DNA from: Streptomyces sp. NBC_01408 | Lineage (GTDB): Bacteria > Actinomycetota > Actinomycetes > Streptomycetales > Streptomycetaceae | Assembly (NCBI RefSeq): GCF_026340255.1 | Contig: NZ_JAPEPJ010000001.1 | Span: forward strand, 682,001-746,000 | Reading direction: 5' to 3' | DNA: 64,000 nucleotides | Shown: positions 1-64,000 of the stretch, piece by piece | How positions within the stretch are numbered: the stretch's first letter is position 1 | Layout: each line of letters begins with the position of its first letter | Position numbers and translations under genes: made by a program | The notes under the pieces: generated by a model | What the model was told of the DNA's origin: nothing | What the model saw: only the letters and a program-made list of their open reading frames with translations | Databases searched by the model: none

Positions 1-1052
1 AGCGCGAGGCGGGCCGCCTTCTCCGTGGGCAGCGCGATCGCCTCGTCGAAGGAGTTGGTGTGCAGGGACTGGGTCCCGCCCAGCACCGCGGCCAAGGCCT
101 GCACGGCCACCCGTACGAGATTCAGCTCCGGCTGCTGCGCGGTCAGCTGGACCCCGGCCGTCTGGGTGTGGAAACGCAGCATCAACGACTTCGGGTCGCG
201 CGCCCCGAACTCCTCGCGCATGACGCGGGCCCAGATCCGCCGGGCCGCGCGGAACTTCGCGACCTCCTCCAGCAGGGTGGTTCGGGCGACGAAGAAGAAG
301 GACAGCCGTGGTGCGAACTCGTCGACCGCCATCCCGGCCGCCAGCGCCGTACGGACGTAGGCGACGGCGTCGGCGAGGGTGAAGGCGACCTCCTGCGCGG
401 GTGAGGCCCCCGCTTCGGCCATGTGGTAGCCGGAGATGGAGATGGTGTTCCACTTCGGGATCTCGGCCCGGCAGTACCGGAAGGTGTCGGCCGTCAGCCG
501 GAGCGAGGGCCCGGGCGGGAAGATGTACGTCCCGCGGGCGATGTACTCCTTCAGCACGTCGTTCTGGATCGTGCCCGTCAGCCGCGCGCCCGGAATGCCC
601 TGTTCCTCCGCTACCAGTTGATAGAGCAGCAGGAGCAGCGCGGCGGGCGCGTTGATGGTCATCGAGGTGGAGACCCGGTCGAGCGGGATCCCCTCGAACA
701 GCGTCCGCATGTCGTCGACCGAGTCGACCGCGACCCCGACCTTGCCCACTTCGCCGTGTGCGAGCGGGGCGTCGGAGTCGTGGCCCATCTGCGTCGGCAG
801 GTCGAAGGCGACGGACAGTCCGGTGCCGCCGCCCGCGATGAGCTGCCGGTACCGGGCGTTGGACTCGGCGGCCGTACCGAAGCCGGCGTACTGCCGCATG
901 GTCCAGGGCCGTCCGGTGTACATGGTGGGATAAATCCCCCGGGTGTACGGGAAGTCGCCGGGCTCCCCGAGGGCGACGCCGGGGTCCCACCCCGTCAGGT
1001 CGCCGGGCCCGTAGACGGGTTCGATCGGGATTCCGCTCTCGGTGCGTGCCAT
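1..1052 (-). CDS. Acyl-CoA (methylmalonyl-CoA type) mutase large subunit, N-terminal part, runs off the window
   Basis: This is the substrate-binding TIM-barrel subunit of a B12-dependent acyl-CoA mutase, which rearranges the carbon skeleton of methylmalonyl-CoA-like substrates towards succinyl-CoA. About 350 codons are present; the C-terminus lies to the left of base 1. Seen in the sequence are the CoA-channel segment around residues 36-58 (TMY at 43-45, then [11 protein letters not shown]), the [10 protein letters not shown] segment at about 78-87, the [12 protein letters not shown] segment at about 168-179 and [16 protein letters not shown] further on. The ATG at 1052 is preceded by CTGGAGG. 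In methylmalonyl-CoA mutase a Tyr and an Arg bind the substrate carboxylate; from memory these align with Tyr45 and Arg173 here, whereas isobutyryl-CoA mutases have Gln at the Arg site. I therefore lean to a dicarboxylate-type substrate. A separate B12-binding small subunit lies at 55628-56029. Confidence 0.9.
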
Positions 1053-1221
1053 CGACCAATCCTCCAGAGGGGCGACCGGGCCCGGGGTGTGACGCGGCCG
1101 TCTGCGCGAAAGACGGCGGACGGCTCCTGGTCACAATGGCGCAACATCCCGCTGCGGGCTGCAACTCTCCACGCGCGTCAGGCATCACCTAGTTACACGA
1201 CGTAGAAATCGGGGGACTGCA

Positions 1222-2112
1222 ATGCACCGCCAGAGAGTCATATTCCGCACGCTCGGAGTGGCCACCGCCGTCGCACTCGCCGCGACCGCCTGCGGGCCCC
1301 AGAAGACGCAGCCCGCGGGCTCCGCCTCCTCGGCCCCGTCCTCGCCCACGGCGGGCGCCTCCCCCGAGACTTCGAACGACAACAAGCCCGCGGAGGCCTC
1401 GCCCTCCGCGTCGGCCTCCCCCTCCGCACCGGCGTCCCCGTCGCCCCAGCCCTCGTCCTCGTCCTCGCCGTCCCCGGCCGTGAAGCCGGTCATGGCGAAC
1501 GGCGACGAGAGCGAGCAGGTGCGCGAGCTCCAGGCGCGCCTGCGACAGCTCAAGCTGATGAGCGTGGCGCCGACCGGTTTCTACGGGTCCAAGACGACCG
1601 CCGCGGTCAAGACCTTCCAGTCGAAGAACGGCCTGGGTGCCACCGGATCGGTCGACGAGGCCACCTGGAAGAAGATCGAGGGCTCCACAAAGAAGCCCAC
1701 CGCGCAGGAGCTGAACCCGCCGACCGTCAACGAGCCGGACGCTCCCGACCCGCGCTGCATGGAGGGCCGGGTCCTGTGCATCAGCAAGGAGAGCCGCACC
1801 CTCGCCTGGATGATCGACGGCAAGGTCGTCTCGGCGATGGACGTGCGCTTCGGCTCGGAGAACACCCCGACCCGCGAGGGCGTCTTCAAGGTGGACCGCA
1901 AGGAAAAGGTCTGGACGTCCACGATCTACCACACGTCCATGCCGTACTCGATGTTCTTCAGTCGCGGCCAGGCGGTGCACTTCTCGGCCGACTTCGCGGC
2001 CCGCGGCTACAACGGCGCCTCGCACGGCTGTGTGAACGTCCGGGACAAGGCCGCGCTGGCGGCGGTGTTCAACCAGGTCAACGTCGGCGACAAGGTGGTC
2101 GTCTACTGGTGA
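1222..2112 (+). CDS. L,D-transpeptidase lipoprotein with peptidoglycan-binding domain
   Basis: A 296-residue cell-wall enzyme predicted to form 3-3 peptide cross-links outside the membrane. It starts with a lipoprotein signal peptide whose lipobox LAATAC puts the lipidated Cys at residue 24. A long Ser/Pro/Ala linker follows (about 30-92), then a PG_binding_1 domain (about 93-150, with the GFYGSKTTAAVKTFQ segment) and a C-terminal YkuD catalytic domain (about 175-296). The catalytic motif SHGCVNV is intact, with His268 and Cys270. The ATG is preceded by GGGGGA at 6-nt spacing. It is transcribed divergently from the acyl-CoA mutase gene. Membership of the family is clear; its individual role among the several L,D-transpeptidases a streptomycete normally has cannot be read from sequence. 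Confidence 0.92.
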   Translation: MHRQRVIFRTLGVATAVALAATACGPQKTQPAGSASSAPSSPTAGASPETSNDNKPAEASPSASASPSAPASPSPQPSSSSSPSPAVKPVMANGDESEQVRELQARLRQLKLMSVAPTGFYGSKTTAAVKTFQSKNGLGATGSVDEATWKKIEGSTKKPTAQELNPPTVNEPDAPDPRCMEGRVLCISKESRTLAWMIDGKVVSAMDVRFGSENTPTREGVFKVDRKEKVWTSTIYHTSMPYSMFFSRGQAVHFSADFAARGYNGASHGCVNVRDKAALAAVFNQVNVGDKVVVYW

Positions 2113-2312
2113 CCGCCGCAGGGCGGGCCAGGTGAGTTGAAGGCGCGGGCAGGGCCGGGGGAACGTGCCCCGCCCGCGCCGGTTGCGCAGAGCCCAGGGG
2201 TACGGGGGGAACCCCGGCTCATGCGCGGCCGATGACCAGTCGGCTCGATCTGTACTGCGTCGCGAGTTCGAAAAGTGTTACAGGCACGTCAGCGCGGGGG
2301 CCGGGACGTGGA

Positions 2313-3440
2313 TCAGCGGCCGCCGAACAGGCCCGTCGAACCGCCCGAGAGCACGGGGCCCAGCAGCGGCGCCCGCAGTACGGTGCCCTTCGCCCCGGAG
2401 TCGCCGGTGCCCTTCGCCCCGGAATCCCCCGTGCTGCCGGAATCCCCCGTGCCGCCGGAGCCGGTCTCGCCCGGGGCGCCCTCGCGGGTGCCGTCCCGCA
2501 GCCCGTCCAGCATCGCCTCGCAGTAGCGCGGGATCCGGGCCACGCCGCTGGCGAGCCGCGCGAGCCGGTCGCGGCGGTCGTCGCTCAGGCGGCCCGCCCG
2601 GTAGTCCCTGCAGAGGTCGATGTTCCGCAGGCGGCTCTCCCGCTCGCCGTCGCGTTCCTTGTCGGTGCCGGCGGTGAACCCCTCCCGGTTGGTGTCCCCG
2701 CCGTCGCCCCTGCCTTCCCGGTCGCCGTTGCCGTCCTTGCCGTCGCCGCCGCCCAGGCCGCCCTGGGCGTCCTTGCCCGAGCCGCCGGTGGCGGGCGCGC
2801 CGGACGACGCGCCGGCGGCCGTTCCCGTCCCCGGCGGCATGGAACCGTCGGCGCCCGGGGTCTGCGGCCCGCCGGTCAGGCGCGGCCCGCCCTCGCCGTC
2901 CCGCAGCGGGGTGGGCCGCAGGTTCGGGCCGAGCGTCGGGTCCTGGCTGCCGGCGGGCTCCGGGTCCCCGTCGACGCTGACGGACATCGCGGGACCCGGT
3001 CCCGCGCTGTCGTGCCGGGGCCCGTCCAGCAGCCCCGCGCCCACCGCCGCGGCCAGGCCGCCGACCGCGACGCTCGCCAGCGCGGCCGCCAGGCCGAACC
3101 GGACGGGCCGCGCGGGCCGGCGCCCGCGGGGCGCGGACAGGGGGAGGGGGCGGCCGAGGGCCACCAGGGGTTCATCGTGGCCGGACGCCGCGGCGGGCCG
3201 CTCCGACGGGGGTACGGCCGGCCCGCGCGCAGCACGGAAGGCGGCCACCGCGGCGGCCTCGCCGGGCAGTTCCGCTCCGGCGGGCGGCCGCTCGGCCAGG
3301 GCGTCGAGGGCAGCGCGCAGCCGGGCGGCACGGTCCCGCGCCCGGGGATCGGCGGCCGGGCCCACAGGTTCCACCGGCTCGCCGCGCAGCAGTCGCTCCA
3401 CCGCGGCTTCGTCCAGCCACCTGTCGCGCTCGTCGGCCAT
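2313..3440 (-). CDS. Putative membrane-anchored partner (anti-sigma-like) of the adjacent ECF sigma factor
   Basis: A 375-residue protein of unknown function. I chose the ATG at 3440 because it overlaps the TGA of the upstream sigma gene as ATGA, with AAGGA about 8 nt upstream, which indicates translational coupling; a longer reading from 3464 is possible. The N-terminal ~110 residues are charged and would be cytoplasmic, including DRWLDEAAVERLLRG near the start. One membrane segment follows (FGLAAALASVAVGGLAAAVGAGLL, about 120-143). The extracytoplasmic C-terminal half is Gly/Pro/Asp-rich with a run of TGDSGAKG repeats close to the end. I see no zinc-binding HxxxCxxC anti-sigma motif. The anti-sigma role is inferred from the coupling and topology only. 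Confidence 0.6.
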   Translation of the reverse strand: MADERDRWLDEAAVERLLRGEPVEPVGPAADPRARDRAARLRAALDALAERPPAGAELPGEAAAVAAFRAARGPAVPPSERPAAASGHDEPLVALGRPLPLSAPRGRRPARPVRFGLAAALASVAVGGLAAAVGAGLLDGPRHDSAGPGPAMSVSVDGDPEPAGSQDPTLGPNLRPTPLRDGEGGPRLTGGPQTPGADGSMPPGTGTAAGASSGAPATGGSGKDAQGGLGGGDGKDGNGDREGRGDGGDTNREGFTAGTDKERDGERESRLRNIDLCRDYRAGRLSDDRRDRLARLASGVARIPRYCEAMLDGLRDGTREGAPGETGSGGTGDSGSTGDSGAKGTGDSGAKGTVLRAPLLGPVLSGGSTGLFGGR

Positions 3441-4231
3441 CACATGTCCTTCTGCGTCCGCCAACGTGAATGCGTCACACCGGTTTGTTCCACTAGGCCC
3501 CCGCCACGGCCGCGCTGCGCGGGTACGGCGTCGAGATCCCTCCCGCCCCCGCCGTCCCGTGGCGGGCCACCGGCATTATGGCCGACCGGAGATTCCGCTT
3601 CCGCGCCCGGCCCGGATCCCGGCTCGAAGCCGCCCCTCACGTCCTGCGCGCTCAGCAGCTCCGCCAGCTTCTTCAGCCCCCGGTGCGCAGCGGTCCGTAC
3701 CGCCCCGGGGCGCTTGCCCAGGGTCTCGGCCGCGGTCTTGGCGTCGAGCCCTACGACGACCCGTAGGACGACGGCCTCCGCCTGGTCCTGGGGGAGCTGC
3801 GCGATGAGCGCCATGGTCATACCGGTGGAGAGCGCCTCCATGGCCTCGCCCGCGGTGTCGCAGTCGGCGGCCCGGCCGGTCAGCTCGGTCTCGTCCCCGC
3901 CGATGGCGGGACGGCGGCCGCGCATGCGGATGTGGTCGAGGGCCCGGTTGCGGGCGATGCGGGCGGCCCAGCCCCGGAAGCGGTCGGCGTCGCCGGTGAA
4001 GGAGGCCAGGTCGCGGGCGATCTGCAGCCAGGCCTCGGAGGCCACGTCCTCCGCGTCGCCGTCCCCGACGAGCGTGCGTACGTATCCGAGCAGGCGTGGG
4101 TGCACGGCGCGGTACACAGCACGGAACGCGTTCTCGTCGCCGTCCTGTGCCGCGAGCACCGCGGCGGTCAGCTCCGCGTCGTCCCCCAGCAAAGTCCCCA
4201 ACCCGTTCAATGTCCTGTACGTCTGGCGCAA
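3440..4231 (-). CDS. ECF-type RNA polymerase sigma factor
   Basis: A sigma-70 family protein of up to 263 residues. Region 2 is recognisable (AFRAVYRAVHPRLLGYVRTL, EDVASEAWLQIARDL, then FRGWAARIARNRALDHIR) and so is region 4 (LPQDQAEAVVLRVVVGLD followed by AETLGKRPGAVRTAAHRGLKKL). The last ~60 residues are low-complexity, Gly/Arg/Asp-rich and outside the usual ECF fold. The start is uncertain: no ATG or GTG precedes region 2, so a TTG must be used. 4231 is the furthest upstream, and a TTG about 27 nt further in has AGGA at better spacing. The stop overlaps the start of the membrane partner as ATGA. A perfect palindrome GTTGTACAAC lies ~40 nt upstream at 4270-4279. Confidence 0.85.
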   Translation of the reverse strand: MRQTYRTLNGLGTLLGDDAELTAAVLAAQDGDENAFRAVYRAVHPRLLGYVRTLVGDGDAEDVASEAWLQIARDLASFTGDADRFRGWAARIARNRALDHIRMRGRRPAIGGDETELTGRAADCDTAGEAMEALSTGMTMALIAQLPQDQAEAVVLRVVVGLDAKTAAETLGKRPGAVRTAAHRGLKKLAELLSAQDVRGGFEPGSGPGAEAESPVGHNAGGPPRDGGGGRDLDAVPAQRGRGGGLVEQTGVTHSRWRTQKDM

Positions 4232-4269
4232 ATCAGCACGTTACGGCTTTCAAGCACCTTCGTCCACGA

Positions 4270-4279
4270 GTTGTACAAC
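4270..4279. promoter_or_regulatory. 10-bp palindrome GTTGTACAAC in the divergent sigma / OHCU-like intergenic region
   Basis: The 288-bp region 4232-4519 separates the sigma gene from the OHCU-like gene. It contains the perfect palindrome GTTGTACAAC ~40 nt upstream of the sigma start, inside CGAGTTGTACAACGAGC. It could be an operator, but no regulator can be assigned. The rest of the region shows a possible TAGCGT -10 box at 4516-4521 for the rightward gene, and nothing else I recognise. Confidence 0.3.
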
Positions 4280-4519
4280 GAGCAACCATTCCTGCGCGGA
4301 GCGAGGTGTGACACAAAACGCACTCGGGGCGCTGACAGGGGTACGGGCTTGTCGCACGAGTCCGTGACGGACGGCGACCGGGGCCTCTCCTGTGGGGGGT
4401 GGCGGCCTCGGTCGCCTTCCCCTTCTCCCTGCTGTCAGCGGTGCTCACTTCATCCTTTCGGCTCACTTCCGGGTGAAATCCTCGAATGGGTACGACACAC
4501 CCCGTGCCCCGTCGATAGC

Positions 4520-5125
4520 GTGGCCGGATACCCGCGCCACGCCCCGAGGAGCCCCCTGCTGTCCAGCCACCTTCCGGCACAGGCCCGCGGCAGCTCCGAC
4601 CCTTCGCACGGCTCCGGACTGGCGCGGTTCAACGCCCTGTCCCCCGAAGCCGCCCAGGCCGTCCTGCTGCACTGCTGCGGAAGCGGGCGCTGGGCCCACC
4701 GGATGGCCACTCACCGCCCCTACCCCGATTCCGACGCTCTGCTCGCCGCCGCGGACGAGGCCTCGTACGACCTCTCCCAGGCGGACCTGTCTGAGGCACT
4801 GGCCTCCGAGTGCCCCGAGGAACTGGGGCACGGAGCACCGTACGCCGCCCTGCTGGCCCTCGACGCGGCCCACGCGGAGTACGAGCGCAAATTCGGCCAC
4901 GCCTTCGTGATCTGCCTCGACGGGCACCCGCCGGAGGAACAGGCCGACCAGCTGCTGACCGCGATCCGGCGCCGGATGGGGCACGAGGTCGACGAGGAGC
5001 GCTCGATCTCCGCGGACGAGCTCCGCCGGGTCGCGCAGGCCCGGCTGCTGGACCTGACACGCTGGCTGACCTCGGCCGATGGGCTGACTGCTACGGAAAT
5101 CGGGCTATTCGCCCCTGTGGGATAG
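4520..5125 (+). CDS. OHCU decarboxylase-like protein lacking the canonical catalytic motif
   Basis: The product aligns by eye with 2-oxo-4-hydroxy-4-carboxy-5-ureidoimidazoline decarboxylases of purine catabolism: FNALSPEAAQAVLLHCCGSGRWA, then RPYPDSDALLAAADEAS, and the late YERKFGHAF...ICLDG and RRRMGHEVDEE segments. The family's catalytic His in the HPRIG motif is missing: where it should be, the protein reads ALASECPEELG, and the following Ser/Glu-Gln helix is shortened. It is therefore probably not a normal decarboxylase. The start is unclear. GTG 4520 is the only nearby in-frame GTG, but a TAGCGT -10 box overlaps it. CTG 4556 has GAGGAG just upstream. It sits directly upstream of sdhCDAB in the same direction. 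Confidence 0.7.
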   Translation: MAGYPRHAPRSPLLSSHLPAQARGSSDPSHGSGLARFNALSPEAAQAVLLHCCGSGRWAHRMATHRPYPDSDALLAAADEASYDLSQADLSEALASECPEELGHGAPYAALLALDAAHAEYERKFGHAFVICLDGHPPEEQADQLLTAIRRRMGHEVDEERSISADELRRVAQARLLDLTRWLTSADGLTATEIGLFAPVG

Positions 5126-5277
5126 CCCGTACGTGCCTGTTTGATCACACCGAAGACCCCCGCGCGAAGGAACCGACAAAGCGTCGCTACGATGTCCGGG
5201 GCCGGAGGACCGTACCCGGCCGGGCCCGACCGACAACGAAGCCGGCTGGCCCCCGCCCCGCTTCCGGAGGGTTTTCC

Positions 5278-5658
5278 GTGCCGGCTGGAACGTTGTACCG
5301 CGGCCGGGAAGGAATGTGGTCCTGGGTGGCTCATCGAGTCACCGGCGTCCTCATCTTCTTCTTCCTGTTCGTACACGTCCTCGACACCGCTCTCGTCCGC
5401 GTCTCCCCCGAGGCGTACGACGATGTCGTGGCTACCTACAAGACTCCGATCGTCGCGCTGCTGGAGTACGGCCTCGTCGCCGCAATCCTGTTCCACGCGC
5501 TCAACGGTCTCCGTGTCATCGCCGTGGACTTCTGGTCCAAGGGCCCCCGCTACCAGAAGCAGATGCTCTGGTCCGTCGTGGGCGTCTGGATCGTGCTGAT
5601 GGTCGGGGCCCTCTACCCCGTACTGGGCCACGCCTACCTTGAACTGTTCGGGAAGTGA
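5278..5658 (+). CDS. sdhC: Succinate dehydrogenase cytochrome b556 subunit
   Basis: A 126-residue membrane anchor of respiratory complex II. It carries the family signature SWVAHRVTGVLIFFFLFVH near the N-terminus, and FHALNGLRVIAVD, whose His is the expected axial haem ligand. Three transmembrane helices can be seen (about residues 18-40, 60-82 and 98-120). The GTG start has GGAGG (5266-5270) at good spacing. It is the first gene of sdhCDAB; sdhD begins 5 bp downstream. The preceding 150 bp (5126-5277) must hold the operon promoter, but I cannot assign boxes with confidence. Confidence 0.95.
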   Translation: MPAGTLYRGREGMWSWVAHRVTGVLIFFFLFVHVLDTALVRVSPEAYDDVVATYKTPIVALLEYGLVAAILFHALNGLRVIAVDFWSKGPRYQKQMLWSVVGVWIVLMVGALYPVLGHAYLELFGK

Positions 5659-5663
5659 CACGC

Positions 5664-6155
5664 ATGTCTTCTGACACTTCTTCGGTCAACATGAGCAAGG
5701 GCATCGGCGACGTGGAGGGCGTGTCCCTCTACGACACCGACAACCCGGCCCCGTACATCGAGGCCCCGCGCAAGCGGACGGGCAAGACCCCGCGCTCGAC
5801 CCGCGGCAACTTCGAGATGGTCGCGTGGCTCTTCATGCGCCTCTCGGGCATCGTGCTCGTCGTCCTCGTCATCGGCCACCTGCTGATCCAGCTGGTGCTC
5901 GACGGCGGCGTCTCCAAGATCGGCTTCGCCTTCGTGGCCGGCCGCTGGGCGTCCCCGTTCTGGCAGGTCTGGGACCTGCTGATGCTGTGGCTGGCGATGC
6001 TGCACGGAGCCAACGGCCTGCGTACCGTCATCAACGACTACGCGGAGCGTGCCAACACGCGGCTGTGGCTGAAGGGCCTGCTCTACACCGCCACGGTGTT
6101 CACCATCCTTCTGGGCACGCTGGTGATCTTCACCTTCGACCCGAACATCCGCTAG
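5664..6155 (+). CDS. sdhD: Succinate dehydrogenase hydrophobic membrane anchor subunit
   Basis: A 163-residue second membrane anchor of complex II. A polar N-terminal tail of ~50 residues is followed by three membrane helices, starting with FEMVAWLFMRLSGIVLVVLV. The second helix contains MLHGANGLRTVINDYA, where the His matches the conserved haem/quinone-site region. The ATG at 5664 was preferred over an in-frame GTG at 5655 that overlaps the sdhC stop. The flavoprotein gene starts 23 bp further on. Confidence 0.93.
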   Translation: MSSDTSSVNMSKGIGDVEGVSLYDTDNPAPYIEAPRKRTGKTPRSTRGNFEMVAWLFMRLSGIVLVVLVIGHLLIQLVLDGGVSKIGFAFVAGRWASPFWQVWDLLMLWLAMLHGANGLRTVINDYAERANTRLWLKGLLYTATVFTILLGTLVIFTFDPNIR

Positions 6156-6178
6156 GCAACGGGGCTGAGGCGAAACCA

Positions 6179-7933
6179 ATGAAGATCCACAAGTACGACA
6201 CCGTCATCGTCGGGGCGGGCGGCGCAGGCATGCGCGCCGCCATCGAGTCGACGAAGCGCAGCCGCACCGCCGTGCTGACGAAGCTCTACCCCACCCGCTC
6301 CCACACGGGCGCCGCGCAGGGCGGCATGGCCGCCGCGCTGGCCAACGTGGAAGAGGACAACTGGGAGTGGCACACCTTCGACACGGTCAAGGGCGGTGAC
6401 TACCTGGTCGACCAGGACGCCGCCGAGATCCTGGCGAAGGAGGCCATCGACGCGGTCCTCGACCTGGAGAAGATGGGCCTGCCGTTCAACCGCACCCCGG
6501 ACGGCACCATCGACCAGCGCCGCTTCGGCGGCCACTCGCGCAACCACGGCGAGGCCCCGGTCCGCCGGTCCTGCTACGCCGCGGACCGCACCGGTCACAT
6601 GATCCTCCAGACGCTGTACCAGAACTGCGTCAAGGAGGGCGTGGAGTTCTTCAACGAGTTCTACGTCCTGGACCAGCTCCTCGTGGAAGAGGACGGCGTC
6701 CAGAAGTCGGCCGGCGTCGTCGCGTACGAGCTGGCCACCGGCGAGATCCACGTCTTCCAGGCGAAGGCCGTCATCTACGCCTCCGGCGGCACCGGCAAGT
6801 TCTTCAAGGTGACCTCCAACGCGCACACCCTCACGGGTGACGGCCAGGCGGCCTGCTACCGCCGCGGCCTGCCGCTCGAGGACATGGAGTTCTTCCAGTT
6901 CCACCCGACGGGCATCTGGCGCATGGGCATCCTGCTGACGGAGGGCGCCCGCGGTGAGGGCGGCATCCTCCGCAACAAGGACGGCGAGCGCTTCATGGAG
7001 AAGTACGCGCCGGTCATGAAGGACCTCGCGTCCCGTGACGTCGTCTCGCGCTCCATCTACACCGAGATCCGTGAGGGCCGCGGCTGCGGTCCCGCCGGTG
7101 ACCACGTGTACCTGGACCTGACGCACCTCCCGCCGGAGCAGCTCGACGCCAAGCTCCCGGACATCACCGAGTTCGCGCGTACGTACCTGGGCATCGAGCC
7201 CTACACGGACCCGATCCCGATCCAGCCCACCGCGCACTACGCCATGGGCGGCATCCCGACCAACGTCGAGGGTGAGGTCCTGCGCGACAACACCACCGTC
7301 GTCCCCGGCCTGTACGCGGCCGGCGAGGTCGCGTGCGTGTCGGTCCACGGCGCGAACCGCCTGGGCACCAACTCGCTGCTGGACATCAACGTCTTCGGCA
7401 AGCGCTCGGGCATCGCGGCGGCCAGGTACTCGCAGGAGAACGACTACGTCGAGCTCCCCGAGAACCCGGCCTCCCTCGTCGAGGAGCAGGTCGAGCGGCT
7501 GCGCAACTCCACGGGCAACGAGCGGGTCGCCGACCTGCGTCTGGAGCTCCAGGAGACGATGGACGCGTGCGTGATGGTGTTCCGTACGGAGCAGACCATC
7601 AAGACCGCGGTCGAGAAGATCGCGGAGCTGCGCGAGCGCTACAAGAACGTGTCCGTCCAGGACAAGGGCAAGCGCTTCAACACGGACCTGCTGGAAGCCA
7701 TCGAGCTGGGCAACCTGCTCGACCTGGCCGAGGTCATGGCCGTGTCCGCGCTGGCGCGCAAGGAGTCCCGCGGCGGTCACTACCGCGAGGACTACCCCAA
7801 CCGCGACGACGTCAACTTCATGCGCCACACCATGGCGTACCGCGAGGTCGGAGCCGACGGCTCGGACTCGATCCGGCTCGACTACAAGCCGGTCGTCACG
7901 ACCCGCTACCAGCCGATGGAGCGTAAGTACTGA
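6179..7933 (+). CDS. sdhA: Succinate dehydrogenase flavoprotein subunit
   Basis: A 584-residue catalytic subunit that oxidises succinate to fumarate with covalent FAD. The N-terminal dinucleotide-binding motif VIVGAGGAGMRAAIE is followed by RSHTGAAQGG, whose His carries the flavin. The active-site stretch QFHPTG (about residue 240) and the late HGANRLGTNSLLDINVFG segment are intact. The C-terminal helical domain and its end, TTRYQPMERKY, look normal, and the length is typical. The TGA overlaps the ATG of sdhB by one base (TGATG), so the two are translationally coupled. Confidence 0.97.
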   Translation: MKIHKYDTVIVGAGGAGMRAAIESTKRSRTAVLTKLYPTRSHTGAAQGGMAAALANVEEDNWEWHTFDTVKGGDYLVDQDAAEILAKEAIDAVLDLEKMGLPFNRTPDGTIDQRRFGGHSRNHGEAPVRRSCYAADRTGHMILQTLYQNCVKEGVEFFNEFYVLDQLLVEEDGVQKSAGVVAYELATGEIHVFQAKAVIYASGGTGKFFKVTSNAHTLTGDGQAACYRRGLPLEDMEFFQFHPTGIWRMGILLTEGARGEGGILRNKDGERFMEKYAPVMKDLASRDVVSRSIYTEIREGRGCGPAGDHVYLDLTHLPPEQLDAKLPDITEFARTYLGIEPYTDPIPIQPTAHYAMGGIPTNVEGEVLRDNTTVVPGLYAAGEVACVSVHGANRLGTNSLLDINVFGKRSGIAAARYSQENDYVELPENPASLVEEQVERLRNSTGNERVADLRLELQETMDACVMVFRTEQTIKTAVEKIAELRERYKNVSVQDKGKRFNTDLLEAIELGNLLDLAEVMAVSALARKESRGGHYREDYPNRDDVNFMRHTMAYREVGADGSDSIRLDYKPVVTTRYQPMERKY

Positions 7934-8700
7934 TGGGCACCCCGACCCTGAGCAAGACGGACCAGATGGAGGCGGCGGCCGCTGCCTCGCCCTACATCAC
8001 GGTCACCTTCCGGATCCGCCGCTTCAACCCCGAGGTCTCGGACCAGGCGGAGTGGCAGGACTTCCAGATCGAGATCGACCCGAAGGAGCGCGTGCTCGAC
8101 GGTCTCCACAAGATCAAGTGGGACCTCGACGGCACGCTGACCTTCCGTCGCTCCTGCGCGCACGGCATCTGCGGCTCCGACGCGATGCGGATCAACGGCA
8201 AGAACAGGCTCGCCTGCAAGACGCTGATCAAGGACATCAACCCGGAGAAGCCCATCACCGTCGAGGCCATCAAGGGCCTCACGGTGATGAAGGACCTCAT
8301 CGTCGACATGGAGCCCTTCTTCCAGGCGTACCGGGACGTCATGCCGTTCCTGGTCACCAAGGGCAACGAGCCGACGCGTGAGCGCCTGCAGTCCGCCGAG
8401 GACCGCGAGCGCTTCGACGACACCACCAAGTGCATCCTGTGCGCCGCGTGCACGTCCTCGTGCCCGGTGTTCTGGAACGACGGCCAGTACTTCGGCCCGG
8501 CGGCGATCGTCAACGCGCACCGCTTCATCTTCGACTCGCGTGACGAGGCCGGCGAGCAGCGGCTGGAGATCCTGAACGACAAGGACGGCGTGTGGCGCTG
8601 CCGCACGACCTTCAACTGCACCGACGCGTGCCCGCGCGGCATCGAGGTCACGAAGGCGATCCAGGAAGTCAAGCGCGCGCTGATCACGCGCCGCTTCTGA
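7933..8700 (+). CDS. sdhB: Succinate dehydrogenase iron-sulfur subunit
   Basis: A 255-residue electron-transfer subunit linking the flavoprotein to the membrane quinone site. All three cluster motifs are present: SCAHGICGSDAMRINGKNRL for the 2Fe-2S centre, CILCAACTSSCP for the 4Fe-4S centre, and CTDACPRGIEV as the 3Fe-4S ligand region. It is the last gene of the operon and is followed 16 bp later by a strong terminator. Confidence 0.97.
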   Translation: MGTPTLSKTDQMEAAAAASPYITVTFRIRRFNPEVSDQAEWQDFQIEIDPKERVLDGLHKIKWDLDGTLTFRRSCAHGICGSDAMRINGKNRLACKTLIKDINPEKPITVEAIKGLTVMKDLIVDMEPFFQAYRDVMPFLVTKGNEPTRERLQSAEDRERFDDTTKCILCAACTSSCPVFWNDGQYFGPAAIVNAHRFIFDSRDEAGEQRLEILNDKDGVWRCRTTFNCTDACPRGIEVTKAIQEVKRALITRRF

Positions 8701-8715
8701 TCCCCCGACGCACCT

Positions 8716-8759
8716 CGAAGGCCCCGCCCCCGGTAACCACCCCGGGGGCGGGGCCTTCG
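8716..8759 (+). terminator. Intrinsic-type terminator hairpin of sdhCDAB
   Basis: A near-perfect inverted repeat: CGAAGGCCCCGCCCCCGG, a 7-nt loop, then CCGGGGGCGGGGCCTTCG. There is no U-tract, as is usual in Streptomyces. It lies 16 bp after the sdhB stop. Confidence 0.9.
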
Positions 8760-8903
8760 CCGTACCCGTCCCCCGTGGGGGTGGAGATCGCCCGGATGAA
8801 CCTTTCATCGGACCGGTCCGGTCCCCCGACGGCGGTACGGTCACCGGCGTCGCTTGTACCGGAGCGCTGTCCGCACCCACACTGAGAGAAGGAGGTGCTT
8901 TCT

Positions 8904-9509
8904 ATGTCCGCTCTCGCCCATGAGGCCCTGTGCGACCCAGGTCTCGACGAGGTTCTCTGGCAGGCCTGGAAGGCGATGGACCTTCCGGAGGGCTACCGGG
9001 CCGAGATCATCGAAGGGGCCATCGAGGTGTCTCCCACCGGCCGCCGCCGCCACGGCGTACTCGCCCACCGCTTGCGCAGGGCTCTGGAAGCCCACCTGAC
9101 AGGCAGTGGCCTTGACGTCTACCAGGACCTCAACGTCATCCACGGCCGGAAGGTCTGCATCCCGGACCTCTTCGTGGGACCGGAAGACCTCGACGAGATC
9201 CCCGACGAGGAAGGCCTGGGTGTCGACGCCACCCGTGTCCACCTGGTCGCCGAGATCGTCTCCCCCGGCACGGACGCACACCGCCGGGACCACATCCGCA
9301 AGCGCCGCCGCTACGCCCTGGCGGGCATCCCGGTCTACGTCATCCTCGATGACTTCGACGCCCAGGGCACGGTGACGGTGTTCAGCGGTCCGGACCCCGA
9401 CAAGGGGACGTACTCCACGAAGACCACCGTCTCGTACGGCACTTCCACCACCGTCCCCGAAGGTCCCGCCAAGGGCCTGACGATCGACGGGGCCCTGACA
9501 CGCTCGTAG
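8904..9509 (+). CDS. Uma2 family (DUF820, PD-(D/E)XK-like) protein
   Basis: A 201-residue protein of the Uma2/DUF820 family, restriction-endonuclease-fold proteins that are very common in Streptomyces and whose role is unsettled. The family landmarks are EIIEGAIEVSP with GRRRHG near residues 33-53, the IPDLFVG segment that supplies the catalytic Asp, and EIVSPGTDAHRRDHIRKRR, which supplies the E-x-K-like end of the active site, followed by YVILDD. The ATG at 8904 has GGAGG at 8891-8895. It stands alone after the sdh terminator. Confidence 0.85.
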   Translation: MSALAHEALCDPGLDEVLWQAWKAMDLPEGYRAEIIEGAIEVSPTGRRRHGVLAHRLRRALEAHLTGSGLDVYQDLNVIHGRKVCIPDLFVGPEDLDEIPDEEGLGVDATRVHLVAEIVSPGTDAHRRDHIRKRRRYALAGIPVYVILDDFDAQGTVTVFSGPDPDKGTYSTKTTVSYGTSTTVPEGPAKGLTIDGALTRS

Positions 9510-9588
9510 GGCCTGGCCGGCGGTGCGACAACTCTCCGGCCGGAGCACGGGGTATGGGGTACGGGGGTCCTGTGGAAGGATCCTCCAT

Positions 9589-10137
9589 ATGAGTGACCAG
9601 CAGCCGAATCCGTACGCGAGCGACCCCTCCCAGGGCGGCCAGCCCGGCCAGCCCGGCCAGGACGACTACAAGTGGGGCCCGGGCGAGGCCAGTTACGGGT
9701 ACCCCCAGCCCTACCCGTCAACTCCCGCCTACCAGCCGACGATCGGCGGCCCGGGCCTCCCCGCGCCCGCCCCCGCGTACGCCCAGGGCCCGGGCGGCGC
9801 CGGCCTGAACCTCGGCGACATCACCATCGCCGGGGACCAGATCATCACCCCGTCGGGCACGATGCCGCTCAAGGGCGCGATGTGGAACGCGACCGACTTC
9901 TCGCGCACCGAGGAGAAGATCCCGACCCACGCGATCGTGCTCGCGATCGTCTTCGCGCTGTTCTGCCTGATCGGCCTGCTGTTCCTCCTGATGAAGGAGA
10001 AGGTCACCACGGGATACATCCAGATCACGGTCACCAGCGGCGGCCGCCACCACTCGACGATGATCCCGGCAGCGGACGCCCACACCTACGCGTGGGTGAT
10101 GACCCAGATCAACTACGCCCGCTCGCTGAGCATCTGA
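9589..10137 (+). CDS. Single-pass membrane protein of unknown function with Pro/Gln/Gly-rich N-terminus
   Basis: A 182-residue protein I cannot place in a named family. The first ~70 residues are a disordered Gln/Pro/Gly/Tyr-rich tail typical of streptomycete membrane proteins. A small domain follows (LGDITIAGDQIITPSGTMPL), then one membrane helix (AIVLAIVFALFCLIGLLFLLM, about 120-140), then a short extracytoplasmic or cytoplasmic beta-rich end (TTGYIQITVTSGGRHHSTMI). GGAAGGA precedes the ATG. It stands alone, and the large repeat element begins ~130 bp downstream. Confidence 0.8.
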   Translation: MSDQQPNPYASDPSQGGQPGQPGQDDYKWGPGEASYGYPQPYPSTPAYQPTIGGPGLPAPAPAYAQGPGGAGLNLGDITIAGDQIITPSGTMPLKGAMWNATDFSRTEEKIPTHAIVLAIVFALFCLIGLLFLLMKEKVTTGYIQITVTSGGRHHSTMIPAADAHTYAWVMTQINYARSLSI

Positions 10138-10309
10138 GGGGGCGGGGCGGCGGAGCGACGGAGCGGGCTCGCGGGACGGGGTCGTAGCGGGGTCGCGGAG
10201 CAGGGCCGCTGAGCAGGGTCGGCGGGCGGGGCGGCTTCGGCTGGGCGGCGGCGAGGGGTGGGGTGGGGGCTTCGGGGGCCATGTGCCTGCGGGGCCTGAT
10301 CAGGGATGG

Positions 10310-10459
10310 TTTGGGGGTTTCCCGTCAGTCCCATCGTCTTGCCGTGTCGGGCCGGCCCCTCAAGGGCGCTCCTTCGTCGCGTCGCTTCGCGATGGCCTTC
10401 GGCCACCCTTGACCGGCCGTCCCGCCCCGGAAAGACAGGACTGTCGGGAAGCCCCCAAA
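10310..10459 (+). repeat. Left 150-nt hairpin unit of the inverted-repeat element
   Basis: The ends pair: TTTGGGGGTTTCCCGTCAGT with CC (10310-10331) against its partner at 10438-10459, with two mismatches. An inner stem pairs GGCCGGCCCCTCAAGGG (10350-10366) with CCCTTGACCGGCC (10406-10418), one bulge included. The loop holds CGTCGCTTCGCGATGGCC. Confidence 0.85.
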
Positions 10460-10578
10460 AAGACGGTTACCTGGGGACGGACAGAGGAGCGGGGACATCA
10501 GCGATGGGCGGGCTGGGTGCAGCGGCCTGTCGGAGCGAGACCCCGACCAGACCCCCGGCGGGAGCGGGGGCGCATCAA

Positions 10579-10745
10579 ATCGCTACACACTCCTACCGAA
10601 TGGCGTCCGCAGACCGCCTGTGGCTGGGCATAAGCCGCCACAGATCGCTACACACGTCTCCCGGACGGCGTCTGCCGGTCGCCTGTGGCCGGACATAAGC
10701 CGCCGACGACCGGTCACCCGTCTCCCGGCCGGCGCCAGCAGGTCA
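10579..10745 (+). repeat. Tandem 65-bp units inside the inverted-repeat element
   Basis: Two clear units start with ATCGCTACACAC at 10579 and 10644 and share GGCGTC, GCCTGTGGC and ATAAGCCGCC at matching positions. A decayed third begins at 10709. One further unit occurs in reverse orientation on the other side, starting at ATCGCTACATGC (minus strand, 11085 downwards). The units differ by scattered substitutions and show no repeat/spacer split, so they are not a CRISPR. Confidence 0.75.
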
Positions 10746-10821
10746 TTTGTCCCTATTTGGCGGCGGGTTGGGGTGCGGATGACGTCCAGTCGGAGTGAGA
10801 TGCCGAGAAATCCGGCATCAG

Positions 10822-10950
10822 ACTCCGGCAGGGCGCTTTTCCCGCTCCGGACGGCCGTCAGGGGCCCTCTCCGACCTCCGGACGGCCGGTGGACGCCCCT
10901 TTCACGACCCGCGACGGCCGGCAGGCGCCCTTTCACGCTCCCATCGTCCG
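10822..10950 (+). repeat. Degenerate ~32-bp repeats in the centre of the element
   Basis: Three to four imperfect copies of a unit close to CGGACGGCCGGCAGGCGCCC + TTTCACGCTC, e.g. CTCCGGACGGCCG at about 10845 and 10876, and CCTTTCACG at about 10900 and 10929. Spacing is irregular. Confidence 0.5.
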
Positions 10951-11203
10951 GTCGTGGTGGCTTGCGCGCATCTCACACTCGGCTGGTCGACGCCGACTCA
11001 CCTCAGGCACCCACCAGACCGGTGGCGGCCTATGTCCAGCCACAGACGGGTGGCAGACGCCGAGAAATGAGACGCATGTAGCGATCTGACGCGCCCCCGC
11101 TCCTGCCGGGGATCTGGTCGGGGTCTCGCTCCGACAGGCCGCTGCCACGGGGCCGCCCATCCCTGGCCGCCCCGTCTATGGATCGGTCCCAGGTAACCGT
11201 CTT

Positions 11204-11355
11204 TTTGGGGGCTTCCCGACAGTCCTGTCTTTCCGGGGCGGGACGGCCGGTCAAGGGTGGCCGCAGGCCATCGCGAAGCGACGCGAACGCAGTGAGCGCC
11301 CTTGAGGGGCCGGCCCGACACGGCAAGACGATGGGACTGACGGGAAACCCCCAAA
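11204..11355 (-). repeat. Right 152-nt hairpin unit, reverse complement of the left unit
   Basis: This is the same hairpin as at 10310-10459, read on the opposite strand. The ends are 11204-11225 and 11334-11355. The loop differs most (ACGCGAACGCAGTGAGCG here), while the stems are kept, as expected if structure is conserved. Confidence 0.85.
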
Positions 11356-11535
11356 CCATCCCTGATCAGGCCCCGCAGGCACATGGCTCCCGAAGCCACC
11401 GCCCACCCTCCGACTCCGCCCCACCGGTACACGCCCCCGGGCACCCCGAGGAGGTCACCGGCCTGCTCCGGGACTTCCTGACGCGGCACCGGCCTGGATC
11501 CCCGAGATCGCCCACACCTGATCACCGAAGGTCGC

Positions 11536-11564
11536 TTGAACCTGTTCAAAAAGAGGGCTACAGT
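11536..11564 (+). promoter_or_regulatory. Vegetative-type promoter with palindromic operator over the -35 box
   Basis: TTGAAC (11536-11541), a 17-bp spacer and TACAGT (11559-11564) form a good HrdB-type promoter for the operon starting at 11609. The -35 box is half of the perfect palindrome TTGAACCTGTTCAA (11536-11549), an operator placed to block RNA polymerase. Confidence 0.8.
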
Positions 11565-11580
11565 CAGTCCTGCCATCGAG

Positions 11581-11594
11581 TTGAACACGTTCAA
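11581..11594. promoter_or_regulatory. Second operator copy TTGAACACGTTCAA
   Basis: A second palindrome with the same half-sites (TTGAAC-N2-GTTCAA), 45 bp centre-to-centre from the first and just after the expected transcription start. The TetR encoded at the end of this operon is the obvious candidate to bind both sites; that is inference. Confidence 0.7.
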
Positions 11595-11608
11595 GGGGGC
11601 TGAGGGCT

Positions 11609-12028
11609 ATGGACCTCACCGTGGTCGCGTACATCATCTACCTGCTCATCAGCATCGGGCTCACCGTCTGGGTGGCCCGCACGCTCAGCCGTAACGGCCG
11701 CGTCTTCATCGGCGACGTCCTCCAGGGGAACGAGAAGCTCGCCGACGCCGTCAACCAGCTCCTGGTGGTCGGCTTCTACCTCGTGAACATCGGCTTCGTG
11801 ACGCTCTACCTGCGCTCGGGCGAGGACATCGTGCGGGCCCGCGACCTCTTCGAGGCGCTGTCGGTCAAGCTCGGCGTCGTCCTGCTGGTCCTCGGCTTCA
11901 TGCACCTCGGCAACGTGTGGGTGCTGAACAAGATGCGCCGCCGCGGGCTCATGGAGCGCAACCAGACTCCGCCGGTCCCCCCGCAGGGGTGGACCGCGCC
12001 GGGGTGGACCGCGCAGACCAGGGCCTGA
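11609..12028 (+). CDS. Small integral membrane protein, first gene of a TetR-autoregulated operon
   Basis: A 139-residue protein with three or four membrane helices (about 3-22, 47-67, 89-110), starting VVAYIIYLLISIGLTVWVARTLSRNG. Between helices are the polar segments GDVLQGNEKLADAVN and RSGEDIVRARDLFEAL. The last 25 residues are polar and Pro/Trp-rich. I know similar proteins only as conserved hypothetical membrane proteins of actinomycetes. It is co-transcribed with the DCC-family protein (3-bp gap) and the TetR gene, and controlled by the two operators upstream. Confidence 0.8.
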   Translation: MDLTVVAYIIYLLISIGLTVWVARTLSRNGRVFIGDVLQGNEKLADAVNQLLVVGFYLVNIGFVTLYLRSGEDIVRARDLFEALSVKLGVVLLVLGFMHLGNVWVLNKMRRRGLMERNQTPPVPPQGWTAPGWTAQTRA

Positions 12029-12031
12029 GCC

Positions 12032-12445
12032 GTGCCGGCCATGAGGGCGGTCCGTGAGCTGACGGTCCTGTACGACGCCAACTGCCCGCTCTGCGTGCAC
12101 ATCCGGCACTGGCTCAGCACCCAACACCAGCTGGTCCGGATCGCACTGGTCCCCGCCGCGTCCGTCGAGGCGCAGCGCCGCTTCCCGCGGCTCGACCACG
12201 CGTCGACGCTACGGGAGATCACGGTGGTCGGGGACCGGGGGGACGTGTGGACCGGGACCGATGCCTTCATCATGTGTCTCTGGGCGCTGACCGAGCACCG
12301 GCCGAAGGCCAACTGGCTCTCCACCCCGGCCGGTCGGCCCTTCGCCAAGGCGGCCATGTACGCGGCGGCCAGGTGGAGGCAGGCGGTCCGGACCGAGGGG
12401 GCGGAGGACCCGGCCTGTGACGACCATTGCCCGGTCCCCCGATAG
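12032..12445 (+). CDS. Thiol-disulfide oxidoreductase DCC family protein (DUF393)
   Basis: A 137-residue protein with the DUF393/DCC N-terminal signature: LTVLYDANCPLCVHIRHWL places a CxxC pair (Cys-Pro-Leu-Cys) in a thioredoxin-like first strand-helix. The middle holds GDVWTGTDAFIMCLWAL, also typical. The GTG at 12032 is used here; an ATG at 12041 is an alternative. The biochemical role of the family is not established. It lies between the membrane protein and the TetR gene in one operon. Confidence 0.85.
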   Translation: MPAMRAVRELTVLYDANCPLCVHIRHWLSTQHQLVRIALVPAASVEAQRRFPRLDHASTLREITVVGDRGDVWTGTDAFIMCLWALTEHRPKANWLSTPAGRPFAKAAMYAAARWRQAVRTEGAEDPACDDHCPVPR

Positions 12446-12456
12446 GCTCATACACC

Positions 12457-13185
12457 GTGACTGATCAGAAGGCTCCCAAGAGCGAGCAGACCCGCACGCT
12501 CATCCTCGAAACCGCGCTCCGTCTCTTCCAGGAGCGTGGTTTCGACAAGACGACGATGCGGGGTATCGCGAAGGAGGCCGGCGTCTCGGTCGGCAACGCC
12601 TATTACTACTTCGAATCGAAGGAACACCTGGTCCAGGGGTTCTACTACCGGATCGGCGCCGCTCACCAGGCGGCGGTCCGGCCCATCCTGGACAGCGAGA
12701 CCGATCTGCAGAAGCGGCTCGCGGGCGTGCTGACGAGCTGGATGGACATCGCCGCCCCCTACCACGAGTTCGCGTCCCAGTTCTTCAAGAACGCGGCGGA
12801 CCCGGAGAGTCCGCTCAGTCCGTTCTCGCCGGAGTCGGAGGACGCGCGGCAGGCGGCGATCGCCATCCACCGTGAGGTGCTGGCGGGGGCGAAGACCAAG
12901 GTGCCGGCCGAGCTGGAGGACGTGCTGCCGGAGCTGATGTGGCTCTCGCAGATGGGCCTGGTCCTGTACTGGGTCTTCGACCGTTCGCCGAACAGCGAGA
13001 AGACGCGGCGGCTCGCCGAGCGCGGCGCGCAGCTGACGACGCGGGGCATCGTACTGGCCCGGTTCCGGGTGCTGCGGCCGCTGGTGCGGGAGGTGCACGA
13101 GCTGTTCTCGGACTTCCTGCCGGGCATGGCCCAGACGGCGGCCTCGCGCAAGAAGGCCTCCGACCCGGACTCCGCGACGGCCTAG
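12457..13185 (+). CDS. TetR/AcrR family transcriptional regulator
   Basis: A 242-residue repressor. The N-terminal HTH domain is typical (ILETALRLFQERGFDKTTMR, then GIAKEAGVSVGNAYYYFESK). The ligand-binding C-terminal part has no recognisable specificity signature. I chose the GTG at 12457: a TAGGCT -10 box at 12443-12448, overlapping the stop of the preceding gene, would place the transcript start at or next to it, so it may also have its own leaderless promoter. The likely targets are the two TTGAAC-N2-GTTCAA palindromes at 11536 and 11581. Confidence 0.9.
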   Translation: MTDQKAPKSEQTRTLILETALRLFQERGFDKTTMRGIAKEAGVSVGNAYYYFESKEHLVQGFYYRIGAAHQAAVRPILDSETDLQKRLAGVLTSWMDIAAPYHEFASQFFKNAADPESPLSPFSPESEDARQAAIAIHREVLAGAKTKVPAELEDVLPELMWLSQMGLVLYWVFDRSPNSEKTRRLAERGAQLTTRGIVLARFRVLRPLVREVHELFSDFLPGMAQTAASRKKASDPDSATA

Positions 13186-13204
13186 GACAGGCCTAGGGAC
13201 AGGC

Positions 13205-14761
13205 CTAGAGCCAGTCGAGTTCCCACAGGCGCCAGACGCCGGTGCCGTCGGAGAGGTACTGGGCTCCGGTGACGGCCTCGCGGGACATGACGTAGTCCTT
13301 CTTCTGCCAGATCGGCACCATCGGGACCTGCTGGGCGACCAGTTTCTGGAGCTCGTGGAAGTCGACGGCGGCATCGCTGCGGTCCGAGTGGGACTGGGTA
13401 CGGGAGATCAGGGCGTCGACGTTCTTGTCGGAGAAGCCGTTGTTCATGGAGGAGTCGGCGCCGACGATCGGGGCGATGAAGTTGTCCGCGTCCGGGAAGT
13501 CGGCGATCCAGCCGATGGTGTAGGCGTCGAACTCGCCCGCCGCGTAGGCCTTCTGGAAGTCGCCCCACAGCTCGACCGGCTTGATCGTCAGCTGGAAGAG
13601 GCCGGTGGCCTCCAGCTGCCGCTTGAGCTCCTCGGCCTCCGGGAGGTTCGCTCCGCGCGTGTTGACGCCGAGGGTGACGGCGACCGGGGTGGTGATCTTC
13701 GCGTCCTTGAGGATCTTCCTGGCGGTGGCGCCGTCGGGCGTCGGGTAGGTGTCGAAGAACGGCGTGCCGTGCGCGGCGATACCCGTCGGGACGAGGGAGT
13801 AGAGCGGGGTGACCGTGCCCTTGTAGACCTCGCCGGCCAGCCTGGAGCGGTCGAGGGAGGCGGCGACGGCCTGTCGGACGGCGGGCGCGGCGGTGGTGGA
13901 GCCGGGGCGGACGTTGAAGACCACGGACCGGGTCTCGGTGCCGCCGGAGGCCTGGTAGCGGGTGTCCTTCAGGCCCGGGTTGAGGGCCGCGAGGACCTCC
14001 GGGGGCATCTCCCGGTGGGCGACCTCGACGTCACGGTCCTTCCAGGCCCGGTCGAGCTGGGCCGAGTCCTTGAAGTACTTGACGGTGACCGGCCCGTTGG
14101 CGGGCTTGGCCTGGCCCTTGTACGAGGTGTTGGGCTTGAGCTCGACGCTCGCGCCCGCCTTGTACGCGGCGAGCGTGTACGGGCCGGAGCCGTCGACCTT
14201 GCCGTCCTCGCGCAGGGCCTTGGCCGGGTACTTCTCCCGGTCGACGATCGAGGCGGCGCCCGTCGCGATCTTGAAGGGGAAGGTGGCGTCGGGGGTGGAG
14301 AGGTTGAAGGTGACCGTGCGGCCGTCGGCCTTGACCGAGTCCAGGGTGTTGAACAGCGGGGCGGGGCCCTGTTCGGAGTTGATCTCCTTGATCCGGTCGA
14401 AGGAGTACTTGACGTCGTGCGCGGTCATCGCGCGGCCGTTGGAGAACTTCACCTCGGGGCGGAGCTCGCACTGGTACGTGGTGAGCTTTTGGCCGACGAA
14501 GTTGCAGGAGGCGGCGGCGTCGGGCGCGGGGGTGTCGGCTCCGGGCTTGATCGTCAGCAGGGACTGGTAGACGTTGCTGAACAGGGCCCAGGAACCGGCG
14601 TCGTACGCCCCGGCGGGGTCGAGGGAGGAGACGACGTCGCTCGTCCCGACGCGGATCGCCCCGCTGCCGTTGCCGTCCTCGGGGAGCAGCTGCCAGGCGC
14701 CCACGCCGGCGAGACCGAGGACCAGCCCGGCCGCGATGATCTTCGAGCGGACAGACCGCAT
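13205..14761 (-). CDS. Peptide-type ABC transporter substrate-binding protein without a lipobox
   Basis: A 518-residue member of SBP family 5 (oligopeptide/dipeptide binding). It shows the expected PGADTPAPDAA...YQCELRPEVKFSNG entry, the SFDRI segment, FNVRPGSTTAAPAVRQAVA and a late GWIADFPDADNF. The N-terminus has one hydrophobic segment (IIAAGLVLGLAGVGAWQLL) and no Cys at its end, so it looks membrane-anchored rather than lipid-anchored. The ATG at 14761 follows GGTGGGG; ATGs at 14779 and 14866 are possible. No permease or ATPase genes lie nearby, so it is an orphan. It converges on the TetR gene with a 19-bp gap. Confidence 0.85.
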   Translation of the reverse strand: MRSVRSKIIAAGLVLGLAGVGAWQLLPEDGNGSGAIRVGTSDVVSSLDPAGAYDAGSWALFSNVYQSLLTIKPGADTPAPDAAASCNFVGQKLTTYQCELRPEVKFSNGRAMTAHDVKYSFDRIKEINSEQGPAPLFNTLDSVKADGRTVTFNLSTPDATFPFKIATGAASIVDREKYPAKALREDGKVDGSGPYTLAAYKAGASVELKPNTSYKGQAKPANGPVTVKYFKDSAQLDRAWKDRDVEVAHREMPPEVLAALNPGLKDTRYQASGGTETRSVVFNVRPGSTTAAPAVRQAVAASLDRSRLAGEVYKGTVTPLYSLVPTGIAAHGTPFFDTYPTPDGATARKILKDAKITTPVAVTLGVNTRGANLPEAEELKRQLEATGLFQLTIKPVELWGDFQKAYAAGEFDAYTIGWIADFPDADNFIAPIVGADSSMNNGFSDKNVDALISRTQSHSDRSDAAVDFHELQKLVAQQVPMVPIWQKKDYVMSREAVTGAQYLSDGTGVWRLWELDWL

Positions 14762-14905
14762 CCCGTGAACCCCACCCATGTACCGGAGACAGCACTCCAC
14801 TGTCCGATTACCGGTCATCCCATCACGGAATTTCAGCCACCGGAAGGGCCGTTCCTTGATGGCCAACTGGCTGCCGACCGCCGGTCCATAGGTGGTTATG
14901 CCAGG

Positions 14906-16279
14906 TCAGGCCTGATATGAGGCGAGTTCCACAACGGTGATGTCGGAGGGCGCCCCCACCCGGACCGGAGGTCCCCAGGCACCGGCTCCCCGGGACACGT
15001 ACAGCTGGGTGTCCCCGTACCGCTCCAGGCCGGCGAGCGTGGGATTGGCGAGTTCGGCGAGGTAGTTGCCCGGCCAGAGCTGGCCGCCGTGGGTGTGCCC
15101 GGAGAGCTGGAGGTCGACGCCGTGCCGGACGGCGTCGTGGATGACGACCGGCTGATGGGCCAGGAGGACGGCGGTGCGCGTCCGGTCCCGGTCGCCGAGG
15201 GCCGCCGCGAAGTCGGGGCCCTGCCCCTCGGTCTCCCCGGCGATGTCGTTCACGCCGGCCAGGTCGAAGTGGGGCAGCGCGCGGCGGGCGTTCTCCAGGG
15301 GGGTCAGGCCGAGCTCACGGACGTGGTCGATCCACGGCTGCGCCCCGGAGAAGTACTCGTGGTTGCCGGTGACGAAGTACGAGCCGTGGCGGGCGCTGAG
15401 CCCGCGCAGCGGTTCGGCCGCGGGCCCCAGGTCCTGGACGGATCCGTCCACCAGGTCGCCGACGACGGCGATGAGGTCGGGCTGGGTGCGGTTGACGGCG
15501 TCGACGATGCGCTGGGTGTGGGCGCGGCCCAGGACCGGGCCCAGGTGGACGTCGCTGACGACGGCGATCCGGAAGCCGTGGGCCGCGCGGGGCAGCTTGG
15601 CGAGGGGGACCTGGACCCGCTTGACGCTCGGGCCGCGCAGGACCCCGTACGCCCCGTTCCCGACGGTGGCGACGGCCACGGCGGCGGCCGCCCCGCCGAC
15701 CGTTCGCGCGACGAACCGGCGGCGGCTCAGCGGCAGTCCGGCGGGCGCGCCCGCCCCGGAGCCGGAGCTGGAGCCGGAGCCGGAGCTCTGCTCAGCCTCG
15801 GCCTCGGCCTCGGCCTGGGCCTGCGCCGGGGCCGGTCCGGCTCCGGCGTGGACCGGTCCGGCTCCGGCCGGGGACGCCTCCAGGCCCGGCTGCGCCGCGC
15901 CCGAGACCGCCCCGACGGACGCGGGGGCGGGGTCCGGGATGCCCGCGGAGGTGTCCCGGTGGGCCAGACGGCGGAGCAACAGCGCGCGGATCGGCTCCGC
16001 CACCAGCATCGTCAGGGTCAGGTAGAGGAGCACCGCCAGCCAGAGGTACCCCGGCCAGGCCACCGTCTGCTGGAGCCAGAACGGGGCACCGGCGCGGCCC
16101 GAGGTCAGGGCGGCCACAGAGAGGAGGGGCAGGGCGATGGCCAAGGCCGTGCCGATGCGCCGGGGCAGGCCGCCCGGCGTCGTGGTGTCCCGGACCAAGC
16201 GGATCCAGAGCCAGCGGTGCACGAGGACCAGCAGGGCGAGGACCGCCAGCGCGACCAGCGCGAAGACCACGATTCTCAT
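14906..16279 (-). CDS. Membrane metallophosphoesterase (YkuE/YaeI-like)
   Basis: A 457-residue protein. It starts with two or three membrane helices (about 1-20, 40-60, 75-100), then a Glu/Ala/Gly-rich linker, then RRRFVARTVGG with one more hydrophobic stretch, and finally a calcineurin-like phosphoesterase domain (about 235-457). The metal-binding blocks are complete: VSDVHLG, GDLVDG, GNHEY, LLAHQP and SGHTHGGQ. Its substrate is unknown; related proteins act on lipid- or nucleotide-linked phosphates at the membrane face. The ATG overlaps the stop of the upstream small membrane protein as ATGA. Confidence 0.9.
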   Translation of the reverse strand: MRIVVFALVALAVLALLVLVHRWLWIRLVRDTTTPGGLPRRIGTALAIALPLLSVAALTSGRAGAPFWLQQTVAWPGYLWLAVLLYLTLTMLVAEPIRALLLRRLAHRDTSAGIPDPAPASVGAVSGAAQPGLEASPAGAGPVHAGAGPAPAQAQAEAEAEAEQSSGSGSSSGSGAGAPAGLPLSRRRFVARTVGGAAAAVAVATVGNGAYGVLRGPSVKRVQVPLAKLPRAAHGFRIAVVSDVHLGPVLGRAHTQRIVDAVNRTQPDLIAVVGDLVDGSVQDLGPAAEPLRGLSARHGSYFVTGNHEYFSGAQPWIDHVRELGLTPLENARRALPHFDLAGVNDIAGETEGQGPDFAAALGDRDRTRTAVLLAHQPVVIHDAVRHGVDLQLSGHTHGGQLWPGNYLAELANPTLAGLERYGDTQLYVSRGAGAWGPPVRVGAPSDITVVELASYQA

Positions 16280-16590
16280 GCGCCGGCCCCCGTGCCCGAG
16301 CCGGTGTCCGTACCCGCGCCCCTGCCCGTACCTGCACCTGTGCCCGTACGTGATGCCCGCCGCAGCGCCCGTACCCCGCGCAACCCGATCACTCCGACGG
16401 CCGTCCCCAGGAGGAAGGAGCTCACCGCGAGGATCAGGTGCACCCAGAAGTAGGAAGTGGGGTCACCCGCCGCATCGAACGCGAGGCCACTGCCGTTCTT
16501 CCACAGGTTCCGGACGAAAGACACCCAGATGAACCAGCTCCACACCCCGAAGGCGAGCAGGAACCAGGAGGTGGCACGGCTCAGTTTCAT
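16276..16590 (-). CDS. SCO4848-type small membrane protein
   Basis: A 104-residue protein with two membrane helices (about 7-27 and 49-72), beginning MKLSRATSWFLLAFGVWSWF and containing DPTSYFWVHLILAVSSFLLG. The C-terminal tail is a Gly/Thr-rich low-complexity stretch. I know it as a small actinobacterial family of unknown function named after S. coelicolor SCO4848. Its TGA overlaps the ATG of the metallophosphoesterase, so the two are coupled and may work together at the membrane. Confidence 0.85.
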   Translation of the reverse strand: MKLSRATSWFLLAFGVWSWFIWVSFVRNLWKNGSGLAFDAAGDPTSYFWVHLILAVSSFLLGTAVGVIGLRGVRALRRASRTGTGAGTGRGAGTDTGSGTGAGA

Positions 16591-16711
16591 GTCCTCAGTA
16601 TCGGTTTCCTCCCCAGGACGGACGCGCCGGGGTGGGCTGTCCCGGCGGTGGTTGCGCGGATTTGGCCGGTCCGCGACGGCGTACAGCCGATCGGGATGTA
16701 CTTTCACCTGC

Positions 16712-17965
16712 GTGTCTGCCAAAAAGACCGCGCTGACGGTCCTTTCCGCCGCGCTGCTGGTCCCCGCGATGCTCGTGGCGCCCGCACACGCCGCGCCGCC
16801 GCCCTCCGCGCCGCCGGCCGACGGGAAGGGCCAGCCGGCGAAGGCCCCGGCGGCGCCCGCGCCCCCGGTGTCGATGTCCACCGTCGGCGGCTCCCTGCTC
16901 GGCCAGCCGGGCACGCAGGTGAACCTGCTGCCGGGTGCCCCCGCCCTGCCGACGAGCCTCACCGGGCGGTCCTGGATCGTGGCGGACGCGGAATCGGGCG
17001 AGGTCCTGGCCGCGCACAACGCGCACTGGCGGCTCCCGCCGGCCTCCACCATGAAGATGCTCTTCGCGGACACCGTGCTGCCCAGCCTCCCCAAGGACCA
17101 GGTCCACAAGGTCACCGACGAGGACATGGAGGGCGTCGGTCCGGGCAGCAGCCTGGTCGGGGTCAAGGAGGACCACGAGTACAGCGTCCACGACCTGTGG
17201 CTCGGGGTGTTCCTGCGGTCGGGGAACGACGCCGTGCACGTACTTTCGGCCATGAACGGCGGCATCGACAAGACCGTCAAGGACATGCAGGCGCACGCCG
17301 AGGAACTCCAGGCCCTGGACACCCATGTGGTCTCCCCCGACGGGTACGACTCCCCGGAGCAGGTCTCCAGCGCGTACGACCTGACCCTCATCGCCCGTTC
17401 GGGGCTGCAGAAGCAGGACTTCCGGGAGTACTGCGGCACGGTCGAGGCCAAGTTCCCGGGCCTCCAGGAGTCAGGGAAGCCGCGCGACTTCTTCGAGATC
17501 CAGAACACCAACAGGCTGATGACGGGCGCGGGCGGCATCTCCCCCTACAAGGGCATCGCCGGAGTGAAGAACGGCAACACCACCATGGCCGGCTCCACCT
17601 TCACCGGAGCGGCCCAGCAGGGCAAGAGGAAGCTGCTGGTCACGGTGATGAACCCGGGCGCGGGCGGGGCCAACTCGGTGTACGAGGAGACCGCCGCGCT
17701 CTTCGACTGGGGCTTCGCGGCGGCGGGGAAGGTCAAGCCGGTGGGTGAACTGGTGCCGCCGAAGGGCGCGGACACCACCTCCCACGGCTCCCCCGCCCAG
17801 TCGCACGAGAACAACCCGTCGGCGAACGGTGCCGGGGCGGGCGGCGGGGCAGGAACCGCACTCGGCGTGGCGGGCGGGGCGCTGGCCGTCCTGGCGGGCG
17901 GCGCCTTCGTGGTGAACCGCCGCTGGCCGCGCGGCCGCCGGAGCCGGGGCGACGAGCTGGTCTAG
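16712..17965 (+). CDS. D-alanyl-D-alanine carboxypeptidase (S11 family)
   Basis: A 417-residue low-molecular-weight penicillin-binding protein that trims pentapeptides of peptidoglycan outside the cell. It has a Sec signal peptide ending near APAHA, a Pro/Ala linker and the catalytic domain, with the SxxK motif STMK at 112-115 and SGND at 170-173. The third motif, usually KTG, reads KNG (286-288). A Gly/Ala-rich linker, one C-terminal membrane helix (GVAGGALAVLAGGAFVV) and a basic tail give a sortase-independent anchor. The GTG start is used here. It converges on brkB with a 10-bp gap. Confidence 0.93.
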   Translation: MSAKKTALTVLSAALLVPAMLVAPAHAAPPPSAPPADGKGQPAKAPAAPAPPVSMSTVGGSLLGQPGTQVNLLPGAPALPTSLTGRSWIVADAESGEVLAAHNAHWRLPPASTMKMLFADTVLPSLPKDQVHKVTDEDMEGVGPGSSLVGVKEDHEYSVHDLWLGVFLRSGNDAVHVLSAMNGGIDKTVKDMQAHAEELQALDTHVVSPDGYDSPEQVSSAYDLTLIARSGLQKQDFREYCGTVEAKFPGLQESGKPRDFFEIQNTNRLMTGAGGISPYKGIAGVKNGNTTMAGSTFTGAAQQGKRKLLVTVMNPGAGGANSVYEETAALFDWGFAAAGKVKPVGELVPPKGADTTSHGSPAQSHENNPSANGAGAGGGAGTALGVAGGALAVLAGGAFVVNRRWPRGRRSRGDELV

Positions 17966-17975
17966 CGAGACACCC

Positions 17976-18926
17976 CTAGGGCCTGGCGGGCGCCGCTCCC
18001 GGGTCCTGGTCGGGGCCGGATACCGGGTCCTGGGCCGGGGCGGGCTCCGGGGGATCCTCGGCGCCGTCCCCGTCGGCGTCGTCGCGCGTCGCCGTCCAGG
18101 AAGCGACGAACAGCAGCAGCTTGGCCGTGAAGTTGATCCACAGCAGCAGGGCGATCGGCACGCCGAAGGCCCCGTACATGCTCTTCGCGGCCACCTCCCG
18201 CATGTAGCCGCTGAGCAGCAGCTTCAGCAGTTCGAAGCCCGCCGCGCCGATGAGGGCCGCCTGGATCAGGCGGCGCCGCGACGGCTGGACGCCGGGCAGC
18301 AGGGTCAGCACGTAGAGCAGCAGCAGGAAGGCGGCCAGGACGCCGACGATGAAGGCCCCGGTGCGCAGCAGCGCGCCGCCCGCGCCCTCGCGCGGGATGC
18401 CCAGCCATGCGGCGGACTTCCCGACCGCGCTGGCCCCGAAGACCGAGGCGGCGGCCGAGGCCAGGCCGACGGCGCCGAGGCCGAGGAGGACGAGGCCGTC
18501 CTTGCCCTTGCGGACGATGGGGTTGCCCTGGTCCTCGTCGTCCTTCTCCCACACCGCGAGCAGGCAGTCGCGCATCGAGCCGATCCAGCCGATGCCGGTG
18601 AAGAGCAGGATCACGCCGGCGACGAGGCCGACGGTGCCCGCGTTGGCGACGAGCCCGTCGAGGTCGAGCTGCTCGGAGATGCCGGGGACCTGTTCGGAGA
18701 GGTTCTTCTGGAGCGTGTCGAGCTGTTCCTGGCTGAGCAGTGCCGCGCCGACGGCGGCGGCCACGGTGATCAGCGGGAAGAGCGCGAGGAAGCTGATGAA
18801 GGTGATCGCGGCGGCCAGCCGGGTCCAGTGCACGCGGTCGAGGCGTTCGTAGGAGCGCCACGCGTGCGTCCGCATCAGCCGGGCTGCCAGTGGCCCGATC
18901 ACCGGAGTCTTCGTCAGCCAGTCCAT
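17976..18926 (-). CDS. YihY/BrkB family inner membrane protein
   Basis: A 316-residue polytopic membrane protein of the YihY (formerly 'ribonuclease BN') family. The family signature WTRLAAAITFISFLALFPL lies near residue 35, and five or six helices follow, with GYMREVAAKSMYGAFGVPIALLLWI towards the end. The acidic, Pro-rich C-terminal tail is not conserved. I chose the ATG at 18926 (MDWLTKTPVIG). A longer reading from 19001 would begin inside the right end of the tnpB element, with GGGGAGG touching the ATG, and is unlikely to be native. The element insertion has replaced whatever lay upstream, so its promoter must lie within 18927-18994 or in the element. Confidence 0.85.
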   Translation of the reverse strand: MDWLTKTPVIGPLAARLMRTHAWRSYERLDRVHWTRLAAAITFISFLALFPLITVAAAVGAALLSQEQLDTLQKNLSEQVPGISEQLDLDGLVANAGTVGLVAGVILLFTGIGWIGSMRDCLLAVWEKDDEDQGNPIVRKGKDGLVLLGLGAVGLASAAASVFGASAVGKSAAWLGIPREGAGGALLRTGAFIVGVLAAFLLLLYVLTLLPGVQPSRRRLIQAALIGAAGFELLKLLLSGYMREVAAKSMYGAFGVPIALLLWINFTAKLLLFVASWTATRDDADGDGAEDPPEPAPAQDPVSGPDQDPGAAPARP

Positions 18927-18994
18927 GGCGTCACCGTAATTGAGCTGCCGGAAATATCCGGGATTACCTGATTCGGGGACTACGGTCGTCGATT

Positions 18995-19150
18995 TTGACA
19001 TCCTCCCCGCCGCGAACGATGGGGACTCCTGGCTCACGCTGCCTGATGGACCGGCGGTCCGTCAGGTCTTCCACGGTCGGCACCAGCCGGGTTGAGACCA
19101 GCCCGGACGAGCATCACGCGTGCGGAGTTCTTGTCCCTCGGAGAGACGGC
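18995..19150 (-). ncRNA. Predicted omega RNA (reRNA) scaffold overlapping the tnpB 3' end
   Basis: In TnpB systems the guide RNA is transcribed from the 3' end of tnpB through the right end, with the guide reading into flanking DNA. Here the scaffold would end at ...GGATGTCAA (18995), and the guide would begin AATCGACGACCGTAGT (minus strand, 18994 to 18979). The 5' limit is arbitrary. The position is inferred from the family and has not been shown. Confidence 0.5.
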
Positions 19151-20236
19151 TCCGCATGCGGTGCATGTGTACGTACGTTCGGACAGCGGCAGTGCGTGCT
19201 TGGCTCTCGCTCCGCACCGCCCGCAGTCCATGGTCGTGTGCGCCGGGTCCACGAGGTGAAGGACCCGACCATGCTTGCGCGCCATGTTGATCAGCTCGCG
19301 CTTGGTGGCCGAGATCGCCGCGTCGGCCGCCTTGCGGGCCATGGTCGACTTGGCGAGGAACCTCGGACGGAAGTCCTCCACCGCGAGCCGGTCGAAGGCC
19401 GCCACCACCCGCTTGGCCCACTTGCGTGCGGTGTCCTGCCGCTGCCGGGCGACCTTCTTGTGTGCCTTCGCAGCCTGCCGCTTCGCGTTCCGGTAGCCCT
19501 TCGAAGCGCCCTGTCCGCGCTTCGGTTTCCGGCGGGCCATCTTTCGCTGATATCCGGCCAGCTTCCCAGCCAGTTTCCTGCCGTACTCGGGATGCGGAAG
19601 GTCATGGGTGTCGCCCGTGGTGGTTGCGGTCTCCTTGACACCCCAGTCGATGCCGATCGCCGCACCCTTCGCCGGCAGTGGCTGCAGCGCGGCCTGGACG
19701 ACAAACGATGCGTACCAGTGCCCGAGGCTGTCACGGTAGACCCTCACGTTGGACGGTTCAGCGGGTAGCTCCCGCGACCACACCACCCTCAGCGATATAC
19801 CGCCCGCCAAGCACAGACGGCCGCCCTTCAGACGGAAGCCCCGACGGGTGTAGTTGAGCGTGGGATCCGCGACAGACTTCTTCTTGAACCGGGGCATCCC
19901 TGCCCGCCGCCGCATCGGCAAGCGCGCCTTGATGTCTTTCAACGCCTTGGCGCGGGATTTCGCGAAGTCCCGGATGACCTGCTGCTGCGGCACACTCCCA
20001 CCCGCGCGCAGCCACTCCTGGGCACCGCGCCAACCCGTCAGCATCTTGTCCAGCCGGGCCGGACCGCACTCCGCTGTGGCTTTGTGCGCCGCCCGCGATT
20101 CGCCAACGCACTGGTTCCACACCCACCGACAGCGGTCCCACTCACCCAACAGAGCGATGCGAGCGGAAGCCGACACGCGCAGCCGGAAGGTGTACCGGGC
20201 GTGCGCGCCCTCCCCGACCTCCGTCATGGCCGCCAT
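19034..20236 (-). CDS. tnpB: RNA-guided endonuclease TnpB
   Basis: A 400-residue IS605 OrfB-family protein that appears intact. The N-terminal wedge/REC part begins RYTFRLRVSASARIALLGEW. The split RuvC site is complete: Asp197 in GIDWGVKE, Glu287 in AVEDFRP and Asp368 in SPRDKNSAR. The target-nucleic-acid-binding zinc ribbon has its four Cys at 338, 341, 358 and 361 (CGRC...CTAC). The ATG at 20236 is used; a second in-frame ATG lies at 20227. A TAGGTT -10-like box sits just upstream, next to GGTTCGAACC. TnpB proteins cut DNA matching the element's donor junction and so keep copies in place; here no transposase accompanies it. Confidence 0.92.
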   Translation of the reverse strand: MAAMTEVGEGAHARYTFRLRVSASARIALLGEWDRCRWVWNQCVGESRAAHKATAECGPARLDKMLTGWRGAQEWLRAGGSVPQQQVIRDFAKSRAKALKDIKARLPMRRRAGMPRFKKKSVADPTLNYTRRGFRLKGGRLCLAGGISLRVVWSRELPAEPSNVRVYRDSLGHWYASFVVQAALQPLPAKGAAIGIDWGVKETATTTGDTHDLPHPEYGRKLAGKLAGYQRKMARRKPKRGQGASKGYRNAKRQAAKAHKKVARQRQDTARKWAKRVVAAFDRLAVEDFRPRFLAKSTMARKAADAAISATKRELINMARKHGRVLHLVDPAHTTMDCGRCGARAKHALPLSERTYTCTACGAVSPRDKNSARVMLVRAGLNPAGADRGRPDGPPVHQAA

Positions 20237-20561
20237 GGTTCGAACCTAGAGCCGCAGCCTGCCTCGCACCCCGGAACCCCGACACGCCACCCGAACGAGT
20301 GACCGATCCCACGAATGACTCGGGCATGAGGCCGTGCATCTGTCAGAAGCCGCCGCCAGCACTCGCGCGCCTCCGAGGATCCACCGGCAGCCGGATCGCC
20401 TGCCCCGGCCGCGCCACGCGAGAAGCCGGATTCTTCCGCAGCCAGAAGCCCGGGGCCACCTACGGTTACCGGGTGACATTTCATCCGACGGCTCGTCCGT
20501 TCCATGCCCTGGTCCTGCGCAGGCTCAGGTTCCGCACCCGCCAGGTCCTGCGGCCGCTCCG
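20237..20561. other. Non-coding region with the unresolved left end of the tnpB element
   Basis: This 325-bp stretch holds the tnpB promoter area and an unknown length of element left end, then native sequence before the RNA-ligase-like gene. I found no tnpA remnant and no hairpin clear enough to set the boundary. Confidence 0.4.
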
Positions 20562-21158
20562 TCAGGAGGGCTGTACGGTCGCCTCGGCCGAGGTGGCGGT
20601 GGGTGAGTTCAGCTGCGCCGGGACACCGGCCGGCCCGGTCCCGAACGGGTACTCGCGCAGCTTGCGCCACACCCCGTCCGAACCCTGCTCGTAGAGCGCG
20701 AAGCCTTCGCAGATCCATGCGGCGGCGTACTCGGCGAGGGTCGTGAACGCCTGGTCCATCGCCTCCTCGGAGATCCCGTGGGCGACCGTGACGTGGGGGT
20801 GGTACGGGAACGCCAGCTCGCGGCTCAGCGGCCCCTCGGGATCGCGGACCCGGCCCTGGAGCCGGGTGCAGCCCGCGGCGCCCTCGACGACCTGGACGAA
20901 GACGACCGGCGAGAGCGGGCGGAAGGTTCCCGTCCCGGCCAGCCGCATCGCGAAGGCACGGAAGGCGGCCGCGACCTCGGCCAGGTGGGCCCGGATCTGC
21001 GGAAGCCGGTCCGCGTCCACCTCGGTGGGCGGCACCAGGGTGACGTGCGTGGGGATGCCGTGCGCGGCGGCGTCCCCGAAGCCTGCGCGCAGCTCCTGGA
21101 GCTGGCTGCCGTACGGCTCCGGGACCGCGATCGAAACGCCGAGCGTTACGGTCCCCAC
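20562..21158 (-). CDS. 2'-5' RNA ligase family protein (2H phosphoesterase)
   Basis: A 198-residue protein of the 2H phosphoesterase superfamily. Both His-x-Thr motifs that form the active site are present: THVTLVPP at about 37-44 and HPHVTVAHG at about 130. The start is GTG at 21158 with GGAGGAGAG upstream. The last ~25 residues are low-complexity. The natural substrate of bacterial family members is mostly unknown; they can act on 2',3'-cyclic phosphates. It lies 84 bp downstream of trpS in the same direction, so they may be co-transcribed. Confidence 0.88.
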   Translation of the reverse strand: MGTVTLGVSIAVPEPYGSQLQELRAGFGDAAAHGIPTHVTLVPPTEVDADRLPQIRAHLAEVAAAFRAFAMRLAGTGTFRPLSPVVFVQVVEGAAGCTRLQGRVRDPEGPLSRELAFPYHPHVTVAHGISEEAMDQAFTTLAEYAAAWICEGFALYEQGSDGVWRKLREYPFGTGPAGVPAQLNSPTATSAEATVQPS

Positions 21159-21242
21159 GAGTCTCTCCTCCGCTTGTCTGATTGGGTGCTGCCGCCCCAG
21201 TGTGAGGGCACCACCCCCGGTCCCGCCAGGGCCCTCTTTCCG

Positions 21243-22256
21243 TCAGTGCTTGGCGGGCAGGAAACCGAGGCGGTCGTAGGTCTGCGCGAGCGTCTCGGCG
21301 GCGACCGCGCGGGCCTTCTCCGCGCCCTTGGCCAGGATGGAGTCCAGCGTCTCGGGGTCGTCCAGGTATTCCTGGGTGCGCTGCTTGAACGGTGTGACGA
21401 AGTCGACCATCACACCGGCCAGGTCGGTCTTCAGCGCGCCGTAGCCCTTGCCCTCGTACCTCGCCTCCAGGGCGGGGATCGTCTCGCCCGTAAGGGTGGA
21501 GTAGATCGTGAGCAGGTTGCTGACGCCGGGCTTCTTCTCCGTGTCGAAGCGGATCTCGGCCTCGGTGTCGGTGACCGCGCTCTTGATCTTCTTCTCGGTG
21601 ACCTTGGGCTCGTCGAGGAGGTTGATCAGGCCCTTGGGCGAGGAGGCCGACTTCGACATCTTGATCGACGGGTCCTGGAGGTCGTAGATCTTCGCGACCT
21701 CCTTGACGATGTGCGCGGCGGGGAGGGTGAAGGTCTGGCCGAAGCGCTGGTTGAAACGCTCGGCCAGGTCGCGGGTCAGCTCGATGTGCTGGCGCTGGTC
21801 CTCGCCGACCGGGACGGCGTTCGCCTGGTAGAGCAGGATGTCGGCGACCTGGAGGATCGGGTACGTGAACAGGCCGACGGTGGCGTTGTTGACGCCGCCC
21901 TTGGCGGACTTGTCCTTGAACTGCGTCATCCGGCTGGCCTCGCCGAAACCGGTGATGCAGTTCATGACCCAGCCGAGCTGGGCGTGCTCGGGCACGTGGC
22001 TCTGGATGAAGAGCGTGCAGCGCTCGGGGTCCAGGCCGGCGGCGAGGAGCTGGGCGGCGGAGAGCCGGGTGTTCGCGCGGAGGTCCTTGGGATCCTGCGG
22101 CATCGTGATCGCGTGCAGGTCGACGACCATGTAGAACGCGTCGTGCGTCTCTTGCAGGGCGACGTACTGGCGAATGGCTCCGAGGTAGTTCCCGAGGTGG
22201 AACGAACCGGAGGTGGGCTGGATGCCGGAGAGCGCGCGAGGACGATCAGAAGCCAT
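21243..22256 (-). CDS. trpS: Tryptophanyl-tRNA synthetase
   Basis: A 337-residue class I aminoacyl-tRNA synthetase that charges tRNA-Trp. The HIGH-type motif is HLGN (20-23), after the typical [11 protein letters not shown] start. The family blocks [28 protein letters not shown] and [20 protein letters not shown] are present, and the second signature is KMSKS. The length is standard. From memory Streptomyces carries a housekeeping and an indolmycin-resistant auxiliary enzyme; synteny suggests this is the housekeeping one. A long hairpin separates it from glyA. Confidence 0.96.
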
Positions 22257-22429
22257 GGCTTCATTCTCTCAGGTGCGGGGGCGGGCTCCGGCCCGCCGCT
22301 GGCTTGATCCTTCCGCGCCGCGCCGCCGCTCCCCGTGCCGGGCCGGGGTACCGGGCGGTAGCGGCGCGGCCGGATCTTGCCTCGGCCGAGCGACCGCTTA
22401 CCAGGGCGTTCCGCTGCGCGGTGCTTCCT

Positions 22430-22515
22430 GGGCTCCGCCCAGACCCGCGCCTCAAACGCCGGCACAACCCAGCCCCGCCGGCGTTTGAGGCGCGGGGGTC
22501 CGGGGGCAGAGCCCC
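22430..22515 (-). terminator. Long hairpin made of two inverted GCCGGCGTTTGAGG repeats, between glyA and trpS
   Basis: CCTCAAACGCCGGC (22450-22463) pairs with GCCGGCGTTTGAGG (22477-22490), and the stem extends outward through CCGCG/CGCGG to GGGCTCCGCCC and GGGGGCAGAGCCC. It is probably the glyA terminator and belongs to the same intergenic repeat family seen at 30 kb, 40 kb and 55.5 kb. Confidence 0.75.
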
Positions 22516-22533
22516 CGGCAACGGCGCCGCAGG

Positions 22534-23802
22534 TCAGGACAGGGGCAGGCCCGGGGCCGGGAACTCCGCCATCAGGCCCGCGACCTCGGCCCGGATCGCG
22601 GCAAGGGCCTGCTCGTCCCCCTTCGCGGCCGCGTCCACGGCACGGGCGATCCAGTCGGCGACCTGCGGCATGTGGTCCACCCCGAGCCCGCGCGACGTCA
22701 GCGACGGCGTACCGATCCGCACCCCCGAGGGGTCGAACGGCTTGCGGGGGTCGAACGGGACCGTGTTGTAGTTCACGACGATCCCGGCCCGGTCCAGGGC
22801 CTTGGCCGCGGTCTTGCCGGGGAGGCCCTTGCCCGTCAGGTCGATCAGGATCAGGTGGTTGTCCGTACCGCCCGAGACCAGGTCGAAGCCCCGCTCCAGC
22901 AGCGCCGCGGCCAGCGCCTTCGCGTTGGCGACGACCTGGTGCGCGTACGCGGTGAAGGACGGCTGGGCCGCCTCGTGCAGGGCCACGGCGATGCCCGCGG
23001 TCGTCTGGTTGTGCGGGCCGCCCTGGAGGCCGGGGAAGACGGCCTTGTCGATGGCCTTCGCGTGCTCCTCGCGGCACATCAGCATCGCGCCCCGCGGGCC
23101 GCGCAGCGTCTTGTGGGTCGTGGTGGAGATGACGTCGACGTGCCCGGCCGGGGACGGGTGCGCACCCCCCGCGATCAGACCGGCGATGTGCGCCACGTCG
23201 GCGACCAGGACCGAGCCCGCCTCCTCGGCGATGGACGCGAAGGCCGCGAAGTCGATCGTGCGCGGGAGGGCGGTGCCGCCGCAGAAGATGATCTTCGGGC
23301 GTTCGGTCAGCGCCTGGTCGCGCACCGCGTCGTAGTCGACGAGCCCGGTGTCCTGCCGGACCCCGTACTGCACGCCCCGGAACCACGAGCCCGTCGCCGA
23401 GACGCCCCAGCCGTGGGTGAGGTGGCCGCCCATCGGCAGGGCCATGCCCATCACGGTGTCGCCGGGCTTCGCGAAGGCCAGGTAGACGGCGAGGTTGGCC
23501 GGGGAGCCGGAGTACGGCTGCACGTTGGCGTGGTCTACGCCGAACAGGCCCTTCGCCCGCTCGACCGCCAGGGCCTCGACGCGGTCGATGTTCTGCTGGC
23601 CCTCGTAGTAGCGGCGGCCGGGGTAGCCCTCGCTGTACTTGTTCTGGAGCACCGTGCCGGAGGCTTCGAGAACGGCCGCGGACACGTAGTTCTCGCTGGG
23701 GATCAGGCGCAGGGTCTGCGCCTGGAGGACTTCCTCGGCGGCGACGAAGGACGCCAGTTCGGGGTCGGTCGCGGACAGGGCGGGATGGCGGCTCGCGGAC
23801 AT
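22534..23802 (-). CDS. glyA: Serine hydroxymethyltransferase
   Basis: A 422-residue PLP enzyme that converts serine and tetrahydrofolate to glycine and 5,10-methylene-THF. Landmarks in order: LIPSENYVSAAVLEA, the KYSEGYPGRRYYEGQQNID block (about 55-73), VQPYSGSPANLAVY, ADVAHIAGLI, the PLP-lysine motif STTTHKTLRGPRG and the C-terminal VRIGTPSLTSRG. The ATG is preceded by GGAGGAG. Upstream lies a ZTP riboswitch, which fits control by one-carbon shortage. Streptomyces usually has a second glyA elsewhere; I recall this locus as glyA2. Confidence 0.96.
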   Translation of the reverse strand: MSASRHPALSATDPELASFVAAEEVLQAQTLRLIPSENYVSAAVLEASGTVLQNKYSEGYPGRRYYEGQQNIDRVEALAVERAKGLFGVDHANVQPYSGSPANLAVYLAFAKPGDTVMGMALPMGGHLTHGWGVSATGSWFRGVQYGVRQDTGLVDYDAVRDQALTERPKIIFCGGTALPRTIDFAAFASIAEEAGSVLVADVAHIAGLIAGGAHPSPAGHVDVISTTTHKTLRGPRGAMLMCREEHAKAIDKAVFPGLQGGPHNQTTAGIAVALHEAAQPSFTAYAHQVVANAKALAAALLERGFDLVSGGTDNHLILIDLTGKGLPGKTAAKALDRAGIVVNYNTVPFDPRKPFDPSGVRIGTPSLTSRGLGVDHMPQVADWIARAVDAAAKGDEQALAAIRAEVAGLMAEFPAPGLPLS

Positions 23803-23837
23803 GCGGGCTCCTCCGGGGTCGATGGGGATCGGTACCC

Positions 23838-23925
23838 CGCGAGGCCCAGGCGAGCGGCCCTGTATGCGGTCGAGCGCGCACGACTCCCCCGGAGTTGGTT
23901 CTCCGTACGCCAGTCGCCGTGCGTA
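23838..23925 (-). promoter_or_regulatory. ZTP (pfl) riboswitch upstream of glyA
   Basis: The minus strand carries the conserved aptamer blocks in order: GGCGACTGGCG (23908-23918), then the hairpin GGAGAACCAACTCC running into GGGGGAGTCG, and after a variable linker the pseudoknot strand CCGCTCGCCTGGGCC (about 23842-23856). These are the ZTP riboswitch consensus elements. Folate depletion makes ZTP/ZMP accumulate, which turns on genes such as glyA. About 40 nt remain to the ATG, including GGGGTACCGATCCCC and the ribosome-binding site, so control of translation is plausible. Confidence 0.9.
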
Positions 23926-24046
23926 CCGCCCACCTTAGCGGCCGCGTCACAGGAGAGGTTTCTGCGTCCGGCATACGAGCGACGATAAGAAGGTGACGCC
24001 ACTCTCGTCACCGGCTCACCCGGCAAGACCGACGATCGGAGACCCC

Positions 24047-25252
24047 GTGTCGACAACTGCTGATGCCATCCGCTCCGCCGACGCGCACAGCGCGCACACC
24101 TACCATCCGCTGCCCGTGGTGATCGCTACCGCCGACGGGGCGTGGATGACCGACGTGGAGGGCCGCAGGTATCTCGACATGCTGGCCGGGTACTCGGCGC
24201 TCAATTTCGGCCACGGCAACCGCCGTCTGATCGACGCCGCCCGTGCGCAGCTGGAGCGGGTCACGCTCACCTCGCGCGCCTTCCACCACGACCGCTTCGC
24301 GGACTTCTGCGCCGAACTCGCCGCGCTGTGCGGCAAGGAGATGGTGCTGCCCATGAACACCGGAGCGGAGGCGGTGGAGACGGCCGTGAAGACGGCCCGC
24401 AAATGGGGTTACGAGGTCAAGGGGGTCCCGGACGGGCACGCCAAGATCGTGGTCGCGGCCGACAACTTCCACGGCCGTACGACGACGATCGTCAGCTTCT
24501 CCACCGACCACGAGGCCCGCGACCACTTCGGGCCGTACACGCCGGGCTTCGAGATCGTCCCGTACGGGGACCTCACGGCGCTCGCCTCGGCCGTCACGGA
24601 GAACACCGTGGCCGTGCTGCTGGAGCCGATCCAGGGCGAGGCGGGGGTGCTGGTGCCGCCTGCCGGTTACCTGAGAGGCGTACGGGAACTCACGCGCGAG
24701 CGGAACGTCCTGTTCATCGCGGACGAGATCCAGTCGGGCCTCGGGCGGACCGGCAAGACCTTCGCGTGCGAGCACGAGGGGGTCGTCCCCGACGTGTACC
24801 TCCTCGGCAAGGCGCTGGGCGGCGGCGTGGTGCCGGTGTCGGCCGTCGTCGCCGACCGGGACGTCCTCGGGATCTTCCGGCCCGGCGAGCACGGGTCCAC
24901 CTTCGGCGGGAACCCGCTCGCGTGCGCCGTCGCCCTGGAGGTCATCGCGATGCTCCGGACCGGCGAGTACCAGCAGCGGGCCACCGAGCTCGGCGAGCAT
25001 CTGCACCGGGAGCTGAACCTGATGGTCGGCGGGGGCGCGGTGACCGCCGTACGCGGGCGCGGACTGTGGGCGGGCGTGGACATCGACCCCTCGCGCGGCA
25101 CGGGCCGGGAGATCTCCGAGAAGCTGATGGAGCTGGGGGTGCTGGTGAAGGACACCCACGGGTCGACGATCCGGATCGCTCCGCCGCTGGTGATCAGCAA
25201 GGAGGACCTGGACTGGGGGCTGGACCAGCTCCGGTCGGTGCTCGGCGCGTAA
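24047..25252 (+). CDS. rocD: Ornithine--oxo-acid aminotransferase
   Basis: A 401-residue class III PLP aminotransferase, interconverting ornithine and glutamate semialdehyde in arginine/proline metabolism. Diagnostic segments are MLAGYSALNFGHGNRRLI, LPMNTGAEAVETAVKTARKW, FHGRTTTIVSFSTD, the IADEIQSGLGRTGK block and the PLP-lysine context LLGKALGGG. The length matches the family. The GTG at 24047 has CGGAGACC upstream. It is divergent from glyA, so the two share a ~240-bp control region that includes the riboswitch. Among class III enzymes the ornithine assignment rests on these blocks and is good but not proven. Confidence 0.88.
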   Translation: MSTTADAIRSADAHSAHTYHPLPVVIATADGAWMTDVEGRRYLDMLAGYSALNFGHGNRRLIDAARAQLERVTLTSRAFHHDRFADFCAELAALCGKEMVLPMNTGAEAVETAVKTARKWGYEVKGVPDGHAKIVVAADNFHGRTTTIVSFSTDHEARDHFGPYTPGFEIVPYGDLTALASAVTENTVAVLLEPIQGEAGVLVPPAGYLRGVRELTRERNVLFIADEIQSGLGRTGKTFACEHEGVVPDVYLLGKALGGGVVPVSAVVADRDVLGIFRPGEHGSTFGGNPLACAVALEVIAMLRTGEYQQRATELGEHLHRELNLMVGGGAVTAVRGRGLWAGVDIDPSRGTGREISEKLMELGVLVKDTHGSTIRIAPPLVISKEDLDWGLDQLRSVLGA

Positions 25253-25255
25253 GGA

Positions 25256-25309
25256 CCGGCCGGGCGACCGGGCGGGGCCGGACCCGGCTCCACCCGGTCG
25301 CCGGGCCGG
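25256..25309. terminator. Bidirectional terminator between rocD and the convergent ATP-grasp gene
   Basis: CCGGCCGGGCGACCGGG (25256-25272) pairs with CCCGGTCGCCGGGCCGG (25293-25309) with one mismatch around a 20-nt loop. Confidence 0.75.
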
Positions 25310-25333
25310 ACCGGACCGGACCGGCCGGAGGAT

Positions 25334-26536
25334 CTAGAGGATGACGTGGGGCAGGAAGCGGGCGTACTCGTCCGTGACCGGCCCCGCCGACTCGCGGATG
25401 CCGAGTCCCGCCGCCTCGTCCTCGACGACCCACGCGCCGAGGACCACCCGGTTGCCGTCGAAGTCGGGCAGCGGGGCCAGGGCCTGGAAGCAGTACCGCT
25501 CCCCCTCCTGCGGTACGAACGGCTCGCCGTCCTCGCCCGCCTCGTGGAGGGTGACCCCCGCGCCCTCACGGCCGAGGAGCGGCTTGGCGACGTACCCGGA
25601 GGAACCGGGCTCCGCCAGCTCGCGGGGACCGTCGAGATAGGCGGGCAGCAGGTTCGGGTGCTCGGGGAAGAGCTCCCAGAGGATCGCGAGCAGCGCCTTG
25701 TTGGACAGCAGCATCTTCCACAGCGGCTCGATCCAGCAGGTGGTGCCGGAGCCGCCGCCGTTGTCGTAGGTGCCCAGCACCTGCGGGCCGAACTCGTCGG
25801 TGACCAGCCACTCCCACGGGTAGAGCTTGAAACAGGTGCGGATGAAGCGGAGCTTCTCGTCCACGAACCGGCCGGAGAGGCTGTCCCAGCCGATCTGCTC
25901 CACGGGCAGGGCCTGGGTGTCCAGGCCGGCCTGCTCGGCGGTCTCCTGGAGGTAGGCCACCGTCATCAGGTCCTCGCCGAGCTCGTCGGCCTCGGAGTGC
26001 GCGAAGTGCACCGGCCCGGCCGGGAGCAGCTCGGCCTGCCGGCGCCAGGCGTCCACGAGGCGCTCGTGGAGGGAGTTCCACTGGTCGGCGCCGGGGAAGC
26101 GCTCCTCCATCCAGAACCACTGCGGGCTGGCCGCCTCCACCAGCGAGGTGGGGGTGTCGGCGTTGTACTCCAGCATCTTGGCCGGGCCGCCGCTGCCGTC
26201 GTAGCGCAGGTCGAAGCGGGCGTAGAGGGAGGGCTGCTCGGCTCGCCGGCGCCAGGACTCGGCGATCAGGGCGGCCAGTTTCGGATCGGTGATGCCGAGG
26301 TCGGCGAAGCGGTCGTGCTCGACGATGTGCGCGGCCGCGGCCAGGCACATCGCGTGCAGCTCCTCGACGACGTTCTCCAGCGCCTCGACCTCGGGGAGGG
26401 AGAAGGAGTAGTACGCGCTCTCGTCCCAGTAGGGGCGCAGGGAGTCGTCCGGGTAGCGGGTGAGGGGGTAGATCAGCCCCTGCTCCTCGACGGTCTTCTG
26501 CCAGTCGGGGCGGGGCTCGATGGTGTGCCGCTTCAT
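25334..26536 (-). CDS. Glutathionylspermidine synthase-like ATP-grasp protein
   Basis: A 400-residue protein of the GSP_synth family (YgiC/YjfC-like), related to the C-terminal amide ligase half of glutathionylspermidine synthase. Landmarks are the PYWDESAYYSF segment, FDLRYDGSGGPAKMLEYNAD, PTSLVEAASPQWFWME, CFKLYPWEWL and the ATP-grasp block GYVAKPLLGREGAGV. The length is normal for the stand-alone family. Streptomyces makes mycothiol rather than glutathione, so the substrate is probably not glutathione. The gene follows a small lipoprotein gene by 26 bp, recalling the E. coli ygiB-ygiC pair. Confidence 0.85.
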   Translation of the reverse strand: MKRHTIEPRPDWQKTVEEQGLIYPLTRYPDDSLRPYWDESAYYSFSLPEVEALENVVEELHAMCLAAAAHIVEHDRFADLGITDPKLAALIAESWRRRAEQPSLYARFDLRYDGSGGPAKMLEYNADTPTSLVEAASPQWFWMEERFPGADQWNSLHERLVDAWRRQAELLPAGPVHFAHSEADELGEDLMTVAYLQETAEQAGLDTQALPVEQIGWDSLSGRFVDEKLRFIRTCFKLYPWEWLVTDEFGPQVLGTYDNGGGSGTTCWIEPLWKMLLSNKALLAILWELFPEHPNLLPAYLDGPRELAEPGSSGYVAKPLLGREGAGVTLHEAGEDGEPFVPQEGERYCFQALAPLPDFDGNRVVLGAWVVEDEAAGLGIRESAGPVTDEYARFLPHVIL

Positions 26537-26562
26537 GGGTGCGCTGTTCCCTCGGGTTTCGG

Positions 26563-26862
26563 TCAGCCGCCGCTGGAGCCGGAGTGGCTCTTGCCTATGC
26601 CGCCGCGGGTGACGGCGGACTTGTCGAAGCTGCCGCCGGAGACCTTGCCGTTCGTGACGGTGCCGCCGTAGTAGTACGAGCCGGACCCGCCGGTCTTGCA
26701 CTCGTTCTTGTCCAGCTTGTTCAGGGTGGAGCGGGACGCGCAGCGCTTGTCGGGTTCGTCGCTGCTGCCGCAGGCCACGAGCGTGGCCGCGAGCAGGCCC
26801 ATACCGCCGAGTGCGACGGCCCCGGAACGCATACGGCGCTTGTTGGTGCTGCTGCTGTCCAT
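26563..26862 (-). CDS. Small lipoprotein upstream of the ATP-grasp gene
   Basis: A 99-residue secreted lipoprotein: a basic start (NKRRMRSG), a hydrophobic core and the lipobox LVAC with the lipidated Cys at 31. The mature part is short, with two Cys (41 and 55) and a Gly/Ser/Tyr-rich, probably unstructured end. It is unrelated by eye to E. coli YgiB beyond the arrangement (lipoprotein then GSP-synthase-like gene). It presumably forms an operon with the ATP-grasp gene. Confidence 0.8.
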   Translation of the reverse strand: MDSSSTNKRRMRSGAVALGGMGLLAATLVACGSSDEPDKRCASRSTLNKLDKNECKTGGSGSYYYGGTVTNGKVSGGSFDKSAVTRGGIGKSHSGSSGG

Positions 26863-26950
26863 GTCTGCTGCTCCCCCTAGTGGCGTGCTGCCGACAGACT
26901 AGATCCAGGCCCCCTGCCGATGGAATCCGGACGCCGTGAGATCTGTGACC

Positions 26951-26956
26951 TAGAGT
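26951..26956 (+). promoter_or_regulatory. TAGAGT -10 box of a leaderless transcript
   Basis: TAGAGT ends 6 bp before the GTG at 26963, so transcription should start at or next to the start codon. No clear -35 box. Confidence 0.55.
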
Positions 26957-26962
26957 CAGTTC

Positions 26963-27823
26963 GTGCTGATTGGGATGGTTTGCGCGCTGGGTGCGGCGGT
27001 CTGCTTCGGTACGGCGTCCGTCCTCCAGGCCATGGCGGCACGGGCCGCGGAGCCGGGGACGGGCTCCGGCGTGGACCCGGCGCTGCTGCTGCGGGCCGCC
27101 CGGCAGTGGCGGTACCTGGTGGGGCTCTGCCTCGACGGGGCCGGGTTCGTCCTCCAGATCATCGCCCTGCGCCACATCCCGATCTACACCGTGGCGGCGG
27201 CGCTGGCCGCCAGCCTGGCCGTGACGGCCGTGGTCGCGACGCGGCTGCTACGGGTACCGCTCTCGCGGGCGGAGTGGGCCGCGGTGGGAGTGGTGTGCGC
27301 GGGGCTGCTCATGCTGGGGCTCGCCTCCGGGGAGGAGGGCACGGGGACCGGATCGCTCGCCCTGGAACTGGGGCTGCTGGCGGTGTCGGGGCTGGTGCTG
27401 CTGGTCGGCGCGGCGGCGGGCCGGCTGCCGGAGCGCTGGCGCGCGCTGGTCCTGGGGCTCGCGGCGGGCACGGGCTTCGGGGTGGTGGAGGTGGCGGTCC
27501 GCCTCATCGACGGCTTCTCGCCGGCCGAGCTGCGCAATCCGGCGCTGTACGCGCTGCTGGTCGGCGGGGGCGCGGCCTTCCTGCTGCTGACCTCGGCGCT
27601 CCAGCGCGGCTCGGTCACGGCGGCGACGGCCGGGATGGTGCTCGGCGAGACGGTCGGGCCCGCGGTGGTGGGGGTGGTGTGGCTCGGCGACCGCACCCGC
27701 GAGGGGCTGGCATGGCTGGCGGTGGCCGGCTTCGCGGTGGCCGTCGCGGGCGCCCTCTGCCTGGCCCGCTTCGGCGAGGCCCCGCCCCCCGCCGCACCGG
27801 CGGAACCGGCGCCGGCCCCCTGA
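26963..27823 (+). CDS. EamA/DMT-type integral membrane transporter-like protein
   Basis: A 286-residue protein with about nine membrane helices in two related halves, as in drug/metabolite transporters. It begins GMVCALGAAVCFGTASVLQA (the EamA-like first helix); ALRHIPIYTVAAALAASLAV is the typical helix-3/4 junction, and the second half repeats it with GSVTAATAGMVLGETVGPA. The C-terminal tail is Pro/Ala-rich. The substrate is unknown. The GTG start fits a leaderless transcript from the TAGAGT box just upstream. Confidence 0.82.
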   Translation: MLIGMVCALGAAVCFGTASVLQAMAARAAEPGTGSGVDPALLLRAARQWRYLVGLCLDGAGFVLQIIALRHIPIYTVAAALAASLAVTAVVATRLLRVPLSRAEWAAVGVVCAGLLMLGLASGEEGTGTGSLALELGLLAVSGLVLLVGAAAGRLPERWRALVLGLAAGTGFGVVEVAVRLIDGFSPAELRNPALYALLVGGGAAFLLLTSALQRGSVTAATAGMVLGETVGPAVVGVVWLGDRTREGLAWLAVAGFAVAVAGALCLARFGEAPPPAAPAEPAPAP

Positions 27824-28163
27824 CGGGCAGCCGAGCTGGACTTCACGGGCCGTGAGACGGAACACTTCGACGCCGGGATCTTGCCCTGGTTTCCCGGTCC
27901 GGCTGTGGCACCCCTGGGCTGCCAACGGGGCCCGGTCCCCCCTGTATCGGCTGCCTCGCGATCACCCGACCGAGCCCGCGTTCGACCAGTAGGTCGGCGG
28001 GCGGAGGTCCGGTGCCGGTTTGCTAGCGTGGCGTGGACGTCCCGTAGGTATTTCGGGGACGTTCCGTGGCGGCCGGGTCCCCAGCCGACGCCCGCTGACC
28101 TCGCTCGCCCCGTCGAGCCGGCCCGACCTGCGGCAGAGCGCCGCTTCACGGAAGCGAATTGAC
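27824..28163 (+). other. Intergenic leader region of the AftA-like gene
   Basis: This 340-bp region holds a TAGCGT -10-like box (28024-28029) followed by an imperfect hairpin (GGACGTCCC at 28035-28043 against GGGACGTTCC at 28056-28065), which would lie in the 5' leader of the next gene. Nothing else is recognisable. Confidence 0.45.
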
Positions 28164-29975
28164 ATGACGGATTTGGCACCGAACATAGTCGGCGCCCCCG
28201 CCAGTACGCCGGACGACGCCAAGGGCGCCTCGTCCGCCGGGACGTCGACGGCCCGGCCGGGCGGCCGCTTCGACCGCTGGACCGAGAAGCGCTGGTTCCT
28301 CCCGCTGGGGGAGGTCGTGGTCAGTGTCGTCGTCGCTCTCGGGTTCATGCTGCTGTGCACCCACATCGAGGTCAACCCCGTCACCCGGATCGGCCAGGTC
28401 AGCGGCCTCGCCAAGATCCAGCAGTACGCGGCGCTGCTCGGCATCCCCGTCCTCGCGGTGCTGCTCTTCCTCGCCTACCGGGGCACCCTGCGCTACTACC
28501 AGGTCGCGCAGCGGCTGGTGTGCGCAGCCCTCGCAGGCCTGGCCACCGGCATCGTCGCCGGCGGCATCGCGGTCGCCCTGAACGGCACGCCGTGGGGCCT
28601 GGGCGGCCAGGAGGGCGACCCCGGCAACCTCATGGGCATGGCCAACGACATGATGCGCGGCAAGGGCCTGCCGGGGGTCTACCCCCCGCTGTTCCCCGCG
28701 TTGCTCGCGCTCTGGGCCAAGGCCTTCCACAACGGCATCGCCGAGGTGGGCTACGCGCTCAAGGACCTGCAGCTGATCCTCAGTGCGCTGGTCGGGCCGA
28801 TGGCCTACCTCGCGTGGCGGTTGCTGCTGCGCCCGTTCTGGGCGATGGCCATCGCCGTGCCGGCCTCGATCGTCTTCCTCGACCCGATCCGCCCGTACAG
28901 CCACGGCTCCATGCTCGTGCTGGTGCCGCTGCTGGCGGCCTGCTTCCGCGAGATCCGCCGGGCCGACGAGCTCTCGACGCGTTCGGCGGTGCTGCGCGGC
29001 CTCGGCTTCGGCGCCGTGTTCGGCGTGATGTTCCTCTGGTACTCGGGCTGGTACCTGTGGGCCGCGCCGGGCTCGTTCATCCTCGCCCTGATGCTGTTCC
29101 CGTGGCGCCGGGGCCGGGTCGCGATCAAGCGCGCGCTGCTCTTCCTCGGCACCATCCTGGTCACCGCCCTCGTGATCGGCGCGCCGCTGGTGTACCAGCT
29201 GGTCCGCCTGGGCGCCACGACGAAGGACCGCTACGCGTACATCAACACCTACCTCGACCCGGCCTACGTGCTGGGCTGGGCGTCCGACCGAGCCGGCGAC
29301 CTGACCTACCACAACTTCCCGGTGTCGGGCGAGCTGGCCGGCCAGACCGGCTTCAGCGTCATGCTGCTCCTGGGCGTGGGCATCGGCGTGGGTCTCGGCC
29401 TGCGCAACATCGTGGTCCGCACCGCGGGCTTCGTCCTCGTCGGCGCCTGGCTGCTGCGCTTCTGGTTCGCCTCCCACATGGAGCACAACCAGGCCGTCCA
29501 GCTGTACCCGCGCACCACCTGGATCATCTTCTACTGCCTGATCATCCTGGCCGTCCTCGGCCTGATGCTCACGTACGAGCGCGGCTTCAGCTGGATCCGC
29601 GGCACGCTGCAGGAGGTCGCCCCGGCCCGGGCCGCCCGGATCTCGCCGCGCGCGCTGTCCCAGCTGGCCGCCGGTCTGATCTGCGCGATCGCCCTGTTCA
29701 CCACCATGGGCGGCTCGTGGTCGGCCAACCGCTTCATGCCGTCCACCAGGACGGGCGTCGAGGACCTGGGGCTGGACGCGCTGCGCGCCCACCTGCAGCA
29801 GGTGGACAACGGGAAGTGCCCCAAGTACTCGCCGAACAAGGGCAAGCAGGACTGCAGGCCGGTCAACATGAAGCTGTCCGAGTACACCTTCGTGCCGGAC
29901 CAGCCCATGCTCTGGTGCGCCAACACGGGCGGCAAGGACCACGACCTCGTCTGCGGCCGCCCGCAGAAGAAGTAA
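28164..29975 (+). CDS. Polytopic glycosyltransferase, AftA-like (galactan 5-O-arabinofuranosyltransferase family)
   Basis: A 603-residue GT-C type protein: a polar N-terminus of ~45 residues, then about 11-13 membrane helices up to residue ~530, and a Cys-containing soluble C-terminal domain (NGKCPKYSPNKGKQDC ... WCANTGGKDHDLVC, four Cys that could form disulfides). An acidic loop after the first helices (GGQEGDPGNLMGMANDMM) is where GT-C enzymes carry catalytic acids. In mycobacteria AftA adds the first arabinofuranose to galactan; Streptomyces lacks that mycolated wall, so the acceptor here must differ. The assignment is from recollection of annotated homologues. GGAAG precedes the ATG. Confidence 0.7.
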   Translation: MTDLAPNIVGAPASTPDDAKGASSAGTSTARPGGRFDRWTEKRWFLPLGEVVVSVVVALGFMLLCTHIEVNPVTRIGQVSGLAKIQQYAALLGIPVLAVLLFLAYRGTLRYYQVAQRLVCAALAGLATGIVAGGIAVALNGTPWGLGGQEGDPGNLMGMANDMMRGKGLPGVYPPLFPALLALWAKAFHNGIAEVGYALKDLQLILSALVGPMAYLAWRLLLRPFWAMAIAVPASIVFLDPIRPYSHGSMLVLVPLLAACFREIRRADELSTRSAVLRGLGFGAVFGVMFLWYSGWYLWAAPGSFILALMLFPWRRGRVAIKRALLFLGTILVTALVIGAPLVYQLVRLGATTKDRYAYINTYLDPAYVLGWASDRAGDLTYHNFPVSGELAGQTGFSVMLLLGVGIGVGLGLRNIVVRTAGFVLVGAWLLRFWFASHMEHNQAVQLYPRTTWIIFYCLIILAVLGLMLTYERGFSWIRGTLQEVAPARAARISPRALSQLAAGLICAIALFTTMGGSWSANRFMPSTRTGVEDLGLDALRAHLQQVDNGKCPKYSPNKGKQDCRPVNMKLSEYTFVPDQPMLWCANTGGKDHDLVCGRPQKK

Positions 29976-30020
29976 CCGCTCGGGTCCGCGCGCTGTCCGG
30001 GGGCGTGCCGCGCCGTTGCA

Positions 30021-30490
30021 CGGGGCTCCGCCCCGGACCCCGCGCCTCAAACGCCGGCGGGGCTGGATTTGGCCCTGGCTTCGTCCCTTCGGGGGCTCAG
30101 CAGCGTGGGGTGTGGGTCGGGGCCGCTCCGGAGCGTCTCCTCGGCTCGCGCACTGAGCCCCGCTACGAGAGTCCGGCCCAGGTTGCGCGCTCGTCCTGCG
30201 GGGACTCTCCTGCGCGACCCCGCCCCACGCCCGGGCTTCGGAGGGCGAAGCCGTGGCGGAGGGGAGTGGGGACGCGCAGGGTTGTCCCCGCAGGACGAGC
30301 GCGCAACCGGCCTGACCCTTCTTGATCGGGCTCAGTGCGCGAGCCGAGGAGACAACCCGGAGCGGCCCCGCGCACCGACCCCACCAACCAGGCCCCGGCA
30401 AGGCGAGCTCACCCCGTCAGGAGCGAAGCCAGGGCCGAATCCAGCCCCGCCGGCGTTTGAGGCGCGGGGTCTGGGGCGGAGCCCCAGGGG
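30021..30490. repeat. ~470-bp intergenic palindromic element, copy A
   Basis: It fills most of the 563-bp gap 29976-30538. The ends are GGGGCTCCGCCCC and CCTCAAACGCCGGC (30045-30058) on the left against GCCGGCGTTTGAGG (30449-30462) and GGGGCGGAGCCCC on the right. Inside, TCTCCTCGGCTCGCGCACTG and GTTGCGCGCTCGTCCTGCGG + GGAC occur in both arms in inverse order. The same element occurs, flipped, at 40370-40926. There is no credible gene inside. Confidence 0.85.
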
Positions 30491-30538
30491 CCCCGGGCAT
30501 GTTCAAGCACTGAGGCGCCACGCGCCGGGAGGCCGCTG

Positions 30539-31375
30539 TCAGCTGTCCGGGCGGAACTCCCGCAGGGCCGCGTCGAGGTTCTCCCGCGTCGTGGCCCATT
30601 CGGCGGCCGGGCCGGCCGCCAGCAGGGCCCACCGGTCGCCGTCCGGGGTCACGGCGATCCGCTCCACACCGCGCCGGCGGCCGCCCGCCTCCTCGCTGTC
30701 GTACTCGTAGACCAGCTCGCAGGACGCACCGGGCACCGGCTCGCGGGAGACCTCCTGGTAGCCGGACGTGCCGTTGCCCAGGTGCGCGGAGGACTCCCGC
30801 AGGAGCTCGCAGGCGGCGACGCCGGGGCCCTCCTTGACCCGGAAGACCTGGAGCAGCGACCTGCGGTTCCCGGGCGGCCGGTAGAAGGACCCGTCGCCCG
30901 TCTCGTCGTGGCTGCGCTGCCAGCCGGTGGGGACGGCCACCGAGAAGCCGTCCTCGCTGTGGACCACGGTGTAGGAGCCGGGGGCCGGGGAGGTCTCCGC
31001 CTCGCCGGGCGACGGGGACGGCGGAGCCGACGACGGCAGGGCCGACGACGGGTCGGGGCCCGGCAGTCCCTCGGACGGGGCTCCGGTCGCCCGCGGGGGC
31101 GCCGCCGAGGCCTTCGGGTCCTCCTGCGCCAGCAGGAACCATCCCGCCACGGCGCCCGCGCCGGCCATCGCGGCTCCCAGGGCCACCAGCAGCGGCACCT
31201 TCCAGTTCCGCTCCCGGCCTGCGGGCCCCCAGGATCCGGCGGGGGTCGGTTGACCGCCCGGCGGTGGCTGACCAGGGCTCCACGGCGGGTACCCGGCAGG
31301 CGGCGGGGGCGGCGGCTCGCCCGCCTCCCACCGCTGCGACTGCGGGTTCCACCGGGTGCCGCCGCCCGAGGCCAC
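30539..31375 (-). CDS. Membrane-anchored protein of unknown function, third gene of an uncharacterised operon
   Basis: A 278-residue protein. The first ~60 residues are a Pro-rich cytoplasmic tail starting with a WNPQSQRWE motif. One membrane helix follows (VPLLVALGAAMAGAGAVAGWFLL), then a Ser/Pro/Ala linker and an extracytoplasmic domain of ~130 residues (SYTVVHSEDGFSVAVPTGW ... GYQEVSREPVPGASCELVYE ... REFRPDS) that looks like a small PsbP/LpqN-type fold. That fold call is a guess. The GTG at 31375 lies 2 bp beyond the stop of the preceding gene, with GGGAGG upstream. Confidence 0.75.
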   Translation of the reverse strand: MASGGGTRWNPQSQRWEAGEPPPPPPAGYPPWSPGQPPPGGQPTPAGSWGPAGRERNWKVPLLVALGAAMAGAGAVAGWFLLAQEDPKASAAPPRATGAPSEGLPGPDPSSALPSSAPPSPSPGEAETSPAPGSYTVVHSEDGFSVAVPTGWQRSHDETGDGSFYRPPGNRRSLLQVFRVKEGPGVAACELLRESSAHLGNGTSGYQEVSREPVPGASCELVYEYDSEEAGGRRRGVERIAVTPDGDRWALLAAGPAAEWATTRENLDAALREFRPDS

Positions 31376-31377
31376 CG

Positions 31378-31779
31378 TCAGCCTCCCAGCGCGCTGAGCA
31401 GCCCGCCCAGGGCGGCGGCCGCGTTCACGGACTCCACGAGCGGAGCCCACCGCTCCAGGGCCGCGCGCAGCCGGGCGGGCAGGCCGGGCCGGATCTCCCC
31501 GGCCTCCTCCAGCTCCCCGGCGGCCCCGTCCAGTTCGGCGTCGAGTTCGGCCCGGGCGGTGCTGCGGGGCAGGCGTATGAGGGCGGCGCGCAGCTCCCGT
31601 ACCGCTTCGAGGAGTTCTGCCGCTCCGGGGGCGTCCTGCGGCCCCGTACCGGCGTGGTGGACGGTGGTGTTGGTGTGGTGGGAGCCGCCGATGCTGAAGC
31701 TGCTGCCGTGGACGGTGCCGATCCGCACCTCCCCGGATCCCGCACCCGCTCCGGACCCCGTTGCCTCGTCATGCGTCAC
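31378..31779 (-). CDS. Small protein with N-terminal HGSSFSIGG motif and helical C-terminus
   Basis: A 133-residue protein of no family I know. The N-terminal ~45 residues are Gly/Ser-rich and contain RIGTVHGSSFSIGGSHHTN, which matches the extreme C-terminus of the upstream gene product at 11 of 26 aligned positions. The rest (about 50-133) is predicted alpha-helical, rich in Ala, Glu, Leu and Arg, and could form a coiled coil (AAELLEAVRELRAALIRL). The GTG start overlaps the upstream gene's stop by 11 bp and has GGGGGAG before it, so translation is coupled. Confidence 0.75.
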   Translation of the reverse strand: MTHDEATGSGAGAGSGEVRIGTVHGSSFSIGGSHHTNTTVHHAGTGPQDAPGAAELLEAVRELRAALIRLPRSTARAELDAELDGAAGELEEAGEIRPGLPARLRAALERWAPLVESVNAAAALGGLLSALGG

Positions 31780-33502
31780 TGCCGCTCCCCCTGCCCGAGT
31801 GGTGCCCCGAATGGTGACCCGAGTTGTGGCTCGCCTGATTGCTGTGTCCGGTGCCGCCGACGCTGAAGGCACTGTGGTTGACCGACTGGATGAAGACCCC
31901 GCCCTCGGCGACGGTGACCGCGCGCTCGGCGAACTCCTCGGTGTGCCAGCCGGCTTCGTGCAGGGCCAGGGTGACCCCGCCGACGATCCGGTCCTGGATG
32001 GTCTTCAGGTAGCGGTCCAGGTCCATCAGCTGGAACAGTGAGGCCCCCTCCTGCGCCGCCAGTTCGCGTACGGAGACGGCCGGCCCGGCCGGGAGCGCGC
32101 CACGGTGACCGGCGGTGGCGATCTGCCAGGGGCCGCGGCTGCCGCCGCCCAGGGTGGACAGCGCCGTGCCGAGGGAACGCGGGGCGTTCTTGACCGCCCA
32201 GACCACCTTGGCGAAGGGGTTGTTCCGCCGGTGCCGCCAGGCGATGTCGTCGGCTTCCTGGAACTCGGGCCGAACCGGCAGCAGGACGTGCGGGGCCACC
32301 TCCACCATCAGCATGCCGCCCTGGGTGTGGACCCGTACGAAGACGGTGACGACGAGGTTCTCGTCCCAGCCGCCGACCCGGACGCGCAGGAAGTGCCGAC
32401 GGCGTTCCCCGCCCTCCTCCACGGCGGCGCTGCGGTGTTCGGCGAAGGCCGGGGCGGAGAGGTCCAGGCCGCGGGTGTCGGGCAACCCGACGGCGGGCAG
32501 GAACACGCACTCGTCGACGACCAGCTCCCGCAGCCGGTCCAGTACGGCCTCCTCCGCCTCGGGGGAGCCGTGCGGCGACGGCACGCGCAGGGCCTCCAGC
32601 ATCGGCCGGATGCGCTCCACCAGCCGGACGTTGTCGAGGGGCTGCGGTTCTCCGTCGTCGCGCGGGCGCAGCTCTACGGACAGCTGCCACGGCCGGTGGG
32701 CCTGGCCCGCGCCGCAGAACGGATCGTCGACGTTGTACATGATCAGCTGGGCGTGCTGGGTCGCCGCGATCCGGTCCCGGGCCGCGCGGAAGCGGACGCC
32801 TCCGACGAGGTCCGCGCCCGGGTCGGCGTACCGCGGCCGGCTGAGCGAGGTGGTGATGACGCGGGCGAAGTGGCCGCGCTGGAGACCGGTGACCACCACG
32901 AGCAGGAAGAAGAGGAGCAGGGCCGTCCAGCCGTAGCCTTCCGCGGCCAGGTAGCCGATCCTGGGCAGCTCGGCGAAGAGGCCGAGGGGTTCCCCGTCGA
33001 GCGTGAACGTCGTGAACTCGGCGACGGCGAGGGTGTCCTGGAGGCCTCCGGCGCCGGTACGGCCTTCGAGTACGCCGCGCAGCAGGCCCAGGGCGGCGGC
33101 GATGAGCAGCACGTAGCCGTAGCCGCTGAGGAGCCGTGCGAAGGTGCGGCCGCCGCGGAAGGGTTTGGCCCCGCGCCGGATCCGGGCGGCCCAGCCGAGC
33201 AGGGCCGCGGGAAGGATCAGGTAGACCAGCAGGGCCTGGGCCAGCAGCAGTCCGAGGCCCCACACGGCCACCACGGCCGAGGCCCAGGCGACTTCGGCGC
33301 GGCGGGCGCGGAGGGCGTGGGCCAGGACGCGGGTGGCGTCGAAGCCGTAGGAGGGCGCGACGAAGCGCTCCTCGTGGACGTAGAGCTCCTCGATGACCCG
33401 ATCGCGGTAGGACGCGTCGAGGTAGGTGCCGGCGCACAGGAGCCGCCCCGCCTCGCTCAGTGCAGGCTCCACCGGAGCTCTGCCGTCCGCTGTACCTCTC
33501 AC
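31769..33502 (-). CDS. Large membrane protein of unknown function, first gene of the operon
   Basis: A 577-residue protein I cannot name. The N-terminal ~60 residues are soluble (AGRLLCAGTYLDASYRDRVI). Two hydrophobic stretches follow (about 72-105), with a third and fourth at about 130-150 and 195-220 (GWTALLLFFLLVVVTGL). A large cytoplasmic domain follows, with RLRELVVDECVFLPAVGLPD and VRVGGWDENLVVTVFVRVHTQGGMLMVE. The C-terminus ends in FIQSVNHSAFSVGGTGHSNQ and a His/Gly/Ser tail; this motif recurs at the start of the next protein. The GTG at 33502 has GGAAGGGGGA upstream. Confidence 0.75.
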   Translation of the reverse strand: MRGTADGRAPVEPALSEAGRLLCAGTYLDASYRDRVIEELYVHEERFVAPSYGFDATRVLAHALRARRAEVAWASAVVAVWGLGLLLAQALLVYLILPAALLGWAARIRRGAKPFRGGRTFARLLSGYGYVLLIAAALGLLRGVLEGRTGAGGLQDTLAVAEFTTFTLDGEPLGLFAELPRIGYLAAEGYGWTALLLFFLLVVVTGLQRGHFARVITTSLSRPRYADPGADLVGGVRFRAARDRIAATQHAQLIMYNVDDPFCGAGQAHRPWQLSVELRPRDDGEPQPLDNVRLVERIRPMLEALRVPSPHGSPEAEEAVLDRLRELVVDECVFLPAVGLPDTRGLDLSAPAFAEHRSAAVEEGGERRRHFLRVRVGGWDENLVVTVFVRVHTQGGMLMVEVAPHVLLPVRPEFQEADDIAWRHRRNNPFAKVVWAVKNAPRSLGTALSTLGGGSRGPWQIATAGHRGALPAGPAVSVRELAAQEGASLFQLMDLDRYLKTIQDRIVGGVTLALHEAGWHTEEFAERAVTVAEGGVFIQSVNHSAFSVGGTGHSNQASHNSGHHSGHHSGRGSGSDA

Positions 33503-33577
33503 CGAATCCCCCTTCCGGTGTGCGGAGGGAAACCGTAGAGGAGAAGCCCGGCGTCCGACAGTCGTGAACACGCCAAA

Positions 33578-33604
33578 GGGCCCCGGCGCGGTGCGCCGGG
33601 GCCC
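33578..33604. terminator. Terminator hairpin downstream of mdh
   Basis: GGGCCCCGGCGC, a 3-nt loop and GCGCCGGGGCCC form a perfect 12-bp stem. A second hairpin-forming stretch at 33632-33662 overlaps the mdh stop. Both separate mdh from the membrane-protein operon downstream. Confidence 0.88.
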
Positions 33605-33654
33605 TCGGTTGCGGCGGGTGGACCGATCAGGGGCTGATCAGGATCCGGTCCGGA

Positions 33655-34743
<1,089 letters not shown>

Positions 34744-34884
34744 TCAGGCTATCCGACCCGCGAGCGGCCGAACCCCCGGGTCCCTGTGGTGCATGGCACA
34801 CGGACCCCGGGGTTCGAAGGCGAAATCGAATGCGCGACCCCTGTTCGACACGGGCGTACGGGCGTACGGGCGCGCGGACGTCCG

Positions 34885-35484
34885 CTAGCGGACGGTGAAG
34901 CGGACCGCGCTCTCCAGGAAGGGGACCTCCAGCAACGGCTTGGGCTCCATGACCAGCGCGAGCAGCGTGATGGCCACGCCCAGCAGCCCGTACGTGACCA
35001 TGTCCGTGAAGCGGGAGCGCACCGCGAGCATCCCCACCGAGGGCAGCAGGCGCCGCAGTACCGAGGCCACGATCAGGGCCACGCCGATGACGAGGCAGCC
35101 GACCCGCGGGTGTCCCATGGCCGTGGTCAGCAGCCCGGCCGCGGTGGCGATGAGCACGGCGAGCATCGGCCACTGGCGGGCGGGCGTGGACACCGCCCCG
35201 GGGACGGCACGGCCGCTGCCCTCGGGCCGGGCGGTGTCCCGGGTGACGGAGGGAAAGCGGCGGGACTTGGCCGAGCCCGTAGCGAGTGCCCGCTCGGACG
35301 CGGCGGGCCCGGCCGGCCCGGTCCCGGCGGGCGCGGAGGCGGCAGGCTGGGCCGCGGCCCTGGCGGGCCCGGGCGCGGCGGGCCCGGGCGCGGACGGCTC
35401 CGACCCGGCGGACCCCTCCGCGGGCCCGCGGGCCGGCTCCGGCGTGGAGCCCGCCGCGGGCTCCGCGCCGGGCTCAGCCCGCAC
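34885..35484 (-). CDS. DUF3017 domain membrane protein
   Basis: A 199-residue protein. The N-terminal half is a disordered Ala/Pro/Gly-rich stretch. From about residue 104 it carries three membrane helices ([48 protein letters not shown]), which is the DUF3017 arrangement. The function is unknown. The GTG start overlaps the folD stop by 11 bp, and this folD-DUF3017 pairing is a recurrent actinobacterial arrangement as I recall, so co-translation is likely. Confidence 0.85.
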
Positions 35485-36334
35485 TGCCGGCCCGTTCCGC
35501 CGCCTCGACCACGTTGACCAGCAGCTGAGCGCGGGTCATCGGGCCGACGCCGCCGGGGTTCGGGGAGATCCAGGCCGCCACCTCGGCCACGCCGGGGTGC
35601 ACATCGCCGACGATCTTGCCCTGCTCGTCGCGGCTGACGCCCACGTCGAGCACGGCCGCGCCCGGCTTCACGTCCTCCGGCTTGACCAGGTGCGGGACAC
35701 CGGCCGCCGCGACGACGATGTCCGCCTGGCGCAGCAGCCCGGAGAGGTCGCGCGTACCGGTGTGGCAGAGCGTGACCGTGGCGTTCTCGGACTTGCGGGT
35801 CAGCAGCAGTCCGATGGAGCGCCCGACGGTGATGCCGCGGCCGAGGACGACGACGTGCGCGCCGTTGATCTCGACGCCGTGGTGACGCAGCAGTTCGACG
35901 ATCCCGTACGGGGTGCAGGGCAGCGGACCCGGCTCGTTCAGCACGAGGCGGCCGAGGGACATGGGGTGCAGGCCGTCGGCGTCCTTGAGCGGATCCATCA
36001 GCTCCAGGACCCGGTTGGTGTCGATGCCCTTGGGGAGCGGGAGTTGGACGATGTAGCCCGTGCACTCCGGGTTGGCGTTGAGTTCGCGGACGACCGCCTC
36101 GATGTCCTCCTGGGAGGCCGTCGCGGGCAGTTCGCGCTGGATGGAGGCGATGCCGACCTCGGCACAGTCCTTGTGCTTGCCGTTGACGTACCAGCGGCTG
36201 CCCGGGTCGTCACCGACCAGCAGGGTGCCGAGGCCGGGGGTGACACCCCGTGCCTTCAGGGCCGCCACGCGGGCGGACAGTTCGGACTTGATCGCGGCCG
36301 CGGTGGCCTTGCCATCGAGAATCTGGGCGGTCAT
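35474..36334 (-). CDS. folD: Bifunctional methylenetetrahydrofolate dehydrogenase / methenyltetrahydrofolate cyclohydrolase
   Basis: A 286-residue enzyme that converts 5,10-methylene-THF to 10-formyl-THF for purine synthesis. Seen are [20 protein letters not shown] with the catalytic Tyr and Lys of the YxxxK motif, [22 protein letters not shown], the NADP-binding block [17 protein letters not shown], and the C-terminal [16 protein letters not shown]. The length is normal. It supplies the cofactor used by PurN and PurH nearby. No ZTP riboswitch is visible upstream, unlike glyA. Confidence 0.96.
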
Positions 36335-36575
36335 GACCCCATCCTCCCGGATGGAGCGGTCCTGGTTCCAGTCAAGGGTCTCACCGGAGTGCGCGGTTCA
36401 TTGCACTTGCACAACAAGTGACCGGCCTCACGGCAACCAACTGGACAAGGCCGGGCCGCGCCGACGACCATGCAACGAAAGAGTGCCGCGGGCAGTGCCG
36501 GGGGGCGGACCGCAAGATGCAGAGCTCCTCCGCGCGTGCCGTGCGTCCCCGCACTTCCACGGAGGAACACCTCAG

Positions 36576-37166
36576 ATGAGTTTCGGCGATCCCAACAACC
36601 CGTACGGACAGCAGCCCCAGACTCCGCAGGGCGGTCAGCCCGGCTACGGCTACCCGCAGCAGGCCCCGCAGGGCATCCCGCCGCAGGGCGGCTACGCCTA
36701 CCCGCAGGGAGCCCCCGGCATGCCCGGCGGTTTCCCGGGTGGCCCCCTCACGATGCCGGGCGGTGTGAAGGCCGCCCGCGTCATGCTGTGGGTGATCGCC
36801 GGCCTCCAGATCATCGGCATCGGCGTCCTGTTCGCCGCCATTGCCCTGATCGAGAAGCTGAAGGAAGAGCCGGAGCTCCAGGGCAACGCGCAGTTCGAGG
36901 ACATGGCCAAGCTGGGCTCCGGCGTGCTGTACGGGCTGATCGCCCTGGCCGTGGTCTACATGATCGCCTCCGTCGTGCTGGCGATCCAGTGCGGCAAGGG
37001 CGGCAACGGTGCCCGCATCGGCATCATCGTGTACGCGTCGCTCGGCATCGTGCTCAGCCTCTACCCGTTCTTCCCGCTGAGCCTGGTGCACCTGGTCCTG
37101 CTGATCCTGGTCATCGTCTTCGTGGCGAAGTCCGACGGTTCCGCCTGGTTCAACCGCCAGCGCTGA
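36576..37166 (+). CDS. Four-helix membrane protein with Pro/Gln/Gly-rich N-terminus
   Basis: A 196-residue protein of unknown function. About 60 residues of Gln/Pro/Gly/Tyr-rich disordered tail (repeats like YGYPQQ) precede four membrane helices (VMLWVIAGLQIIGIGVLFAA, VLYGLIALAVVYMIASVVLA, ARIGIIVYASLGIVLSLY, LVHLVLLILVIVFVA). A loop between helices 1 and 2 is acidic (EKLKEEPELQGNAQFED). GGAGGAA precedes the ATG. It is monocistronic with its own terminator. Confidence 0.82.
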   Translation: MSFGDPNNPYGQQPQTPQGGQPGYGYPQQAPQGIPPQGGYAYPQGAPGMPGGFPGGPLTMPGGVKAARVMLWVIAGLQIIGIGVLFAAIALIEKLKEEPELQGNAQFEDMAKLGSGVLYGLIALAVVYMIASVVLAIQCGKGGNGARIGIIVYASLGIVLSLYPFFPLSLVHLVLLILVIVFVAKSDGSAWFNRQR

Positions 37167-37179
37167 CGTTCCCGTCATA

Positions 37180-37222
37180 CGGCGAAGGCCGCGTCCCGCA
37201 CTGCGGGGCGCGGCCTTCGCCG
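37180..37222. terminator. Bidirectional terminator between the membrane protein and purH
   Basis: GGCGAAGGCCGCGTCCCGCA pairs with its near-complement (CTGCGGGGCGCGGCCTTCGCC), giving a stem of about 19 bp with one mismatch between two convergent genes. Confidence 0.9.
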
Positions 37223-37241
37223 TTGCTCAGGACCGGGACGG

Positions 37242-38825
37242 TCAGTGGAAGAAGTGCCGGGTCCCGGTGAAGTACATCGTCACGCCGGCCTTCTTCGCGG
37301 CCTCGACGACCTGCTCGTCACGGACCGAACCTCCCGGCTGGACCACGGCCTTGATGCCCGCCGCCGTGAGGATCTCCAGCCCGTCGGGGAAGGGGAAGAA
37401 GGCGTCGGACGCGGCGTACGAGCCCTGCGCGCGCTCGGCGCCCGCCCGCTCCACGGCGAGCTTCGCCGAGTCGACGCGGTTGACCTGGCCCATGCCGACG
37501 CCCACCGAGGCGCCGTCCTTGGCCAGCAGGATCGCGTTGGACTTGACGGCCCGGCAGGCCTTCCACGCGAAGGAGAGCTCGGCGAGCTCGGCCGGGGACA
37601 GCGCGTCGCCGGTGGCGAGGGTCCAGTTGGCCGGGTCGTCGCCCTCGGCCTGGAAGAGGTCCGACTGCTGGAGCAGCGCCCCACCGGAGATCGGCTTCAG
37701 GTCACCCGGCTGGTGCGGGGTGCCGTCCACCTTCAGGACGCGGATGTTCTTCTTCTTGGCCAGGACCTCGACCGCGCCGTCCTCGTAGCCGGGGGCGGCG
37801 ATGACCTCGGTGAAGATCTCCGCGACCTGCTCGGCCATCGCGACGGTCACCGGGCGGTTGACGGCGATGACGCCGCCGAAGGCCGACAGCGGGTCGCAGG
37901 CGTGCGCCTTGCGGTGGGCCGCGGCGACGTCCGTGTCCACGGCGATGCCGCACGGGTTGGCGTGCTTGATGATCGCGACGCAGGGCTCTTCGTGGTCGTA
38001 GGCGGCGCGGCGGGCGGCCTCGGTGTCCACGTAGTTGTTGAAGGACATCTCCTTGCCGTGCAGCTGCTCGGCGTTGGCGAGCCCGCCCGGCCGGCCGTCG
38101 GTGTAGAGCGCGGCGGCCTGGTGCGGGTTCTCGCCGTAGCGCAGGGTCGACTTGCGCTCCCAGGCGCCGGCCAGGAACTCGGGCAGCACGGCCTCCGGCT
38201 CGGGGGCGTACGCATTCGTGAACCAGGAGGCGACGGCCACGTCGTAGGCGGCGGTGTGCTGGAAGGCCTCGGCCGCCAGCCGCTTGCGCGCGGTGAGGTC
38301 GAAGCCGCCGCCCTGCGCCGCCGCGAGGACGTCGGCGTAGCGCTCGGGGCTGGTCACGACCGCCACCGAGGGGTGGTTCTTGGCGGCGGCGCGGACCATC
38401 GACGGACCGCCGATGTCGATCTGCTCCACGCACTCGTCCGGGGTGGCACCCGACTGGACGGTCGCGAGGAAGGGATACAGGTTGACGACCACCAGGTCGA
38501 AGGGCTCGACACCGAGCTCCGCGAGCTGCCGCTGGTGGTCCTCCAGGCGCAGGTCGGCCAGGATGCCGGCGTGCACGCGCGGGTGGAGGGTCTTGACCCG
38601 GCCGTCCAGGCACTCGGGGAAACCGGTGAGCTCCTCGACCTTGGTGACGGGCACCCCGGCCGCGGCGATCTTCGAGGCGGTGGAGCCGGTGGAGACGAGG
38701 GCGACGCCCGCCTCGTGCAGGCCGCGGGCCAGCTCTTCCAGTCCCGTCTTGTCGTAGACACTGACGAGCGCACGCCGGATCGGCCGCTGGGTCGTGGTCG
38801 GGTCGTTGCTCTCTACGGCGGTCAC
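37242..38825 (-). CDS. purH: Bifunctional AICAR transformylase / IMP cyclohydrolase
   Basis: A 527-residue enzyme for the last two steps of IMP synthesis. The N-terminal MGS-like cyclohydrolase domain (about 15-150) shows [43 protein letters not shown] and VVVNLYPF. The transformylase domain follows with [11 protein letters not shown], the Lys-His catalytic pair in [21 protein letters not shown] and the end [11 protein letters not shown]. The start is GTG at 38825, overlapping the purN stop as GTGA, so purN-purH is translationally coupled. It uses 10-formyl-THF made by FolD. Confidence 0.97.
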
Positions 38826-39445
38826 TGGATTGTTACCTTTCGTCCCTCAATGCGGTAGCCGTGCCGGGCCAGACGCCCCACGACATCGACGAGCAGCGCT
38901 CGCTCGACTTCCTTGATGCGCTCATGGAGAGCGGCTTCGTCGTCCTCGTCCCGGATCTCGACGACACCCTGGGCGATGATCGGACCGGTGTCCACGCCGG
39001 CGTCCACGAAGTGGACGGTGCAGCCGGTGACCTTCGCGCCGTAGGCGAGTGCGTCCCGTACGCCGTGCGCGCCCGGGAAGGCCGGGAGGAGGGCGGGGTG
39101 GGTGTTGACGAACCGGCCGCCGAAGCGGTCGATGAACGCCTTGCCCACGATCTTCATGAACCCTGCGGACACGACGAGGTCCGGCGCGTGGGCGTCGGTC
39201 GCCTCGGTGAGCGCGGCGTCCCACTCCTCGCGGCTCCCGTACGCCTTGACCGGGCACACGAAGGTGGGGATCCCCGCCTTCTCGGCCCGCTCCAGACCCG
39301 CGATGCCCTCGCGGTCGGCCCCCACGGCGACGACTTCGGCGCCGAAGCCCTCGGCTCCGCCGGGGTGGGCGTCGATGGCGTCGAGCAGGGCCTGGAGGTT
39401 GGTGCCGGAACCGGAGACCAGCACGACCAGGCGGGAGGCGGCCAT
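38822..39445 (-). CDS. purN: Phosphoribosylglycinamide formyltransferase
   Basis: A 207-residue 10-formyl-THF-dependent GART of purine synthesis. Seen are the substrate-binding start [53 protein letters not shown] (with the catalytic Asn, His and later Asp) and [21 protein letters not shown]. The length is standard. The ATG at 39445 follows AAAGGGCC. First gene of purN-purH. Confidence 0.96.
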
Positions 39446-39689
39446 GGGTGGCCCTTTCTGGCGGAAAAACAGGGTTCGTCTTGTGTGGTCATACAAAACT
39501 TCGGGGTGCCGGTATACGGGCGACCATACGAAGCCACTGACCGCCTGCAACGATACCGGCACACCGGACGGCCCCCGAGGTACGGGGGGACGACCGAGGG
39601 GTAGCGTCTGGCCTACAAGCCGCAAACAGGCCTCGCCTCGCCACGACGTCACCACCGACGTCCATGACACAGGGGAAGAAACGCACCCG

Positions 39690-40310
39690 ATGCCGGACCG
39701 CCGCCAGCCCGACACCTCCACCGACGACAACCCCTTCGCGGCGCCCCCGGAAGGACGGCCCGACCAGCCGTGGCAGCCGCGCAGCGGTGGCGACGGCCCG
39801 GGCGGGGACCGCCCCAAGGACTCCGACGGCGGGCCGGGCACGGGCCCGGGCCCGGCGCGCTGGGACCCGACGGACCCGATCCAGCGCCGCGCGCGGTACG
39901 CGCTGCTCGCCGGCATGTGGGGCTTCTTCTTCGGGATCTTCGGGATCCCCTCGGTCGGCCTGCTCCTGGGGGCGCTCGCCCTGTACTGGGGGATCAGCGC
40001 GCTGCGGGCCAAGCCGGTGGCGGCCGTGGGTGCCGGTACGGGCTCGGGTACGGGCACGGCTTCCGCCCCGGCGCAGGGCGGTCTGGCGGCCCTCGGCGCC
40101 GCGGCCCGGCCACAGCGGACGGCCGCGGTGAGCGGGCTGGTCACGGCCTCGCTGGCGATCCTGCTGGCCATGACCTCGTACGGGCTCCAGCTCGCCTACA
40201 AGGACTTCTACGTGTGCCGCGAGGACGCCCTCACCAAGACGGCGGAGCTCCAGTGCAACACCCTGCTCCCCGACAACCCCCTGGGCGAAGTCCTGAAGGT
40301 CCAGCGCTGA
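39690..40310 (+). CDS. Two-to-three-helix membrane protein with disordered N-terminus, divergent from purN
   Basis: A 206-residue protein of unknown function. About 65 polar, Pro/Gly/Asp-rich residues precede YALLAGMWGFFFGIFGIPSV + GLLLGALALYWG (one or two helices). An Ala/Gly/Thr linker and another helix (AAVSGLVTASLAILLAMTSY) follow, and a short C-terminal part has two Cys (FYVCRED and LQCNTLLPDN). The ATG at 39690 lies within the purN-divergent region. Similar proteins next to purN are common in Streptomyces as I recall, but none has a known role. Confidence 0.8.
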   Translation: MPDRRQPDTSTDDNPFAAPPEGRPDQPWQPRSGGDGPGGDRPKDSDGGPGTGPGPARWDPTDPIQRRARYALLAGMWGFFFGIFGIPSVGLLLGALALYWGISALRAKPVAAVGAGTGSGTGTASAPAQGGLAALGAAARPQRTAAVSGLVTASLAILLAMTSYGLQLAYKDFYVCREDALTKTAELQCNTLLPDNPLGEVLKVQR

Positions 40311-40369
40311 CGGCCCTCCCCCTGCGGGCGGCTCGGCGGTGTCCGGCTCGGCTGCGCCGGGGCCCCTGG

Positions 40370-40926
40370 GGCTCCGCCCCAGACCCCGCGCCTCAAACGC
40401 CGGCGGGGCTGGATTTGGCCCTGCCTTCGCCCCTGACGGGGTGAGCTCGCCTTGCCGGGGCCCGGTCGGTGGGGTCGGTGCGCGGGGCCGCCTGCCCTGC
40501 GGACGGCTCGGCCGGGGTGGGTTCGGCTGCGCCGGGGCCTGGTCGGTGGGGTCGGTGCGCGGGGCCGCTCCGGGTTGTCTCCTCGGCTCGCGCACTGAAC
40601 CCGATCCGACATCCTCGGCCCAGGTTGCGCGCTCGTCCTGCGGGGACAACCCTGCGCGTCCCCACTCCCCTCCACCACGGCTACGCCGACGCCCACTGGC
40701 GCCAGGCTGCGCTTCCGAAGCCCGGGCGTGGGGCGGGGTCGCGCAGGAGAGTCCCCGCAGGACGAGCGCGCAACCCGGGCCGGGCATGCGTAGCCAGGGC
40801 TAAGTGCGCGAGCCGAGGAGACGCTCCGGAGCGGCACCGACCCACACCCCGCCAAGCCCCCGCAGGGGCCAAGGCCAAACCCAGCCCCGCCGGCGATTGA
40901 GGCGCGGGGTCCGGGGCGGAGCCCCG
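40370..40926. repeat. ~560-bp intergenic palindromic element, copy B (flipped relative to copy A)
   Basis: It fills most of the 788-bp gap 40311-41098. The left end is CTGGGGCTCCGCCCCAG with CCTCAAACGCCGGC (40391-40404); the right end is GCCGGCGATTGAGG (40889-40902) and GGGGCGGAGCCCC. The arm reading CGCTCCGGGTTGTCTCCTCG, on the right in copy A, is on the left here, and the CGCTCCGGAGCGTCTCCTCG arm is on the right, so the whole element is inverted relative to copy A. No gene inside. Confidence 0.85.
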
Positions 40927-41090
40927 TGCAGCCGCGCGGCACACGCACACACCGCCAAGCCCCCCGCAGAGGCGAAGGCAGGGCCAAATCCAGCCCCGCC
41001 GGCGTTTGAGGCGCGGGGTCCGGGGCGGAGCCCCGTGCAGCCGCGCCGCAGACGCACACACCGCCAAGCCCCCCGCAGGGGCCACGGCAA
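40852..41090 (+). repeat. Tandem ~110-bp repeat, about 2.3 copies
   Basis: The block CACACCGCCAAGCCCC ... CCAGCCCCGCCGGCG(T/A)TTGAGG ... GAGCCCCGTGCAGCCGCG is repeated at a 110-bp period (GTGCAGCCGCG at 40926 and 41036), with a partial third copy up to 41090. It extends copy B up to the 3' end of the DUF6350 gene. Confidence 0.8.
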
Positions 41091-41098
41091 GGGGTCGG

Positions 41099-42748
41099 CT
41101 ACTTCGGAGGCTTGCGGCGGGGCATGACCCGGGCACCGGATACCGGCGGGACGAGCGGTGGAGGCGGCGGCGGGGCCGGTGGGCGCGCCGTGAGCGGGAT
41201 CGGGGTCAGGTCCATGTGGAGGCCCGGAACCACCCGTACGGCTCGGGGCCTTCGGGGCCGGGCCGGCGCAGCGGGCGAGGCTGCGGCCTGCACGGCTGGG
41301 GCAGGGGGTGCCGCCGGGGCCGCGGCTGCGGCCAGGGGTTCGGGGTCGGGCGCCGCCGGATGCTTCGGCGGGGCGGCCACCGAGAACTCGGGGACCAGGG
41401 TGCCCGCGGCCCGGCGCAGCGCCGCCCAGCGGAGCTCCCGTACGCCGCTGTCGTGCCAGTCGTCCCCCTCCGGGCAGTCCAGGCCGGAGAACCCGCCCGC
41501 CGGCCGGGTGCGCCACGCATGCACCGCGACCGCCAGCGGAACCGCCGACACCAGGGTCCAGCCGGAGGCCGCCGCACCGGCGGCCCACCACACCGGCCCG
41601 AACACGGCCAGCTCGCGCGAGCCCAACGGCCCCGCCGAGGCCGCCGCCAGGCCGGCCGTCGTCAGGCCGCACACCAGCGCCCCCAGGGCCGCCGTGAGCG
41701 CGGTCTCCCCGTACGAGACCTCGCGCGCCCGGCGTACGGCGAACCAGCCCACCGCCAGCCCGGCCGCCAGCGGGACCCCGGCAACCGCCCAGGTCAGCGG
41801 CGTCCCGGGCCCCTCGGGCGGGAGCGCGGCCAGCAGCGGGAACCGGGGCAGCACGGGCATGCCGGTGAAGCCGAGCGGGGTGGCGGTCGCGCCGGTGCCT
41901 AGCGCGAAGCCGGGGCCCAGCGCGTAGGCCGCGCCCCACACCATGGCGTTGGGGATCAGCGCCACCGCCAGGAGCAGGACGGCGAACCGGCCCGACCACA
42001 CCCCGGTCAGCGTCAGGAAGGACCCCTGGACCTCCGTACCGTGCCAGGCGAGCGAGGCTCCGACCAGCAGGGCGCCGCCGCCCAGCAGGACGAGGGCCCC
42101 GCCCGCGCCGGACCGGAGCGCCAGCGCGTACCGGGGGCGCGTGACGGCCCGGCGTACGCCCCCCGGCACCCACGACGGCAGGGGCCCGAGCGGACGCCCG
42201 CGGGCCCCCCACACCCCCGTGGCGGCGGCCAGCGCGGCGACCAGCGGGATGTGCCAGGCGGCGCTGAGCGGGTCGGCGGGCATGGGGCCGCCGGCCGCGT
42301 ACACCGTGGCGAGGGTTCCCACCGACAGATAGCCGCAGAGCACCGCCGAGAAGACCGCGCCGGCGGGCAGCACCTCCTCCTCCCCCTCCCCCGAGGCGCT
42401 GCCCAGCCGGGCGGCGCGCCGCATGAGCAGTACGGGCAGCGCGACGAGCAGCAGCGGGGTCACGCCGACGGGTGCGGGCAGGCCGGACAGCGTCTCGTAC
42501 CGCACCAGCTCCGTCCCGTGGGCGAGCAGCCACAGCCCGGCGGCGAGGTGCAGGGCCCCGCCGGGCCCGCTGTCGGGGTAGGGGGAGCTGATCCACAGGA
42601 CGATGACGAGCACGGCGAGGAAGCCGAGCCCGAGTCCGGCCGCCACGGCGCCGCCCACCACGCAGGCGGCGGCCGCAGGTGAACGGCGCCGCCCGCCGGC
42701 CCGTGGGGCGGTGGGCAACGGGGTGCCGCGTTCGGTCACTTGGGTCAC
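41099..42748 (-). CDS. DUF6350 / PerM-like polytopic membrane protein
   Basis: A 549-residue protein with about 10-11 membrane helices. It begins [20 protein letters not shown] and has [27 protein letters not shown] early on, the segment by which I recognise the actinobacterial 'cell division protein PerM'/DUF6350 family. The C-terminal ~110 residues are a Pro/Ala-rich cytoplasmic tail ending in basic residues. A role in cell division has been proposed for the mycobacterial relative; nothing here proves it. The start is uncertain; the GTG at 42748 is my choice, with GTGs just inside. Convergent repeats lie behind it. Confidence 0.78.
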
Positions 42749-42810
42749 CCCGCCATGGTGCCAACGACACGCGCTATGGGCGGGTAACAGGCGAATGCCC
42801 GTGGTGTCGC

Positions 42811-42835
42811 TCAATATACGTTTATGTACTTTTTC
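42811..42835. promoter_or_regulatory. AT-rich core of the divergent promoter region (42749-42867)
   Basis: TCAATATACGTTTATGTACT followed by TTTTT is strikingly AT-rich for this genome and lies 33 bp before the ATG of the HTH-sigma fusion gene. It probably holds -10 elements for both divergent genes, and may bind a regulator; none can be named. Confidence 0.45.
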
Positions 42836-42867
42836 GCCCAGGGCTGGCGGGTCGCGGGGAGTGTGAC

Positions 42868-44514
42868 ATGACACGAGACGTCAAGGAGCTGGGCCTCCCC
42901 TCCCCCGAGGAGCGGCGCGGACTGCGCGAAGCGGCGGGCCTGACGCACGAACAGGTCGCGGCCGCGGTGGGCGTTGCCCCGGGCACCGTGCGCTCCTGGG
43001 AATCGGGCCGGACGGACCCCCGGGGGCGAAAACGCACGCTGTACGCACAGCTCCTGCTGGACCTCGGGGCGCCGCCGCCGGACGCCGAGGAGGCGACGGC
43101 AGAGGCTGAACCCGGGGGCGCCGCGGAGGCCACGGCCCCGGACGGGCCGGAGGAGGCCGCCCCTACGGCCGCGGCCCGGGAGGACGGCGCCGTACGGGGC
43201 CCCTCGCTGCGGGCGACCGGGGCCGTACGGGCCTCCGCGGGCGGCGGGCAGAACCGGCCGGCCGGTTCCGGCACCCGGCCCGTGCCCCCGGCCAAGCGGG
43301 CGGCGAAGCCGAACGCCGCGCTGCCCCGGCACGAGGCCAAGACCCCCGCTCTGACCGGGGCGGGACCGGGTCCCGGGACGGGGTCCGGATCCGGGACGGG
43401 ACCGGCATCGGGACCGGGACCGGGACCGGGATCCGGTGGTCACGGCCCCGGCGGCTCCCTGACCACCGCCGGCGCTACGGCCACTGGGCCGGACCACACC
43501 TCGGCCGGCCCCCCGAGCACCGGGCCGAACCGAACCCCGGCCGGCCCCCCGGACACCCCGGACACCCCGGACACCCCGGCCGCCGAGGCCTGCGCCCACC
43601 CGCCGGAGCCCATCGCGGAGCCGAGCGCTGAACCCACCGCGGAGCAGCCCCCCGAGCCCACCCCCGAGCCCGCGGCACCGACAGCGGCAGCGACGCCGGC
43701 GGCGGCCGCCTTCGACGCCCTGTACGGTCACGCCGCCGCCGGCCTCGCCCGCCAGGCGTACCTGCTCACCGGCCGACGGGCCCTCGCGCACGAGGCCGTG
43801 GAGCGGGCCTTCCAGCAGGCCTGGGCCCAGTGGCCCGCCGTGGCCACCGACCCCGACCCGGTGGGCTGGGTGCGCGCGGCCACGTACGAGTACGCGCTCT
43901 CCCCCTGGCGCCGGCTGCGGCGCGCCCACCGGAGCACCGAGAAGCCCGGCAAGTCCCCCGTCGAGCCCGCCGACCGGATCCTCCTGGACGCCGTGCTGGC
44001 GCTGGCCCCGGCCCACCGCCGGACGGTGCTGCTGTACGACGGCGTCGGCCTCGACCTGCCCGAGACCGCCGCGGAGACGGAGGCCAGCACCCCCACCGCC
44101 GCCCACAGGTTGCTCCACGCGCACGACGCGCTGGCCGACCTGATCCCCGAGCTGGTCGACGTACCGCCCGAGGAGCAGTCCGCGCTGCTGCACGAACGGT
44201 TCGGCACGCTGGAGCCGGCCGTACGGCTCGAACCGCGCCCGGCGGCCCAGGTGCGCCTCGCGGGAGAGCACCGCGCCCGGCGGTGGACGCGTGCGGTCCT
44301 CGGCCTGACCGCGGTGATCGCCGTCGCGACCACGTACACGGTGACGACGGCGCCCAGGGAGTACCGGCCCCCGTACGCGCCGGGCGCCAGCGTCTCCGGT
44401 GTGCCCCCGCACAGCGGCCCCCAGCGGCTCACCGAGCGGAGCAGGCAGCTCCACGACAAGCTGCGCTCCGACCCGGCCGCCGGTCCCGCCCGGCTCGTCC
44501 CCCGGAGCGAATGA
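42868..44514 (+). CDS. XRE-type HTH fused to an ECF-sigma-like domain and a membrane helix
   Basis: A 548-residue three-part protein. Residues ~12-50 form an XRE/Cro-type HTH ([37 protein letters not shown]). A ~230-residue disordered Pro/Gly/Thr/Ala-rich linker follows. The next ~170 residues look like ECF sigma regions 2 and 4 ([61 protein letters not shown] + [22 protein letters not shown]). One membrane helix ([17 protein letters not shown], about 475-493) precedes a 50-residue extracytoplasmic tail. A DNA-binding protein tethered to the membrane is implied. ATG 42868 is the first Met before the HTH. It converges on sucCD. Confidence 0.8.
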
Positions 44515-44517
44515 GGA

Positions 44518-44560
44518 ACGGGCGTGGCCCGCACCCCCGAAGGGTGCGGGCCACGCCCGT
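44518..44560. terminator. Bidirectional terminator between the HTH-sigma fusion gene and sucD
   Basis: ACGGGCGTGGCCCGCACCC, a 5-nt loop, then GGGTGCGGGCCACGCCCGT: a perfect 19-bp stem between convergent genes. Confidence 0.93.
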
Positions 44561-44580
44561 GCTACAGCTACCGCGTACGA

Positions 44581-45471
44581 CTACTGCGCGGCGTTCAGGA
44601 TCTCGCGGGCCAGCTTGGCCGTCTCGGTCGGCGTCTTGCCGACCTTGACGCCGGCGGCCTCGAGGGCCTCCTTCTTGGCCTGCGCGGTGCCGGAGGAGCC
44701 GGAGACGATGGCGCCGGCGTGGCCCATGGTCTTGCCCTCGGGGGCGGTGAAGCCCGCGACGTAGCCGACGACCGGCTTGGTGACGTTCTTCGCGATGAAG
44801 TCCGCCGCACGCTCCTCGGCGTCGCCGCCGATCTCGCCGATCATGACGATGAGCTCGGTGTCCGGGTCGGCCTCGAAGGCCTCCAGGGCGTCGATGTGCG
44901 TGGTGCCGATGACCGGGTCGCCACCGATGCCGACGGCGGAGGTGAAGCCGATGTCACGGAGCTCGTACATCATCTGGTAGGTCAGCGTGCCGGACTTGGA
45001 CACGAGACCGATCTTGCCGGGCTTGGTGATGTCGCCCGGGATGATGCCGGCGTTGGACTGGCCGGGGGTGATCAGACCCGGGCAGTTCGGACCGATGATC
45101 CGGGTCTTGTTGCCCTTGGCGGTCGCGTACGCCCAGAAGGCGGCGGAGTCGTGCACCGCGATGCCCTCGGTGATGACGACGGCCAGCGGGATCTCGGCGT
45201 CGATGGCCTCGACGACGGCGGCCTTGGCGAAGGCCGGCGGGACGAAGAGGACGGAGACGTTGGCGCCCGTCTTCTCCATCGCCTCGGCGACGGAGCCGAA
45301 GACCGGGACCTCGGTGCCGTCGAAGTCGACGGTGGTGCCGGCCTTGCGCGGGTTCACGCCGCCGACGATGTCGGTGCCGTCAGCCAGCATCAGCTTGGTG
45401 TGCTTCATGCCCGTGGCACCGGTCATGCCCTGGACGATGACCTTGCTGTCCTTGTTGAGGAAGATAGCCAT
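44581..45471 (-). CDS. sucD: Succinate--CoA ligase, alpha subunit
   Basis: A 296-residue subunit of succinyl-CoA synthetase, which binds CoA and carries the phospho-His. Seen are [20 protein letters not shown] at the start, [69 protein letters not shown] and the active-site His in GHAGAIVSG. It follows sucC by 21 bp in one operon and completes the TCA-cycle set with sdh and mdh in this window. Confidence 0.97.
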
Positions 45472-45492
45472 GTGAGTCTGTGACCTCTGCCC

Positions 45493-46671
45493 TTACTTCG
45501 CAGCCGCGAGCTCGGCGGCCTTGTCGGCCGCGCCGTCCATGGTGTCCACGCGCTGGACCAGCGGGTGGTTGGCGTCCGAGAGGATCTTGCGACCCAGCTC
45601 GGCGTTGTTGCCGTCGAGACGGACGACCAGCGGCTTGGTGACCGCCTCGCCCCTGTCCTCGAGCAGCTTCAGGGCCTGGACGATGCCGTTGGCGACCTCG
45701 TCACAGGCGGTGATGCCACCGAAGACGTTGACGAAGACGGACTTGACGTCCGGGTCGCCGAGGATGATCTCGAGACCGTTGGCCATGACGGCGGCGGAGG
45801 CGCCACCACCGATGTCCAGGAAGTTGGCGGGCTTGACGCCGCCGTGGTTCTCGCCGGCGTACGCGACGACGTCGAGGGTGCTCATGACGAGACCCGCGCC
45901 GTTGCCGATGATGCCGACCTCACCGTCGAGCTTCACGTAGTTGAGGTTCTTCGCCTTGGCGGCGGCCTCGAGCGGGTTCGCGGACGCGTGGTCCACGAAC
46001 TCCTCGTGGCCCGGCTGGCGGAACTCGGCGTTCTCGTCGAGCGAGACCTTGCCGTCGAGCGCGATGACGCGGCCGCTGGCCACCTTCGCGAGCGGGTTGA
46101 CCTCGACGAGGAGCGCGTCCTCTTCGATGAAGGTCTTCCACAGGGTCACGAGGATCTCGGCGACCTGCTCGGCGACCTCGGCCGGGAACTTCGCCTGGGC
46201 GACGATCTCGCGGGCCTTCTCGATGGTCACGCCCTCGTTGGCGTTGACCGGGACCTTCGCGAGGGCCTCGGGGTTCTCCTCCGCGACGACCTCGATCTCG
46301 ACGCCGCCCTGCACCGAGGCCATGGCCAGGAAGGTGCGGTTGGTCCGGTCGAGGAGGTACGAGACGTAGTACTCCTCGAGGATCTCGGGAGCGGTCTCGG
46401 CGATCATCACCTTGTGGACCGTGTGGCCCTTGATGTCCATGCCGAGGATGTCCGTCGCCCGGGCGACGGCCTCGTCCGGGGTGGCGGCCAGCTTCACGCC
46501 ACCGGCCTTGCCGCGGCCGCCGACCTTCACCTGCGCCTTGACGACCGACTTGCCGCCCAGCCGCTCGGTGGCCTCGCGAGCCGCCTCAGGCGTGTCGATG
46601 ACTTCACCGGCCAGCACCGGTACACCGTGCTTGGCGAAGAGGTCCCTCGCCTGGTACTCGAACAGGTCCAC
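45493..46671 (-). CDS. sucC: Succinate--CoA ligase, beta subunit
   Basis: A 392-residue ATP-grasp subunit. The start [20 protein letters not shown], the [18 protein letters not shown] block, the nucleotide-binding [23 protein letters not shown] and the late [18 protein letters not shown] are all canonical. The start is GTG at 46671, preceded by AAGGGA. First gene of sucCD. The 290-bp region upstream (46672-46961) must hold its promoter; CGCGAATCACTGCGAATC forms a short direct repeat there, but I cannot assign boxes. Confidence 0.96.
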
Positions 46672-46961
46672 GCGCGTCCGTCCCTTGTCTTTTTTAAAGA
46701 TTCGCAGTGATTCGCGGTTGTCTGCTATCTGCGTGGGCGTGCCGCGGAGGGCAACGTGACGGCGCTGTCACAAGGAAGGCGCACACGGTGACCGTGGACG
46801 CGGCATGTCCGTCCCGCAGGTTATCCCCGTGGGACGTGCGACCCTAAATCGCAGATCACACCTGAGCGGTGATACCTGTCACAGAACGCCTCACGGTTGA
46901 GCTGGAAGTTCGTGCGATCAGCCCATTCACAGCGGCCCGTACGGGCGTGGGCGGGAGCCCG

Positions 46962-48326
46962 TCACGGGACCGGCAGGGGCCGCTTCTCCAGTGCCGCTGC
47001 CATCACCTCCGGGAACAGGTCGGGGGTGCAGGCGAAGGCCGGTGCGCCGAGCGCCGCGAGGGCGGCGGCGTGTTCCCGGTCGTAGGCGGGGGCGCCCTCG
47101 TCGGACAGGGCCAGCAGGGTCACGAACTCGACCCCCGCCCCCTTCATCGCGGCGACCCGCTTGAGCATCTCGTTGCGTATGCCGCCCTCGTAAAGATCAC
47201 TGATGAGGACGACGACGGTGTCGGCGGGCCGGGTGATCTTCGACTGGCAGTAGGCGAGGGCGCGGTTGATGTCGGTGCCGCCGCCCAGCTGGGTGCCGAA
47301 GAGTACGTCCACCGGATCGTCCAGCTGGTCCGTCAGGTCGACGACCGCGGTGTCGAAGACGACGAGGCGGGTGGCGATCGAGCGCATGGAGGCGAGGACT
47401 GCGCCGAAGACGGAGGCGTAGACGACGGAGGCCGCCATCGAACCGGACTGGTCGATGCAGAGGATCACCTCCTTCTTCACCGACTGGGCCGCCCGGCCGT
47501 ATCCGATCAGCCGTTCGGGGACGACGGTGCGGTACTCGGGCAGGTAGTTCTTGAGATTGGCCCGGATCGTCCGGTCCCAGTCGATGTCGTGGTGGCGGGG
47601 TCGGCTGATCCGGGCGGACCGGTCGAGGGCTCCGGTGAGCGTGGCCCGGGTGCGGGTCGCGAGCCGCTTCTCCAACTGTTCTACGACCTTGCGGACCACG
47701 GCCCGCGCGGTCTCCTTCGTCGTCTCCGGCATCGCCTTGTTCAAGGAGAGCAGGGTGCCGACCAGGTGGACGTCGGGCTCGACGGCCTCCAGCATCTCCG
47801 GTTCCAGCAGCAGGGCGGACAGGCCGAGCCGCTCGATGGCGTCCCGCTGCATGACCTGGACGACCGAGCTGGGGAAGTACGTACGGATGTCCCCGAGCCA
47901 GCGGGCCACGTGGGGCGCCGAGCCGCCGAGCCCCGCCGACCGCTCCCCCGAGGCCTTGCGGGAGCCGCCCGAACCGGCCCCGCCGTAGAGCGCGCCGAGC
48001 GCGGCGTCCATGGCCGCGTCCCGCCCGGTCAGCGCGCACCCCGTCCCGTCGGCCTCTCCCCCGCCGAGCACCATCCGCCACCGCCGCAGCCGGTCGCCGC
48101 CCGCGGTGTCCGCGGCGCCACCCCCGTCGCTGCCGTTCCTCTCCGGTCCCTCACCGGCCGGGGCCGGGCCGCCGCCGTCCCGGGAGGCGTCCCGCCGGGC
48201 TGCGCCGCCCGGGGTCGCCGCGCCGCGCAGCCCGGCGACCGGCGCCGTGGCGGGCGCGGGTGCCCCGCCGGACGCACTGCCGTCGGCTGCCTCACGGAGC
48301 ACCGCCGCGTTGTCCGTGCTCGTCAT
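46962..48326 (-). CDS. VWA domain protein of the YehLMPQ-like locus
   Basis: A 454-residue protein related in context and architecture to E. coli YehP. A disordered Gly/Ala-rich N-terminus (~80 residues) precedes a helical part (VARWLGDIRTYFPSSVVQVM ... KNYLPEYRTVVPERLIGYGR). The von Willebrand A domain starts near residue 285 with the MIDAS motif DQSGSM (292-297) and later GGGTDINRAL and LISDLYEGG, so metal binding should be intact. VWA proteins next to MoxR AAA+ ATPases usually act as target-binding co-chaperones. It lies 264 bp after the DUF5682 gene, same strand. Confidence 0.88.
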   Translation of the reverse strand: MTSTDNAAVLREAADGSASGGAPAPATAPVAGLRGAATPGGAARRDASRDGGGPAPAGEGPERNGSDGGGAADTAGGDRLRRWRMVLGGGEADGTGCALTGRDAAMDAALGALYGGAGSGGSRKASGERSAGLGGSAPHVARWLGDIRTYFPSSVVQVMQRDAIERLGLSALLLEPEMLEAVEPDVHLVGTLLSLNKAMPETTKETARAVVRKVVEQLEKRLATRTRATLTGALDRSARISRPRHHDIDWDRTIRANLKNYLPEYRTVVPERLIGYGRAAQSVKKEVILCIDQSGSMAASVVYASVFGAVLASMRSIATRLVVFDTAVVDLTDQLDDPVDVLFGTQLGGGTDINRALAYCQSKITRPADTVVVLISDLYEGGIRNEMLKRVAAMKGAGVEFVTLLALSDEGAPAYDREHAAALAALGAPAFACTPDLFPEVMAAALEKRPLPVP

Positions 48327-48590
48327 CTGTCCGTCCCCCTTGGTACTCGTCGCACTCGTCGCACTCGTCGTGTTCGCCGGCCTTCACCGCCGGTGCCTCC
48401 GGCGGACCAGCCGCCCTCTTCACACGCCGCCCTCGTCACACCCCGCCGGCCTGGCCGTGGCCCGCCAGGCGGACGGTCCCGGCCCGCTCCCCTGCGGGGC
48501 GGCTCGCGACCGTCGCCGTCGTACCTGGACGCCGGCCCCGCGGCGGGACCGCCGGGACCGCCGGGACGGCTGTCTGCCCGGACCGGCCCG

Positions 48591-50924
48591 TCACACGAGC
48601 GCGGCGACCTCGGGCGCCACCGTCTCGGACGGCGGCCCGGCGAGCAGCAGCCGGACCAGTGCCACCACCGCGTCCGCCCGGTCCTGGTCCAGCTCCGGGG
48701 CGAACCCCTCGGGTGCCGAACCGGGGCCGGCCGCTGCGGCTGCTCCGCCCGGGCCCCGGCGGACCAGCTCGCCCAGCGTCCGCTTCACCCCCGGCTCGTA
48801 CGCCCCGAAGGTCCTGCGCAGCAAGGGCAGTACGTCGGTGAAGGCGCGCTCCGGCACGCCCACGAGCCAGGCGTCGATCAGGCCCAGCAGCCGCTCGTCG
48901 TGGACGAGCAGCGTGCCGCCGCCCGAACTGCCTCCCGCGAAGCCCTCGATCCAGCCCGCCGCGTCGGCCGGGGAGGCCGCCGGGGACAGGGCGAGCCCCA
49001 TCAGCCGGGCCGTCTCCTCGGCCGGCAGCCGCCCTTCGTCGAGCAGCAGCCGGGCCGCCCGGCCGCGGATCAGGCCGGGTACCGCGTCCCGCCCGGCCAG
49101 TGTCCGCAGCACCGCGGACCAGCGCTCCCGCAGCCCTTCCTGGGCGTCCGACAGCAGGGCGACCGCACCGTGCACCCCGTCCACGTGGCCGCGCAGCTCC
49201 GCCGCCGCCTCGGCGTCCAGGCCGACGGAGCAGGCGGGCGGCAGCGCCACGCATATCCGTTCGGCGAGCCCGGCCGCCACCGTGCCCAGGGCCGCCGCGT
49301 CGGTGCCGCGGACGTCCCCGTAGCGCAGCGATCGGGCCAGCGCGGGCAGGGCCTTGGCGAGCCGCGCCACATCGGTGTCCAGCGCGGCCCGGTCCGCGAG
49401 GGCCCGCAGCACCGCGGGCAGCGCCTCGGACAGTCCGGCCAGCAGGCACCGCTCGGCCAGGGCGGTCACCTCGCCCAGTTCCTCGGCTCCCGCGGCGTCG
49501 GCCTCGGCCTTGGCGGTGGCCGCCGCGAGGACGGTGGTGCCCCAGATGCCGGCCTCGGCGACCCGCACGGACAGCTCCGGCTCCCAGCGCAGCCGCCAGG
49601 TCTCGCGGAAGGTGCCGGTGCTGCCCCGTGAGGCGGTGGGGGTACCCCATTCGATGCCGAGCAGCCGCAGCCGGTGCAGCAGCAGCGACTTCGCCGTGTC
49701 GGTGTCCTTGCGCAGGTCGAGTTCGAGCTCGCGGTCCTGTGCCTCGGCCTTGAGCCGCAGGGAGCGCTGTTGGCGGGTCAGGTCGCGCTGGAGCGGTACG
49801 ACGGGCGCCGCGTCGGGGACCTCGCCGAGCACGTCGCCGACGACCAGGCGGTCCTCGATCAGCGCGAGCGGTATGTCGGAGCCGTCGCACATCACCGCCC
49901 GGACCGCTTCCAGGGTCTCCGTCAGCCCGGGCAGCGGTCTCCCGCGCATCGCGGCCAGGGTGTCGGCCAGCCGGACCGCCTCGATGACGTGTGCCGAGGA
50001 GACCTGCCGGTCCTCCTGCCTGAGCAGGCCGGCGACCTTGGTCAGCCACCGTTCCACGGGCCGGTCCCGGGCCGCGAAGAGGTGTGCGTACCAGCCGGGC
50101 GAGGTGATTCCCGCGCCGTAGCCCCCGGCCCGGGCGAGCCTGCGGTGGGTCCAGGGCACCCAGGTGGTCTCCACCTTGACCTTGGGCAGCCCGGTGAGCA
50201 GGGCCTTGTCCGCGGCCACGATGGTCTTGGCCCGCAGCGCCGGAACGTGCCAGGCGCCGCACACCACGGCGTAGGCGTCGCCGAACTCCCTGCGGGCGGC
50301 CCGCATCCGCTGCCGCATGTACGCCTCGCGCACCAGGTCACGGGCGTGGCCGCCGTCCCCGTACGTCTCGCGCAGGGCTCCCATGGCCTCGCCGAGCGCC
50401 TCGAACGCGCCGAGCGCGGACTGGCCCGCGCCGCCGGCGCCCCGGTGTTCGACCACGTCCTCCCACCAGCGCTCGGGGTCGTCGTACCCGGCGGTCTCGG
50501 CCAGCACCGCGAGGGGGTCCACCCGTACGGGACCGGCCGCGTCCGCGTCCCCGTCCGGATCCGGGTCCCCCGCCCCGGCCCCGGCCCCGGCCCCGGCCAG
50601 GGAGTGGGCGGCCGGGAGGTCGATGAACCGCACCGGTACGCCGGCCTCCTGGGCCCAGCGGATCGCGACCCACTCCGGGGAGAAGTCGGCCAGCGGCCAG
50701 AAGGCGGCGCGGCCGGGGTCGTCCGCGGCGTGCGCGAGCAGCGCCACGGGGGGCCGCATCCCTGGATCGGCGGCCAGTGCGATCAGCGCGTCCCCCTCGG
50801 GCGGCCCCTCGACGAGGACGGCGGCGGGCCGGGCCGCGTCCAGGGCGGCCCGCACGGCGCGGGCCGAGCCGGGCCCGTGGTGCCGTACGCCCAGCAGGAG
50901 GGGCCCCTGCGCGCGGGGGCTCAT
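48591..50924 (-). CDS. DUF5682 family protein (YehM-like)
   Basis: A 777-residue protein. The N-terminal ~270 residues recall the TIKI/EreA/ChaN-type fold: GVRHHGPGSARAVRAAL at the start, VLVEGPPEGD, then FSPEWVAIRWAQEAGVPVRF + IDLP, and a closing YAVVCGAWHVPALRA, giving spaced His and Glu residues as in that superfamily. This similarity is my reading, not a search. The rest is a long helical, Ala/Leu-rich region. The ATG overlaps the TGA of the MoxR gene as ATGA, so they are coupled. The family is known mainly from its fixed neighbourhood with MoxR, VWA and SWIM genes. Confidence 0.88.
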   Translation of the reverse strand: MSPRAQGPLLLGVRHHGPGSARAVRAALDAARPAAVLVEGPPEGDALIALAADPGMRPPVALLAHAADDPGRAAFWPLADFSPEWVAIRWAQEAGVPVRFIDLPAAHSLAGAGAGAGAGDPDPDGDADAAGPVRVDPLAVLAETAGYDDPERWWEDVVEHRGAGGAGQSALGAFEALGEAMGALRETYGDGGHARDLVREAYMRQRMRAARREFGDAYAVVCGAWHVPALRAKTIVAADKALLTGLPKVKVETTWVPWTHRRLARAGGYGAGITSPGWYAHLFAARDRPVERWLTKVAGLLRQEDRQVSSAHVIEAVRLADTLAAMRGRPLPGLTETLEAVRAVMCDGSDIPLALIEDRLVVGDVLGEVPDAAPVVPLQRDLTRQQRSLRLKAEAQDRELELDLRKDTDTAKSLLLHRLRLLGIEWGTPTASRGSTGTFRETWRLRWEPELSVRVAEAGIWGTTVLAAATAKAEADAAGAEELGEVTALAERCLLAGLSEALPAVLRALADRAALDTDVARLAKALPALARSLRYGDVRGTDAAALGTVAAGLAERICVALPPACSVGLDAEAAAELRGHVDGVHGAVALLSDAQEGLRERWSAVLRTLAGRDAVPGLIRGRAARLLLDEGRLPAEETARLMGLALSPAASPADAAGWIEGFAGGSSGGGTLLVHDERLLGLIDAWLVGVPERAFTDVLPLLRRTFGAYEPGVKRTLGELVRRGPGGAAAAAGPGSAPEGFAPELDQDRADAVVALVRLLLAGPPSETVAPEVAALV

Positions 50925-52027
50925 ACCGTCACCTCCCGGCAGGCGCGGTAGAAGTCCTTCCAGCCGTCCCGCTCGCGGACCACGGCCTCGAGGTACTCCT
51001 GCCAGACGACCTTGTCGGCGGCCGGGTCGCGGACGACGGCGCCGAGGATGCCCGCGGCCACGTCGGAGGGGCGCAGCACGCCGTCGCCGAAGTGGGCGGC
51101 GAGGGCGAGGCCGCCGGTGACGACCGAGATGGCCTCGGCGGTGGAGAGGGTGCCGCTGGGCGACTTCACCTTGGTCCGGCCGTCGCCGGTGACCCCGTCG
51201 CGCAGCTCGCGGAAGACGGTGACGACGCGGCGGATCTCCTCCAGGCCCTCGGGCGCGGCCGGCAGGTCGAGCGCGCGGCCCATCTGGTCGACGCGGCGGG
51301 CGACGATGTCGACCTCGGCGTCGGCGGTGGCGGGCAGCGGCAGGACGACGGTGTTGAAGCGGCGGCGCAGCGCGCTGGAGAGCTCGTTGACCCCGCGGTC
51401 GCGGTCGTTGGCGGTGGCGATGAGGTTGAAGCCGCGCACGGCCTGCACTTCTTGGCCCAGTTCCGGTATCGGGAGGGTCTTTTCGGACAGGACGGTGATG
51501 AGGGTGTCCTGGACGTCGGCGGGGATGCGGGTGAGCTCTTCGACGCGGGCGGTCATGCCGTCGGCCATGGCCCGCATGACGGGGCTGGGGACGAGGGCCT
51601 CGCGGCTGGGTCCGTGGGCGAGCAGCCGGGCGTAGTTCCAGCCGTACCGGATGGCTTCCTCGGGGGTGCCGGCGGTGCCCTGCACGAGGAGGGTGGAGTC
51701 GCCGCTGACGGCGGCGGCGAGGTGTTCGGACACCCAGGTCTTGGCGGTGCCGGGGACGCCGAGCAGGAGCAGGGCGCGGTCGGTGGCGAGGGTGGTGACG
51801 GCGACTTCGACGATGCGGCGCGGTCCCACGTACTTGGGTGTGATCACGGTGCCGTCGGGGAGTTCGCCGCCGAGCAGGTAGGTGGCGACGGCCCACGGGG
51901 AGAGCTTCCAGCGGGTCGGGCGGGGCCGGTCGTCGGCGTCCGCCAGGGCTTTCAGTTCTTGCGCGAAGGCGTCTTCGGCGTGCGGTCGCAGGGCCTCGGT
52001 GCCGGTGTTGTTCTCGGGCGTGGTCAT
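50921..52027 (-). CDS. MoxR-like AAA+ ATPase (YehL subfamily)
   Basis: A 368-residue AAA+ protein. Walker A is GVPGTAKTW (90-98). The Walker B position reads RVEELTR (161-167) rather than the usual hhhhDE, with Glu in place of the Asp; I recall similar EE-type sequences in the YehL branch. Sensor 1 is ATAND (204-208) and the arginine-finger region SSALRRRF (217-224). SEKTLPIPELGQEVQ between them is typical of the branch. Strong ribosome-binding site GGAGGGGG before the ATG. It heads the operon MoxR-DUF5682-VWA and is divergent from the SWIM gene. MoxR ATPases act as chaperones in complex assembly or cofactor insertion. Confidence 0.92.
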   Translation of the reverse strand: MTTPENNTGTEALRPHAEDAFAQELKALADADDRPRPTRWKLSPWAVATYLLGGELPDGTVITPKYVGPRRIVEVAVTTLATDRALLLLGVPGTAKTWVSEHLAAAVSGDSTLLVQGTAGTPEEAIRYGWNYARLLAHGPSREALVPSPVMRAMADGMTARVEELTRIPADVQDTLITVLSEKTLPIPELGQEVQAVRGFNLIATANDRDRGVNELSSALRRRFNTVVLPLPATADAEVDIVARRVDQMGRALDLPAAPEGLEEIRRVVTVFRELRDGVTGDGRTKVKSPSGTLSTAEAISVVTGGLALAAHFGDGVLRPSDVAAGILGAVVRDPAADKVVWQEYLEAVVRERDGWKDFYRACREVTV

Positions 52028-52084
52028 GGTCCCCCTCCAATGCTCGGCAGCCGCTCCCGACTGCTGATCCCACGGTGCACCACG

Positions 52085-52142
52085 CCACTGACAACGGGCC
52101 CTGTCCATAGTGTTGTTGCAGGTCAGAGCGATTGTCAGTGGG
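52085..52142. promoter_or_regulatory. Inverted repeat CCACTGACAA / TTGTCAGTGG in the divergent MoxR-SWIM promoter region
   Basis: Two perfect 10-bp inverted arms (52085-52094 and 52133-52142) lie 38 bp apart in the 134-bp region between the divergent genes. They could bind a dimeric regulator controlling both sides. A TACGGT -10-like box lies at 52149-52154, 7 bp before the SWIM ATG. Confidence 0.5.
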
Positions 52143-52161
52143 GGTCTCTACGGTGGGACAC

Positions 52162-53499
52162 ATGACTGAGCAGGGGGTCCGCTGGACAGCGGAACAAGTA
52201 CTGGCTCTGGCTCCTGACGATGCCTCACGCAAGGCGGGAAGCAGACTCGGAGGGGCGGGGCCCTGGTCGCAGATCGGAGGTTCCGCTTCCGGTTCGCTGT
52301 GGGGTTTGTGCAAGGGCAGTGGCAGTACGCCGTACCGGACGGTCGTGGACCTGGCCGGACCGGCGTACAAGTGCTCCTGCCCGAGCCGGAAGTTCCCGTG
52401 CAAGCACGCCCTGGGGCTGCTGCTGCTCTGGTCCGCCGAGGGGGTCGGCGAGCCGGGCGAGGCGCCGGAGTGGGCCGCGCAGTGGCTGGCGGACCGCGCG
52501 GCGAAGGCCGTGCGTCCGGCCGCCGGGGCGGGCCGGCCGGTGGACGAGGAGGGGGCCCGGCGGCGATCCGAGCGGCGGGCTGCCCGAATCGGCGCGGGCG
52601 TCACCGAGTTGGAGCAGCGGCTCGCCGATCTGCTGCGCGGCGGCCTCGCGGGCCAGGAGCAGGCGGGGTACGCGGCGTGGGAGGAGACCGCCGCCCGGAT
52701 GGTCGATGCCCAGGCGCCCGGACTGGCCGGGCGGGTACGGGAGTTGGGGGCGATACCCAGTTGCGGCCCCGGCTGGCCCGCCCGGATGCTGGAGGAGGCG
52801 GCGCTGCTGCACCTGCTGGACCGGGCCTGGCTGGGCGTGGCCGGGCTGCCCGATGCCCTGGCGGCGACCGTCCGCGGCAGGGTGGGACTGCCGGCCTCCG
52901 GGGAGGGGGAGGCCGTACGGGACCGCTGGCTGGTGCTCGCCCAGTACGACTCGGTGTCACCGGACGGCCGGCTCACCACCCGCCGGATATGGCTGCGCGG
53001 GCTGGCGGGCGGACGTCCCGCTCTGGTGCTGGACTTCGGACCGCCCGGGCGGCCACCGGGGCTGGCGCTGCCGGTGGGGCTGGTGCTGGAGGCGGAGGCC
53101 CGCTTCCGGCCCGGGTCGGCGGGGCTGCGGGCGGACCTCGGAGAGAGGTTCTCGGCGGCCGAGCCGTGCCGGGAGGTACCGGCGGGGGTGAGCACCGGGG
53201 CCGCACTGGAGGCCTACGGGGCGGCGCTGCGGGAGGACCCGTGGCTGGAGTCCTGGCCGGTGGTGCTCGGGCCGGTGATCCCGGTTCCGGGTGAGCTGGG
53301 CTGGCAACTGGCCGACGCGGAGGGCACTTCCGCCCTGCCGGTCACCCTCGCGGGTGGCCGCTCGCACTCGGGGCTGTGGCAGCTGGCCGCGTTGTCGGGC
53401 GGGGGCCCGGTGACGGTGTTCGGCGAATGCGGCCACCGCGGCTTCACGCCGCTGACGGCCTGGCAGCCGGACTCGCCCGAGCCGGTCGCCCTGGTCTGA
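52162..53499 (+). CDS. SWIM zinc finger protein (YehQ-like)
   Basis: A 445-residue protein with a SWIM-type zinc finger at residues 71-82: Cys71, Cys73, Cys80 and His82 in CSCPSRKFPCKH (CxCx6CxH). The flanking N-terminus (ALAPDDASRKAGSRLGG and the GSGSTPYRTVVDL strand) matches the family's lead-in. The remaining 350 residues are mainly helical, then beta-rich, with no named domain (SVSPDGRLTTRRIWLRGL, GPVIPVPGELGWQLADAEGT). SWIM domains bind DNA or proteins. ATG 52162 is the likely start. It opens the rightward arm of the locus; DUF5691 follows after 292 bp. Confidence 0.9.
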   Translation: MTEQGVRWTAEQVLALAPDDASRKAGSRLGGAGPWSQIGGSASGSLWGLCKGSGSTPYRTVVDLAGPAYKCSCPSRKFPCKHALGLLLLWSAEGVGEPGEAPEWAAQWLADRAAKAVRPAAGAGRPVDEEGARRRSERRAARIGAGVTELEQRLADLLRGGLAGQEQAGYAAWEETAARMVDAQAPGLAGRVRELGAIPSCGPGWPARMLEEAALLHLLDRAWLGVAGLPDALAATVRGRVGLPASGEGEAVRDRWLVLAQYDSVSPDGRLTTRRIWLRGLAGGRPALVLDFGPPGRPPGLALPVGLVLEAEARFRPGSAGLRADLGERFSAAEPCREVPAGVSTGAALEAYGAALREDPWLESWPVVLGPVIPVPGELGWQLADAEGTSALPVTLAGGRSHSGLWQLAALSGGGPVTVFGECGHRGFTPLTAWQPDSPEPVALV

Positions 53500-53668
53500 G
53501 CCGGGCCGGAAATCAAGGAGATCGCTGGGGGCCTGGGGGCCCGTATGCCGTCCGGCGAGGACGGCGGAGGGGGACGGGGAGGACGCGGCGGCGCGGGGGC
53601 GCCGACGTGTGACGACAAGGAGCCGGGGGGGCTTTTGTGGACGACAACCACGCCAGTTGAGAGCAGTT

Positions 53669-53701
53669 GGTCCTGTCCGGCCTGACCGGCCGGACAGGAC
53701 C
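53669..53701 (+). terminator. Hairpin between the SWIM and DUF5691 genes
   Basis: GGTCCTGTCCGGCC, a 5-nt loop and GGCCGGACAGGACC form a perfect 14-bp stem. It suggests partial or full separation of the two genes' transcripts. The rest of 53500-53791 shows nothing credible beyond a 7-codon open frame at 53638. Confidence 0.8.
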
Positions 53702-53791
53702 CGTACGGGGCATCGACAGCTCCGGTCCCGCAGAGGGGGCGGGACCGGAGCCCGGTCCTCGACCGAGGACGAGTGACGAGGGAGGGGCCTG

Positions 53792-55387
53792 ATGGACAAG
53801 GGTGACGAGGGATACGGCGAGGGGTACGGGGACTGGGAGGAGCTGGTCGGCGCCGCGCTGCTGGGCACCGACCGGCGCCCGGGCGGCGGGCCGGCCGGCT
53901 CGCCGGAGTCCCTGCTGGACGCGGCGGCCGTGCACACCGTACGGCGCCGGGCAGGGCTCAGACCGGCGCAGGCGCGCTCCCGGCCGGAGCCGGCGGCGCG
54001 CGACCCGCGTCCGGCGCCTCCGGAGGCGGCCCGGCGGCGGCTGGCCCAGCTGCTGGCCGGCCGCACGGGCGCGGGCAGCGGCGGCGGGCGGCGCGGAGCC
54101 GCCCCGGATCTGACCGAGCTGCTGCCGCAGTGGCTGGCCGCGGCCGGGCGGTACGGCTACCGGGCACCGGCCGCACTGGTGCCGGCCCTGCTGGACGCGG
54201 CCCGGGCCCGTACGGACCTGCGTCCGCAGGCCCTGGCGCTGGCCGGGGCGCGGGGGCTCTGGCTGGCCCGGCTGAATCCCGACTGGCGTTTCGCCCTGCG
54301 CGGCGGGTCCGGCGGGGCGGGAGAGCTGCCGGACGTGACGGACCCGACGGGGGTGGAACGGCTGTGGCAGGAAGGACTGTTCGCGGAGCGGGTGGCACTG
54401 CTGGGCGCGATACGGGCCCACGAGGCGGCAGCCGCGCCACGCCTGCTGGAGACGACCTGGGCCACCGAACGGGCCGAGGACCGGCTGATGTTCCTCGACT
54501 CGCTGCGGGTGGGCCTGTCGGACGGGGACGAACCCTTCCTGGAGGCGGCGCTGGGTGACCGCAGCCGCAATGTCCGGGCGACGGCGGCCGAGCTGCTGTC
54601 GGCGCTTCCGCAGTCGGCGCTGGCGGGGCGGATGGCGCAGCGCGCCCTGGCGTGCGTGGGCCCCGACGGGGTCACCCCGCCGGCCGAGTGCGACGCGGGG
54701 ATGCTGCGGGACGGAGTGGTCAAGCGGCCGCCCGCCGGACGCGGGGAACGGGCCTGGTGGCTCGGGCAGCTCGTGGAGGCCGCGCCGCTGGACTGCTGGC
54801 GGGAGCGGTTCGGCGGGCTCGGCCCGGCGGAGATCGTGGCGCTGCCGGTGGCCGAGGGCGAGGGCTGGGCGGAGGAACTCCACGCGGCGTGGTGCCGGGC
54901 CGCTGTGCGCCAGCGCGACGCGCAGTGGTCGCGGGCCCTGCTCGGGCCGCCGTCCGCGCCGCCCGCCGCGGGTCCGGCGACGGCCTCGCTGGCGGAGCGG
55001 GCGAAGCTGCTGGAGACCCTGCCCGAGGGGGAACGGGCCCGATGGGTCGCCGAGTTCATACGGGCGCACGGGCTCTCGGAGGCGTTCCAGCTGCTCGGGG
55101 TGTGCGTGGTGCCGTGGGCCGGGGCGCTGGGCCGGGCGGTGGTCGACGCGCTGGAGACCGCCCGGGAGGCGGGGAGCTACCCGTGGAGCTTCAGCGGGGT
55201 GATGGGTCTGGCGGAGCGCTGCCTCGATCCTGCGGAGGCCGGGCGTCTGGAGGCCCTGACCGCCTCCGTCGAGGACCCGCCGGAGGCGTCGCCGGGCGCC
55301 GCCGCGTACTGGGCCGAGGCCTTTCAGCGGCTGGTCGCCACCCTTGACCTCCGGGCGGCGATGCTTTCGGAACTCGCCCCGGCCTGA
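53792..55387 (+). CDS. DUF5691 family protein
   Basis: A 531-residue, mostly alpha-helical protein of the DUF5691 family. The start WEELVGAALLGTDRRPGGG is characteristic. The middle (LLETTWATERAEDRLMFLDS, LEAALGDRSRNVRATAAELL) reads like HEAT-type helical repeats. The last third contains LAERAKLLETLPEGERARWV and VMGLAERCLDP. There are no catalytic motifs I recognise. GGAGGGG precedes the ATG. It is found with SWIM, MoxR, DUF5682 and VWA genes in actinobacteria and cyanobacteria as I recall, which supports a shared function. Confidence 0.85.
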   Translation: MDKGDEGYGEGYGDWEELVGAALLGTDRRPGGGPAGSPESLLDAAAVHTVRRRAGLRPAQARSRPEPAARDPRPAPPEAARRRLAQLLAGRTGAGSGGGRRGAAPDLTELLPQWLAAAGRYGYRAPAALVPALLDAARARTDLRPQALALAGARGLWLARLNPDWRFALRGGSGGAGELPDVTDPTGVERLWQEGLFAERVALLGAIRAHEAAAAPRLLETTWATERAEDRLMFLDSLRVGLSDGDEPFLEAALGDRSRNVRATAAELLSALPQSALAGRMAQRALACVGPDGVTPPAECDAGMLRDGVVKRPPAGRGERAWWLGQLVEAAPLDCWRERFGGLGPAEIVALPVAEGEGWAEELHAAWCRAAVRQRDAQWSRALLGPPSAPPAAGPATASLAERAKLLETLPEGERARWVAEFIRAHGLSEAFQLLGVCVVPWAGALGRAVVDALETAREAGSYPWSFSGVMGLAERCLDPAEAGRLEALTASVEDPPEASPGAAAYWAEAFQRLVATLDLRAAMLSELAPA

Positions 55388-55536
55388 TCCCTCGCCGGGG
55401 GGTGGGGTCCGCCGCGGCGGTGCGGTCGCCCCTGTGGTGGGGTCGCCGCTGCGCGGAGCTGCTCCCCGCCCCGCCCTTTCTCCGTTTCCCGGGCTCCGCC
55501 CGGACCCGTCCGGGAACCTCCGGCTCGGCTCAGGAC

Positions 55537-55576
55537 CTGGGGCTCCGCCCCAGACCCCGCGCCTCAAACGCCGGCG
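55537..55576. repeat. Single copy of the CCTCAAACGCCGGC intergenic repeat
   Basis: CTGGGGCTCCGCCCCAG (55537-55553) can form a small hairpin, and CCTCAAACGCCGGC follows (55562-55575). These are the two end modules of the palindromic elements at 30 and 40 kb, here without a partner arm, between convergent genes. Confidence 0.75.
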
Positions 55577-55627
55577 AGGCTGAGGTCGCCCCCGGGGCAG
55601 CGGGGGCTGAGGATCGCCCGCCGGAGG

Positions 55628-56029
55628 CTACTGGCGGACGTTCGAGCGGACCCAGTCCACGATCGACGTCGTCGTCGCTCCCGGGGTGAAGATCTCCGCC
55701 ACGCCCTTCGCCTTGAGGGGGGCGATGTCGTCCTCCGGGATGATGCCGCCGCCGAAGACCTTGATGTCCTCCGCGTCCCGCTCCTTGAGGAGTTCCAGCA
55801 CGCGGGCGAAGAGCGTGTTGTGGGCGCCGGAGAGGATCGAGAGGCCGATCGCGTCGGCATCCTCCTGGATGGCGGTGTCCACGATCTGCTCGGGGGTCTG
55901 GTGGAGGCCGGTGTAGATGACCTCCATGCCCGCGTCCCGCAGCGCCCGCGCGATCACCTTCGCACCGCGGTCGTGGCCGTCGAGACCCGGCTTGGCCACC
56001 ACCACACGGATCGGACCGGTCACACCCAT
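55628..56029 (-). CDS. Cobalamin-binding small subunit of an acyl-CoA mutase (IcmB-like)
   Basis: A 133-residue stand-alone B12-binding domain. The DxHxxG motif that binds cobalamin in base-off form is intact as GLDGHDRG (15-22, His19), and the other family blocks are [27 protein letters not shown] and [12 protein letters not shown] + FTPGATT. The length matches isobutyryl-CoA mutase small subunits (about 136 residues); S. coelicolor icmB is at this syntenic place as I recall. It would partner a large subunit such as the one at 1-1052, 54.6 kb away. The gene is monocistronic. Confidence 0.93.
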
Positions 56030-56203
56030 CGCACTGCCTCCCGAGTGAACGAACGTTAAGTACAGCATCGCGCACGCCGCCGTTTCGCGGTCCCCCACGA
56101 GGGGGAAATCACACGTGGGACGGCATTGCGCCACCGTGCCGACAGCCGCACGGCACGGTGGCGCGACCGGCCGCAGTCCCAAGAGGCCGAGGGGAGGCCG
56201 CCG

Positions 56204-56986
56204 GTGGGGCTGTCCGTGCCGTTGTCCGTGTCCATGTCCGGAGCCGCACTGCGGGCCGGGGCCCTGGAGGTAGTGGTCCTCGGCGGACACCTCCTCCTCT
56301 ATCCCACCGGAGTGTGCCAGGAGAAGGTCGTCCCGCGCCCGCCCGCGACACGGCCGCCCGTCCTCCTCCTCCACGGGTTCACCGACAACCGCTCCGTCTT
56401 CGTCCTGCTTCGCCGCGCCCTCGGGGCCGGCGGCCGGCGGCACGTCGAGGCGTACAACTACTCGCCCTTCACCCGCGACCTTCGCGTCACGGCCCGCCAC
56501 CTCGCCCGGCGTGTCGAGGAACTGTGCGAGCGCACCGGGCAGCAGCGGGTGGACCTGGTCGGGCACAGCCTGGGCGGGCTCGTCGGCCGGTACTACGTGC
56601 AGCGCCTCGGCGGCGACGCCCGTGTCCGCACGCTCGTCACGCTCGGTACCCCGCACTCCGGCACGCTGGTCGCCCCCTTCATGGACGCGCACCCCCTGGT
56701 CCGGCAGATGCGCCCGGACTCCCGGGTGGTGTCCGAGCTGGCCGAGCCCGCGCCCGGCTGCGCGACCCGGTGCGTGGCCTTCTGGAGCGAGTTCGACGCG
56801 CTGATGACTCCCGTCGGGACGGCGCGCATCGAGCATCCGGATCTGCGGGTGGAGAACGTGCAGGTCACGGGTATCGGGCACCTCGCCCTGCCCGCTCACC
56901 CCGCCGTGATCGCGGCCGTCCGGCGCGCCCTCGACGGGCCCGGTCAGGCCGCCGCCGAGAGCCCGGACGCCGCTTCCGTCGCCTAG
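56204..56986 (+). CDS. Alpha/beta-hydrolase, triacylglycerol lipase-like
   Basis: A 260-residue hydrolase. A hydrophobic start ([20 protein letters not shown]) suggests a membrane anchor or weak signal. The oxyanion segment [15 protein letters not shown] (HGF) and the nucleophile elbow GHSLGG (Ser122) are clear, followed by [20 protein letters not shown] + GTPHSGT, typical of lipase-class hydrolases. The catalytic Asp is probably in SEFDALMTP and the His in GIGHLALP. The GTG at 56204 has GGGGAGG at 6-nt spacing and is preferred to upstream Mets. Divergent from the B12-binding subunit gene. Confidence 0.88.
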
Positions 56987-57100
56987 ACGGCACCCGAGCA
57001 AAAGTCGAACGGATTTCGAACTCAAGGCCAAGGCTCTGCATTTCGGCGACCGAAAGACGGCCGAATGCCCGGTTCCGCAACTACCGAGACCCCGCGAAGA

Positions 57101-57130
57101 TTGTCGTTGCGTGTAACCGCCGGGTACAGT
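57101..57130 (+). promoter_or_regulatory. HrdB-type promoter of the M23 peptidase gene
   Basis: TTGTCG (57101-57106), an 18-bp spacer, TACAGT (57125-57130). The transcript would have a leader of about 70 nt, which contains a hairpin-forming CCGGGGAACCTCCAATTCCCCGG. Confidence 0.65.
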
Positions 57131-57209
57131 CACGCCACTGCTCTCCTCCGGGGAACCTCCAATTCCCCGGCCACCCAGGCCCCCCACTGCCGAGGCGAAA
57201 GAGAAGTTG

Positions 57210-58829
57210 GTGAACGACCGCCCCTCGCCGGGCCAGTACCCGGATCCCGGGTATGACGGCCTTACGACCACCACTTTCGCTGGTGACTCGACCTACGTTT
57301 CCTACGAAACGCAGGGCCAGGGGGTCAACTACGCCGCCTACGGCTCCTACGAGACCGGCGCGTACGACGCCACCGCATGGGCCTCGCAGGGCAGTTACGT
57401 GCCCACGATCCCCAGCCAGGGCGTCCCCGCGGACACCACCGGGCAGTGGGACGCGAGCGCCTGGAGCACGCCGGGTGCGGAGTACCCCGGCTACGCCGGC
57501 TACCAGCCCGCCTCCTTCGGCTACGACACCTCGGCCGAGCAGACCGGGCACTGGGCACTGCCGGGCTACGGCACCACCGGCACCGAGACCGGCGCCTACG
57601 ACGCCACCGCCTGGAACACCGTCACGGAGACCCCGGCCCCCGCCGAGGCCGCCTATCCGAACGAGTACGCGTACGAGTACCAGCCCGCGCAGCAGTACCC
57701 GGGCCAGTACGAGCACCAGCAGCACGAGCACCAGCCGCAGGAACACCAGCACCAGCAGCAGACTTACGACGGCACCGCCTACGCCTACGAAGCCCAGGCC
57801 GCCTACGAACCCGAGGCCGCCGCGGGACCCGCGGCCGAGCCCGAGGCCCCCGCCGCGCCCGAGGCGTACAGCGAGACCGCCGTCTTCGAGGCCGTCCCCG
57901 GCGAGGAGCCCGACCTCCAGCCCTCGGCCGAGGTGCACGACCTCCCCACCCAGGCCATGCCCGTGACCCCGCCGTCGACGACGGGCGAGCCGCGCAGCGC
58001 ACGCCGGACCGCCGCCAAGGCGAACGCCAAGGCAGGCGGCAAGGCGAACGCCAAGGCCGCCGCAAAGGCGAGCAGCAGCCGGGCGAGCAGCCGTCGCCGC
58101 ACCCCGGCGAAGCGTTCCGCCCTGCTGACCGTGGCCGTGCCCTCCGCCTGCGTGATGGGCGTCGCCGGTGTCGCGGCGGCCTCGGTCGGCGGGCTGACCG
58201 GCACGGAGAAGCCCGCCGAGGACACCACCACGATGGCCGCGCCCGACCCGGCCTCGGTGAAGCCGGTCGCGGCGAACACCAAGCTCGACACCCAACTGGC
58301 CGCGCTCAGCGCCGACGCGGGCGACTTCGCGGACCGCGCGAGCCGCACGCAGGAGCGCATCGACCTGCGTCAGCGCCAGGAGGACGAGAAGAAGAAGAAG
58401 GCGGAGGAGGCGGCGGCCAAGGAGGCGGCCCGCCCCAAGTTCGCGATCCCCGTCGCACAGCAGGGCCTCAGCGCCAGCTTCGGGCAGTCCGGCGGCATGT
58501 GGATGTCCGTGCACACCGGCATCGACTTCCCGGTCGCCTACGGAACCCCGGTCATGGCCGCCACCGACGGCACCGTGCGCACCCAGTACAACAGCGCGTA
58601 CGGGAACATGGCCATAGTGACCGCGCCCGACGGCACCGAGACCTGGTACTGCCACCTGAGCAGCACCAAGATCCGCGGGGGCAAGGTCAAGGCCGGCGAG
58701 GTCATCGCGTACTCCGGCAACTCCGGCAACTCAACCGGGCCGCACCTGCACTTCGAGGTACGGCCGGGCGGCGGGTCCGCGATCGACCCCATGCCGTGGT
58801 TCCGCACCCAAGGCCTGAACCCCTCGTAA
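57210..58829 (+). CDS. M23 family metallopeptidase (cell-wall endopeptidase)
   Basis: A 539-residue protein. The first ~260 residues are a disordered Tyr/Gln/Ala/Glu/His-rich tail with repeats of the type TGAYDATAW and EHQQHEHQ. A Lys/Ala/Arg-rich stretch ([20 protein letters not shown]) comes next, then one membrane helix ([20 protein letters not shown]), a coiled coil ([20 protein letters not shown] and a [12 protein letters not shown] run) and the C-terminal lysostaphin-like peptidase. Zinc ligands are present: HTGIDF and [14 protein letters not shown] holds a further catalytic His. So a type II membrane protein acting on the wall. The GTG at 57210 follows GAGAAG. Confidence 0.9.
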
Positions 58830-58840
58830 CGAGCGGGGCG

Positions 58841-58908
58841 GGGCCCACCCGTAGTGGCACGGACCCCCTGAACAAGCGGGGCCCACCCGTACCGGCATGG
58901 ACCCCCTC
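58841..58908 (+). repeat. 30-bp direct repeat, two copies, downstream of the M23 gene
   Basis: GGGGCCCACCCGTAGTGGCA + CGGACCCCCT at 58841-58870 recurs with four changes at 58879-58908 (period 38 bp), within the 93-bp gap between the convergent M23 and pcrA genes. Confidence 0.8.
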
Positions 58909-58922
58909 GACGACCTGGACCG

Positions 58923-61466
58923 CTACAGCTTCTGCACCGGCGCGTAGCGCAGCAGCAGCCGCTTGGGCTTGTCGTCCCCGAAGTCGATGGTGGCCTGCGC
59001 GTCCGCGCCCGCTCCCTTGACCTCCATGACCGTGCCGAGCCCGAACTGGTCGTGCGTGACCCGGTCCCCGACCACGAGGTTGATGACCGGCTTGTCGGCG
59101 GCCCGGCGCGTCGCGAACCCGGACGGGCCCGATTTCGTACGCGACGAGGACAGGAACGACTCCGGCGAGGTGCCGAACGTCGCCTTCCCCGAGCCGGACG
59201 AGCCGGACGAGCCGGATGAACCGGATGACCCGTACCCCGAGCTCCGCATCGGCCCCGCCGGCTTCTGGGACGCGCCCGTCCGCTTCCACTGGAGGTACTC
59301 CGCCGGAATCTCCTCCAGGAACCGCGACGGCGGGTTGTACGAGGGCGTGCCCCACGCGCTGCGCATGCTCGACCGGGTCAGGTACAGCCGCTCGCGCGCC
59401 CGGGTGATGCCGACGTAGGCGAGGCGGCGCTCCTCCTCCAGTTCCTTGGTCTGGCCCAGCGCCCGCATGTGCGGGAAGACCCCGTCCTCCATGCCGGTCA
59501 GGAAGACCACCGGGAACTCCAGGCCCTTGGCGGTGTGCAGGGTCATGAGCGTGATGACGCCCGTGCCCTCGGTGTCCTCGTCGGGGATCTGGTCGGAGTC
59601 GGCGACGAGGGCGACCTGCTCCAGGAACTCGGCCAGGGTGCCGGGACCCGGGGCCGGGGCGCCGGTCTCGGCCGCCTCGGTGGCCGCGGCCTCCCGGGCC
59701 TGCTCGAACTCGAGCGCCACCGCCGCCAGTTCCTGGAGGTTCTCGATCCGCGTCTCGTCCTGCGGATCGGTGGACGCCTGGAGCTCGGCCAGGTAGCCCG
59801 TACGCTCCAGCACCGCCTCCAGCACCACCGCCGGGCCGGCGCCCGAGTCGACGATCGTGCGCAGCTCCTCCATCAGCACGTTGAACCGCTTCACCGCGTT
59901 CGTCGAGCGCGCGGCCATGCCGAAGGCCTCGTCCACGCGCCGCAGCGCCTGCGGGAAGGTGATCTTCTCGCGCATCGCGAGGGCGTCGATCATCGCCTCG
60001 GCGCGCTCGCCGATGCCGCGCTTGGGCACGTTCAGGATCCGGCGCAGCGGGACGTTGTCCTCGGGGTTCGCCAGGACGCGCAGGTACGCGAGGACGTCCC
60101 GGACCTCCTTGCGCTCGTAGAAGCGGACGCCGCCGACGACCTTGTAGGGCAGTCCGACGCGGATGAAGATCTCCTCGAACACGCGGGACTGCGCGTTGGT
60201 CCGGTAGAAGATCGCGACGTCGCCGGCCTTGGCGTCACCGGCGTCGGTGAGGCGGTCGATCTCGTCGGCGACGAACTGCGCCTCGTCGTGCTCGGTGTCC
60301 GCGACGTAGCCGGTGATGACGGCGCCGGTGCCGGCCTGGGTCCACAGGTTCTTGGCGCGGCGGTTCTCGTTGCGCTCGATGACGGCGTTGGCGGCGGAGA
60401 GGATCGTCTGCGTGGAGCGGTAGTTCTGCTCCAGCAGGATCGTCTTGGCGTCCGCGTAGTCCTCCTCGAACTGGAGGATGTTGCGGATGGTCGCGCCGCG
60501 GAAGGCGTAGATCGACTGGTCGGCGTCACCCACCACGCACAGTTCGGCCGGGGGCAGATCCGGGTAGCCGGTGCCGACCAGTTCGCGCACGAGGGTGTAC
60601 TGGGCGTGGTTGGTGTCCTGGTACTCGTCGACCAGGACGTGCCGGAAGCGGCGCCGGTAGTGCTCGGCGACGTCCGGGAACGCCTGAAGCAGGTGGACCG
60701 TGGTCATGATGATGTCGTCGAAGTCGAGCGCGTTGGCCTCGCGCAGCCGCCCCTGGTACATGGCGTAGGCCTGGGCGAGGGTCTTCTCGAAGCCGTCGGC
60801 GGCCTGGTCGGCGAAGGCTTCCTCGTCGATCAGCTCGTTCTTCAGGTTGGAGATCTTGGCGTTGAAGGCCTTGGGCGGGAACTTCTTGGGGTCCAGGTCC
60901 AGGTCCCGGCAGACGAGTGCCATCAGGCGCTTCGAGTCGGCCGCGTCGTAGATCGAGAACGAGGAGGTGAAGCCGAGTCGCTTGGACTCGCGGCGCAGGA
61001 TGCGCACGCACGCGCTGTGGAAGGTGGACACCCACATGGCGTTGGCGCGCGGGCCGACGAGGCTCTCCACGCGCTCCTTCATCTCACCGGCGGCCTTGTT
61101 GGTGAAGGTGATCGCCAGGATCTGGCCGGGGTGGACGTTCCGCGCGGACAGCAGGTGCCCGATGCGGTGGGTGAGCACCCGGGTCTTGCCGGAGCCGGCG
61201 CCGGCCACGATGAGCAGCGGCGAGCCCGCGTGCACCACGGCCGCGGCCTGCTGCTCGTTGAGCCCGTCCAGGAGCGTCGCCGGGTCGATGACGGGCCGGG
61301 GGGCGCCGTCCCGGTAGTACGCGTCCCCGGACATGGGCATGTCGAACTTGCCCCCGAAGAGATCGTCCGCGCCCGGTTCCGGGGCGGGGTGATCCTCGGG
61401 CGGCGGGGGGACCTCGTCGGAGGGGGTGAAGTCCACCAGGAAACTGTCGTCAAAGAGGCTGCTCAT
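58923..61466 (-). CDS. pcrA: ATP-dependent DNA helicase PcrA (UvrD/Rep family)
   Basis: An 847-residue superfamily 1A helicase for DNA repair and replication-fork clearance. The N-terminal ~60 residues are an acidic extension; then come NEQQAAVVHAGSPLLIVAGA, motif I GAGSGKTRVLTHR, ITFTNKAAGEMKERV, motif II DEYQDTNH, GDADQSIYAFRGA, EQNYRST, LMTLHTAKGLEFPVVF and motif VI VGITRARERLYL. The C-terminus has a Ser/Gly repeat (SSGSSGSSG) and the tudor-like end RVTHDQFGLGTVMEVKG that binds RNA polymerase in PcrA. The length is normal. ATG 61466. Confidence 0.95.
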   Translation of the reverse strand: MSSLFDDSFLVDFTPSDEVPPPPEDHPAPEPGADDLFGGKFDMPMSGDAYYRDGAPRPVIDPATLLDGLNEQQAAAVVHAGSPLLIVAGAGSGKTRVLTHRIGHLLSARNVHPGQILAITFTNKAAGEMKERVESLVGPRANAMWVSTFHSACVRILRRESKRLGFTSSFSIYDAADSKRLMALVCRDLDLDPKKFPPKAFNAKISNLKNELIDEEAFADQAADGFEKTLAQAYAMYQGRLREANALDFDDIIMTTVHLLQAFPDVAEHYRRRFRHVLVDEYQDTNHAQYTLVRELVGTGYPDLPPAELCVVGDADQSIYAFRGATIRNILQFEEDYADAKTILLEQNYRSTQTILSAANAVIERNENRRAKNLWTQAGTGAVITGYVADTEHDEAQFVADEIDRLTDAGDAKAGDVAIFYRTNAQSRVFEEIFIRVGLPYKVVGGVRFYERKEVRDVLAYLRVLANPEDNVPLRRILNVPKRGIGERAEAMIDALAMREKITFPQALRRVDEAFGMAARSTNAVKRFNVLMEELRTIVDSGAGPAVVLEAVLERTGYLAELQASTDPQDETRIENLQELAAVALEFEQAREAAATEAAETGAPAPGPGTLAEFLEQVALVADSDQIPDEDTEGTGVITLMTLHTAKGLEFPVVFLTGMEDGVFPHMRALGQTKELEEERRLAYVGITRARERLYLTRSSMRSAWGTPSYNPPSRFLEEIPAEYLQWKRTGASQKPAGPMRSSGYGSSGSSGSSGSSGSGKATFGTSPESFLSSSRTKSGPSGFATRRAADKPVINLVVGDRVTHDQFGLGTVMEVKGAGADAQATIDFGDDKPKRLLLRYAPVQKL

Positions 61467-61478
61467 CGCATTCCGAGT

Positions 61479-61820
61479 CTAGGGGGCGGGACCGACAGCC
61501 GGTTCCGTGCCCGGAAATTCGCCGACGGCCAGGGCCAGCAGCCCGGGGAACCGCCGGTCCAGGTCCTGGCGGCGCAGGGTCAGGAAGAGTTTGCGTCCCT
61601 CGGGGCGCTGGCAGATCACACCGGCCTCGCGCAGCGTGCGCAGGTGGTGGGTGACCGTGGAGCGGGGCAGGCCTTCGGCCACCGCCCCGCAGAAGACCTC
61701 CGCCCCGGATCCGGCGAGGGTGCGGACGATCTCCAGCCGTACGGGGTGGCCGAGGGCGGCCAGGACCTCGACCAGTTCGATCCGGGCGGCGTCGGGGTGA
61801 TGGAGCTCTTCGGCGGCCAT
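61479..61820 (-). CDS. ArsR-family winged-helix regulator
   Basis: A 113-residue single-domain regulator. The winged HTH is complete: LAALGHPVRLEIVRTLAGSG, GLPRSTVTHHLRTLREAGVI + QRPEGRKLFLTL. There is one Cys near the middle (EVFCGAVAE), which is not enough for a classical metal site. ATG 61820. It is divergent from the small membrane protein gene at 61923, an arrangement in which the regulator often controls its neighbour. The signal is unknown. Confidence 0.87.
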   Translation of the reverse strand: MAAEELHHPDAARIELVEVLAALGHPVRLEIVRTLAGSGAEVFCGAVAEGLPRSTVTHHLRTLREAGVICQRPEGRKLFLTLRRQDLDRRFPGLLALAVGEFPGTEPAVGPAP

Positions 61821-61922
61821 GGAGCAACTGTACGCAAAACCCGAACTGACGTGGACGGGATCCTCTGCTCGGCCGGTTCCCCGCCCGGAACCGGCCGCCG
61901 GCCGCCCCGTACGCTCGGGGCC

Positions 61923-62276
61923 ATGGACGTACTGATCAATGTCTTCGTCGGCCTGCACATCATCGGTATCGCCTCGCTCCTCGGCGGCTTCCTGACCCAG
62001 ATGAAGGCGATGGGCGCGGGCACCGCCCGCTTCGTGCCCGCCATGCTGCACGGCGCGCTCACGATGCTCGTCACCGGCGTCCTGCTCGTCGGCTTCCGTG
62101 AGATGGACGGCTCCGCCGTCAACAACATCAAGGTCGGCGTGAAGCTGGCGATCCTCTTCGTGATCCTCGCCCTCGTCTACGTCAAGCGTGACGAGGAGCA
62201 GGTGGACAAGGCGCTGTTCGGTGCAGTCGGCGGTCTGACCGTGATCAATATCTTTATCGCCGTCCTCTGGCGCTGA
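61923..62276 (+). CDS. Small four-helix membrane protein
   Basis: A 117-residue protein with four membrane helices (VFVGLHIIGIASLLGGFLTQ, ARFVPAMLHGALTMLVTGVL, IKVGVKLAILFVILALVYVK, ALFGAVGGLTVINIFIAVLW). The two His in helices 1 and 2 (LHIIG and MLHGA) and the compact size recall small haem/redox membrane proteins, but this is only a resemblance. Function unknown. Divergent from the ArsR-like gene with a 102-bp gap. Confidence 0.82.
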   Translation: MDVLINVFVGLHIIGIASLLGGFLTQMKAMGAGTARFVPAMLHGALTMLVTGVLLVGFREMDGSAVNNIKVGVKLAILFVILALVYVKRDEEQVDKALFGAVGGLTVINIFIAVLWR

Positions 62277-62403
62277 TCCGGACCGGTCCCGAGCGGCCAT
62301 CCACGGTCGTATCAAGCCACTTACGATCACCCGTCATCCACCCGTTACCTGCGGGTCTAGCGTCCTCCTCCAAGCACCGAGAGAGGAAGGACGTGAGGCC
62401 CCC

Positions 62404-63468
62404 GTGGCCAGTCACCGAAAGCCCAGGCAGCGCCCGTTCTCCGGCGGCACCGTACGGACCGCCGCCACCCTCGCCCTCGCGGGCGCTGCCACCGCCACCG
62501 CCTTCGAAGGCACCTCCCAGGCCGACCCCCAGCTGACCCCCGCCCAGGTCAAGGCCGAGGTGGACCGGCTCTACGAGGAGGCCGGAGCCGCGACCGAGCG
62601 GTACAACGGGGCGAAGGAGAAGGCCGACGAGGCCCAGCGCGCGCTGACCGGCCTGCGCGACGAGAGCGCCCGCAGGGCCGACCGCCTCAACACCGCCCGC
62701 AGCGCCCTCGGGTCCATGGCCGCGAGCCAGTACCGCACCGGGGGGACCCTGGGCACCGCCGTCCGCCTCGCGACGGCCGACGACCCGACGGCCTACCTGG
62801 ACCAGGCCTCCTTCATTACCCGCACCGGGGACCGCAACGCCGCCGAGATCACTTCCGTACGCCACCGGCTCGACGAGGTCGGGCAGCTGCGGGACCAGGC
62901 CGCCGGACGGCTGGCGGAACTCCGCTCCCGGCAGACCGAGATCGCCGGGCACAAGGCCGACATCGAGAACAAGCTCGAGGCCGCCAGACGCCTGCTGGCC
63001 AAGCTCACCGCCGAACAGCGCGCCGCGTACGAGGCCCAGTCGGCCCCCGTTCCCCCGGCGGGTTCCCCGGCCGGCTCCCCCGCCGGCCCGCCGAGCACCC
63101 CGCCGCCCCCGTCCGACGGCTCCCGCGCCGCGCGGGCCATCGCCTTCGCCCACGGGGCGATCGGGAAGCCGTACGTCTGGGGCGCCACGGGCCCCGGATC
63201 CTTCGACTGCTCGGGGCTGACCCAGGCGGCCTGGCGCTCGGCCGGGGTCTCCCTGCCGCGCACCACCTACACCCAGATCAACAGCGGCCGGCGCGTGGCC
63301 CGCGACCAGCTGGCCCCCGGCGACCTGGTGTTCTTCTACTCCGGCGTCACCCACGTGGGCCTGTACATCGGCAACGGCCAGATGATCCACGCCCCGCGTC
63401 CCGGCTCGACGGTCCGGGTGGCGCCGATCGACTCGATGCCCTGGGCCGGTGCGTCGCGCCCCGCGTGA
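62404..63468 (+). CDS. NlpC/P60 family cell-wall hydrolase (C40 peptidase)
   Basis: A 354-residue secreted enzyme. A weak Sec-type signal (TVRTAATLALAGAATATAFE) precedes a long coiled coil (about 45-210; KAEVDRLYEEAGAATERYNG ... LEAARRLLAKLTAEQRAAYE), as in RipA-like proteins. After a Pro-rich linker comes the NlpC/P60 domain (about 240-354) with the catalytic Cys269 in FDCSGLTQAAW and His317 in HVGLYIGNGQMIHAPRPG. It cleaves between D-Glu and the diamino acid of stem peptides in known relatives. The GTG at 62404 is used, with GGAAGGA upstream. A TAGCGT -10-like box lies at 62358-62363. Confidence 0.93.
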   Translation: MASHRKPRQRPFSGGTVRTAATLALAGAATATAFEGTSQADPQLTPAQVKAEVDRLYEEAGAATERYNGAKEKADEAQRALTGLRDESARRADRLNTARSALGSMAASQYRTGGTLGTAVRLATADDPTAYLDQASFITRTGDRNAAEITSVRHRLDEVGQLRDQAAGRLAELRSRQTEIAGHKADIENKLEAARRLLAKLTAEQRAAYEAQSAPVPPAGSPAGSPAGPPSTPPPPSDGSRAARAIAFAHGAIGKPYVWGATGPGSFDCSGLTQAAWRSAGVSLPRTTYTQINSGRRVARDQLAPGDLVFFYSGVTHVGLYIGNGQMIHAPRPGSTVRVAPIDSMPWAGASRPA

Positions 63469-63474
63469 GCGCGG

Positions 63475-64000
63475 CTACGGCGCCTTGACCGCCTTGCTCA
63501 GCCAGCCGAAGGTCTGCGGCAGCTGCTTCGACCACGAGTCGAGGTTGTGGCCGCCGGTCACCTTCTCCGCGTGCACCACGGTCGGGGTCTGCGCGATCGC
63601 CTTGAGGTCCGTGCCGGAGAGGTAGCCGTCCTGCTCGGCGCCCGACATCCACAGCGAGACCGCCGGCGGCGTCGGCGCGGCCTTGAGCAGGGCCTTCAGG
63701 TTGTGGGTCCGGCGCAGCTCCGGGTCCTGGCCGACCAGCGAGGACGGTTCCTGGCCCGGGTCGTTGTAGCCGGACAGGGAGACGGCCGCGCTGTAGCGGT
63801 CGGGGTGGGCGATCGCCAGCTTGGCGGCGCAGTACGCCCCGGCCGAGTATCCGGCCACGCCCCAGGTCCCGGCCTCGTCCGAGGCACGGAAGTTGTCGGT
63901 GACCATCTTGCGGACGTCGACGCTGAACCAGCTGTCGGCGTTGACCTTGCCGGGGAGGTTGGCGCAGCCGGTGTCGCCGTTGCCGAGCAGCATGGCGCGC
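63475..64000 (-). CDS. Esterase (alpha/beta-hydrolase), C-terminal part, runs off the window
   Basis: The last 174 or so residues of a putative esterase of the esterase-D/antigen-85-like type. The nucleophile elbow is GYSAGA (in WGVAGYSAGAYCAAKLAIAH), followed by SAAVSLSGYNDPG. The charge-relay Asp is probably in SGAEQDGYL and the His in GGHNLDSW, near the C-terminus, and FGWLSKAV ends the fold. The upstream part and start lie beyond base 64000. It converges on the NlpC/P60 gene with a 6-bp gap. Confidence 0.82.
   Translation of the reverse strand, partial: RAMLLGNGDTGCANLPGKVNADSWFSVDVRKMVTDNFRASDEAGTWGVAGYSAGAYCAAKLAIAHPDRYSAAVSLSGYNDPGQEPSSLVGQDPELRRTHNLKALLKAAPTPPAVSLWMSGAEQDGYLSGTDLKAIAQTPTVVHAEKVTGGHNLDSWSKQLPQTFGWLSKAVKAP

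Follow-up and report, generated by a model that had tools for sequence, protein, structure and literature searches.

Results

A nested inverted repeat between two genes

The window analysed here is a 64,000-nt stretch of the genome of Streptomyces sp. NBC_01408 (contig NZ_JAPEPJ010000001.1). It contains a nested inverted repeat of 1.1 kb, which sits between two plus-strand genes (9586–10137 and 11609–12028). Neither flanking gene has a Pfam match; the upstream gene served to locate orthologous sites in other genomes, and in 28 loci the downstream gene occurs close to it. A Uma2-family gene lies near the element site (8895–9509, plus strand), and in locus L017, at the same site, the gap is filled by an open frame that is Uma2-like by eye.

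The arms of the element match each other in several nested pairs. The outermost pair (10228–10371 and 11294–11437) is 88% complementary, the second (10377–10475 and 11188–11286) 99% and the third (10453–10587 and 11077–11211) 76%, and inner inverted pairs lie within 10602–10660 and 11017–11093. The left end (10138–10306, plus strand) is G-rich and begins directly 3′ of the stop codon of the upstream gene, which ends at 10137. It is followed by the left hairpin (10307–10465, plus strand) of about 160 nt, composed of an imperfect outer stem and small tip hairpins, and by the region of 65-nt repeats (10571–10741, plus strand), in which the tandem repeat itself, about 65 nt in 2.5 copies, occupies 10579–10741. 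The element centre (10742–11016) contains a second tandem repeat of about 31–32 nt in 2.9 copies (10845–10937). An inverted copy of the 65-nt repeat, defined by inverted-pair matches, then follows (11017–11082, minus strand), and the element is completed by the right hairpin, also about 160 nt and inverted (11198–11358, minus strand), and a C-rich right end mirroring the G-rich one (11359–11437, minus strand), the precise end lying somewhere from about 11397 to about 11445. A short stretch beyond it (11445–11493, plus strand) matches L009, L012, L022 and L029 weakly (35–51 nt, E 2e-4 to 7e-3) and is perhaps the tail of a lost gene.

The original prediction had described inverted arms, a hairpin in each of them and two kinds of tandem repeat between them, all of which are present, with hairpins of about 160 nt. 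It had also stated that no gene is contained, in agreement with the codon-usage caller (a home-made script), which kept no open reading frame overlapping the element. With respect to the proposed limits of 10268–11397, the ends are apparently slightly wider, the G-rich sequence starting at 10138 and the longest arm pair reaching 11437. A search of Rfam at gathering scores gave nothing at the element locus; the sole match in the window was a ZMP/ZTP riboswitch (RF01750; 23837–23927, minus strand), and a known RNA family was rejected on these grounds.

Fold and covariation of the hairpin

The left hairpin folded as DNA gave −53 kcal/mol (z = −7.82) and the right hairpin folded as RNA gave −98.3 (z = −7.41); in neither case did any of 200 shuffles equal the value. 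Comparison of the two window hairpins showed that the stems are kept and the tips differ (CTCCTTCGTCGCG versus CTCACTGCGTTCGCG; GGCCTTCGGCC versus GGCCTGCGGCC), bearing out the earlier statement that stems are conserved between the arms while loops vary.

A profile search of the fetched loci yielded 104 distinct full hairpins. Over 48 stem pairs, pairing was kept in 95% of the cells, and it fell to 36–55% when the stem partners were slid, a comparison that favours the reference structure because this was derived from one of the 104 hairpins. Both-sided change was found in 13 of the 48 pairs. Cells with double-sided change numbered 119 against a shuffle mean of 30, and none of 500 shuffles reached 119, a significance that is overstated by the mutual relatedness of the hairpins. 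The number of further pair types was within the shuffle range (69 of 500 shuffles reached the observed number). This covariation supports the earlier proposal that the structure would be under selection.

On the top strand the middle tip loop has the sequence TNC, in which the central base is free (TTC in 54, TGC in 28, TAC in 19 and TCC in two of the 104 hairpins), the exception being a single CGC. GNA, the complement of TNC, is an unusually stable loop in DNA minihairpins, and its presence on the bottom strand points to folded DNA. Wobble pairs were counted as 70 top-strand G–T cells versus 49 A–C cells; because these counts lack a clear strand preference, they do not settle between a DNA and an RNA form. 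In the one copy inspected, the top strand runs on after the left hairpin as CCCCCAAAAAGACGG with no T-run, and a classical intrinsic terminator was rejected for this reason.

Distribution of the family in Streptomyces

The original prediction had named further copies in other Streptomyces as a check, and these were found. The hairpin was present in 19 of 199 evenly sampled Streptomyces genomes (E 1e-12 or better) in a survey that scored the four best candidates per genome and hence measures presence, not copy number. It was also present in 24 of 29 genomes selected by a homologue of the window's upstream gene, including S. flavotricini, S. toxytricini, S. goshikiensis, S. katrae and S. yangpuensis; this survey covered 29 of 39 upstream-gene loci, and four more, searched separately, were all positive, the other six being left out. 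Whole-element matches numbered 46 in S. xanthophaeus, 70 in S. virginiae and 25 in S. avidinii among the best candidates scored (at most 40), numbers that exceed those of copies because the hairpin matches on both strands. Eight complete genomes have 3 to 14 loci apiece, G008 matching in the hairpin core only. Of 296 genomes drawn from the phylum, one had an exact match to a 35-nt core pattern, namely G003, the centre genome.

The results showed that 44 copies, including that of the window, consist of a plus-strand hairpin followed by a minus-strand hairpin and span 894 to 3299 nt (28 of them up to 1416 nt, 16 from 1578 nt); the count omits L084, with three hairpins, L096, with a broken hairpin, the single-hairpin loci, and L041–L064, which were taken as duplicates of places fetched otherwise. 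The 65-nt repeats are present in 42 of the 44, and in 36 they occur on both arms, inverted relative to each other. The majority of copies measure about 1 kb and enclose nothing, and five near-identical copies with unrelated flanks were found in one genome. Several copies are located at contig ends in draft assemblies, and the family may therefore break Streptomyces assemblies.

Some copies and related sequences differ from this layout. L138 has ten 65-nt repeats, the most among the 44 paired copies, and, like L084, it is located within the final tenth of the G016 contig. L139, L140 and L144 are shorter, distant relatives in which the hairpin core matches and the outer stems differ, which suggests a second subfamily. 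Four copies (L073, L075, L117 and L118) have AAA in the central palindrome and L074 has TTT, which may reflect inversion of the centre or three substitutions. Hairpins with a similar core were seen on plasmids of Mycobacterium, Nocardia, Streptomyces and Sinorhizobium (position 3001 in L151 and L152, 2001 in L153, 4001 in L154, L155 and L156) with no inverted partner within 4–8 kb; that of the Sinorhizobium plasmid is about 340 bp from an IS110-family gene. The core pattern also occurred in one viral contig. No plasmid record covered 80% of the window element and no phage record matched it, the latter result leading to rejection of a phage origin.

Most copies lie beyond gene 3′ ends, many at sites shared between genomes

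A gene 3′ end is faced by 85 of 128 outward sides of the copies, as determined with a home-made ORF caller. The gene pairs flanking the element were 30 convergent, 38 tandem and five divergent (n = 73), compared to 57, 185 and 81, respectively, for background pairs at the same loci (n = 323). Thus, copies are mostly situated just beyond gene 3′ ends. Outside the hairpin lies a G-rich tract, often starting at the stop codon (mean G 0.56 and C 0.24 over 62 outward sides with a stop codon within 200 nt); such a tract was not seen by eye in four element-free sequences (L007, L011, L013 and L019).

Grouping by shared flanking genes placed 54 of 83 loci in 18 sites occupied in two or more genomes and left 29 loci ungrouped; the grouping is a reading of the list of locus pairs, and site J corresponds to a neighbourhood, not to a single gap. 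At the window's site, S. xanthophaeus (L001) has a hairpin, with the contig stopping inside the element. Among the 28 loci with both flanking genes of the window, a hairpin was found in L003 only, single and unpaired. The four sequences without a G-rich tract belong to these loci and consist of 161–162 bp with a plain terminator-like hairpin, and the remaining 23 have 588–3346 bp of other sequence between the flanking genes.

Across 12 sites and six element-bearing complete genomes, each site was occupied in one to four of the six, a patchy presence that needs many losses or repeated gains. Twenty regions were fetched at unoccupied sites, and half hairpins were found in two of them (L202 and L203, which are G201 at sites O and M) and none in the other 18. 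Short and plainly empty were site Q in G136, site G in G085 and G076, and site O in G085, G076 and G023; these clean junctions came from a second flank query, the first having given none, and some other hairpin-free regions contain 1–3 kb of other sequence. L114 looks like a fusion of both outer half hairpins. Because the hairpin is its own near-repeat, deletion between two hairpins would be expected to yield half or fused products.

On one side of site O, the junction is CAA/GGGG in G042, G056 and G201 (the last a remnant), compared to CAA/GCC at the empty sites of G085, G076 and G023. At site Q, G201 and G042 have an identical stop codon/GGGG. At site A, the window shares stop codon/GGG with S. 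xanthophaeus, H27-S2, G056 and G201 (L001, L003, L070 and L109), which is weak evidence because the empty sites, too, continue from the stop codon with G. At site B, three of the five genomes have roughly similar junctions, as do two of the four at site E.

Arm sequences follow the genome

The median identity of arms was 0.85 for the same genome at different sites (704 pairs), 0.669 for the same site in different genomes (146 pairs) and 0.644 where neither genome nor site was common (5777 pairs). With arms of the same element set aside, the closest arm came from the same genome for 62 of 83 arms, from the same site for none and from elsewhere for 21. These results demonstrate that arm sequences follow the genome and not the site.

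Long copies enclose ordinary genes

Comparison of the copies showed conserved arms of about 300–500 nt with extra sequence between them, and in the long copies passenger genes lie in this central position. The Pfam scan took in 13 of the 16 long copies (L132, L135 and L138 were left out), and ten of these enclose Pfam-matched passenger genes, with one to four ordinary genes per copy: two GNATs and a DUF6069 protein (L080), an EryCIII-like glycosyltransferase (L083), SnoaL (L071), an aldo-keto reductase and TetR (L106), PadR and an alpha/beta hydrolase (L119), AraC/GyrI (L127), a class IV aminotransferase (L134), a glyoxalase (L136), MarR (L143) and a family 88 hydrolase (L081), the last with a weak match under the curated cut-off. 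L110 and L130 gave no match in the scan. L109 encloses IS3-type transposase genes; given a 3-bp overlap of the flanking matches, these were taken to be an insertion nested within the copy. In addition, an XRE regulator is encoded between inverted repeats in L079, which retains a single hairpin.

In G056 a copy encloses the aldo-keto reductase and TetR pair; in S. virginiae the pair (87% identical) adjoins a copy on the outside, suggesting that a neighbouring host pair became enclosed, or the reverse. No hairpin was found alongside this pair at six other fetched loci, of which L239 is truncated at a contig end and L243 has a match to just one of the two genes. Relatives of the PadR–hydrolase pair of L119, or of one of its two genes, were found in 92 of 198 genomes, with a best match across the pair of 77% outside G042, and among 20 fetched loci with such relatives a hairpin lay alongside only at the locus of G042 itself.

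Evidence for mobility

Two features of known mobile elements were found in the family: terminal inverted repeats without a transposase gene, as in MITEs (13 of 16 long copies scanned), and passenger genes between transposon-type inverted ends, as in mobile insertion cassettes (ten copies, one of them weak). None of the 13 long copies scanned was seen to encode its own transposase, that of L109 being read as nested IS3, and no autonomous element sharing the hairpin ends together with a transposase was found among the copies examined. Inspection by eye of the five near-identical copies and of three comparisons with empty sites showed no target duplication, the ends lying in G-rich tracts. Y1_Tnp was present in three of ten element genomes versus one of ten others, and mobilisation by a RAYT/Y1 enzyme was rejected because Y1_Tnp does not track the element. 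Y2_Tnp (IS91-type) was found in none of 20 genomes, with the control equally silent, so that this result carries no information. IS110 was tested because the core-like hairpin of the Sinorhizobium plasmid adjoins an IS110-family gene; it occurred in nine of ten element genomes versus seven of ten others and was rejected as mobiliser, being found both with and without the element. Taken together, these results go part of the way with the earlier proposal of a non-autonomous mobile element, in that many copies, inverted hairpin pairs, some passenger genes and empty sites speak for it and the lack of a target duplication and of a transposase in the searches above speaks against it.

Discussion

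Given the observed family of hairpin pairs with covarying stems, shared sites, within-genome similarity and passenger genes, the reading that we prefer, with about even confidence, is that the window locus is one empty copy of a transposase-less Streptomyces family with long inverted repeats, whose members are old insertions, homogenised by recombination, that serve as holders for captured genes. We infer that each site goes back to an ancient insertion of a non-autonomous mobile element and that the hairpins are cut or recognised as folded DNA. Repair of broken hairpins from sister copies would then keep the family uniform within a genome by gene conversion, enclosed genes might now and then be exchanged between fixed sites by recombination, and copies would be lost by deletion between two hairpins. 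A more specific form, a transposase-free cassette-exchange system in which folded-DNA hairpins flank fixed docking sites and host recombination shuffles captured genes through breaks and gene conversion, is speculative and rather unlikely.

The main rival to the recombination reading is an active non-autonomous transposon of the MITE or passenger-cassette type, served in trans by a transposase and strongly preferring sites beyond gene 3′ ends, which we regard as a serious if minority possibility. Under it, the conserved sites would be hot spots of repeated insertion and the likeness within a genome a result of recent spread, and site-targeted turnover of this kind could mimic both conserved sites and within-genome similarity. 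Near-identical copies with unrelated flanks, the long inverted ends, the passenger genes, the patchy presence and the existence of empty sites are consistent with it, as is site K, where the orientation is opposite in G076 and G085 by a reading of the end types. However, the same site O junction in three species would require insertion to hit exactly the same position repeatedly, the copies examined (partly by eye) revealed no transposase bounded by such ends, and no target duplication was seen.

Placement past gene 3′ ends, together with the very stable fold, the covarying stems and the shared sites, would also fit a host-maintained structure (a 3′-end or insulator element, a chromosome organiser or an RNA 3′ structure) that is selected at its sites and homogenised by gene conversion, any mobility being incidental. 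We consider this improbable, because the same sites in relatives are empty or hold other sequence or a plain terminator-like hairpin, because passenger genes are enclosed, and because without a T-run the hairpin is not a classical terminator. Very improbable indeed is a decayed remnant of a known insertion sequence, which the original prediction had set against its own proposal: the ORF caller kept no gene in the window copy, but the copies are many, well kept and covarying, no plasmid record covered 80% of the element and no phage record matched it. In its single-copy form without covariation this explanation is refuted by the hairpin's presence in 19 of 199 genomes and by the covariation itself.

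Two results go beyond the original prediction: the recurrence at orthologous sites across species with homogenisation within each genome, and the carriage of genes by related copies. In this family, dispersed bacterial elements occupy the same positions across species, have their sequence homogenised per genome and enclose different genes although they encode no transposase themselves, which makes it a well-defined case for testing. Should the recombination reading be true, host repair could move genes between fixed chromosomal sites. Among the papers retrieved, none was recognised as describing this hairpin-ended family, as judged by titles and the starts of abstracts.

Several known systems share single features with the family. 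Integron attC sites are imperfect hairpins in which the fold is kept while the sequence varies, and they carry small adaptive genes as cargo; unlike attC sites, which form arrays pointing the same way, the Streptomyces hairpins form inverted pairs at scattered sites. The T-shaped terminal hairpins of AAV-like viruses are nested terminal palindromes of about 150 nt with small side hairpins. The likeness is one of form only, since the Streptomyces element is chromosomal with no replication gene seen.

Like REP, BIME and REPIN sequences, the Streptomyces hairpins are dispersed extragenic palindromes in inverted pairs. However, REPs are 20–40 bp according to PMC3733652, in the main text of which Streptomyces and Actinobacteria do not occur, whereas the hairpins described here are about 160 nt, lie in 1-kb elements and can hold genes. 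Moreover, unlike REP/RAYT systems, the element is found at 3 to 14 loci per complete genome and is not tracked by Y1_Tnp; membership in the REP/REPIN class was thus rejected on both size and RAYT association.

The closest comparison is with mobile insertion cassettes (MIC/MICE) and TIMEs/TIME-COMPs, which, as described in PMC5444012 and PMC13367494, are repeat ends without a transposase around ordinary passenger genes, the ends being short MITEs (50–500 bp) or derived from Tn3-family transposons. Unlike these ends, the Streptomyces arms are about 300–500 nt long and contain internal repeats as well as a 160-nt hairpin that covaries, the copies are homogenised within genomes at shared sites, and they have no known parent transposon. 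Like MICs and TIME-COMPs as described there, the Streptomyces element consists of transposase-less ends around ordinary genes.
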